From an uncultured cyanobacterium (lineage in GTDB: Bacteria; Cyanobacteriota; Cyanobacteriia; Cyanobacteriales; FACHB-T130), in assembly GCA_936920195.1 (NCBI GenBank), contig CAKZHE010000240.1:1-36720 (forward strand): a DNA stretch of 36,720 nucleotides, in the 5' to 3' direction. Position 1 is the stretch's first letter. Every line of letters begins with the position of its first letter. Both the position numbers and the translations under genes were made by a program. Shown in pieces: positions 1 to 36,720 of this stretch. The notes beneath the pieces were generated by a model. It saw only the letters and a program-made list of their open reading frames with translations, did not search any database and was not told where the DNA came from.

Positions 1-25
1 CACAATTAACCCTCCATTCCTCCCG

Positions 26-52
26 CCACCAATCTGAGTACAGATTTGGTGG
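26..52 (+). promoter_or_regulatory. Hairpin upstream of the thioredoxin-like gene
   Basis: CCACCAATCTG (26-36) pairs with CAGATTTGGTGG (41-52) around a 4-base loop, with one bulged base. It lies 9 bases upstream of the GGAGG ribosome binding site at 62-66. There is no T-run, so it could be a 5' UTR structure of the following gene or the end of an upstream transcript outside the window. The stem is visible; the role is unknown. Confidence 0.35.
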
Positions 53-72
53 GGGTCTCCTGGAGGTTTGAG

Positions 73-390
73 ATGAATCGAGCGGTAATCAAGTTTTCGT
101 CGGAAGACTGCGGTATTTGCCACAAAATGTCTTTTTATGACCAGAAGGTAGCCGAGGAGCTAGGTTTGGGCTTTATTGATGTCAAAATGCAGGATACGGC
201 TACTTATCGCCAATATCGAAAAATTTTGTTAACTCAATATCCCGATAAAGCCCAAATGGGATGGCCTACCTATCTAGTCTGCGACTCTCCAGAGGGAGAA
301 TTTCAGATTTTGGGAGAAGTGAAAGGAGGCCATCCCAAGGGGGAATTTAGAACCAGACTACAACAGGTTTTGGCAACTGCGGCTAGCTAG
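73..390 (+). CDS. Thioredoxin-like protein with a CGIC active site
   Basis: A small thioredoxin-fold protein of about 105 residues, probably a cytoplasmic thiol-disulfide redox protein. The early strand (VIKFSS) is followed by a redox-type C-x-x-C motif (CGIC), and later by W-P-T with the cis-proline usual in thioredoxins (GWPTYLVCD). The reading frame is open from 46, but ATG at 73 is preferred because GGAGG (62-66) sits 6 bases before it. There is no signal peptide. Its 3' end overlaps the convergent small gene at 383-613 by 8 bases. The fold assignment is good; the redox partner and substrate are not deducible. CGIC differs from the classical CGPC, so this is a divergent member rather than the housekeeping thioredoxin. 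Confidence 0.8.
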   Translation: MNRAVIKFSSEDCGICHKMSFYDQKVAEELGLGFIDVKMQDTATYRQYRKILLTQYPDKAQMGWPTYLVCDSPEGEFQILGEVKGGHPKGEFRTRLQQVLATAAS

Positions 391-613
391 AACTGAGAAT
401 CTCAAAGGATTGCACTTCTAGGACAGGACCAATCATGGCTATAGTCATAATATCCTCGCGGATTTGCCCATGAATTTTGACGGGCAAATCTGGCTTTTGC
501 AAGGCGACTGGGGCATCTTTCAATTCGTAAGTTTCCCCATTATCGGAGACTAAAGCCCAAGTTCCGGCTCCAAAGCCTTGACGGGAAATTTTCCCGGTAA
601 CGGTTAGGCTCAT
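383..613 (-). CDS. Small conserved-type protein, possible OB-like fold, coupled to the protease gene
   Basis: A 76-residue protein that I do not recognise as a named family. The sequence is beta-rich with no membrane segment: MSLTVTGKISRQGFGAG, then WALVSDNGETYELKDAP and a valine/isoleucine-rich second half. This resembles small OB-fold or DUF5818-like proteins, which is only an impression. Its ATG (613-611) overlaps the TGA stop of the upstream protease gene in the arrangement ATGA, so the two are almost certainly co-transcribed and translationally coupled. The 3' end overlaps the convergent thioredoxin-like gene by 8 bases. Coupling suggests a role linked to the protease, for example as a partner or inhibitor, but that is inference. 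Confidence 0.65.
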   Translation of the reverse strand: MSLTVTGKISRQGFGAGTWALVSDNGETYELKDAPVALQKPDLPVKIHGQIREDIMTIAMIGPVLEVQSFEILSSS

Positions 614-2397
614 GCGAATCTGTCCTCGGTTTTGCTGGATAAATAGGCTAGTCCAAAGCAGAGCAGAGCATTAATAATTAGGAAAGCTTGAGCGATCGCC
701 CCCGATCCTAACCACATCAGTTCTGTGGAAGTAAAGGCACTGACCGTTAAACAAGATGCTACACCTAAAGTCGATCCAATGGCAAACCATTTCCATTGCC
801 GATGACCTAAAAGCAGAGCAATCAAGCCAAAGGGAATTAACACGCTAGCAAAAATCGGATTCAATGCCGTACTACCCTGAATCACATTACCCAGTTCTGG
901 CAAGGAACTACCCATTAACCGGAAAGGCCATTGGGGTAAGTCAAAGATATATAAACCTTGCAGGAAAAACAATCCCGAACTGCCTACAATTAAACCGCCA
1001 CTCAGCGCTGCCACCCAACCCACCGGGAAATATTTCCGCAAGAACAAGGCAAGGAGATAGGAACCAACAACCATCGCGATTTTGGGCAGCAAGGCAATCG
1101 CTCCACCATCAAACCAGAAGCGAGCATCTAGATAGCCATTATCTCGCAGCCAGCGGAAGAAGTCACCAATCGCTCCAAATTGTCCGCTAACTGCCTTTTG
1201 GACGGCAACAGCGGCATCCAGTTGACCAGCACCATAGTAGTTCAAGGGGTCTTCCTTGACAACTCGCGCCGATTCTTTCAGGAGTTGTAAAACCTTATCT
1301 GGTTCTTTGACTCCACTGGCTTTAATTAAGGCGGCGACTCCGGCAACGTGGGGAGAAGCCATACTTGTACCTTGGAAAGAGGCAAAAACTGATTCACCCG
1401 TGGCAGGATTAATGGTGTTTTGCAAAATTCCCCCATCAGTATTGCCGCCAGCGGTGGAACCGCCAGGAGCCGAGATATCCACCCCTGCCCCATAGTTAGA
1501 ATAGGGCGCTTTGCCCCCAGCGGCATCTAAAGCCGCTACCCCAATGACGCGGGGATAGCGAGCCGGATAACCAGCCGCGTTACGGTTGGAGTTCCCCGCC
1601 GCCGCGATGACAACTGTGCCTTTTTGGTGAGCGTAGTTAATCGCTTCTTCCATTAAGTTACTGGAACCAGAACCGCCTAGGCTCATGTTGATGACATCAG
1701 CACCTTTATCAGCGGCAAATTTAATCGCTTCGGCAATATCCGAAACCGTACCGCCGCCGCTGGCGCTTAATACCTTCAAAGGCATGATTTTGGCTTGGTA
1801 GGCTATCCCTGCCACCCCAATCCCGTTATTAGTGGATTGGGCAATAGTTCCCGCAACGTGGGTTCCATGTCCATTATCATCATCGGCAGCGACTTTATTA
1901 TTCACAAAATCGTAGCCCGGTACAAACTCTGTGTCTTTCAAGTCGGGAACTCGACTAACCCCAGTATCAATGACGGCAACGGTGACACCTTGTCCCTTGG
2001 TGGTTTGCCAAGCGGTTTCCACGTTGATATTTCGCAAGTTCCACTGCTTGACGTAGTAGGGGTCATTGGGAACTTCCAGGGCGCTGTAGATATAATTCGG
2101 TTCAATGAATTCGGTATCTTTAGCGAGGGGTGATTTTCTCAGGGCAGCGAGGAGTTGTTTATCGCCTTTAATGATATATACATGGTCAGCCGCTGAGAAT
2201 TCACTGTTAAAATGGGGATTGACCTTGTATTGTTTAGCGATCGCACGAATTTCTTGCTGAATTTGAGCGGCAGGGACATTTTCCCGGAAATCCAGCACAA
2301 TAGAATCAAAATCGCCTTGATTGGCTAATCCAGTAAAGGTAGACAAGGCGAAACCGACTCCGAGAATAAACAAACAGAATATGAACAACTTTTTCAT
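610..2397 (-). CDS. S8 family subtilisin-like serine protease with C-terminal membrane domain
   Basis: An exported or membrane-anchored serine endopeptidase of 595 residues. Residues 1-25 form a signal peptide or anchor (MKKLFIFCLFILGVGFALS). About 30-105 looks like an inhibitor-I9-type propeptide ending NDPYYVKQWNL, the usual start of mature subtilases. The catalytic triad is visible: Asp144 (AVIDTG), His177 (NGHGTHVAG) and Ser345 (GTSMASPHVAG), with oxyanion Asn269 (AAAGNS). After about residue 430 come roughly five hydrophobic segments, an unusual addition to a subtilase that would anchor the enzyme in a membrane by its C terminus. The stop codon overlaps the start of the downstream small gene (ATGA). 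The family is certain; the substrate is unknown. Confidence 0.93.
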   Translation of the reverse strand: MKKLFIFCLFILGVGFALSTFTGLANQGDFDSIVLDFRENVPAAQIQQEIRAIAKQYKVNPHFNSEFSAADHVYIIKGDKQLLAALRKSPLAKDTEFIEPNYIYSALEVPNDPYYVKQWNLRNINVETAWQTTKGQGVTVAVIDTGVSRVPDLKDTEFVPGYDFVNNKVAADDDNGHGTHVAGTIAQSTNNGIGVAGIAYQAKIMPLKVLSASGGGTVSDIAEAIKFAADKGADVINMSLGGSGSSNLMEEAINYAHQKGTVVIAAAGNSNRNAAGYPARYPRVIGVAALDAAGGKAPYSNYGAGVDISAPGGSTAGGNTDGGILQNTINPATGESVFASFQGTSMASPHVAGVAALIKASGVKEPDKVLQLLKESARVVKEDPLNYYGAGQLDAAVAVQKAVSGQFGAIGDFFRWLRDNGYLDARFWFDGGAIALLPKIAMVVGSYLLALFLRKYFPVGWVAALSGGLIVGSSGLFFLQGLYIFDLPQWPFRLMGSSLPELGNVIQGSTALNPIFASVLIPFGLIALLLGHRQWKWFAIGSTLGVASCLTVSAFTSTELMWLGSGAIAQAFLIINALLCFGLAYLSSKTEDRFA

Positions 2398-2506
2398 AGT
2401 TTTGTATCGACCTGGGGGGACAGTTTAATTTCAACCATAACTTACCAAGATTAAATTTGGCAAAATTGATCGCCATCTGGCACGGGCAGGTCTAGATTCA
2501 TCACTA

Positions 2507-3358
2507 TTACTGCATCCCCGCAGCTTTTCTAACAATTTCCACATCCAAATCCACTAATTCTGCTACTCGCTGAATGGTAAAGTTTTCAGCTAGCAACTTC
2601 GAGATCATTTCCGATTTAGCTTCTAGTTTGCCTTCTAGTTTGCCTTCTAGTTTGCCTTCTAGTTTGCCTTCTAGTTTGCCTTCTAGTTTGCCTTCTTCCT
2701 TGGCTTCTTGATAAACCCTGGTATGTTTAATCAGGTCTAGATTCAACATGGTTTTTATCTCCTCTGTGCTTAATTTGGGGAATTTGTACAGAACGATCGT
2801 TTGGATAAACCGCAAAACCTGCTCTTGGAGAATGGGATCGGTTAACTCTTGTCGCGCTTGGATAACTAATTGCGGGGCAATTTTTTGGGCTTGCGATCGC
2901 CTTTCCACAATTAACTTAATTATACCTACTCCTAAAGAAAATTCTAATCCGGTTTTTCTGAGGTCGTCAAGGTAAATTAGGCGGAGGTGTCGTTCTACTA
3001 GAGCATGGTAGCGGGAGTGAATAGTATTTTGATGGCGGCGGCGACGGCGTTTGTAAATAACGATGGCATACCAGTCGGGATTAGGCGGTTGATATTGACT
3101 GAAATACAGGAAAATGCTAGTAAATAGCCGTTCGTAAAATCTCGAATCGTTGTAGAATTGAATTTCTACAAAGTAAAGTGGTTGGTGAGGAAATTCAGCC
3201 AGGGGGCAAAATAGCCCATCCAGCCTAAAAGCCAATTGTTTAATTTCTGGAGCTTGAAATTGGTAGGTATTTGGATCGATCTCTGGTTTCCCAATTAGTT
3301 CAAAAAAGATGTTGGGAAACTCTTTGAATATTTCATAAAAAATCGTGTCAGTTTTCAT
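2507..3358 (-). CDS. Rpn/DUF2887-type PD-(D/E)XK nuclease (recombination-promoting nuclease family)
   Basis: A 283-residue protein of the Rpn/DUF2887 group, abundant in cyanobacteria and related to transposase-like nucleases. The N terminus (MKTDTIFYEIFKEFPNIFFELIG) is characteristic. The PD-(D/E)XK core shows as Asp in RLDGLF and the E-x-Q variant in YFVEIQFY. A basic run (YKRRRRRH) follows. Near residues 220-250 there are six tandem EGKL units encoded by a 12-bp DNA repeat, then a short C-terminal helical domain (EMISKLLAENFTIQRVAELV). Such glutamate/lysine-rich linkers are common in this family. In E. coli, Rpn proteins promote RecA-independent recombination; the role here is not known. 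The gene is apparently monocistronic. Confidence 0.85.
   Translation of the reverse strand: MKTDTIFYEIFKEFPNIFFELIGKPEIDPNTYQFQAPEIKQLAFRLDGLFCPLAEFPHQPLYFVEIQFYNDSRFYERLFTSIFLYFSQYQPPNPDWYAIVIYKRRRRRHQNTIHSRYHALVERHLRLIYLDDLRKTGLEFSLGVGIIKLIVERRSQAQKIAPQLVIQARQELTDPILQEQVLRFIQTIVLYKFPKLSTEEIKTMLNLDLIKHTRVYQEAKEEGKLEGKLEGKLEGKLEGKLEGKLEAKSEMISKLLAENFTIQRVAELVDLDVEIVRKAAGMQ
2619..2690 (-). repeat. 12-bp tandem repeat encoding EGKL units
   Basis: Six consecutive 12-base units lie inside the Rpn-type gene. On the plus strand the unit is CCTTCTAGTTTG; five copies are perfect (2631-2690), and the first (2619-2630) differs in one base. The unit length is a multiple of three, so copy-number changes keep the frame and only lengthen a charged linker. 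Confidence 0.95.
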
Positions 3359-3730
3359 TAGTCTTTATTTACCTGCCTTTCAACAAATTTGATCTCCTGC
3401 TATCATCGATTTCTGAGTCATTTTCTTTGTATCAGATTTATCTGTTCTTGCTGAGGTTGTTCGATCCCCCTAACCCGCTGGGCTAGAGAAAAGAGGGGAA
3501 CCGGAAATTTGCTCAAATTACCGCTTGTTAAGGGCGATTTAGGAAATGGTTTATGTGTAGTAGCGATTTATGAGTTTGATATGACGCTTAGAGCTTGTGC
3601 ATATTGTATCTCAGATCTTCCCCCCGGCCTACCTGTTTTTGACGCGAGGCTGGAAATTTGTCCCCGTTCGGATGACAATAAAAATGAGAGTCTGTTAAAA
3701 ATCTTAACCAGTTGAGAGAGGAAATCCCCC
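3359..3730. other. Intergenic region with decayed repeat and psbY upstream sequence
   Basis: This 370-bp stretch lies between the divergently oriented Rpn-type gene and psbY. I see no convincing gene. It contains a decayed copy of the GATCCCCCTAA palindromic repeat (3463-3546). The remainder must hold the promoters of both genes, but I cannot place them with confidence. AGAGAGGAA just before 3731 may be the psbY ribosome binding site. Confidence 0.6.
3463..3546 (-). repeat. Decayed copy of the GATCCCCCTAA palindromic repeat
   Basis: The segment starts GATCCCCCTAACCC, contains GAGGGGAACCGG and ATTTGCTCAAA, and ends AGGGCGATTTAGG. This matches the reverse complement of the intact copy at 14575-14656 segment by segment, but many bases have diverged, so the palindrome can no longer pair fully. 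Confidence 0.7.
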
Positions 3731-3856
3731 ATGGAAGGCATTGATTTTCGGGTATTGATTGTGGTGTTCCCCTTGCTCGCCGCAGCAGGCTGGGCAGTTT
3801 TCAATATTGCTCCGGTGGCAATCAAGCAAATTCAGGCGTTTCTGAATAAGTCCTGA
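3731..3856 (+). CDS. psbY: Photosystem II protein PsbY
   Basis: A 41-residue single-span membrane protein. PsbY is a small peripheral subunit of photosystem II near cytochrome b559 in the thylakoid membrane. The translation begins [20 protein letters not shown] and continues through W-A-V-F-N-I to a tail ending QAFLNKS. The N-terminal D-F-R-V, the G-W-A-x-x-N-I segment and the final F-L-N-K are typical of cyanobacterial PsbY, as is the length of about 40 residues. ATG at 3731 follows AGAGAGGAAATCCCCC, giving a plausible Shine-Dalgarno. A strong hairpin terminator follows 19 bases after the stop, so it is a monocistronic unit. It is too short for standard ORF length cut-offs. Confidence 0.9.
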
Positions 3857-3875
3857 GCTAAGGCTGGAAAACATT

Positions 3876-3913
3876 AAAAATCAGCCTCGCCTCTCTGGGA
3901 GGCTGATTTTTTT
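3876..3913 (+). terminator. Rho-independent terminator of psbY
   Basis: AAAAATCAGCCTC (3876-3888) pairs perfectly with GAGGCTGATTTTT (3899-3911), with a 10-base loop and a run of seven T. It is a classical intrinsic terminator and, because the left arm begins with A-run, may also work on the minus strand for the phosphoesterase gene. Confidence 0.92.
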
Positions 3914-3928
3914 AAGGCTGAAGTCGGT

Positions 3929-3956
3929 AGGGTGTGTTAGCGCAGCGTAACGCACC
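3929..3956. repeat. Single arm of the dispersed GGTGCGTTACGC palindrome
   Basis: AGGGTGTGTTAGCGCAGCGT followed by AACGCACC is the reverse complement of the core found inside the 89-bp elements at 8998, 16822 and 28404. The core is itself an imperfect palindrome. Here it lacks the AGGACTTACGCA ends. It lies between the psbY terminator and the 3' end of the phosphoesterase gene. Confidence 0.8.
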
Positions 3957-3963
3957 ATCAACG

Positions 3964-5079
3964 CTATAGTCCTGATGGGGAAAGCAGTAGGGCAATATGG
4001 TTGTCCAGGGCTGCTACAGTACCATTAGGAGCGATCGCACTGAAACTTTCAAAGTGCTGCCTCACAGCGGGGGGAAGATCTGGGAAATGAAAGAAGTTAT
4101 CGCCGCAGGCTAGGTCTGCCCAAAAGTAATGTAGGCTAGGGGCGATCGCTTCAGCGGCTGCTAAACTGAGATTGACTGGTGGTAAGGTGAGTAATTTAAG
4201 CATAAAGGGACGCGATCGCTCTCCCACCCAATCCCGCGTCACTTGTTTCAAATTAGGCCAATCCGGTAGGGATGGAATCCGATGGGATTCTACCTGCAAC
4301 CATTTTCTGCCTTGGTTATCGGTTTGAACTTCAAAGACTCGATAGGGATGGGGATAGCTGACTAAGGAGCCAGTGGTAATATCCCAAATACCGTTGTTTT
4401 CGGCAATATCCTGAACGTGCAAATGTCCGGTAAATACCAGTTGTACTCCCGCCGAACGCAATATTTTTAACAATTCTGGGGCATTTTGGAGCATATAACG
4501 GCTACCGAGAGGATGGCGCGATTGTCCCGGCAAGTGTTCGACCACATTATGATGCACCATTACCAGCACCATTTCTTCTTGGGCATCTGCCAACACTTGC
4601 TCCAACCATATCAATTGTGCCGCATCTAAACGTCCGACTTGTTTGGCTTGGTCGTTAAATTGGTTAGAATTTAGACCAATTAGCCGCACTCCCGGCAATA
4701 CTTCACAGGTATAATAATGCTGCTGGGGGTTTTGATAACCAAACGGTTGATAGTAGTGGGGAAAATCTGCCCAACCAATCAAGGGATTTTCAGGTAGCAG
4801 CACCGGGACATCGTGATTGCCAGGAACAACGTAAACTGGGAAAGGCAATTGGGCAAGGCGGTTTTGCAACCAACGATGATTTTCTGCCTCACCATGTTGG
4901 GTTAAGTCTCCCGGCAGCAACAGAAAGTCTAAATCTAGTTGTTCTAAATGTTTGAGGGCAGTTTCTAAGGCGGGAATACTAATTTCGATAAGATGAAAGC
5001 GACTAGGGTTATCCCAAATGGTGTGCGGTAAACCAATATGTAAATCGCTAATCGCCGCAAAGCGAAAATTCAGAGGCAT
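3964..5079 (-). CDS. Calcineurin-like metallophosphoesterase, CpdA/Icc type
   Basis: A 371-residue dimetal phosphoesterase. All signature blocks are present in order: D-x-H (SDLHIG, Asp12 and His14), GDLTQHGE (Asp58), GNHD (Asn88, His89), a histidine pair (VMVHHNV) and the closing GHLHVQ. This is the class III cyclic-nucleotide phosphodiesterase pattern of the CpdA/Icc family, so hydrolysis of a phosphodiester such as cAMP is possible, but the substrate cannot be read from sequence. The protein is about 100 residues longer than typical CpdA, with an extra C-terminal domain after about residue 270. No signal peptide is seen, so it is probably cytoplasmic. It is divergent from trmB with 63 bases between the starts. 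Confidence 0.88.
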   Translation of the reverse strand: MPLNFRFAAISDLHIGLPHTIWDNPSRFHLIEISIPALETALKHLEQLDLDFLLLPGDLTQHGEAENHRWLQNRLAQLPFPVYVVPGNHDVPVLLPENPLIGWADFPHYYQPFGYQNPQQHYYTCEVLPGVRLIGLNSNQFNDQAKQVGRLDAAQLIWLEQVLADAQEEMVLVMVHHNVVEHLPGQSRHPLGSRYMLQNAPELLKILRSAGVQLVFTGHLHVQDIAENNGIWDITTGSLVSYPHPYRVFEVQTDNQGRKWLQVESHRIPSLPDWPNLKQVTRDWVGERSRPFMLKLLTLPPVNLSLAAAEAIAPSLHYFWADLACGDNFFHFPDLPPAVRQHFESFSAIAPNGTVAALDNHIALLLSPSGL

Positions 5080-5142
5080 AAGTTTTCAACTAAAGGAGTT
5101 CTGACTCCAGATTAATATATTTCCATTTTAGGAGTTTTTTTC

Positions 5143-5778
5143 TTGCCAAGAGTTCGAGTTCGCCAGCACGTCAACCCGCTGAGTAATAAATACCAAGAGC
5201 TATTCAGTCTGCCTGACTGGGAAAAAATCTATGCTCATCCCAGTCAACCCCTACATTTAGACATTGGCTGTGCTTGGGGAAGGTTTTTATTGAGCATGGC
5301 ACAGTTGGAATCAAAGTGGAATTTTCTAGGTTTGGAAATTCGGGAGCCTTTGGTAGAGCAAGCCAATCAAGCGCGGGATGAATTGGGATTAAGGAATTTG
5401 CATTATCTGTTTGGTAATGCCAATCAGTCTTTGCGGCTGGTGCTGCATTCCTTACCTAGGGGCATTTTACAACGGGTGACGATCCAATTTCCCGATCCTT
5501 GGTTTAAGAAGCGCCATCAAAAAAGGCGAGTTGTCACGCCGGAATTAGTGGCAGATTTGGCAGATGCTTTGGCAGAGGGGGGAATAGTGTTTCTCCAGTC
5601 TGATGTGGAAAGTGTAGCAGTGGAGATGCGCGATCGCTTTCAAAAAAACCCCGCTTTTCAAATCCAGGCAGATTCTTGGTTGGAAACTAACCCGATGCCT
5701 ATCGCGACCGAGCGAGAACAAACTACCCTAGATCGTGGGGAACCTGTTTATCGTGCCTTATTTAAAAAAAGTTCGTAG
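5143..5778 (+). CDS. trmB: tRNA (guanine-N7)-methyltransferase TrmB
   Basis: A 211-residue SAM-dependent enzyme that methylates N7 of G46 in tRNA variable loops. The SAM-binding motif [14 protein letters not shown], the acidic LGLEIREP and the family signature [16 protein letters not shown] are all clear, followed by LQSDVESVA. The length is normal for bacterial TrmB. The start is TTG at 5143, preceded by AGGAG (5130-5134) with 8-base spacing; no in-frame ATG or GTG fits. The stop codon lies inside a 17-bp perfect inverted repeat shared with the convergent gene. Confidence 0.95.
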
Positions 5779-5819
5779 TTGGGCTTTAGCCCCAATCTGG
5801 AGGGCTAAAGCCCAACTAC
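5775..5819. terminator. Bidirectional hairpin holding both convergent stop codons
   Basis: GTAGTTGGGCTTTAGCC (5775-5791) and GGCTAAAGCCCAACTAC (5803-5819) are perfect inverted repeats of 17 bp with an 11-base loop. The trmB stop TAG (5776-5778) lies in the left arm and the minus-strand stop (5807-5805) in the right arm. The sequence resembles common cyanobacterial GGGCTTTAGCC repeats. A terminator role is inferred; T-runs are lacking. Confidence 0.7.
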
Positions 5820-6272
5820 AAACTTTTCAGTTTGCCGCTCTTTGGTTAAAATATCTAAAGTGTCGCCGATGGCAGTAGTCAGACTTTTACGGGTTTGGAT
5901 ATGATTTTCTTGTTCAGTTTTGAGAGCTGCAATTAAGCGATCGCGATCGCCCATAACTTCAGTTAATTTCGCCTGCAACTCTTCCACCGTTTGTAGTTGC
6001 GCCACTTCTGCCCGACGAGATTCTACAATTATCGGGTCTTCATTTTCTGAATCTGCCAAACCCGATAGAGATTGGATTTGCTGTTTGAGGCGAGCAATCT
6101 GTTGTTGTGCGTGGTAATTTTCAGTCCGACGCTGCTGGGCTTCAGTATTATAGAGGCGCTGCCAGCTAATGGCACTCTCGTTGACAGCATTGAGATCTTG
6201 CTGCATTTCGGCTAGCTGCTGTTTGAGTGCCTTGATTTCAGCCAACCACTGCGTTAACTCTTGAATCTTCAT
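5805..6272 (-). CDS. Coiled-coil protein of unknown function
   Basis: A 155-residue protein made almost entirely of heptad-like helices rich in Gln, Glu, Leu and Ala, such as LTQWLAEIKALKQQLAEMQQ and VEELQAKLTEVMGDRDRLIA. There is no signal peptide or membrane segment. I do not recognise a named family. The last codons (ending KFVVGL) run into the inverted repeat shared with trmB, so the C-terminal residues may be a by-product of repeat insertion. The gene is convergent with trmB. A scaffold or cytoskeleton-like role is possible for a protein of this composition, but nothing specific supports it. Confidence 0.65.
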   Translation of the reverse strand: MKIQELTQWLAEIKALKQQLAEMQQDLNAVNESAISWQRLYNTEAQQRRTENYHAQQQIARLKQQIQSLSGLADSENEDPIIVESRRAEVAQLQTVEELQAKLTEVMGDRDRLIAALKTEQENHIQTRKSLTTAIGDTLDILTKERQTEKFVVGL

Positions 6273-6404
6273 CGGCAGATTTCGGGGTTTTGCCCAATTA
6301 TACCGCTAGTGCTGTCCAATTGGGGGATGATGGGAGCAAGCCTAGGGTAATGTAGAAAGAAATTGCCCCATAGCAGTTTTTTACTTTTTAAAAACCATTT
6401 TCCT

Positions 6405-6896
6405 ATGCCCCAGTCTCCTCTTTCCCCAATTGATGCCAAGGCACTGAAGCTAGAACGGTTGCGATCGCTCAGTCATTTATTAGACAATGCCATTGGTATT
6501 CCCGGTACGCAAATGCGGGTAGGATTAGATCCTTTGCTGGGTTTGTTACCCTTTGCTGGGGACTATTTAGGGACAATTTTTTCTGTTTATATTGTCTTTG
6601 AAGCCGCTCGGATGGGATTGCCCAAAGCTAGTTTAACCCGGATGGTGGCGAATCTGCTGATTGATACCTTGGTAGGAACTGTGCCTCTTTTGGGAGATCT
6701 GTTTGATGTGGGTTGGAAAGCTAATAGTAAAAACATTGAGCTATTGGAATCTCATTTAAGCAGTCCTAAAACTACCCAAAAAGCCGATCTCTGGTTTGTA
6801 GGGTTGCTCTTGGGCGGTTTTTTGTTAATTGCGATCGCTATTACTACTACAACCGTCTTAATTATCGGTTTATTGATTAAAGCTATCCGTAATTAA
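6405..6896 (+). CDS. DUF4112 family membrane protein
   Basis: About 163 residues with the DUF4112 pattern: LERLRSLSHLLDNAIGIPGT, then RVGLDPLLGLLPFAGDYLG, then NLLIDTLVGTVPLLGDLFDV. The repeated L-L-G-L-L/P-L-L-G-D loops are typical of the family. A C-terminal hydrophobic segment (VGLLLGGFLLIAIAITTTTV) probably spans the membrane. The frame is open from a TTG at 6363, but ATG at 6405 starts the conserved region and gives the usual length, so it is preferred. The function of the family is unknown. The gene is followed 2 bases later by a dispersed hairpin repeat that could end transcription. Confidence 0.85.
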   Translation: MPQSPLSPIDAKALKLERLRSLSHLLDNAIGIPGTQMRVGLDPLLGLLPFAGDYLGTIFSVYIVFEAARMGLPKASLTRMVANLLIDTLVGTVPLLGDLFDVGWKANSKNIELLESHLSSPKTTQKADLWFVGLLLGGFLLIAIAITTTTVLIIGLLIKAIRN

Positions 6897-6898
6897 TC

Positions 6899-6926
6899 GG
6901 GGCAACCACGGGGGGATTGCCCCTAC
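6899..6926. repeat. Dispersed GGGGCAA-CCCCCC hairpin repeat
   Basis: GGGGCAA and TTGCCCC flank an inner ACGGGGGG block. The same unit in the opposite orientation occurs at 13595-13622 and 14380-14405. Here it lies exactly between two convergent genes, where it could act as a transcription end. Confidence 0.8.
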
Positions 6927-6930
6927 TAAT

Positions 6931-7716
6931 TTATTTGACTTCTAACTTGATTTTTTTCTCCTTCATTCTTTTTTGAATCCATTGTTCAAACAATTGGTTT
7001 TTCAACTCTTGCTTCAGCGGTTCGTCCAGCGTCGCGGGTAAAATCTCTTCTACCCGAAATAAACAATGGCGGTTATCAATTGCCAAAGGTCCAATAATTG
7101 CCCCAGGTTCAGCCTGAGCTATTGCGGTTTGCAAAATCTCTGGTAAAGTACCTTTCCGTACCACTCCCATTAAACCATTTCGGGCTTTATCATTGGTAAT
7201 TGAATGCGCTTTTGCCAAGGATTCAAACTGAGTTGAATCTTGATTAATTTGCTGTCCAATTTTCTCTGCCTTTTCTGCATCTTCGAGAATAATCCGAGAT
7301 AGAACTACTTGATCCAGTAATGGCTTTTGTTCGGCGAAGTACGACTCTAAATCATTGCTAGTCACTTCATTTTTGAGTTTTTCAATTTTAATCCCCAAGG
7401 CAATTTGATAGCGAAACTCACTATAGGAAATGCCATTGGCTCCCAACCATTTTTGCAGCAGTTCGGGGTCATTTAACTGGCTTTGGTTGCGAAAATCTAA
7501 TAAGGCTTGGTCTACTCGAAAATCATCAACCTGAATCTCTTCTCTGGTCTGCAATTCTTTATCAATGATATACTGCCGGAGAATTTCCCCCAAGGTGCGC
7601 TGAAAACCACCAGCTTGTTTGAGGTATTGCAGGGCTTCGCTCAGGGAAACCGATTCGCCATCCACAGTCAGGAAGGGAGTGGAGCCGACAAAATTTAGGG
7701 GAATGATGTCTTGCAT
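6931..7716 (-). CDS. PpiC/parvulin-type peptidylprolyl isomerase
   Basis: A 261-residue foldase-like protein. The N-terminal part (EALQYLKQAGGFQRTLGEIL...KELQTREEIQV) matches the helical SurA/PrsA-like chaperone region. From about residue 130 follows a rotamase domain (VVLSRIILEDAEKAEKIGQQ, FESLAKAHSI, GLMGVVRKGTLPEILQTAIA, GPLAIDNRHCLFRVEEI). It lacks a signal peptide, unlike SurA or PrsA. In cyanobacteria, similar cytoplasmic proteins are often found beside HlyD or peptidase-type ABC exporters; no exporter is adjacent here. The C terminus is strongly basic (RMKEKKIKLEVK). Parvulin homology is secure; activity is untested. Confidence 0.87.
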   Translation of the reverse strand: MQDIIPLNFVGSTPFLTVDGESVSLSEALQYLKQAGGFQRTLGEILRQYIIDKELQTREEIQVDDFRVDQALLDFRNQSQLNDPELLQKWLGANGISYSEFRYQIALGIKIEKLKNEVTSNDLESYFAEQKPLLDQVVLSRIILEDAEKAEKIGQQINQDSTQFESLAKAHSITNDKARNGLMGVVRKGTLPEILQTAIAQAEPGAIIGPLAIDNRHCLFRVEEILPATLDEPLKQELKNQLFEQWIQKRMKEKKIKLEVK

Positions 7717-8080
7717 AGTTTTTAGTAGTTGCCCGATCTTAAGGTATTGGTTAGAAGCGCGATCGCTTTCCTCGATTCTACATTAAAATACCTTAGTAAA
7801 GCAAGTTATATAAGTAATGCAGATTTTAGATCTTTTTCATCTATCTAGTTGGATGGAATTACCGAGCTAGGTAGGCTTGCCAGAAAAATCAAAGTTGACT
7901 GCCATTGAGTCGGGGAGTTTGCCCCAACTTTGGGCAATTAACCAGATGTTCGCCAGAATAGCCGCGATCGCCACTAGATCTAGAATAATCTCTAGGCGCG
8001 ATCGCGGGATATCTAGCATTGGTCTTGGGGTAATGTCATTTCTCGTCATATATTTCAGTAGTCTCCAAGGAGGAAGAAAG
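7717..8080. other. Intergenic region with a gene fragment
   Basis: This 360-bp stretch separates the parvulin-like gene from the RmlD-like gene. It holds the DUF1648 fragment listed separately and two HIP1 octamers, but no repeat of the families seen elsewhere in the window. AAGGAGGAAG at 8068-8077 is the ribosome binding site of the downstream gene. Confidence 0.6.
7867..8049 (-). pseudogene. Truncated DUF1648 membrane protein
   Basis: A 60-residue frame starting MTRNDITPRPMLDIPRSRLE, then a hydrophobic helix (IILDLVAIAAILANIWLIAQ) and LPDSMAVNFDFSGKPT before a stop. The helix followed by LP-x-x-x-x-x-F-x-x-x-G-x-P is the start of the DUF1648 domain, whose members normally continue for at least another 60-100 residues after this G-x-P motif. 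I looked in the other minus-strand frames downstream and saw no continuation, so this reads as a 3'-deleted remnant. It might still make a one-helix peptide. Confidence 0.6.
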
Positions 8081-8956
8081 ATGAAAAAACTTTTAGTTAC
8101 AGGTGTCAGTGGTTTTCTGGGTTGGCATCTTGCCCAACTAGCCCAAGGTGAATGGGATGTCTATGGCACTTATCTGGCTCATGGGGCGAACATCTCCAAC
8201 ACTAAATTGTCCAAAGTTGATTTAACCAACTTCGTGGAATTAAAGCAATTATTTCAGGAAATTCAACCAGATGCTGTAATTCATACAGCGGCTCAATCTA
8301 GCCCCAATTTCTGTCAAGCCAATCCAGAAATTTGCTATCCCATCAATGTTACTGCCTCCCACAATCTTGCCGGACTTTGTGCTGATGCTGGTATTCCCTG
8401 CGTTTTCACTTCTAGCGATAATGTTTTTGATGGCTTAAATCCCCCTTATCGCGAAACCGATGCTGTTTGTCCAATTAATTATTATGGCGAACAAAAAGTT
8501 TTGGCAGAAGAGGGAATGCAAGCTCGGTATCCTGCTACCGCCATTTGCCGAATGCCGCTAATGTTTGGAGCCGCTACCCCTACAGCCAAAAGTTTTATTC
8601 AGCCATTTATTGAAATTTTAAGAACAGAAAAGGAACTGAAGTTATTTACAGATGAGATTCGCACCACTGTTAGCGCGACAACAGCCGCCAAGGGATTATT
8701 AATGGCTTTGGGAAAAGTCCAAGGATACCTTCACTTAGGGGGAAAAGAGCGGATATCTCGTTATGAAATCGGTTGTTTATTAATAGAAGTGTTGCAACTA
8801 CCCACGACAGGCATTCAACCGTGCAAACAACAAGATTTTACTATGGCTGCACCTAGACCACCAGATGTTTCTTTGGATAGTTCTTGGGCATTTTCTATCG
8901 GTTATGCACCGCTATCGGTGCGAGAAGAGTTAGAAATTTTGCAACACAAATTGTAA
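8081..8956 (+). CDS. RmlD-like NAD(P)-dependent sugar-nucleotide reductase (extended SDR)
   Basis: A 291-residue extended short-chain dehydrogenase. The Rossmann motif is GVSGFLGWHLA (GxxGxxG) near the N terminus, followed by D-x-V-I-H-T-A-A (PDAVIHTAAQSS), the TSSDNVFDG segment and the catalytic Y-x-x-x-K (NYYGEQK). The TS-D-x-V-F-D-G and P-Y-x-E-x-D order fits the dTDP-4-dehydrorhamnose reductase group, so a role in deoxysugar or cell-surface polysaccharide synthesis is likely. No other rhamnose-pathway gene is adjacent, so the substrate is uncertain. The frame is open back to 7877, but ATG 8081 has an excellent AAGGAGG 7-13 bases upstream and begins the conserved MKKLLVTG, so it is the start. 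Confidence 0.87.
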   Translation: MKKLLVTGVSGFLGWHLAQLAQGEWDVYGTYLAHGANISNTKLSKVDLTNFVELKQLFQEIQPDAVIHTAAQSSPNFCQANPEICYPINVTASHNLAGLCADAGIPCVFTSSDNVFDGLNPPYRETDAVCPINYYGEQKVLAEEGMQARYPATAICRMPLMFGAATPTAKSFIQPFIEILRTEKELKLFTDEIRTTVSATTAAKGLLMALGKVQGYLHLGGKERISRYEIGCLLIEVLQLPTTGIQPCKQQDFTMAAPRPPDVSLDSSWAFSIGYAPLSVREELEILQHKL

Positions 8957-8962
8957 TATCAA

Positions 8963-8996
8963 CAGGACTTACGCAAATATTCAATCTATACGCTAT
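8963..8996. repeat. Solo left end of the 89-bp element
   Basis: CAGGACTTACGCAAATATTC begins this fragment, which ends just before the full copy at 8998. It repeats the left terminal sequence AGGACTTACGCA of the 89-bp element, so two left ends lie head to tail, probably from an insertion next to or into an older copy. Confidence 0.75.
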
Positions 8997-8997
8997 C

Positions 8998-9086
8998 AGG
9001 ACTTACGCAGATCCGACCTATACAGTGTCTTGGTGCGTTACGCTGGCGCTAACACACCCTACCAATAGAGGTGTTGCGTAAGCCCT
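8998..9086. mobile_element. 89-bp MITE-like element, copy 1
   Basis: The element has ends AGGACTTACGCA (8998-9009) and TGCGTAAGCCCT (9075-9086), inverted repeats with one mismatch. The centre carries the palindrome GGTGCGTTACGCTGGCGC continuing to AACACACCCTACC. Copies at 16822-16910 and 28404-28492 have exactly the same length. No ORF is inside. This copy supplies the last eight codons and the stop of ctaA. Confidence 0.85.
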
Positions 9087-10138
9087 GATATGATGCGGGG
9101 AGTGTCAAAATTTAAGATAAACAAAAAGACAGGGAATTTAGATCTTCCATCCTTGTTCCCTGTTCCCTGTTCCCTATTCCCTATTCCCTGTTCCCTGTTC
9201 CCTGTTCCCTGTTCCCTATTCCCTATTCCCTGTTCCCTGTTCCCTATTTTCAAGCTAAAAACAGTCAAAACTACTAGGCAACCAACTAGGGAGGCTCCAA
9301 CAGTGTGATGAGCTACGGTGAGGGGTTCCACTTGCAGGTGTAAGTAAAAAGTGGCAATTCCCAAGCCGATTTGGACAAGTAACAAAATTCCTGCTAGCCA
9401 AGCTAGTTGTTTGATAATTGGCAGTAAAGACTGATTGCGCCAAGCGACAAATACGACACTAACAGTTGCTAAGGTAGCTGGAACCACTCCGATAATATGG
9501 CTGTTCATCACTGCACATAATTCTGAGTAACTAAAGCATTGGTGTAAAGCCCATTGCGAGCCAACTAATCCGCCCAAGAGACTTTGCAAATAAACTAAGA
9601 TGGCGGCAGTTAAAGCGATCGCAGGCAAGATTTTACCACTGCTGCCATGACTGGGCAAGGGCGTTAAAGAGGCAGCGATCGCCAGTAGAGTGATGAAAAA
9701 AATCAAAGCTGTGCCTAGATGAGCCGTGACAATATCGAACCGGAGCAGTTCCGTTACTGTCAACCCCCCTAAAATCCCCTGGAAGACAATTAGAAATAGG
9801 GCAAAGGAGGCTGCCCAAGGCAACCAACGGGGCAGAAACTGACGATCCCACCAGGATAAACCAGTCAGAGCGATCGCCCCTATCCCAATTGCCGAAGCAT
9901 CTAGCCTGTGGAACCACTCCAGGAAAACTTGCAAATTCATTTGCTGGGTAGGTACGAGTTGACCATAGCACAAAGGCCAATCTGGACAGGCTAAACCCGC
10001 ATTCATCACCCGCGTGGCACTGCCAATTGCCATTAAAATTAGGGTAGCGATCGCCATCTTCCAGACTAGACGGCGAATCCGTTCCAGGCGGGATGCTTCC
10101 ACAGAGGGGATATCTTGATGCAGAATCGATTCAGTCAT
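9059..10138 (-). CDS. ctaA: Heme A synthase (CtaA/COX15) with repeat-derived C-terminal tail
   Basis: A polytopic membrane enzyme that oxidises the heme O methyl group to make heme A for the aa3 oxidase. Conserved features: VMNAGLACPDWPLCYGQLVP with Cys51 and Cys57, EWFHRLDA with heme-ligand His77, VTAHLGTALIF, a second cysteine pair in HQCFSYSELC, and AHHTVGA in the last repeat. About eight hydrophobic helices are present, ending near LVVLTVFSL at residue 295. From about residue 297 on, the protein reads GNREQGI/GNREQGT units encoded by a heptamer repeat, then about 20 unique residues, then GLTQHLYW from an 89-bp MITE-like element. The normal family C terminus therefore lies near residue 297. 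It is divergent from ctaC-ctaD-ctaE; ctaB is not adjacent. Confidence 0.95.
   Translation of the reverse strand: MTESILHQDIPSVEASRLERIRRLVWKMAIATLILMAIGSATRVMNAGLACPDWPLCYGQLVPTQQMNLQVFLEWFHRLDASAIGIGAIALTGLSWWDRQFLPRWLPWAASFALFLIVFQGILGGLTVTELLRFDIVTAHLGTALIFFITLLAIAASLTPLPSHGSSGKILPAIALTAAILVYLQSLLGGLVGSQWALHQCFSYSELCAVMNSHIIGVVPATLATVSVVFVAWRNQSLLPIIKQLAWLAGILLLVQIGLGIATFYLHLQVEPLTVAHHTVGASLVGCLVVLTVFSLKIGNREQGIGNREQGTGNREQGIGNREQGTGNKDGRSKFPVFLFILNFDTPRIISGLTQHLYW
9155..9245. repeat. Heptanucleotide tandem repeat (STRR type), 13 units
   Basis: Exactly 13 units of seven bases, GTTCCCT (9 units) or ATTCCCT (4 units), in the order G G G A A G G G G A A G G. Short tandemly repeated heptamers are a known feature of filamentous cyanobacterial genomes. 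Read on the minus strand, three units give seven codons, producing the periodic GNREQGI/GNREQGT tail of CtaA. Confidence 0.95.
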
Positions 10139-10675
10139 ACTTGCTTCCCAGAGCTTGAATTTGCTGCGGAATGTTAAGTTGAATTTGAGTATAAGCTCAT
10201 TTTTTACTTAACACTTCGGTTCAGCGCTAAATTTCTCTAGCTCAATAGTCTAATGACCTTTGCCCAGAGGGATAAAAGCTTAGTAATTTTTTTATTTCTA
10301 CAAATCTTTACAATTTTTCATCTCAGTCTGTCGGTATCCCTGATACAGCTAGTAGCTAGTAGGGTGCGTTAGCGGCAGCGTAACGCACCGCCTACCAGTT
10401 AACGGTGCGTTACGCTATCGCTAACGCACCCTACTACTACCCATCACCCCAACACCCCATCAATGATCCTAAAGAAATACCTAAAAAATCCCAGTTAAAG
10501 CCCACCAATTTGCTGGCCTGCTTTAATCTGTTAAGGGAGTAGAACTGAAATTTCTATACTCTGGCTAGTAGCAACCGACACTAACAACCCCAATCAAAGC
10601 CCGATAAGCTTCAAATCGAGTCAAATTCAGCCCGGATGTCATATATAAGCAGTTTTGCAAGCAAGTTTAATCGCT
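10139..10675. other. Divergent intergenic region between ctaA and ctaC
   Basis: This stretch of about 530 bp carries the promoters for both ctaA and ctaCDE. It contains the 72-bp palindrome at 10361-10432 and otherwise AT-rich sequence. I could not place a convincing -35/-10 pair and see no gene in it. Confidence 0.6.
10361..10432. repeat. Large palindromic repeat, loop orientation A
   Basis: The left arm (10361-10389) starts AGGGTGCGTTAGCGGCAGCG. The right arm (10404-10432) is its reverse complement except where GGC meets ATA. The 14-base loop is GCCTACCAGTTAAC. A second copy at 25546-25617 has both arms in the same orientation but the exact reverse complement of this loop. Confidence 0.9.
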
Positions 10676-11665
10676 GTGAATATCCCAAGTAACATTACAA
10701 CTCTGATCGCTGGTATATTTCTGACCTTGGTTAGCCTTTGGGTGGGTCAGAATCACGGCCTGATGCCGCTAGCGGCTTCTGAACAAGCACCCCTAGTCGA
10801 TGGGCTGTTCAATATGATGATCACCCTGGCCACTGGTCTGTTTATCCTGGTGCAGGGAGCGCTAATTATTGCCGCCTTCAGATTTCGCCAACGTCCCGGC
10901 GACGATACAGACGGTCCATCAATTCACGGGAATATTCCCTTAGAAATCCTCTGGACGGCGATTCCGGCGGTGATGATTATGGTCGTTGGGGTTTACAGCT
11001 TTGAAGTCTATAACACGATGGGTGGACTAGACATCATGGGCGGTCACGACCACGGTTCCAGCCATCAAGCTCATAAAATGCGGGGAGCTGCGATCGCCCT
11101 CGAAAGCAAACCCAACTCCCAAACTTCAGGTAAAATTGCTCAAAATGCCGATCCTGCCCCAGATACAGCCCCAACTGCTGACTTGGTAGTTAACGTCACT
11201 GGACTGCAATTTGCCTGGGTTTTCAACTATCCCAAGAGCGGTGTTAGCGCTAGCGAACTGCACGTTCCCCTAGGTAAAAAAGTTCAACTACTAATCAATG
11301 CCAGCGATGTCATCCACGCTTTTTGGGTTCCCCAATTCCGCATCAAACAAGATGCTATTCCTGGTAGAGAATCTCAGATGCAATTCACTGCCAGCATTCC
11401 TGGAGAATACCCGATTATTTGTGCTGAACTCTGCGGTGCTTACCACGGAGCCATGAAAACGCGAGTAATTGTCCAAAGCCCAGAAGAATTTAATACCTGG
11501 GTAGCAGAGCAACTTGAAAGTGAAGAAGAAGACGAAGAAGTAGCGCTCAACCCCCAAGAAAAATCCGCTACCGAGTTTTTAGCGCCATATTCTCAAGAGA
11601 TGGCGGTTAGTGCCGATATCTTAGCCCAACTGCCGCACCCAGAGCATAGCGGTCATCATCATTAA
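10676..11665 (+). CDS. ctaC: Cytochrome c oxidase subunit II
   Basis: The CuA-bearing subunit that accepts electrons from cytochrome c6 or plastocyanin on the lumenal or periplasmic side. Two N-terminal membrane helices (near residues 9-24 and 45-67) precede the cupredoxin domain. CuA ligands are visible: His214 (DVIHAFWVPQF), Cys249 and Cys253 (CAELCGAYHGAM), His257 and Met260. GLQFAWVF is the aromatic patch for electron entry. Histidine-rich stretches (GGHDHGSSHQAH and the terminal HPEHSGHHH) and an acidic run (EEEDEEVA) are extras. GTG at 10676 (NIPSNITTL) resembles cyanobacterial homologues; TTG at 10655 would add seven residues. It is first in ctaCDE, 27 bases before ctaD. Confidence 0.95.
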   Translation: MNIPSNITTLIAGIFLTLVSLWVGQNHGLMPLAASEQAPLVDGLFNMMITLATGLFILVQGALIIAAFRFRQRPGDDTDGPSIHGNIPLEILWTAIPAVMIMVVGVYSFEVYNTMGGLDIMGGHDHGSSHQAHKMRGAAIALESKPNSQTSGKIAQNADPAPDTAPTADLVVNVTGLQFAWVFNYPKSGVSASELHVPLGKKVQLLINASDVIHAFWVPQFRIKQDAIPGRESQMQFTASIPGEYPIICAELCGAYHGAMKTRVIVQSPEEFNTWVAEQLESEEEDEEVALNPQEKSATEFLAPYSQEMAVSADILAQLPHPEHSGHHH

Positions 11666-11692
11666 CATTTCGGACTGAAATTAAATTTAGCT

Positions 11693-13450
11693 ATGACTAC
11701 AACGGTAGAGATTCAAACCAAAGCTAATCAAGCTACCTACGACCAAGCGCCATTATTTAGAAGTTGGCGGGACTACTTTACTTTTAGTACCGATCACAAA
11801 GTCATTGCCATTCAATATTTGGTCACATCATTTACCTTTTATTTGATTGGCGGCTTGATTGCGGCACTGATGCGTACCGAATTAGCCACCCCAGAATCGG
11901 ATTTTGTCAGTCGCGAACTCTATAATGGCTTGCTGACTGTTCACGGCACAGTAATGATTTTTCTGTGGATTGTTCCCGCTGGTGCAGGATTGGCAAATTA
12001 TCTGATTCCCCTGATGGTTGGGGCAAAGGATATGGCTTTCCCCAAGTTGAATGCTGTCGCCTTCTGGTTAATTCCCATCGGTGGCGCATTACTGATGGCG
12101 AGTTTCTTTTTTGAAACTCCCCAAGCTGGATGGACTTCCTACCCACCTTTAAGCACCTTGAATGCCAAGTTAGGACAAATTATCTGGGTAGGCAGCGTCT
12201 TAATTTTAGGAACATCTTCAATTGTGGGGGCGATTAATTTCTTTGTCACCATTATCAAGATGCGGATTCCAGGGATGGGATTAAATCAGATGCCCCTATT
12301 TTGTTGGGCAATGCTGTCTACTTCGGGATTGGTACTAATTGGTACTCCCGTGTTGGCAGGAGCGCTGATTCTGTTGACCTTTGATTTAATTGCGGGAACG
12401 TCGTTTTTTAATCCTACGGGTGGCGGCGATCCGATTGTTTATCAGCATTTATTCTGGTTTTATTCTCACCCAGCGGTTTACATTATGATTTTGCCCTTGT
12501 TTGGGGCAATTTCAGAAATTATTCCCGTCCATGCTCGCAAACCGATTTTTGGTTATCGAGCGATCGCCTATTCTAGTCTAGCCATTAGTTTCCTAGGGCT
12601 AATCGTCTGGGCGCACCATATGTTTACCAGCGGCACTCCCCCTTGGTTGCGGATGTTTTTCATGATCGCCACCATGATTATTGCCGTTCCCACGGGCATT
12701 AAAGTCTTTAGTTGGACTGCCACTCTCTGGCGGGGCAAATTGCGTCTCAACAGCGCTATGCTATTTGCCATTGGTTTTGTTTCTATGTTCGTGATTGGCG
12801 GTCTGAGCGGGATTATGCTGGCATCAGTCCCCTTTGATATTCACGTTCACGATACCTACTTTGTAGTGGCACATATGCACTACGTCCTTTTTGGCGGGAG
12901 CGTTTTTGGTCTATATTCTGCCCTCTATCATTGGTTCCCCAAAATGACTGGACGGATGACCAATGAATTCTGGGGGAAAGTGCATTTTGGGTTGACTCTA
13001 GTTGGTTTCAATTTGACTTTCTTGCCCATGCACGAAGCAGGTTTGTTGGGGATGAATCGCCGAGTTGCCGAATACGATCCCTCTTTAACTTTCCTCAATC
13101 AATTAGCTACCGTTGGCTCCTATCTGTTAGCAGTTTCCACCATTCCCTTTATTATCAACGCGATTTGGAGTTGGCACTACGGTCCCTTAGCGGGAAATAA
13201 TCCTTGGCAGGGACTAACTTTAGAATGGATTACCCCCTCGCCCCCGCCAGCCGAAAATTTTGAAGGCGAGCCAGTGCTGGGAGTGGGACCCTACGATTAC
13301 GGAGTTACGGAAAGTCCCTTTTTAGAGAAGTTAAAGGATGTCGTTAGTGGCTTGACGGAAAAGGGTGTGGCTTTCTCTGAAGTTCAAGCTATTGACTTAT
13401 CAGCTAAGACAAAAACGGCATTACTCGATCCCCAACCCCCGAATGAATAA
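11693..13450 (+). CDS. ctaD: Cytochrome c oxidase subunit I
   Basis: The catalytic heme-copper subunit, 585 residues with about 12 helices. Heme and copper ligands: His84 (LTVHGTVMIF, low-spin heme), His259 with cross-linked Tyr263 in YSHPAVYIM, His308 and His309 (WAHHMFTSG, CuB), His394 (high-spin heme) and His396 (low-spin heme) in VVAHMHYVLFGG. The helix VI motif is YSHPxVY rather than xGHPEVY, so the usual proton-channel glutamate is absent and the Tyr-Ser pair is present. This is the described A2 subtype of heme-copper oxidases. The last 70 residues after the final helix form a soluble tail. It lies between ctaC and ctaE in one operon. Confidence 0.97.
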   Translation: MTTTVEIQTKANQATYDQAPLFRSWRDYFTFSTDHKVIAIQYLVTSFTFYLIGGLIAALMRTELATPESDFVSRELYNGLLTVHGTVMIFLWIVPAGAGLANYLIPLMVGAKDMAFPKLNAVAFWLIPIGGALLMASFFFETPQAGWTSYPPLSTLNAKLGQIIWVGSVLILGTSSIVGAINFFVTIIKMRIPGMGLNQMPLFCWAMLSTSGLVLIGTPVLAGALILLTFDLIAGTSFFNPTGGGDPIVYQHLFWFYSHPAVYIMILPLFGAISEIIPVHARKPIFGYRAIAYSSLAISFLGLIVWAHHMFTSGTPPWLRMFFMIATMIIAVPTGIKVFSWTATLWRGKLRLNSAMLFAIGFVSMFVIGGLSGIMLASVPFDIHVHDTYFVVAHMHYVLFGGSVFGLYSALYHWFPKMTGRMTNEFWGKVHFGLTLVGFNLTFLPMHEAGLLGMNRRVAEYDPSLTFLNQLATVGSYLLAVSTIPFIINAIWSWHYGPLAGNNPWQGLTLEWITPSPPPAENFEGEPVLGVGPYDYGVTESPFLEKLKDVVSGLTEKGVAFSEVQAIDLSAKTKTALLDPQPPNE

Positions 13451-13558
13451 TTGCAGCACTGGCAATACCCGTAGGTTGGGTTGAAACGACAGTGGAAACC
13501 CAACAATGAAGCCCAAAATTCAAAGTTAAAAATTGTTTTTTTGATTGTTAACTTTGAC

Positions 13559-13622
13559 AGGACTTACGCAGAGCCTCTATATATAGCGTTTTGCAGGGGC
13601 AATCCCCCCGTGGTTGCCCCTA
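13559..13622. repeat. Repeat remnant: MITE left end plus GGGGCAA hairpin
   Basis: AGGACTTACGCA (13559-13570), the left end of the 89-bp element, is followed by unrelated sequence and then AGGGGCAATCCCCCCGTGG continuing to TTGCCCCTA (13595-13622). The latter unit also occurs at 14380-14405 and, reversed, at 6899-6926. The segment lies in the 254-bp gap between ctaD and ctaE. Confidence 0.75.
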
Positions 13623-13704
13623 CCTGCGGAGAAGCTACGAGAACGCAGGGGGATTGACCCCTACCTAGACATTAAGGATAACCACTACCACTCACTACCA
13701 AAAT

Positions 13705-14331
13705 ATGCAAAGTCCAACAGTTAATCCTGCCCAAGCTGAACTTAATTACCATGCGGCTACCAGTGCCGCTAGTCACGATCATCACGGACATCCCGACCAT
13801 CGGATTTTTGGTTTGATTGTGTTTTTGGTGGCAGAAGGGATGATCTTCATGGGTCTGTTTACGGCCTATTTGACTTTTCGGGCGGTAGCTCCGGCTTGGC
13901 CTCCAGAAGGAACGCCAGAATTAGAGTTATTGCTGCCCGGAATCAATACCATTATTCTGCTTTCTAGTAGCTTTGTGATTCACAATGCCGATACTGACAT
14001 TAAAAAGAATAATGTTAATGGGTTGCGATTGTGGTTTGGCCTAACTGCGTTGATGGGAGCGATATTTTTGGCGGGACAGGTTTATGAATACAGCAATTTG
14101 GAATTTGGTCTGAGAACGAATATTTTTGCCAGCACTTTCTATGTTTTAACTGCTTTTCACGGGTTGCACGTTTGTGTGGGATTGGTGGCAATTTTGGCAG
14201 TGTTATGGCGATCGCTCAAACCTGGTCACTATTCTAGCGAACAACATTTTGGGGTGGAAGCCGCAGAAATTTACTGGCACTTCGTCGATGTGATTTGGAT
14301 TATCCTCTTCCTGTTGCTGTACATTTTGTAA
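13705..14331 (+). CDS. ctaE: Cytochrome c oxidase subunit III
   Basis: A 208-residue membrane protein with five hydrophobic helices, the short bacterial form of COX3. Recognisable blocks are DHRIFGLIVFLVAEGMIFMG, TFRAVAPAWPPEG, NTIILLSSSFVIHNAD, FYVLTAFHGLHVCVGL and EIYWHFVDVIWIILFLLLYI. The histidine-rich start (HDHHGHPDH) is common in this subunit. It stabilises subunit I and the proton uptake path. It is the last gene of ctaCDE, but 254 bases of repeat-containing sequence separate it from ctaD, a wider gap than the 27 bases between ctaC and ctaD. Confidence 0.95.
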   Translation: MQSPTVNPAQAELNYHAATSAASHDHHGHPDHRIFGLIVFLVAEGMIFMGLFTAYLTFRAVAPAWPPEGTPELELLLPGINTIILLSSSFVIHNADTDIKKNNVNGLRLWFGLTALMGAIFLAGQVYEYSNLEFGLRTNIFASTFYVLTAFHGLHVCVGLVAILAVLWRSLKPGHYSSEQHFGVEAAEIYWHFVDVIWIILFLLLYIL

Positions 14332-14342
14332 AGTTTTGTTTC

Positions 14343-14369
14343 TAGAGGGGATGCGATCGCACCCTCTCT
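14343..14369 (+). terminator. Hairpin after ctaE
   Basis: AGAGGG (14344-14349) pairs with CCCTCT (14362-14367), and the interior contains TGCGATCGCA, itself a palindrome carrying a HIP1 octamer. The stem begins 12 bases after the ctaE stop. There is no T-run, so terminator function is a guess. Confidence 0.45.
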
Positions 14370-14379
14370 ATAACTCCGT

Positions 14380-14405
14380 AGGGGCAATCCCCCCGTGGTT
14401 GCCCC
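14380..14405. repeat. Dispersed GGGGCAA-CCCCCC hairpin repeat, copy 3
   Basis: AGGGGCAATCCCCCCGTGG followed by TTGCCCC, identical over its length to the unit at 13595-13620. Confidence 0.8.
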
Positions 14406-14484
14406 GATGTATAGCAGCTGTGTCTGATCTTCCCTAACTGGTTCCTAGGCTCTGCCTGGGAACCGATATCAAGAGGCTCTGCCT

Positions 14485-14711
14485 AGGCTGTTGACTTTGT
14501 GCCTTTTTAGGGGCTTTCTGCTCATGCAGTTTCTTATCTGCCAATTGGCTTTTATGACTACCGTTCTAAGTTTAGATCCCCCTAAATCCCCCTTAAAAAG
14601 GGGGACTTTGAGCAAATCTCCGGTTCCCCCCTTTTTAAGGGGGGCTAGGGGGGATCGTACACGTTTATTGCATGAATAAAACCGCTCAAAAACTCACAAA
14701 GTCAACAGCCT
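14485..14711. mobile_element. 227-bp MITE-like element with 17-bp terminal inverted repeats
   Basis: The ends AGGCTGTTGACTTTGTG (14485-14501) and CACAAAGTCAACAGCCT (14695-14711) are perfect inverted repeats. The flanking sequence AGGCTCTGCCT is present on both sides (14474-14484 and 14712-14722) but only once in the related locus near 36670, as expected for a target duplication. The element has no transposase and carries the GATCCCCCTAA palindrome in its centre. A partial copy lies at 36568-36613. Confidence 0.85.
14575..14656. repeat. GATCCCCCTAA palindromic repeat, intact copy
   Basis: An 82-bp imperfect palindrome from GATCCCCCTAAATCCCCC to GGGGGGCTAGGGGGGATC, with inner arms CCCCCTTAAAAAGGGGG and CCCCCCTTTTTAAGGGGGG around the loop TTTGAGCAAATCTCCGG. 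Further copies are at 18843-18909 and, decayed, at 3463-3546. Confidence 0.9.
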
Positions 14712-14808
14712 AGGCTCTGCCTCGCTTGGCGATTATTCGAGGCAGAGCCTGGGAACGAGTAAAATAAAATATAAAGCTATTTCCGATCGCATTTCTGTCT
14801 ATTGCTCA

Positions 14809-16815
14809 ATGAGCTACTGCATCAACTCTACCTGTCCTAAACCCGACGATCCTGGCAACACTAGCAACCGAATCTGCCGCAACTGCGGTTCAGAGTTGTT
14901 AATTCAGGGACGGTATCAAGTGATGCGGCTCCTGAGCGATAAAAGTGGTTTTGGGAAAATTTATGAAGCCTATCAAGGTGCTAGCCCCAAAATTCTCAAA
15001 GTCTTAAAAGAAGAACTCAATCAAAATTCCAGAGCGGTTGAACTTTTTCAACAGGAAGCCATTGTTTTAAGCAAGCTCAATCATCCCGGTATTCCCAAGG
15101 TAACAACTGACGGATATTTCCAATTTTTTCCCAGAAATCGCGACCAACCGTTGCACTGTATCATCATGGAAAAAATTGAAGGGGCTAATTTAAAGCAATG
15201 GATGAGCCAACAACATTATACCCCCATTGGGGAAAGACAAGCAATTAATTGGTTGCGGGAAATTACCGAAATTCTGGATGCGGTTCATCAACAAAATTAT
15301 TTTCATCGCGATATTAAACCAGAAAATATTATGATTCGCCCCAATGGGCAACTGGTCCTAATTGATTTTGGGACGGCTAGGGAAATGACCTATACTTATT
15401 TAGCCGAAGTTGGTGGGGTGGGAATTACTAAAATTAGTTCTCCTGGTTATACCCCGCCGGAACAGGAAAAAGGTCATGCGATTCCCCAATCAGATTTCTA
15501 TGCTTTGGGGCGAACTTTTGTGTATTTGCTGACTGGTAAGCAACTCACCAATAAGACGATTTATGACCCATTAACTGATGAATTTCGCTGGCGCAAATAT
15601 GCGATTAATATTTCTGATAATTTAGCTAACTTTATTGATAGATTAATGGCTCCCCAGGCGGTAAATCGCCCCGAAAATACCCAAGAAATTCTTGAGGCTT
15701 TAGATCGTCTCGCTACAGATTTAGCTCAAACTCAAATTCCTACGGATTTGGGGAGCATTCCTACAATTGTTTCCTCATCACTGCGAACCAAATTGCCAGT
15801 TAATGCTGCCAAAGGTTCCGGGAAATTACTGTTAATTGGAGTAGCAATGGTGGGGGCGATCGCCGTCGGTTCTGGTATTTGGTATTTGTCTCGTTTGATC
15901 GCCCCATCAGCGATCGCGATCGTTGATATTTCCCATCCCCATAAAAAACTTTCTGGTCATACCAGCTATGTTAATTATATCATTATCAGCCCAGACGGAC
16001 AAAAACTAATTAGTGCTAGTGCCGATAAAACCATTAAGATTTGGGATTTAGTTTCAGGGCAGGAAATTAAGACTTTAAAGGGACATTCTAGCTACGTCAA
16101 TTATTTGGCTATTAGTCCAGACGGGCAAATTTTGATTAGTGCCAGTGCTGATAAAACTATTAAGACTTGGGATTTGGCAACTAACAAAGAAATTTATACT
16201 TTAAATGGTCACAATAATTACGTCAATGCTTTAACGGTTAGCTCTGATGGACAGCTATTAGCGAGCGGGAGTGCGGATAAAACTGTAAAGATCTGGAATT
16301 TAGCTACGGGGAAAGAAATTCGCACCTTAATTGGGCATACTAGCCCGATTAATTCCGTGGCAATTAGTTTAACTGGCGAATTTTTAGCTAGTGGCAGTGC
16401 TGACAAAACTATTAAAATATGGAATTTGGCAACCGGGCAGGAAATTCGCACCTTAATTGGACATACTAGCCCAGTTAATTCCGTGGCAATTACTCCAGAT
16501 GGGCAGTTTCTCGCTAGTGGCAGTGCGGATAAAACGATTAAAATTTGGAATTTAGCCACCGGGCAGGAAATTCGCACTTTGAGGGGGCATTCAAATTCTG
16601 TGAATTACTTGGCAATTCGCGCTGATGGACAAAAATTGATTAGCAGTAGTGCAGACAAAACGATTAAGATTTGGAATCTAGTTAATGGGCAAGAAATGCA
16701 GAGTTTAACTGGATATCCCCAATGGATTAATTATTTAGCGATTACTAATGATTGGCAAACGATTGCCACTGGCAGCGGCGATAAAAATATTACTGTTTTT
16801 CCCCTGCCACCCTAG
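14809..16815 (+). CDS. Ser/Thr protein kinase with four-cysteine N terminus, membrane helix and seven WD40 repeats
   Basis: A 668-residue signalling protein. Residues 1-30 hold a zinc-ribbon-like Cys4, Cys9, Cys23, Cys26 set, frequent in cyanobacterial kinases. The Hanks-type kinase domain covers about 36-300: glycine loop SDKSGFGKIYEA, Lys64 (KILKVLK), HRDIKPEN (Asp168) and DFG (Asp186), all intact, so it should be active. A hydrophobic helix near 344-362 (LLLIGVAMVGAIAVGSGIWY) suggests membrane anchoring. The rest is seven WD40 blades of about 42 residues with the core SADKTIKIWDL, an external beta-propeller that may bind a ligand or partner. Blades four to six are nearly identical, suggesting recent duplication. 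The start is ATG 14809. The signal and targets are unknown. Confidence 0.93.
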   Translation: MSYCINSTCPKPDDPGNTSNRICRNCGSELLIQGRYQVMRLLSDKSGFGKIYEAYQGASPKILKVLKEELNQNSRAVELFQQEAIVLSKLNHPGIPKVTTDGYFQFFPRNRDQPLHCIIMEKIEGANLKQWMSQQHYTPIGERQAINWLREITEILDAVHQQNYFHRDIKPENIMIRPNGQLVLIDFGTAREMTYTYLAEVGGVGITKISSPGYTPPEQEKGHAIPQSDFYALGRTFVYLLTGKQLTNKTIYDPLTDEFRWRKYAINISDNLANFIDRLMAPQAVNRPENTQEILEALDRLATDLAQTQIPTDLGSIPTIVSSSLRTKLPVNAAKGSGKLLLIGVAMVGAIAVGSGIWYLSRLIAPSAIAIVDISHPHKKLSGHTSYVNYIIISPDGQKLISASADKTIKIWDLVSGQEIKTLKGHSSYVNYLAISPDGQILISASADKTIKTWDLATNKEIYTLNGHNNYVNALTVSSDGQLLASGSADKTVKIWNLATGKEIRTLIGHTSPINSVAISLTGEFLASGSADKTIKIWNLATGQEIRTLIGHTSPVNSVAITPDGQFLASGSADKTIKIWNLATGQEIRTLRGHSNSVNYLAIRADGQKLISSSADKTIKIWNLVNGQEMQSLTGYPQWINYLAITNDWQTIATGSGDKNITVFPLPP

Positions 16816-16821
16816 TTGCAC

Positions 16822-16910
16822 AGGACTTACGCAGTTGCTCCGCATATAGAGTTTAGGGTGCGTTACGCTGCGCTAACACACCCTACTAATAGAGGTGTTG
16901 CGTAAGTCCT
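16822..16910. mobile_element. 89-bp MITE-like element, copy 2
   Basis: The best-preserved copy: AGGACTTACGCA (16822-16833) and TGCGTAAGTCCT (16899-16910) are perfect 12-bp inverted repeats. It lies between the convergent kinase and thrS genes and ends five bases from the thrS stop codon (16916-16918). Confidence 0.88.
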
Positions 16911-16915
16911 ATAAG

Positions 16916-18730
16916 CTAAAAAACACCGTAATTGGCGATCGCACTTTGCAATCTCTCTATCACCTCCACCACCAAAATTTCTCCCAACTCCCCAGAGGCG
17001 CGGGTGCGGATATTCAAGCTGTGATTTTCAACTTCCTTGGCTCCCACCACTGCCATGACGGGAATTTTATCTTTCTCGGCATTTCTAATTAACTTGCCCA
17101 ACCGTTCATTACTCAAATCGGCTTCGGCTCGGATGCCTAATTTTTGCATCTTGGCGGCGACATCCTGGGTAAAGCTCCGTTGCGCTTCTCCTACAGGTAA
17201 TAAGCGAATTTGTACTGGAGCCAGCCAGAGGGGGAAATCTCCAGCATACTCCTCAATTAAAATCCCAATTAACCTTTCCAAAGAACCAAAAGGAGCGCGG
17301 TGAATCATCACTGGACGCTGGCGCAAACCATTTTCTGCCACGTATTCCAGATCAAATCTTTCCGGCAAATTATAGTCTACCTGCACTGTCCCCAATTGCC
17401 ATTCCCGATCTAAAGCATCGCTAAAGATAAAGTCAAGTTTGGGACCATAAAAAGCGGCTTCCCCAATTCCTTCAAAATAGTTCATCCCCAAAGTTTCCAC
17501 GGCGCGGCGAATCGCTCCTTGGGATTTTTCCCAAACTTCATCAGAACCAATATATTTATCGGAAGTAGGATCGCGGAAACTTAATCGCGCCTTGAAATTC
17601 TTCAGTTGCAGACTCTTAAATACTGCCAGAATTAAATCCACCACATTCAGAAATTCGGCATCCAATTGTTCTGGGGTGACAAATAGATGGGAATCATCCA
17701 CCGTAAAACCGCGTACCCTGGTTAATCCGCCCAATTCCCCCGATTGTTCGTACCGATAAACCGTGCCAAATTCTGCCAACCGCATCGGTAATTCTCGATA
17801 GGAACGCAATTCACTCTTATAGATTTGGATGTGAAAAGGGCAGTTCATTGGTTTGAGGACAAAACCCTGTTCCTTGGCAGCCGATTCGGGATCGTCTGCC
17901 ATCATGGGAAACATATCTTCTTTGTATTTTTGCCAATGTCCAGAGGTTTTAAATAAATCAATTCTGGCAATGTGGGGGGTGACAACTTGCAAATAACCGC
18001 GCTTGATTTGCTCCTGTTTCAAGAAGTCTTCTAAAAGCGATCGCAATATCGTTCCTTTGGGAGTCCACAGGGGCAATCCTGGTCCCACAGGATCGGCAAA
18101 AATAAACAATCCCAATTCTTTCCCCAAACGGCGATGATCGCGGCGTTGGGCTTCTTCTTTGCGGCGCTTGTATTCTGCCAATTGTTCGGGGTTTTCCCAA
18201 GCCGTGCCGTAAATGCGCTGCAATTGCGCCTTGGTTTCATCTCCGCGCCAATAGGCTCCCGCCACGCTTTCCAGTTCAATCGCTTTGGGATTGAGTTCGC
18301 TGGTATTGGCAATGTGAGGTCCGGCGCACAAATCCCACCATTGATCCCCTAGATGATAAATGGTAATGGGTTCTTCTAACCCCGCCAGAATTTCCAGTTT
18401 ATAGGGTTCGTTAATGGCTTGAATGCGCCGTTCTGCTTCGGCGCGACTGACTTCTTCCCGAATCACGGGCAGTTTGCGATTAATAATTTTCACCATCTCT
18501 TTTTGGATGGCTTTTAGATCTTTTTCTGTGAAGGGTTCGGGATGGTCAAAGTCATAGTAGAAGCCGTTTTCAATCCACGGACCAATGGTAACTTGGGCTT
18601 TGGGAAAAAGTTTCTGGACTGCCATTGCCAGCACGTGGGAGGTGGTGTGGCGAATCTTTTTTAAAGACTCGGATTCGCTGGTGCGAGGCAAAGGGATTTT
18701 TTTGGGTTCTTCCGATCCGGGACTAGACAT
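16916..18730 (-). CDS. thrS: Threonyl-tRNA synthetase
   Basis: A class II aminoacyl-tRNA synthetase of 604 residues that charges tRNA-Thr. The editing domain is marked by HTTSHVLAMAV and the C-x3-H of WWDLCAGPHI. Catalytic motifs: KPMNCPFHIQIYKS, motif 2 RYEQSGELGGLTRVRGF with TVDDSHLF, motif 3 PVMIHRAPFGSLERLIGIL. The C-terminal anticodon-binding domain follows (APVQIRLLPVGEAQ, IPVMAVVGAKEVENHSLNIR). It lacks the N-terminal TGS domain found in E. coli, as do other cyanobacterial ThrS. ATG 18730 (MSSPGSEEPKK) is preferred over the TTG two codons earlier at 18736. Confidence 0.97.
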   Translation of the reverse strand: MSSPGSEEPKKIPLPRTSESESLKKIRHTTSHVLAMAVQKLFPKAQVTIGPWIENGFYYDFDHPEPFTEKDLKAIQKEMVKIINRKLPVIREEVSRAEAERRIQAINEPYKLEILAGLEEPITIYHLGDQWWDLCAGPHIANTSELNPKAIELESVAGAYWRGDETKAQLQRIYGTAWENPEQLAEYKRRKEEAQRRDHRRLGKELGLFIFADPVGPGLPLWTPKGTILRSLLEDFLKQEQIKRGYLQVVTPHIARIDLFKTSGHWQKYKEDMFPMMADDPESAAKEQGFVLKPMNCPFHIQIYKSELRSYRELPMRLAEFGTVYRYEQSGELGGLTRVRGFTVDDSHLFVTPEQLDAEFLNVVDLILAVFKSLQLKNFKARLSFRDPTSDKYIGSDEVWEKSQGAIRRAVETLGMNYFEGIGEAAFYGPKLDFIFSDALDREWQLGTVQVDYNLPERFDLEYVAENGLRQRPVMIHRAPFGSLERLIGILIEEYAGDFPLWLAPVQIRLLPVGEAQRSFTQDVAAKMQKLGIRAEADLSNERLGKLIRNAEKDKIPVMAVVGAKEVENHSLNIRTRASGELGEILVVEVIERLQSAIANYGVF

Positions 18731-19064
18731 GGGCAACTATGACTGACAAGAACTATTTTTTCACTCTTATCTCTAACGTTAGCAGGCGAATTCCTCATCG
18801 GCGCGATCGCTTCCTCCCCCACTTGACTAACTATCAAAGTGAGATCCCCTTTATTAAGGGGACTTGGAACAATCTCTTATTCCCTTTTTAAGGGGGGTTA
18901 GGGGGGATCTCTTATCCAGTAAGGATTTCAGACTAACTTTAGCTCGATTTGCAGAATATTGCGAAATGTAAAGCAATTTAAGGTAAGATTGCCATAATTA
19001 AAAAACCACCGTTGCCCAAGCCCACGGATAAATTTGTGGGTTCCATCCCAAACCTCAACTTGAT
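18731..19064. other. Intergenic region with palindromic repeat
   Basis: This 330-bp gap between the divergent thrS and DUF2605 genes holds the GATCCCCTTTA palindrome at 18843-18909. CTAACGTTAG at 18773-18782 is a perfect 10-bp palindrome in the likely thrS leader. I see no T-box, which would in any case be unexpected in a cyanobacterium, and no further gene. Confidence 0.55.
18843..18909. repeat. GATCCCCTTTA palindromic repeat, second copy
   Basis: A 67-bp relative of the 14575-14656 element, starting GATCCCCTTTATTAAGGGGA and ending AAGGGGGGTTAGGGGGGATC. The left arm is shorter than in the other copy, as if 15 bases were lost. Confidence 0.85.
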
Positions 19065-19433
19065 ATGATTACCCCTGATTTACCCGAACGGGAATTGCTG
19101 AAAACCCTGTTGGAACCTCTATTAGAGGATTTCCAGTATTGGTTTGGGCGATCGCGCTCTTTTCTGGAAACTCAACAAGTTGCCTTTATGAATCCAGAAC
19201 AGCAAGCTGACCTCTTGGCGCGAGTCCAGCAGGCTCAACAAGAAGTCAATACCATGCAAATGCTCTTTCAGGCAACTGGACATCAAGTTGGCGTAGATAC
19301 CGCCACCCTCATACCCTGGCATCGCCTGTTGACGGAGTGTTGGCAAGTGGCAATGCGATCGCGCTCTCAACAGCCCGTTACCAATTCCGAAGATTCTCCC
19401 CCCAATCCCGAAAATAATTTAAACGACCCCTAA
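19065..19433 (+). CDS. DUF2605 family protein
   Basis: A 122-residue soluble protein of the cyanobacterium-specific DUF2605 family. Typical segments are ERELLKTLLEPLLEDFQYWF, GRSRSFLETQ, MNPEQQADLLARVQQAQQEV and ATLIPWHRLLTECW. It is largely alpha-helical with a low-complexity polar tail. The function is unknown. The next gene encodes DUF2973; the two families often lie side by side in cyanobacteria, which suggests a shared role. Here a terminator-like hairpin at 19518-19555 separates them, so they may be expressed as two units. Confidence 0.88.
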   Translation: MITPDLPERELLKTLLEPLLEDFQYWFGRSRSFLETQQVAFMNPEQQADLLARVQQAQQEVNTMQMLFQATGHQVGVDTATLIPWHRLLTECWQVAMRSRSQQPVTNSEDSPPNPENNLNDP

Positions 19434-19517
19434 CTAAAATTTAATCATTTCGGTAAACTACTAAATACGCACTTTCAAAAATCAATATTGGTGGTGGTAG
19501 CTACCCCCACTAAGTAT

Positions 19518-19555
19518 AAATCTCTAAATACTGGCTCTAATTGTTTAGAGATTTT
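19518..19555 (+). terminator. Hairpin terminator after the DUF2605 gene
   Basis: AAATCTCTAAA (19518-19528) and TTTAGAGATTT (19544-19554) are perfect inverted repeats followed by T and then GTAAATTTTTG. A second symmetric site, GTGGTGGTAGCTACCCCCAC (19492-19511), lies just upstream and may be an operator or part of the same end structure. Confidence 0.65.
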
Positions 19556-19642
19556 GTAAATTTTTGCAATGTAGTCCATAGTTTTGTAAAAAACTTTTTA
19601 AAAATCCCTAATTAGCTGTTTGGTTCTGAGGAGGTTCGACAA

Positions 19643-19936
19643 ATGTTACATCTGCTTTACATTATTGCTTTTAGTATTTTGGCTTTCTTAGCCATCAGCA
19701 ATTTAATTCGCAATTTATTGAGCTTCAGCAATCAACCCCCGCGTCGTTATCCCCCAACGCCGCGCTCGGTGGCTGAGGCGGCTGGTTCTCCATCGCACCC
19801 AGAGTTACTAGATGCCGCAGGTAACTTTATCAACGAGCCGCTGCTGGTAATGCGTTCAATTACGGTTGAAGATGCTCGTCAGCAACTGGATGCGATTTAT
19901 AAAGCATCTCCAGGGGAAGATCAAACAGAGGATTAA
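19643..19936 (+). CDS. DUF2973 family membrane protein
   Basis: A 97-residue protein with one N-terminal membrane helix (MLHLLYIIAFSILAFLAISN), a proline-rich linker (PPRRYPPTPRS) and the conserved block HPELLDAAGNFINEPLLVMR with S-I-T-V-E-D-A-R-Q-Q-L-D-A. This is the DUF2973 pattern, limited to cyanobacteria, and its function is unknown. GAGGAGG at 19628-19634 precedes ATG 19643 by eight bases. It is the neighbour of the DUF2605 gene. Confidence 0.9.
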   Translation: MLHLLYIIAFSILAFLAISNLIRNLLSFSNQPPRRYPPTPRSVAEAAGSPSHPELLDAAGNFINEPLLVMRSITVEDARQQLDAIYKASPGEDQTED

Positions 19937-20179
19937 TACCCTCTATATTTTGGAACTGGTTAGGATTTTTCTTGATTTACCGTAGGGGCAATTTATAAAT
20001 AGCCCCTAAATCTGTTGCGCTGTCATAAGCTAAATCATCCTAATTAATCAGGCCATATTGCCAGGGAAATTCAGTCAAAGCGATCTAGCTCTCTGCATAT
20101 AAGCGATCTCAGTCACTTTCACAAGAGATATATTTAAATAGCATTAGGAAATAATCAACAATCTTGTTGCAATTAACCA

Positions 20180-21574
20180 ATGATGTTAAAGCAATTAACT
20201 AGCAATTCACCTGTAGTCAAAGATAGTGCTGTTGTCATTGGCGGTAGTATCGCCGGAATGTTAGCCGCTCACATCCTTGCCAAGCACTTTAAACAAGTAA
20301 CGATTATAGAGCGCGATCGCCTACCAGAATCACCCATTCCCCGTGGTAGCGTGCCGCAAAGTTTCCAAGTTCATGGTTTATTAACAAAAGGCGCTCTATT
20401 ACTAGAAGAATTTTTTCCGGGCTTTTTGAAACAACTGGAATCAAATGGGAGTTTCACTGGCAATTTCCCAGAAGAATTTAATGTCTTTTGGGCTGGGCAA
20501 TGGCTACCTAAATTTCCCAGCGATATTACAATATACTTTCAAAGCAGACCATTTTTGGAATGGCAAATTAGGCAGCGGGTAAAAGCTAATTGCAATATTG
20601 CTTTTTTAACCGAAACTACAGTTACAGATTTGATCGCTAGTCCGGACCAAACGCGAGTTGTTGGGGTGAAAATACAATCTCAAACAGCGTCAGAAATTTT
20701 AGCAGATTTAGTTGTGGATGCCAGCGGACAAGCGACCATTACAACTAAATGTTTGGAAAAACTAGGCTATCCTTCTCCTGCTATCACCAGCATACCTATT
20801 AATATCACCTATGCTGGTCGAATCTATCGAGATCCGAAAAATTTGGCGGGTAAATATCAGCCTGTTGGGATTAATCCGATGCCTCATAGTTTTCATCGGA
20901 TGGGATTATTTTTACCCATAGAAGATAACAAGTGGATTGCGGGTTTAGCTGGTTATACAGGAGAACAACCCCCCAATAATGAGGAAGGTTTTTTGGAATT
21001 TGCTCGCAGTTTAGCGCAGCCTCAAGTGTACGAACGGCTCAAAAATGCCGAACCGCTGACTCCAATTTTTCTCTATAAAATGCCTGCAAGCGTGCGGCGG
21101 CAATACGAAAAGTTGGCTAAATTTCCCTTGGGATTGCTGCCAATTGGCGATAGTATTTGTAAGTTTAATCCAATCTATGGACAAGGGATGACTGTATGCG
21201 CTCTGGAAGCCAAAGTTTTAGATCGATGTTTGGGGGAATGCCAAAGTTTAGCGCAATTGCAACGAAAATATTTGCGTGCGGTTGGCAAAACAATTGACAC
21301 GCCTTGGAATTTAACTGTTAGCGAAGATGTGCAGTATTTAGCATCGGAGGCATCGAAATTACCTTTAGATCAACTATCGCAGTGGTACTTGAAAAATCTC
21401 TTCGCAGTATGTCTGATTAATCGCGATGTTTGTTTGGAGTTTTTCAGGGTAGTTCACATGGTTAAACAACCAACAGCATTATTTTCTCCCCGGGTATTAT
21501 TGCCAGTTTTAGCTTATAGTTTAGGATTGAACCGCCAGCGATCGCTCAATCCTATTTCAGCAGTTAATATCTAA
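20180..21574 (+). CDS. FAD-dependent oxidoreductase of the aromatic hydroxylase/geranylgeranyl reductase superfamily
   Basis: A 464-residue flavoprotein. The N-terminal dinucleotide-binding motif is AVVIGGSIAGMLAAHILAK followed by the acidic residue of VTIIERD. The second FAD motif, LPIGDSICKFNPIYGQGMTV, is the G-D-x-x-x-x-x-x-P-x-x-G-x-G block of the UbiH/PHBH superfamily. No membrane segment is obvious. Relatives act on aromatic or isoprenoid substrates, and some are halogenase-like; the lysine and WxWxIP motif of flavin halogenases are not seen. The substrate is unknown. It is apparently monocistronic and ends 23 bases from the convergent glucosidase gene. Confidence 0.85.
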   Translation: MMLKQLTSNSPVVKDSAVVIGGSIAGMLAAHILAKHFKQVTIIERDRLPESPIPRGSVPQSFQVHGLLTKGALLLEEFFPGFLKQLESNGSFTGNFPEEFNVFWAGQWLPKFPSDITIYFQSRPFLEWQIRQRVKANCNIAFLTETTVTDLIASPDQTRVVGVKIQSQTASEILADLVVDASGQATITTKCLEKLGYPSPAITSIPINITYAGRIYRDPKNLAGKYQPVGINPMPHSFHRMGLFLPIEDNKWIAGLAGYTGEQPPNNEEGFLEFARSLAQPQVYERLKNAEPLTPIFLYKMPASVRRQYEKLAKFPLGLLPIGDSICKFNPIYGQGMTVCALEAKVLDRCLGECQSLAQLQRKYLRAVGKTIDTPWNLTVSEDVQYLASEASKLPLDQLSQWYLKNLFAVCLINRDVCLEFFRVVHMVKQPTALFSPRVLLPVLAYSLGLNRQRSLNPISAVNI

Positions 21575-21597
21575 GCAATTTTAGCAGATTGTCCTGC

Positions 21598-23895
21598 CTA
21601 GGCTTCAATCACTACTCGCAAATTACCGCGTTTTTTGGCAACCCGACAGGCAGTAGTTTCCCCAGAACGCTCAAATTCCAAATCTAGCAAAGTCGTGCCA
21701 ACTCGCAGATTTTGTAAGCTAAGACGATTAATCGATTCTGGCAGGGCAGGATCGATAATTCGTAAGTAGTTACCGGGAGCATCAGGAACTAAATTAACGA
21801 TCATTTGCAGCAGTTGAAAGATACTCCCAGAAGCCCAGGCTTGGGGAGAACAGGCAACAGGATAGCTGACGGGATCGTTGTCACCAGTGCGTTCATAGCC
21901 GCAGAATAATTCTGGAGGACGCTTGTAGGGTTGTTGCCTGGTCATATCAATCAACCCTTCGGCGAGTTCTAGGGTTTGATCGATTAAACCGAGCGATCGC
22001 AATCCCAAGGCAATTAAAGCATTATCATGGGGCCAGACGGAGCCAATGTGATAACCAATGGGGTTGTAAGCTGGGGACAAATTGCTTAAGGTGCGGATGC
22101 CCCAACCATTAAACATATCTGGCGCTCGCAATCGTTCTGCGACGCTATAGGCTTTCTCTGGGGTGAAAATTCCCAGACTTAAACATTGTCCTGGATTAGA
22201 GGTAATACCATCAACTTGCTTGCCTTCCCCATCCAAGGCTAAGGCACAATAATCCAAATCTTCAATCCAAAAATCTCGATTAAATCGGACTTTTAATTCC
22301 CTCGCCTCCTCTTGCCAGCGCTCTACCAAATCAAGGCGTTTTTTCATCCGCGCAATCTCGCTCATCCGGATTTTGGCGGCATAGACGTAGCCTTGCACCT
22401 CGCACAAAGCGATGGGACCTGTGGCAATTTTGCCATAACGGTCAACAATGCAGTTGCTAGAATCTTTCCAGCCTTGATTGTCCAATCCCCGGCGAGATTT
22501 GCGATGATAGCAAAGATAGCCCGTTTCTTGGGAATTGCGGTCAATCCAATCCATTGCCGCTAAAGCATTCAGCCACAATTGTTCCAGGGTATCTCTGTCT
22601 GCCGTCCACGCATAATACTCGGCGTAGAGCATCAGCCAGAGGGGAGTGGCATCTACCGTGCCGTAGTAAGGGGTATGGGGAATTTCTTGACAGCGAGCCA
22701 TTTCTCCCAGACGAACTTCGTGGAGGATTTTCCCCGGTTGTTCATCCCGCCATTCGTCGTCTTTTTGGCCTTGGTATTGGGCTAAGATATGGAGAGTTTG
22801 ACAAGCGATCGCCGGATCGAGCATTAAGGTTTGGGAAGCGGCAATAATTGAATCCCGTCCAAACAAGGTGGAAAACCAGGGAACTCCCGCTGACAAAGCT
22901 TTGCCATCGCCAAAGGATTGTCGCAGCAAATAGATATCTTGCTCGGCGCGCTCAATCACTTGATTAAAGGTATTCTTATCGGAGCGAATTTTGGCAATCT
23001 GCTGCCGCCAACTTTGCTCTTCCGCTTGTTCGGCTGCCTTAGCTTGAGCAAGAGCTAGGGGCGCACCAATAACTGAAGTTTGACGGTTATTGGTCAGCAT
23101 TTGCAACCGATAGCCCAATTTTTTAGTTTGGTGGGAAGCTAATTCTAAGTTCCAAATAACTGTATAACCATTTAGGCTGTCTGGTTGGCGGTGATAAAAG
23201 TTAATCCGCGATTCCATCAAGGATTCATCCAAACCCTGATAGGCCATAATTAACTCTTCTACGGGTTGAGGGCTATTTAATTCGGGAATTTCTAAATTGC
23301 TGCTTTCGCCATTGTCTGTCATGGACTGTTCCGACAGCAAACGAATTATTTGGGGGGAATTGGGGACTAAGCGCAAAATCCGCCCCCGCTGCACCCGTTT
23401 AAAGCCGCGAATTTCAAACAAATCCAAAAAATCGGCATCAAAGCTGAGGCTAATTTCAATATTAACCGGAACTGTGCTGTAATTGGTTATGTGTAAATCT
23501 TCAAATAAAGCCCCGTTGAGGACAATTTCTCGTTGAATGCCGATGGTTTCGGTGGGAATGCGATCGCCAATTTTGGGATTAGCGCACAATACCGACAGCA
23601 CAAACCCTTTATCTGCCGTACTACTGAGGAGAACCGGAGGTTGTTGTTCAATTTGCAGTTCTAGACGACTTAAAAATCTGGTATCGCGGCAAAATAGTCC
23701 CATGCTCGCTTGGCGATCGTCGGCACAATACCCGGCAATATTACCTAGCGTATCTGTAATTAGGAAGAGATCGTCATCTTTGAGGGTTAAAGTTGGCTGA
23801 GGGCGATCGCCAATTACGCAAGGCCAAAGGGTTACAGGCAGTTCATCGGCGGGAATAAAGGTTTTCCCTTCTAGTTCAATAATATCAGATGTCAT
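21598..23895 (-). CDS. Amylo-alpha-1,6-glucosidase-type glycoside hydrolase
   Basis: A 765-residue protein with an N-terminal beta domain (GDE_N-like: DLFLITDTLGNIAG, GLFCRDTRFLSRLELQIE) and a C-terminal (alpha/alpha)6 barrel typical of glycogen debranching-related hydrolases. The signature LFGRDSIIAASQTL, the region QGWKDSSN (a probable acid) and IGSVWPHDNALIALGL are visible. The likely substrate is glycogen or short alpha-glucans, but proteins with this N-terminal domain form a loosely characterised clade. No signal peptide is seen. It is divergently transcribed from the neutral invertase gene with 99 bases between the starts, so the two probably share regulatory sequence and serve sugar mobilisation. 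Confidence 0.88.
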   Translation of the reverse strand: MTSDIIELEGKTFIPADELPVTLWPCVIGDRPQPTLTLKDDDLFLITDTLGNIAGYCADDRQASMGLFCRDTRFLSRLELQIEQQPPVLLSSTADKGFVLSVLCANPKIGDRIPTETIGIQREIVLNGALFEDLHITNYSTVPVNIEISLSFDADFLDLFEIRGFKRVQRGRILRLVPNSPQIIRLLSEQSMTDNGESSNLEIPELNSPQPVEELIMAYQGLDESLMESRINFYHRQPDSLNGYTVIWNLELASHQTKKLGYRLQMLTNNRQTSVIGAPLALAQAKAAEQAEEQSWRQQIAKIRSDKNTFNQVIERAEQDIYLLRQSFGDGKALSAGVPWFSTLFGRDSIIAASQTLMLDPAIACQTLHILAQYQGQKDDEWRDEQPGKILHEVRLGEMARCQEIPHTPYYGTVDATPLWLMLYAEYYAWTADRDTLEQLWLNALAAMDWIDRNSQETGYLCYHRKSRRGLDNQGWKDSSNCIVDRYGKIATGPIALCEVQGYVYAAKIRMSEIARMKKRLDLVERWQEEARELKVRFNRDFWIEDLDYCALALDGEGKQVDGITSNPGQCLSLGIFTPEKAYSVAERLRAPDMFNGWGIRTLSNLSPAYNPIGYHIGSVWPHDNALIALGLRSLGLIDQTLELAEGLIDMTRQQPYKRPPELFCGYERTGDNDPVSYPVACSPQAWASGSIFQLLQMIVNLVPDAPGNYLRIIDPALPESINRLSLQNLRVGTTLLDLEFERSGETTACRVAKKRGNLRVVIEA

Positions 23896-23994
23896 TGTTA
23901 ATTTTTGATTTTTGAATGCAAATGCAGATCGATCGGTTACATTGATTCTAGCTAGGAAATTTTGGTTATATCGGATCGAGAATAAATTAAATTT

Positions 23995-25419
23995 ATGGAA
24001 AAGACTTGGGAAGAACTAAAAGCAGCGGCATGGCAAGAACTTAGTCAAGACAAATATCTAGTTTACTACGACGAGCAACCCATTGGCACGGTGGCAGCCT
24101 GCGATCGCGAAAAAGCTGCCCTCAACTACGATCAATGCTTTATTCGAGATTTTATTCCCGTAGGACTACTATTTTTAATTAAAGGCAATTTAACCATTAC
24201 TCGTCCCCAAGGGGAAGAAAATAAAGTTGATGGACAAGAGATTGTCCGCAACTTTTTAAAAGAAACCTTAAGGCTGCACCAACAAGCTCGGTCAAAAACT
24301 TTTACTGGCTTGATTTTGATGCCAGCTAGTTTTAAAGTCCAATCAGAAAATGGGCATCAACATTTAGAAGGAGATTTTGGCGATCGCGCGATCGCTAGAG
24401 TCACTCCAGTAGATTCTAGTTTATGGTGGATAATTTTATTACGCGCCTATGGCAAAGCCACTGGCAGTAATATACTAGCTTATCAAGAAGATTTTCAAGA
24501 GTGCATTCGCCTGATTTTAGAACTTTGTTTTTCCGATCGTTTTGACCGCGAACCAACCCTGCTTGTCCCCGATGGTGCTTGCATGATCGATCGTCGAATG
24601 GGACTCTACGGACACTTTTTGGAAATACAAGCCTTATTTTTTACTGCCTTGCGTGCCTCCCTAGAACTGCTCCCCGATAATCAAGCCAATCAAAAGATCA
24701 GAAAAGCCGTTTTAGACCGCTTGCCCGCCCTCCAAGACTACATTCGCCATGACTATTGGTTGGACATGAGGCGCTTGAATGATGTCTATCGTTTCAAAGT
24801 TGAACAGTACGGCACAGAAGCCCTGAATAAGTTTAATATTTATTCTGACTCCATTCCCTACGATTGGTTAACGGAATGGTTGAAGGAAGGCGGTGGTTAT
24901 TTCGCGGGAAATATTGGTCCCTCGCAATTAGATTGTCGCTTCTTTACTTTGGGAAACTTAGTGGCAGTAGTTTCTGGCCTCACTACTCCAGAACAATCCC
25001 AAAAAATGATGAAGTTAATCGATCAACAATGGAAGACATTAATTGGTCAGATGCCCATGAAAATTTGTTATCCCCCATTGAAAGGTCGAGACTGGGAGTT
25101 ATTAACAGGCCATGACCCCAAAAATAAACAGTGGTCTTATCATAATAGCGGCAATTGGCCTGTATTAACTTGGCTGCTGGCTGCCGCTGCCTTGAAAACT
25201 GGCAGACAGGATTTGTTAGAAAGATTGGAACTGGATATGGTGAAAGCGGGCAACATTTTACTAGCCGAAAGTTGGCCTGAATATTATGATGGGGAGTTTG
25301 GCAGACTGACTGGCAGGGAAGCCCGAAAATTTCAAACTTGGACAATTGCCGGATTTCTGCTCGCACAGGAGTTGATGGATAACTTGTCCTGCCTGGAATT
25401 AGTCAGTTTTGACGACTGA
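23995..25419 (+). CDS. Alkaline/neutral invertase, GH100
   Basis: A 474-residue cytosolic enzyme that splits sucrose into glucose and fructose. GH100 hallmarks: NYDQCFIRDFIPVGL, VTPVDSSLWWIILLRAYGK, the catalytic-acid motif CMIDRRMGLYGHFLEIQALF (Asp199), and SWPEYYDGEFGRLTGREARK with the second catalytic glutamate. The length matches the Anabaena and plant neutral invertases. The start is ATG 23995; no Shine-Dalgarno is seen. Cyanobacteria use these enzymes to turn over the compatible solute sucrose. It is divergent from the glucosidase gene, which suggests co-regulated carbohydrate breakdown. Confidence 0.95.
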   Translation: MEKTWEELKAAAWQELSQDKYLVYYDEQPIGTVAACDREKAALNYDQCFIRDFIPVGLLFLIKGNLTITRPQGEENKVDGQEIVRNFLKETLRLHQQARSKTFTGLILMPASFKVQSENGHQHLEGDFGDRAIARVTPVDSSLWWIILLRAYGKATGSNILAYQEDFQECIRLILELCFSDRFDREPTLLVPDGACMIDRRMGLYGHFLEIQALFFTALRASLELLPDNQANQKIRKAVLDRLPALQDYIRHDYWLDMRRLNDVYRFKVEQYGTEALNKFNIYSDSIPYDWLTEWLKEGGGYFAGNIGPSQLDCRFFTLGNLVAVVSGLTTPEQSQKMMKLIDQQWKTLIGQMPMKICYPPLKGRDWELLTGHDPKNKQWSYHNSGNWPVLTWLLAAAALKTGRQDLLERLELDMVKAGNILLAESWPEYYDGEFGRLTGREARKFQTWTIAGFLLAQELMDNLSCLELVSFDD

Positions 25420-25459
25420 TATCATGTCCGCTAGAACACTTCTAATATCCGTAGTAGTC

Positions 25460-25537
25460 CATCTAGCCTAATTTGCTGGGTTGGGAGATCTACAAAGGAG
25501 ACGTTCCACCGGAACATCTCTACTGGGATAACCCAAC
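25460..25537. repeat. CATCTAGCC-GTTGGGAGATCT repeat, copy 1
   Basis: From CATCTAGCCTAATTTGCTGG to GGGATAACCCAAC, with a central hairpin GACGTTCC-ACC-GGAAC. A second copy at 31597-31696 shares the outer sequence, but its three-base loop is GGT. The right end of this copy runs into the palindrome at 25546. Confidence 0.85.
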
Positions 25538-25545
25538 ATTTAGGT

Positions 25546-25617
25546 AGGGTGCGTTAGCGGCAGCGTAACGCACCGTTAACTGGTAGGCGGTGCGTTACGC
25601 TATCGCTAACGCACCCT
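25546..25617. repeat. Large palindromic repeat, loop orientation B
   Basis: Both 29-base arms are identical to those at 10361-10389 and 10404-10432, in the same orientation. The 14-base loop GTTAACTGGTAGGC (25575-25588) is the exact reverse complement of the loop there. Confidence 0.9.
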
Positions 25618-25649
25618 ACAGGAACCAGAAAATTTCTTTGAGAAAAAGC

Positions 25650-25679
25650 TTGACAAAATCCTTTTGATAGGGCAAGATA
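25650..25679 (+). promoter_or_regulatory. Candidate sigma70-type promoter of tRNA-Asp
   Basis: TTGACA (25650-25655) is a perfect -35 box. AAGATA (25674-25679) is a weaker -10 with 18-base spacing. The start would fall some 13 bases before the mature tRNA 5' end. Confidence 0.5.
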
Positions 25680-25698
25680 AAGATCGTGTGAAAAACAA

Positions 25699-25772
25699 GG
25701 GACTGTAGTTCAATTGGTTAGAGCACCGCCCTGTCACGGCGGAAGTTGCGGGTTCGAGCCCCGTCAGTCCCG
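25699..25772 (+). tRNA. tRNA-Asp(GTC)
   Basis: A 74-base cloverleaf. The acceptor stem GGGACTG (25699-25705) pairs with CAGTCCC (25765-25771), with discriminator G at 25772 as expected for tRNA-Asp. The anticodon stem CCGCC/GGCGG encloses CTGTCAC with anticodon GTC at 25733-25735. The T-arm is GCGGGTTCGAGCCCCGT. CCA is not encoded, as is usual in cyanobacteria. Confidence 0.97.
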
Positions 25773-25805
25773 TAGAAAATTAGGATTCCAGTAATCCCCG
25801 TTAAA

Positions 25806-25847
25806 AGCGCTCAAAAGCTTAGTTGATCGAGCAGCGCTGAATTTTTT
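25806..25847 (+). terminator. Possible terminator after tRNA-Asp
   Basis: AGCGCT occurs at 25806-25811 and again at 25833-25838 and is self-complementary, so a hairpin can form. It is followed by GAATTTTTTG. The stem is only six pairs with a long loop, so the call is tentative. Confidence 0.4.
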
Positions 25848-25956
25848 GTGTGAATTTAAGTAAACAGATCGATCGTCGGAGATTAGTTAGAATTTATGCT
25901 AAGACGGATAGATTAGATTTGGGAGACTTGCAACAATCGGTGTATCTATTGCCACT

Positions 25957-27372
25957 TTGACTAATATTTTTGCCGCGATCGCGTCTGACAGCACTGAATC
26001 AGAAGTAGAACAACGGGTGATAGTACCGTTGTTAAGGCTTTTGGACTATAGTGATGGAGATTGGCGATCGCAGGTTTCCATTGGCAAACTTAAGGCTGAT
26101 TTCCAGGTACGTCCCCAGGAATCAGATCTCCTCTCGCCACCATTTTTGATAATTGAGGTCAAATCTGCCAAAAGAAAGATTAGTTCTAGCCTTTGGCAAA
26201 TTAAAAGATATCTCCGCAAATCCAGTGCAGTTTTTGGTTTACTGACCAATGGCTATCAATTCCAATTAGTCTACAATTACCGAAACCAAGTTTCCACCAT
26301 TGGGGAATATTCTCAACCGGAGTTAATTGCTAAGTTCCCCTCATTTTATAAATTCTTATGCAAAGCCACTAGCCTAAAACTTGACCGCGCTCTATACAAA
26401 AGCCAGCAACAAACTCGTCTGGGATTCTTGAATTTAGTCCAAAAAGAATTTGCCAGTACCAGTTTGTTACCAGTAGTTGCCGAAGCAACCATATCTTTTC
26501 CCCCTCAAAATCATCAAAATAGCAAACCCATGATCATTACAGTTTTCAACAATAAAGGCGGTGTTGGCAAAACCACGACCACAATTAATCTGGCAGCGGC
26601 ATTGACCAAATTAGGCAAGCGAGTGTTGCTGATTGATATTGATGGTCAAGCAAATCTGACGACAGGACTAGGAATAGATCCATTAACTGATGTTGAAGAA
26701 CTTGGGAAAAAAGATATTACACATTTATTAAAAGACCCAAGAACTAAACTGGAGGAAACCATTATTAAGAAATCTTGGGAAGATATCGAATTGAGTTTAG
26801 TTCCTTCTCATATTCGACTAAGTAACATGGAAACTACTCTTAACAGCATTATGAATGTTGACAGAATATTAGAATTAAAACTCAAAAACCACGGCTATGA
26901 CTTTGTACTTATCGATCCGCCTCCTTCTTTTGGTAAAGTTAATATTATATCCTTAATGGCATCTTCGGCAATGATTATTCCTACTCAATTATCAGCGTAT
27001 CCAATCCGCGCTTTAGAATATGCCTTGGATAGAATGGCTGACGTTCAACAATTCAAAGATTTTCGGATTTTAGGAATTGCGGTAAGTATGTACGATCAAA
27101 AATCATCTAGCTTCAACCTATCAATGTACGAAAAAATATTAGCTCTAATAGAAAAAAAAGGATTAGCAGGGAAAGTAGATGTATTTCCTCAAAATACTTG
27201 GGTTCCTAGGCTAAATATTATTTCTAAGGCTCAAGATAAAGGGTATCCAATTCATGAAGTTGAGTTTGATGATACCCTAACATCTCCAGATAAGGAAGCT
27301 GCTGCCAGAACAATAGAATGCTACAAAAAGCTAGCAAATCATTTAATTAAAGTCACCCAAGGAGATGTCTAA
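25957..27372 (+). CDS. Fusion of an HsdR-N-type PD-(D/E)XK nuclease domain with a ParA-family ATPase
   Basis: A 471-residue two-domain protein. Residues 10-140 read as an HSDR_N_2-type endonuclease domain: Glu17 (SEVEQRVIVPLL), Asp48 (KADFQV), Glu67 and Lys69 (FLIIEVKSA), Gln81 (WQIKRYL) and LLTNGYQFQLVYNY, the order seen at the N terminus of type I restriction subunits. Residues 192-465 are a ParA/MinD-type ATPase with deviant Walker A KGGVGKTTTT (Lys200, Lys205), Walker A' LLIDIDGQANLT (Asp229) and Walker B VLIDPPP (Asp320). All catalytic residues of both parts appear intact. The start is a TTG with no clear Shine-Dalgarno; no better in-frame start exists after the upstream stop at 25909. 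It is followed 4 bases later by a ParB-like partner. Its role is unknown; positioning of a nuclease by ParA dynamics, in defence or plasmid exclusion, is inference. Confidence 0.85.
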   Translation: MTNIFAAIASDSTESEVEQRVIVPLLRLLDYSDGDWRSQVSIGKLKADFQVRPQESDLLSPPFLIIEVKSAKRKISSSLWQIKRYLRKSSAVFGLLTNGYQFQLVYNYRNQVSTIGEYSQPELIAKFPSFYKFLCKATSLKLDRALYKSQQQTRLGFLNLVQKEFASTSLLPVVAEATISFPPQNHQNSKPMIITVFNNKGGVGKTTTTINLAAALTKLGKRVLLIDIDGQANLTTGLGIDPLTDVEELGKKDITHLLKDPRTKLEETIIKKSWEDIELSLVPSHIRLSNMETTLNSIMNVDRILELKLKNHGYDFVLIDPPPSFGKVNIISLMASSAMIIPTQLSAYPIRALEYALDRMADVQQFKDFRILGIAVSMYDQKSSSFNLSMYEKILALIEKKGLAGKVDVFPQNTWVPRLNIISKAQDKGYPIHEVEFDDTLTSPDKEAAARTIECYKKLANHLIKVTQGDV

Positions 27373-27376
27373 AATC

Positions 27377-28321
27377 ATGGATCAATTAGAACGTAGCGAA
27401 CGCATTAAATCTATATTGCGTCCTGAGCAAACAAAGTACGGCAAAATACATACATACCAAATTGCGATACCAGAATCAGAAAAACCGACTCTTTCCAAAG
27501 AAAGAAATGACTTATTAGAAGTAAGTCTGACAGAAAACCAAAGCAATTTATTTTCTATAATTGTTCGTCCTACAACGTCCTATGGGGAGGATCAAATATA
27601 TGAAGTTGTTTATGGTGCTGATTGGTGTCTTGTCGCAAAGCAGCTTGAAATAGAAATGCTCTGGGCATGGTCTTTTGATCTTACTGATGAGCAAGCGGCG
27701 GCTACCAAGGCAGAAATGGAAAGGTTAGCAGGCTCTAATAGTGAAACAGTAACGCTTGATGAAAATTTAGTAAACCTGATTGGTAAAAAATTAGAGGCTA
27801 TCCAACAGGAAAACTACCAACGCCACCAAGAAGAATTTGAAAAGCTGCAAAATAGTTTTCAAGAAAAGTTCAGTCAATTAGAACAGAAAATTGATCGCTT
27901 GAAAACAACACCCACTGTTGAAGACTTAGCAACCCTGATTGACGAACCATTAAAAACCAGCCGTAAACTTGAAAAAGAAAATGCGCTGAAGCTTTTAAAT
28001 GATACTCAAGCTCTACTCAGCAAACAAGCGACAGCTATCAAGAAGGAAATTCAAAAACGCAATAAAATCAATCTCTTGACAGCCACTGAATCTCAAGTTA
28101 AACAAGCTTTAAAATCAGTTGGCATAGGCGTACCTGCGGCAAAAGCAGCATGGAAGGCTATTGAATATTGGAAAAAACCGGGGAAAAAATTAACATGGGA
28201 GAACCTTGCGCTAGCATCAACCCGCACCTTTAAGGATATTTCTGGTTTTAGTCGTGCAACCTATAACAAGCTCCGAGAAATTGGAGAAATAGAAGACATC
28301 GAAAAACCTCCCTCTTCTTAG
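27377..28321 (+). CDS. ParB-like protein with coiled coil and C-terminal helix-hairpin-helix-like region
   Basis: A 314-residue partner of the nuclease-ParA protein. The N-terminal part resembles a ParB/Srx-fold domain: LLEVSLTENQSNLFSIIVRP, YEVVYGADWCLVAKQL, FDLTDEQAAATKAEMERL. The position that normally reads GERR, the CTP-binding box, is GADWCLVA, so the key arginines are missing. About residues 134-176 form a charged coiled coil. The C terminus (LLTATESQVKQALKSVGIGV, ISGFSRATYNKLREIGEIE) looks like a helical DNA-binding or helix-hairpin-helix pair. No ParB-type central HTH is evident. ATG 27377 is chosen because AAGGAG (27359-27364) is 12 bases upstream; ATG 27365 would overlap the upstream gene but abuts the AAGGAG. 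The gene is surely co-transcribed with the fusion gene. Confidence 0.8.
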   Translation: MDQLERSERIKSILRPEQTKYGKIHTYQIAIPESEKPTLSKERNDLLEVSLTENQSNLFSIIVRPTTSYGEDQIYEVVYGADWCLVAKQLEIEMLWAWSFDLTDEQAAATKAEMERLAGSNSETVTLDENLVNLIGKKLEAIQQENYQRHQEEFEKLQNSFQEKFSQLEQKIDRLKTTPTVEDLATLIDEPLKTSRKLEKENALKLLNDTQALLSKQATAIKKEIQKRNKINLLTATESQVKQALKSVGIGVPAAKAAWKAIEYWKKPGKKLTWENLALASTRTFKDISGFSRATYNKLREIGEIEDIEKPPSS

Positions 28322-28403
28322 TGCCTTTGTGTCTTAGTGGTAAAACCATCTTTTCCAAACTGATTCATTGTTCAGAGGTAGAATACAAAAGCCTACATTT
28401 TTT

Positions 28404-28492
28404 AGGACTTAGGCAGTTACTCTGCATATAGAGTTGATGGTGCGTTACGCTGCGCTAACACACCCTACTGATAGAGGCATTGCGTAAGTCCT
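28404..28492. mobile_element. 89-bp MITE-like element, copy 3
   Basis: The ends are AGGACTTAGGCA (28404-28415) and TGCGTAAGTCCT (28481-28492), with one mismatch. The interior is very close to copy 2, with the same GCATATAGAGTT and GGTGCGTTACGCTGCGC blocks. It lies between the ParB-like gene and gltX, so the two-gene module is bounded by repeats on both sides. Confidence 0.87.
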
Positions 28493-28548
28493 GTAGATAT
28501 GGGCTTAAGTCCTGATTTTTGTCGTTGTTCATCACCAAATAAATTACT

Positions 28549-29997
28549 GTGAGCGTTAGAGTTCGGATTGCCCCTAGTCCTACGGGAAATTTACATATCG
28601 GTACTGCCAGAACCGCTGTCTTTAACTGGCTGTTTGCTCGCCATCAGGGGGGCAAATTTATCCTGCGGGTAGAAGATACAGACTTAGAGCGATCGCGCCC
28701 CGAATATACTCAAAATATCCTGGATGGGCTGACTTGGCTAGGTTTGACTTGGGATGAGGGACCAGTATTTCAATCCCAGCGCCTTGACTTGTATAAGCAA
28801 GCCATCCAAACTTTGTTAAATCAAGGTTTAGCATACCGCTGCTATACCACCAGCGCCGAACTAGATGAATTGCGAGCCAATCAAAGAGCCAATCATCAGG
28901 CTCCCCGCTACGACAACCGTCACCGCGATTTAACCCCAGAACAAGAAGCGGCTTTTGTTGCCGAAGGTCGAACTCCGGTGATTCGGTTTAAAATTGCCGA
29001 TGAGCGGGAAGTAGCTTGGCAAGATATGGTGCGGGGGAAAGTTAGCTGGAAAGCGAGCGACTTGGGTGGCGATATGGTGATTGCCAGGGCAGCAGAAGAT
29101 GGCATCGGTCAACCGTTGTATAATTTAGCGGTAGTGGTAGATGACATCGATATGGCAATTACCCATGTCATTCGCGGAGAAGACCACATTGGTAATACGC
29201 CCAAACAAATTTTGCTCTACGAAGCTTTGGGGGTAAAAGTCCCAGAATTTGCCCACACGCCCCTAATTTTAAATAAGGCGGGACAAAAGCTGTCTAAACG
29301 GGATGGAGTCACTTCCATTTCTGATTTTCAACAGATGGGTTACACCGCTGAAGCTTTGACCAATTATATGACTTTACTGGGTTGGTCGCCACCGGATTCT
29401 ACCCAAGAAATCTTTAATTTGGAGGGAGCCGCGCAACTATTTGGTTTCGAGCGGGTGAATAAAGCTGGAGCCAAATTTGATTGGGACAAACTGAATTGGA
29501 TTAATGGTCAATATCTGCACAAAATGTCCCCAGAGGAGTTGCTAGCCAGACTGATTCCCTATTGGCAAGCAGGGGGATACCAATTCGATCCTACCAGCGA
29601 TCGCCTTTGGTTGGAGCAGCTAGTCGCCTTGATTGGAGCTAGTTTAAATCGGTTGGAAGAAGCAGTTGCCATGAGCCGGACTTTCTTCGCTTCAGAGATA
29701 ATTGAATACAATCCTGAAGCGGCTGCTCAATTACAACAGCCGGGAATGAAAGCCGTTATTCAAGCTATTGTTACCGCTTGGGAAAAACAACCCGAACTCA
29801 CCCCAGATGGCGCTCAAGAAATTATTAAGTTAGTAATGAAAGAGCAGAATCTTAAAAAAGGGGTGGTAATGCGATCGCTCCGTTCCGCATTGATGGGTGA
29901 AGTCCACGGTCCCGACTTAATCCAATCTTGGTTGCTATTACATCAAAAAGGATTAGCAGTACCCCGCTTGCAACAAGCCTTGAGCAAAGAATTTTAG
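28549..29997 (+). CDS. gltX: Glutamyl-tRNA synthetase
   Basis: A class I aminoacyl-tRNA synthetase of 482 residues. It begins with a GTG start: [20 protein letters not shown], containing the HIGH-type motif HIGT. The KMSKS equivalent is KLSKR in [20 protein letters not shown]. Between them are [20 protein letters not shown] and other GluRS blocks. The C-terminal alpha-helical anticodon-binding domain is complete. In cyanobacteria without glutaminyl-tRNA synthetase, GluRS also makes Glu-tRNA-Gln for amidation, and its Glu-tRNA feeds tetrapyrrole synthesis. It is apparently a single-gene unit. Confidence 0.97.
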
Positions 29998-30020
29998 CTT
30001 GGGGATAATTGACTTTCTAG

Positions 30021-30046
30021 TTCCCTCTCCCAATGGGAGAGGGGAA
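30021..30046 (+). terminator. Hairpin after gltX
   Basis: CCCTCTCCC pairs with GGGAGAGGG across the three-base loop AAT, 24 bases after the gltX stop. No T-run follows (GGAAAAG), so it may equally be a dispersed hairpin repeat. Fit as a transcription end is moderate. Confidence 0.5.
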
Positions 30047-30266
30047 AAGTTGCGGAACTCGGTTGATAATTTTTTCGTCTCCTTTAGACCTAGGGGAACC
30101 AAATACAGGTGAGAAAATAACCAGCCCAATCTGTTTAGTTAAAGTAGCGATAGAGACATTTTATTGGAGCGATCGCTACCAAAATTCAAATTGGCAATTA
30201 AAATAATTGTTATCCTTTCGACTGTTTGCCAATCTCGATCGTTAAGTCAATTTAATCGCAGGTCAA

Positions 30267-30806
30267 ATGCACAACTTAGTGCGACAACCAACCAAAGTTA
30301 TCCAGAGAAAGACAGCCACAAGAAGTTTATCTGCCTTTTTTCTCTTACTGCTCAATTGCCAATTTTTTAGCCTTACCGCCGTCGCTCAAAACCAACCCAA
30401 TGACAATCCACCCATCTTTGAAAATCCTACCATTAGCCCTGGTTTTACTCCAGATCCGCTCACAGTTAAGGGCATTGGTGGGGGTAAGATTCCAGCCAAT
30501 GAAATTGCTGGTACGCTAGGAACAAGCAATGGGTCTTGTGTGGGCTTTGTAGACAAAGAACCAGACCACATTCTAACACTCAACAATTTTTTTGACTACC
30601 TTAGTTTGCGCGTGAGAAGCAATAGCGATACCACCCTGGTAATTAAAGGACCAGGGGGAGTTTGGTGCAATGATAACTATGATGGCAGCGATAAAAATGC
30701 CGGGATTGCTGGTCAATGGCTCGCAGGAACCTATCAAATTTGGGTCGGTTCCTATAGTAAGGATACATACCCGGCTTATATCATTGAACTTTCTCAAAAG
30801 AAATAG
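30267..30806 (+). CDS. Small secreted protein of unknown function
   Basis: A 179-residue protein with a signal peptide: a basic start (QRKTATR), then SLSAFFLLLLNCQFFSLTAV and AQN, with cleavage likely near residue 41. The mature part is rich in Gly, Asn and Asp with two cysteines (GSCVGF and VWCNDNYDG) that may form a disulfide. The stretch LSLRVRSNSDTTLVIKGPGG and the ending AGTYQIWVGSYSKDTYPAYI suggest a beta-sandwich similar to pre-peptidase C-terminal domains, often found in secreted cyanobacterial proteins. I do not recognise a named family. The start at 30267 is uncertain; a later in-frame start would shorten the signal region. The gene stands alone. Confidence 0.75.
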   Translation: MHNLVRQPTKVIQRKTATRSLSAFFLLLLNCQFFSLTAVAQNQPNDNPPIFENPTISPGFTPDPLTVKGIGGGKIPANEIAGTLGTSNGSCVGFVDKEPDHILTLNNFFDYLSLRVRSNSDTTLVIKGPGGVWCNDNYDGSDKNAGIAGQWLAGTYQIWVGSYSKDTYPAYIIELSQKK

Positions 30807-30925
30807 CACTGAATGCGATCGCCACTATTTTTTCAAAGGTTAATTTTGACAATGCTAAAGGCGAATAGCAGGGCCTAAAAAATTTCACTGCCGATCCACT
30901 TGGATATCTGTCATAAGGCTATAGA

Positions 30926-30966
30926 CAAAAAATCCCCTCTACCACATAATGAAGTTGTGAGGAGTG
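30926..30966 (-). terminator. Minus-strand hairpin with ACTCCTCACA motif
   Basis: On the minus strand, CTCCTC and CACA pair with TGTG and GAGGGG, followed by ATTTTTTG. The 5' side reads ACTCCTCACAAC (30965-30954). This resembles the 11-base core ACUCCUCACAC of the cyanobacterial RNA Yfr1 but differs at its end and would be paired here rather than single-stranded. Confidence 0.45.
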
Positions 30967-30977
30967 AGATCGAAGTG

Positions 30978-31022
30978 AAAAGCCCCTGAAGTCGAAACAC
31001 GGACAGACGCTCAGGGGTTTTT
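30978..31022. terminator. 12-bp perfect hairpin with flanking A and T runs
   Basis: AAAAGCCCCTGA (30978-30989) and TCAGGGGTTTTT (31011-31022) are perfect inverted repeats with a 21-base loop. The T-run makes it a good plus-strand terminator, and the A-run on the other side allows weaker function on the minus strand. It lies 170 bases after the stop of the secreted protein gene. Confidence 0.7.
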
Positions 31023-31095
31023 CCATTCCGGAGCGAAGCCCTGCGTGCGCGCTAGCGCGATCGCCCCTACTAAATCTAAAATCTATAAAGTCCCC

Positions 31096-31167
31096 TAAAA
31101 AAGCTATCCGCTCCCACAGGGAGGTAAGTTGGTTAAACCAATCTACCAAATCGTGGGAGCGGTCTAG
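31096..31167 (-). terminator. Terminator of the minus-strand unit
   Basis: On the minus strand, CTAGACCGCTCCCAC (31167-31153) pairs with GTGGGAGCGGATAG (31117-31104) and is followed by CTTTTTTA. The loop contains a second palindrome, TTGGTTTAACCAA. Stem strength plus the U-run make this a convincing intrinsic terminator. Confidence 0.8.
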
Positions 31168-31251
31168 TTGGGTCTTCTAATCGGAACCAGACTGCCGAGT
31201 GGAACTCAGGCGAGTCAGAATAGGATTCTCCGTAGAGAACCTAGCTGATAG

Positions 31252-31323
31252 CTAGAGAACAGCCCCGGCGCACAGCCGGCATAGTCCAATCAGATGACCC
31301 ATGCTTTTACTACTTTCTATCAT
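31252..31323 (-). CDS. Possible 23-residue peptide with very strong ribosome binding site
   Basis: ATG at 31323 opens 23 codons ending in TAG (31254-31252). The peptide begins MIESSKSMGHLIG, contains C-R-L-C and ends AGAVL. Upstream, AAGGAGGTGAT (31338-31328) is complementary over 11 bases to the 3' end of 16S rRNA, with GGAGG eight bases from ATG. I do not recognise the peptide. The start codon lies in a hairpin stem, so translation could be regulated or the ORF could be accidental. Confidence 0.45.
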   Translation of the reverse strand: MIESSKSMGHLIGLCRLCAGAVL

Positions 31324-31352
31324 GGGCATCACCTCCTTGTTGCCTAAACGGT

Positions 31353-31381
31353 CTAATATCGCTTTGAATATTGGGTGTCAA
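31353..31381 (-). promoter_or_regulatory. Sigma70-type promoter of the minus-strand unit
   Basis: TTGACA (31381-31376) is a perfect -35 box. TATTAG (31358-31353) is the -10, separated by exactly 17 bases. The expected start is near 31346, just before GGCAACAAGGAGG. Confidence 0.75.
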
Positions 31382-31596
31382 ACACTAGGTTTTTCGCCCT
31401 CAATCTACCATAGCACAGTTTTTGATTTTGGCTACTGAGAAAATCTCTGCCCTAGGGATTTTGCTTTTTATTAACAATTCGCCTATAATGCCTTGATATA
31501 TCAAATTGATATAGGCACTGAACAGAAATTAGGACTTACCCAGATTCTACTGTCAACTGCTAGATCTAGGGCGCAATGCCTTGCGCCCCTACTATT

Positions 31597-31696
31597 AGCG
31601 CATCTAGCCTAATTTACTGGGTTGGGAGATCTATTGGAGACGTTCCGGTGGAACGTCTCTACTGGGATAAACCAACGTTTTAGACTAGACGCGCTA
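31597..31696. repeat. CATCTAGCC-GTTGGGAGATCT repeat, complete copy
   Basis: The ends AGCGCATCTAGCCTAA and TTTTAGACTAGACGCGCT are imperfect inverted repeats, giving an element of about 100 bp. The centre AGACGTTCC-GGT-GGAACGTCT is a perfect 9-bp hairpin. The copy at 25460 lacks the right end. A MITE-like origin is possible. Confidence 0.75.
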
Positions 31697-31780
31697 CTAG
31701 ATATGGTCAAGTAAGTCTTGAGAAATAAAGAGCTAACTGAGCGATCGCCCCCAACCCACATTTTGCCCCCAGGTTGATCT

Positions 31781-33226
31781 ATGCCAAACCATGACCGGGA
31801 CAGTGCTATTCAGTCTCTACCACCGAAGGATGACCACCAGACTGCCACCATTGAACCCGAAACCAATAGTGAACTCGCACCCCCAAGCCGCCGTAAGTGG
31901 TTGATTCCAGGAATCATTGTGGCGGTAGTATTGGGAGGGATTGGTTGGATTGTCTTTAATCGAGTCATCCTGCCGATTTTGATCTTTAGCCAGATGAAAC
32001 CTAGACTAATGCAGGTAGAGATGGCTAATCCCAAAAATGCCACGATTGAAGATAGTTCTGACTATGTTGCCAGCCTGCAATCGCGGCAGTCTGTGACGAT
32101 GCAGCCGCGAGTATCCGGGCAGATTTCGGCAATTTATGTCAAATCAGGCGATCGCGTTTCCGCTGGCGATCCCATCTTACAAATTGATGCCGCCGAACAG
32201 GAAGCCCAAGTTCAAAGTCGCGCCGCCGCTGCGGAATCATCGGCTGCCGATTTGGAAGTAGCTGGCGCTGAAGCGGCTAATGCCAGAAATAACCTCGGTT
32301 CTTTGGAAGCGCAGCGGAATTCCCGGTTAGCGGACGTACAACTGCAAGAGAAAGAATATCAACGGTTTCAACAACTCTATCGTCAGGGAGCTACTAGCAA
32401 GCAAATAGTAGACCAAAAACTGAATGCTTTGCAAAATGCTCAAGCGGGATTGCAGCAAATCGAAGCTAATATTCAAGCCCAACAATCGACAATTCTCCGT
32501 AGCGGCGCGAATATTTCTCGAAGTCAGCGGTTATTGCAACAAGCTAGAGCAAATATTTCTCAATCTCAGGTACAACTTCAGTATTACAGCATTACGGCTC
32601 CCTTTGCTGGGGTAGTTGGCGATATTCCCGTGAAAGTTGGAGACTTTGTAAATAACACTACCCAATTACTCAGCATTACTCAAAACCAAGAACTAGAAAC
32701 CCAGATTGCCATTCCCCTAGAAAAAGCAACTAACCTGCGGAAAGGAATGCAGGTGCAATTATTGGACGATCAAAATCAAGTTCTGAAAACGGGAAAAATA
32801 TTTTTTATTGCTCCTAGTGTCAATCCCCAAACCCAATCAGTCCAAGTCAAAGCGGTTTTTGATAACTTTGGGGGCAAACTGCGAGCCAATCAATTTGTCA
32901 GAGCGCGGGTGATTTGGGATACTCGTCCCGGCGTGCTGGTTCCGGTAACAGCGATCGCTCGTTTAGGCGGGCAGAATTTTGTGTTTGTTGCCACACCTTT
33001 TAATAGTGCTGGCTGTGATAAAGCTCCATCAGCAGGCGCACCAAAAGTTAATCCGGAACAAACTGTAGCGGCACAAAAATCCGTAAAATTGGGCAAAATT
33101 ATCGGCAACGAACAAGAAATTTTGGAAGGGCTAAATTCAGACGACACGATTGTAGTTTCTCGCCTGCTCCAACTACAAAATTGTATGGCGATAGCTCCCG
33201 AAGCAGAACCTGCCCCAGCCAAATAA
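31781..33226 (+). CDS. RND efflux periplasmic adaptor (HlyD/MFP family)
   Basis: A 481-residue membrane fusion protein linking an inner-membrane RND pump to an outer-membrane channel. A cytoplasmic acidic/polar leader of about 38 residues precedes a single membrane helix (WLIPGIIVAVVLGGIGWIVF). The lipoyl-type half motif is TMQPRVSGQISAIYVKSGDR, followed by VSAGDPILQID; a long coiled-coil hairpin (about 145-260, rich in Gln and Ala) leads to the second half, YYSITAPFAGVVGDIPVKVG with DFV. The beta-barrel domain (AIPLEKATNLRKGMQVQLLD) follows. The pump gene begins 29 bases downstream, so they form an operon. The substrate is unknown. The membrane anchor replaces the lipoprotein signal of AcrA. 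Confidence 0.93.
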   Translation: MPNHDRDSAIQSLPPKDDHQTATIEPETNSELAPPSRRKWLIPGIIVAVVLGGIGWIVFNRVILPILIFSQMKPRLMQVEMANPKNATIEDSSDYVASLQSRQSVTMQPRVSGQISAIYVKSGDRVSAGDPILQIDAAEQEAQVQSRAAAAESSAADLEVAGAEAANARNNLGSLEAQRNSRLADVQLQEKEYQRFQQLYRQGATSKQIVDQKLNALQNAQAGLQQIEANIQAQQSTILRSGANISRSQRLLQQARANISQSQVQLQYYSITAPFAGVVGDIPVKVGDFVNNTTQLLSITQNQELETQIAIPLEKATNLRKGMQVQLLDDQNQVLKTGKIFFIAPSVNPQTQSVQVKAVFDNFGGKLRANQFVRARVIWDTRPGVLVPVTAIARLGGQNFVFVATPFNSAGCDKAPSAGAPKVNPEQTVAAQKSVKLGKIIGNEQEILEGLNSDDTIVVSRLLQLQNCMAIAPEAEPAPAK

Positions 33227-33255
33227 TTACTAAACTGGCATCTGGAAAAAAATCC

Positions 33256-36200
33256 ATGTCTATTTCTACCTTTTTCATCAAACGCCCAGTTTTCTCAACA
33301 GTCTGCTCAATTATTGTCACCCTATTAGGAATTGCTTGCATTCCTACTTTAGCGGTGGCGCAATATCCCAATATTAGTCCGCCCCAAGTAATAGTTACCT
33401 CCAACTATATTGGAGCCAGTGCCGAAGTGGTAGAATCTACCGTTACTAATATTTTGGAACGGGAGTTAAACGGGATTGAGGGCGTTAAATACATCAAATC
33501 TACCAGCGCCAACGATGGGACAAGTAGCATTACCCTCACCTTTGAATTGGGAAGAGATCAAGATTTAGCAGCGGTAGACGTACAAAACAAAGTTTCTGGA
33601 GCGCTGTCGCGGCTCCCCAGTCCAGTAACTCAAACCGGAGTAAGAGTGACCAAATCTAATAGTGGTTTCCTATTAGCTTTGGGCGTATATGCAGAAGCAG
33701 ATGAAAACGGCAAAGAACGCTACGACAATGTTTATTTAAGCAACTATTCCGATCTGTATATTGTCGATGCGCTGAAGCGATTAAAAGGGGTTGGCGATGT
33801 TCTAATTTTTGGAGAACGCAAGTATGCTATGCGACTGTGGTTAGATCCCGCTCGTTTAGCCAGTCGGGGAATTACTCCCCAAGATGTTGTTACTGCTTTG
33901 CGACAACAAAATCTTCAAGTTGGTGCAGGACAGATTGGACAACCGCCAACTTTGCCGGGACAGATGTATCAATTTGCTGTCACAGCTAAGGGACGGTTGA
34001 AGGAAGTTGAAGAATTTAATGACCTGGTAATTAGTACCGCTAAAGATGGTAGTTTAACTAAACTTAGGGATGTGGGACGAGCGGAATTAGGGGCAGAAAA
34101 TTATGGTTCCCTATTACGATTTACGGCTGACGATCGAGTTTCTCGGCAAGGGGTGGGGTTAGGGATTAGGCAACAATTTGGGAGTAATGCCTTAGATGTG
34201 GCTCACGCAGTTAAGGAAGAAATGAAGCGACTTTCTGCCAGTTTCCCGCCGGGAATTAAGTATGAGGTAGCTTTCGATACGACCCTATTTATTGAAGCCG
34301 GAACGGAGGAAGTAATCTTCTCTTTACTGCTCTCCATTGTCTTAGTAATTATCATTATTTTCTTATTTCTGCAAAACTGGCGGTCGGCACTGATTACCTC
34401 AATTGCCATTCCCGTAGCACTGATTGGCACTTTTCTATTTGTCAAGTTGTTTAATTTTTCCATTAATACCTTAACTTTATTTGGTTTAACTTTAGCAACA
34501 GGTTTAGTGGTAGATGATGCGATTGTCGTAGTAGAGGATATTACCCGCCGAATTCAAGAACAAGGGATGAAGCCAATCCAGGCAGCGATCGCATCTATGG
34601 ATGCTTTAATTGGGGCAGTAGTAGCCACCTCCTTAGTATTAATTACGGTGTTTGTTCCGGTGGCCTTTTTCCCTGGAACCACGGGACAGTTATACAAGCA
34701 GTTTGCGTTAACTATTGCCTTTTCAATTGCCGTATCTACTTTTAACGCGATTACTTTTACTCCGACCATTTCGGCGTTGTTATTGCGACCGGGACAAGTA
34801 CCGGATAACTGGTTTTTTAATAAAATCAATACCATTATTGATACTACTCGGCAAAAATATGCCCTAACTATTTCCCAATTAACTAAGCGCAAAGGCATTA
34901 TTTTAGGTTTCTTTGGTTTTAGCTTAGTCCTAACTTACTGGGTTTATAATATTGTGCCGGGAGGGTTTTTACCAGAAGAAGACCAAGGCTATTTTATCAC
35001 TTTGGTTCAAGGACCAGAAGGGGTATCCCTGAACTATACAGAAAAGGTGTTGGAACAGGCTGAAACCGCCCTGAAGCAACAGCCAGAAGTGAAAAATATC
35101 TTTGCCATTGGTGGTTTTAGTTTCAGCGGGGCAACTCCCAACAACGGACTGGTATTTTCGCCCCTAAAGCCTTGGAAAGAAAGAGGGAGAGCCGATCAAT
35201 CTTCCAAGGCAATTATTGGCGGAATGTTTCCCAAACCTTTTGGATTGTTTCCGCAATTATTAGGAATTAAAGAAGCCGTAGTTATTCCCTTTGCACCGCC
35301 AGCAATTCAAGGCGTAGGCAACTTTGGCGGCTTTGAATTTCACTTGCAAGATCGAACGGGATTAGGTTTAGCCACGATGGGGGAAACTCTGGGTAAATTT
35401 TTGGGCAGAGCCAATACCTATCCATCTCCAGATAAGGCACAATTGGCTAGATTAAGACCTAACTTTAGTGCTAATACTCCCCAAATTTCCGTAGAAGTAG
35501 ACCGCACAAAAGCCAATTCTTTGCAAGTATCTTTGGATGATATTTTTACTACTCTGCAAATTTTCCTCGGCTCGAATTACGTCAACGATTTCAATCAGTT
35601 TGAACGGACTTATCGGGTTTATGTGCAAGCTGACCAGCAGTTTCGTTCTAATCCCGAAGATATCAAGAAATTGTATGTGCGATCGCGCACTGGACAAATG
35701 ATTTCTCTGAGCAACTTAGTCACCGTTACTCAAACCATTGGTCCTTCAATTATCACCCATTACAATCTCTTCCGCTCCATTGAAATTAACGGCTCTACGG
35801 CTCCAGGAGTGAGTTCTGGACAAGCGATCGCCGCGATGGAATCGGTAGCCAAAGAAGTCCTTCCCCAAGGCTTTTGGTATGAATGGTCTGGTCTATCTTT
35901 AGAGGAAATTGAATCGGGAGGTAAGGCAATTGTCATTTTTGTTTTGGGGATTATCTTTGTGTACTTAACCCTAGCGGCTCAGTACGAAAGCTACATCGAT
36001 CCCTTAATTATTATGCTGACAGTTCCCTTAGCTATTTTGGGAGCGCTAATTGCCATTTTGTTGCGAGGTATTGCCAACGATGTTTATACCCAAATTGGGT
36101 TTGTGATGTTGATTGGCATGGCAAGTAAAAACGCCATTCTGATTGTGGAATTTGCCAACCAGTTACGGGAGGAAGGATTAAGCATTACCAAGGCAGTAAT

Positions 36201-36552
36201 TGAAGCGTGTAAAGAGCGCTTGCGACCAATTTTAATGACAGCCTTGGCAACAATTATTGGAGCCATACCCCTGTTAATTGCCACTGGTGCGGGAGCCGCT
36301 GCGCGACAATCTTTAGGAACTGCGATTGTGGGAGGGATGGCGATCGCTACTATCCTGAGTTTATTTATTGTTCCCACTTTGTACATTACCATTAAAACTG
36401 CCGAACTGAATTTTCAAAAGCGTTCTGATCCTAAGTTAGTAATGGCAGAAACCGACGGTAACTATTCCCTTAATGGCGCTACTGCGGAGCCACCAGCTAC
36501 GGAAATGCCACACAAAACGGTTAGTACAAAGGCAGGCGATCGTGAATTCTAA
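33256..36552 (+). CDS. RND multidrug efflux pump, HAE1/AcrB type
   Basis: A 1098-residue inner-membrane transporter using proton motive force. It starts MSISTFFIKRPVFSTVCSII, the standard HAE1 N terminus. TM4 carries the proton-relay pair Asp420-Asp421 (GLVVDDAIVVVEDI) and TM10 carries Lys958 (LIGMASKNAILIVEFANQL), equivalent to Asp407, Asp408 and Lys940 of AcrB. Two large periplasmic loops and 12 helices are present; GYFITLVQGPEGVSL marks the second loop. A polar C-terminal tail of about 50 residues is added. The frame is open from 33181, but ATG 33256 fits the family. No outer-membrane channel gene is in the window. The substrate is unknown. Confidence 0.96.
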   Translation: MSISTFFIKRPVFSTVCSIIVTLLGIACIPTLAVAQYPNISPPQVIVTSNYIGASAEVVESTVTNILERELNGIEGVKYIKSTSANDGTSSITLTFELGRDQDLAAVDVQNKVSGALSRLPSPVTQTGVRVTKSNSGFLLALGVYAEADENGKERYDNVYLSNYSDLYIVDALKRLKGVGDVLIFGERKYAMRLWLDPARLASRGITPQDVVTALRQQNLQVGAGQIGQPPTLPGQMYQFAVTAKGRLKEVEEFNDLVISTAKDGSLTKLRDVGRAELGAENYGSLLRFTADDRVSRQGVGLGIRQQFGSNALDVAHAVKEEMKRLSASFPPGIKYEVAFDTTLFIEAGTEEVIFSLLLSIVLVIIIIFLFLQNWRSALITSIAIPVALIGTFLFVKLFNFSINTLTLFGLTLATGLVVDDAIVVVEDITRRIQEQGMKPIQAAIASMDALIGAVVATSLVLITVFVPVAFFPGTTGQLYKQFALTIAFSIAVSTFNAITFTPTISALLLRPGQVPDNWFFNKINTIIDTTRQKYALTISQLTKRKGIILGFFGFSLVLTYWVYNIVPGGFLPEEDQGYFITLVQGPEGVSLNYTEKVLEQAETALKQQPEVKNIFAIGGFSFSGATPNNGLVFSPLKPWKERGRADQSSKAIIGGMFPKPFGLFPQLLGIKEAVVIPFAPPAIQGVGNFGGFEFHLQDRTGLGLATMGETLGKFLGRANTYPSPDKAQLARLRPNFSANTPQISVEVDRTKANSLQVSLDDIFTTLQIFLGSNYVNDFNQFERTYRVYVQADQQFRSNPEDIKKLYVRSRTGQMISLSNLVTVTQTIGPSIITHYNLFRSIEINGSTAPGVSSGQAIAAMESVAKEVLPQGFWYEWSGLSLEEIESGGKAIVIFVLGIIFVYLTLAAQYESYIDPLIIMLTVPLAILGALIAILLRGIANDVYTQIGFVMLIGMASKNAILIVEFANQLREEGLSITKAVIEACKERLRPILMTALATIIGAIPLLIATGAGAAARQSLGTAIVGGMAIATILSLFIVPTLYITIKTAELNFQKRSDPKLVMAETDGNYSLNGATAEPPATEMPHKTVSTKAGDREF

Positions 36553-36567
36553 TCCCACGTCTAGTCT

Positions 36568-36720
36568 AGGCTGTTGACTTTGCGCGTTTTTGAGCAGCTT
36601 GATTCATGCAATAACTGTGTCCGATCTCTCCTGACTGGTTCCTAGGCTCTGCCTGGGAACCGAATCGAGAGGCTCTGCCTCGCTTTGTCATCCGAGGCAG
36701 AGCCTCTCAATAGGCATTCC
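36568..36720. repeat. Partial 227-bp element end fused to AGGCTCTGCCT repeat
   Basis: AGGCTGTTGACTTTG (36568-36582) to TTCATGCAATAA matches one end of the 14485-14711 element. It continues into CTGTGTCCGATC and GGTTCCTAGGCTCTGCC as in 14418-14458. A perfect 16-bp hairpin GAGAGGCTCTGCCTCG (36667-36682) / CGAGGCAGAGCCTCTC (36693-36708) follows. It runs to the end of the window. Confidence 0.8.

Follow-up and report, generated by a model that had tools for sequence, protein, structure and literature searches.

A two-gene module, in which a ParA-type ATPase carries an N-terminal nuclease-fold domain of the HsdR_N family and is followed by a gene for a ParB-fold partner, was found at positions 25957-28321 of a 36,720-nucleotide stretch of DNA from an uncultured cyanobacterium (hereafter the window). 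At the sequence level the module is defined by its domain order, by the pairing and co-divergence of its two genes, by conserved nuclease residues, by a ParA fold and by a ParB fold that lacks the NTP-binding arginine; the partner tail is of Rho_N or HhH type in some relatives, and copies occur on both chromosomes and plasmids. We interpret it, with moderate confidence, as a ParA-type DNA partition or positioning module whose ParA bears an N-terminal PD-(D/E)XK (HsdR_N) nuclease domain as an accessory. The original prediction, made from the window alone, had described a real but incompletely characterized module, as the two genes belong to a recurrent cyanobacterial family found on chromosomes and plasmids.

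The window locus and its probable insertion site

The nuclease-ParA fusion is encoded on the forward strand at 25957-27372 (TTG start, 471 aa). The partner follows on the same strand at 27377..28321 (314 aa from a conserved ATG) and comprises a ParB-fold N-domain, a coiled coil and a C-terminal helical domain. Its frame is also open from an ATG at 27365, a mechanical start that gives an 8-base overlap with the first gene; the ATG at 27377 is the start common to relatives in the alignment (MD..RR) and lies 4 bases past the fusion stop codon, in agreement with the 4-base spacing first proposed. Both ORFs as originally called (25957-27372 and 27365-28321) are real, and the module does sit between tRNA-Asp (25699-25772) and gltX, with an invertase gene and gltX as its flanking genes.

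The site was empty in all seven relatives checked, where tRNA-Asp and gltX are separated by 86-161 bp, vs 2,776 bp in the window with the module in between. The HHL1-like gene of the window's genome, a gene found near several other copies (see below), has no module beside it. Since the tRNA-Asp/gltX gap is filled in the window but in none of the seven relatives and the HHL1-like gene is module-free, the best reading of the window copy is that it was inserted, in this lineage, at a site new to the module. No att-like repeat was found at the tRNA-Asp/gltX insertion, and tRNA-type integration was rejected because the tRNA 3' end has no second copy on the far side of the module. The repeats noted on both sides of the module are present, but as a feature of the module they did not hold up: genome-wide there are 341 copies of their core 12-mer, against 0 for the reversed control. 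They therefore do not mark the module, and the idea that they form its ends was rejected. The repeat, a palindromic GGTGCGTTACGC, lies at window positions 25544-25619 and 28432-28470, and some of its genome copies are tandem (contig C58, 57-base spacing).

The window's genome, a draft of 326 contigs, contains another module, an HsdR_N-ParA fusion and its ParB-like partner (G000:C280; L210:7681-9707), which belongs to the plasmid-type clade and lies by ABC transporter genes. Elsewhere in the same genome (L232:4043-5056), a ParB_N-like domain with 33% identity to the partner ends a protein that has no adjacent ParA, in a region that looks prophage-like.

Domains of the fusion and its partner

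The HsdR_N (HSDR_N_2) PD-(D/E)XK nuclease-fold domain occupies about residues 1-118 of the fusion (25957..26310, forward strand), with conserved E14, E18, D48, E67, K69, Y85 and G94. HSDR_N_2 (PF13588) matched residues 14-106 at 31.9 bits (Pfam cut-off 25), and the N-terminal part alone matched PHROG 4225 'endonuclease', bearing out the assignment to an HsdR-N-like PD-(D/E)XK domain. Some plasmid copies score under the HSDR_N Pfam cut-off, yet the same residues align. Among the catalytic residues originally named, D48, E67 and K69 were right and are invariant; E17 was wrong, residue 17 being a valine and the conserved acids being E14 (invariant in the fusion alignment) and E18 (nearly invariant). 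E14, D48, E67 and K69 do not vary among 27 fusions from clades 1 and 2, and across 14 fusions of four deep clades the only N-domain invariants beyond the start Met are these four with Y85 and G94. Because four of the six invariants are the residues E14, D48, E67 and K69, a nuclease active site is probably maintained in the fusions. Close pairs gave dN/dS values of 0.00-0.36 for this domain, which are rough estimates from small samples. A model built from two sequences showed the expected helix-strand-strand-helix-strand topology at a pLDDT of only about 50-72. A PDB sequence search with the N-domain returned nothing significant (BpuSI endonuclease appeared at E 1.2), and a viral scan with the N-domain alignment gave no match. 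The linker that follows (26311..26529, forward strand; about residues 119-191) has the lowest conservation of the protein, with pLDDT below 50 at residues 136-187 and dN/dS from 0.15 to above 1 in close pairs.

The remainder of the fusion (26530..27372, forward strand; residues 192-471) is a ParA ATPase domain with the Walker A' motif KGGVGKTTTT (K200, K205), D229 and D320. AAA_31/ParA matched residues 193-365 at 148 bits (Pfam cut-off 27), and the model of the domain (pLDDT about 90) aligned with Soj/ParA structures over about 233-251 residues (Z 31-35, rmsd 1.5-2.1), confirming the complete ParA ATPase, with its Walker KGGVGKTT and K200/K205, that had been recognized from the letters. The Soj-type DNA-binding motif (PRNVRLSEAPS) is partly kept, with the first PR often present in clade 1 and the second arginine replaced. 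No HTH family of the kind found at the N-terminus of type Ia ParA was matched in the fusion; HSDR_N stands there instead. Foldseek aligned the full length with a 'ParA' (456 aa) of Siphoviridae sp. ctHip2 at an rmsd of 22.9, which may point to a phage fusion.

The window partner itself gave no noteworthy match in Pfam, NCBIfam or PADLOC. Its N-terminal domain (27440..27730, forward strand) can be assigned to the ParB fold through relatives: ParB_N scored above the Pfam cut-off in several clade-2 partners, and the profile of the window clade matched the ParB_N-scoring clade with 97% probability (E 8.5e-11). Box II reads GADW instead of GxxR in the window, and the arginine at the fourth position of GxxR was found in none of 27 aligned partners. 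The LG-R/K-GL motif for ParA binding is absent from the window partner and was unseen in the aligned partners, and no HTH family was matched in partners. In tested ParB-like proteins the GxxR arginine is needed for NTP binding (PMC12704722). The prediction of a ParB-like N-domain therefore stands for the fold and not for the name ParB: because GxxR and LG-R/K-GL are missing and no HTH was found, the partner is, by these comparisons, a ParB by fold only.

Beyond this domain, a structure model supports the predicted coiled coil (27752..28060, forward strand; about residues 130-232) and compact C-terminal domain (28061..28300, forward strand). In this single-sequence model the coiled coil is formed by long helices at 133-179 and 185-232, and the C-terminal helical domain (pLDDT mostly 77-91) is a candidate ComEA-like helix-hairpin-helix, with a weak likeness to ComEA 8dss_B (Z 3.9, rmsd 2.7, 64 residues, 27% identity). 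This domain gave no Pfam match and no significant PDB sequence match in the window clade; the PDB search with the partner profile matched mostly coiled coils, and Foldseek with the partner model found no significant match. Partner tails vary among relatives, being Rho_N/SAP in many (Rho_N above cut-off) and HhH-like in some, as in L213 where HHH_3 reached 25.8 bits (cut-off 27). The C-terminal DNA-binding region first suggested is thus represented by DNA-binding-like tails in relatives; the tail of the window protein, with its weak likeness to ComEA, may have such a function too.

Distribution and versions without the nuclease

Conserved pairing, proposed as a property of homologues, was borne out in all 21 loci inspected in detail (the window and 20 chosen by homology), where fusion and partner lie side by side at short spacing and the neighbours mostly differ. 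The two proteins co-diverge (mirror-tree r 0.88, Mantel p 2e-4, n=15 loci), which shows co-inheritance of the two sequences and is no proof of contact, as common ancestry adds to the correlation. Searched with the fusion profile, 386 cyanobacterial genomes yielded about 46 (about 12%) in which a single ORF carries both domains, 35 of them matched by a single alignment and 11 by two segments of the same ORF; a partner search of the 386 genomes found relatives in 36. In a search of 60 relatives, fusions occurred at 52-62% identity, with a second clade at about 31-36%, and a single-protein search of genome contigs matched only a ParA-only clostridial relative. Several module copies are on chromosome-size contigs (e.g. 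G227, G130, G280, G134 and G051). Canonical chromosomal ParAB has no nuclease domain, and the original statement that chromosomal ParAB genes normally lack one is correct for these canonical systems, but chromosomal genes for a nuclease-ParA recur here, in about one eighth of the cyanobacterial genomes that were surveyed.

The ParA part also led to a fusion of 447 aa on an IMG/VR contig (L181), where the partner overlaps it. When this fusion was used as a query against 72,556 plasmid records, only six were covered at ≥80%, all of them cyanobacterial (two Nostoc, Leptolyngbya pLBA from two strains, and two Pseudanabaena). Plasmid copies include those of ABRG53g, pLBA, pPg_01 and two Nostoc plasmids. 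On the 12.6-kb ABRG53g, the fusion is the sole annotated ParA-type ATPase, and it lies beside a short partner and CyRepA1, a replication gene. The Nostoc plasmids also carry other partition genes (ParM, ParA or ParAB), and partition need therefore not be the module's job there. One of them, CP091917 (L193:3095-35886), has at least four partition-type gene sets, namely the fusion with its partner, ParM and two ParA-ParB pairs.

Clade-2 copies, and also those of clade 1 in G002 and G121, lie at a common locus with a divergent lone ParA, several of them with an HHL1-like gene, ileS or glycosyltransferases. In this conserved cyanobacterial locus (L208:7781-11844, L209:7599-11945, L076:8016-11582) the lone ParA, of about 313 aa, is divergent from the fusion-partner pair; it lies near the HHL1-like gene and glycosyltransferases in several genomes and forms its own deep clade in the ParA tree. 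Other arrangements were seen in single genomes. In G006 (L078:10171-15199) the fusion is followed by two ParB-fold partners, one per clade, of which the second ends in a Rho_N-like tail; a Uma2-family nuclease gene comes next. Two modules lie close by in G043 (L075:4579-10652), where one fusion is broken into a pair of overlapping frames of 276 and 219 aa, and in the other fusion a helicase-like start replaces the N-domain; these modules look decayed, rearranged or misassembled.

The nuclease was rightly predicted as part of the module, but it is not constant, as nuclease-less versions still have ParA and partner. The ParA of G046, 68% identical to the window ParA domain, has a partner and no N-domain, and G029, G054, G038, G067 and G280 likewise have a ParB_N-type partner behind a lone ParA. 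When 60 ParA domains were placed in a tree, the partner-bearing lone forms were nested inside fused clades, and the starred branches force at least six label changes; the program's long-branch warning applies to the deep splits. The simplest reading of this pattern would be repeated loss of the nuclease. Because several lineages retain ParA and partner without it, the ParA-partner pair is, judged from these comparisons, the lasting core of the module and the nuclease an accessory.

Possible roles in partition and cutting, and alternatives

Several known systems resemble the module in part. Like ParABS (Soj/Spo0J and plasmid type Ia ParA/ParB), it has a deviant Walker A and a Soj-like fold in the ParA domain, a neighbouring gene with a ParB-fold N-domain, and copies on plasmids and chromosomes; unlike ParABS, an HsdR_N nuclease domain replaces the HTH of type Ia ParA, the partner lacks GxxR, LG-R/K-GL and HTH and ends in an HhH-like or Rho_N/SAP tail, and no parS was found nearby. 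It shares with HsdR of type I restriction enzymes an N-terminal HSDR_N-type PD-(D/E)XK domain above the Pfam cut-off, whereas the ParA domain takes the place of the helicase motor and neither HsdM nor HsdS is nearby. As in McdA/McdB carboxysome positioning, a cyanobacterial ParA-type ATPase is combined with a small partner, and McdA (6nop) was among the structural matches to ParA (Z 31.2, 23% identity); however, the solved chains of McdA extend the match no further than the ParA part, and the present partner has a ParB fold. Orphan ParB-CTPase-fold proteins likewise join a ParB fold to other domains, but the present partner differs from them in adjoining a parA that itself bears a nuclease domain; the survey of such proteins reports a consistently coencoded parA homologue for ParB-DUF3850 fusions only, and HsdR is absent from its main text (PMC12704722). 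No published fusion of ParA to HsdR, PDDEXK or an endonuclease was found in literature mostly outside subscription journals, nor, within the same scope, a cassette already described with this domain order, an identity that the original prediction had allowed for.

A link to partition, also among the functions first proposed, is supported as the best reading by the ParA fold, the ParB-fold partner and the plasmid copies. In such a partition or positioning module, the partner would bind DNA through its C-terminal domain, oligomerise via its coiled coil and stimulate or recruit the ParA part, whose ATP cycle on the nucleoid would move or space the bound DNA; the role would be inheritance on plasmids and placement of some locus on chromosomes. 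The fused nuclease, where present, may act on partner-presented DNA, and its nicking or cutting of linked, damaged or competing molecules would then depend on location. Against partition, searches near the loci for repeats, palindromes and shared 8-mers found no parS-like site common to them, the partner has neither the ParA-binding motif nor the NTP-binding arginine, and the Soj motif is partly kept. The patchy distribution, at about 12% of 386 genomes, also means that the module is not generally needed for chromosome segregation. A variant that puts cutting first is possible though doubtful: in a ParA-guided nuclease, the ATPase cycle would place HsdR_N on the nucleoid, a switchless ParB-fold adaptor with varying tails would load particular DNA, and cutting would follow replicon location or segregation, with rival plasmids, linked sisters or mis-segregated DNA as targets.

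Defence against plasmids or phages had been offered as a function, with defence islands as a place to look for homologues; neither gained positive support. Module neighbours are mostly housekeeping genes, no association with defence islands was seen, PADLOC (library of systems described up to 2023) found no recurring defence family among 93 neighbour proteins, and the module proteins themselves gave weak partial matches only. We therefore consider unlikely a role in defence or replicon incompatibility, in which the nuclease would be the effector on phage or competing plasmid DNA and ParA with its partner would sense own or foreign DNA by location or loading. The strictly kept catalytic residues would fit such a role, as would the patchy distribution, the window copy inserted in a site empty in 7/7 relatives, the copies on plasmids and on one IMG/VR contig, and the typical occurrence of HsdR_N in restriction enzymes; the persistence of nuclease-less versions and the several chromosomal copies in a syntenic housekeeping locus by the HHL1-like gene and divergent ParA do not.

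The same invariant residues bear on whether the N-domain cuts at all. P1/SopA-type ParA has an HTH domain at its N-terminus, and the PD-(D/E)XK domain, sitting in that position, might mainly be DNA-binding or regulatory (operator or nucleoid binding), replacing the type Ia HTH with little or no cutting. The partly kept Soj DNA-binding motif agrees with this, since another DNA contact may then be needed, but D48, E67 and K69 are invariant over deep divergence and would be unneeded for pure DNA binding, and lone ParA versions persist without any N-domain, leaving this explanation rather improbable. That the fusion is a matter of chance or an annotation artefact limited to this genome, as its TTG start and draft, 326-contig assembly might suggest, has next to no likelihood and is refuted by the genome and plasmid survey, in which dozens of independent genomes, with chromosome-size contigs and complete plasmid records among them, have the same domain and gene order.

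Partition systems are usually regarded as pure DNA movers. A nuclease site within ParA, next to a partner without the nucleotide-binding arginine, would couple DNA positioning to cutting and offer a clean test of both, for which the nuclease-less relatives and the two types of DNA-binding-like tail are natural experiments. The module looks like a DNA-partition machine to which a cutting tool was added and from which it was sometimes lost again, and it may be relevant to DNA management in polyploid cyanobacteria and their plasmids.
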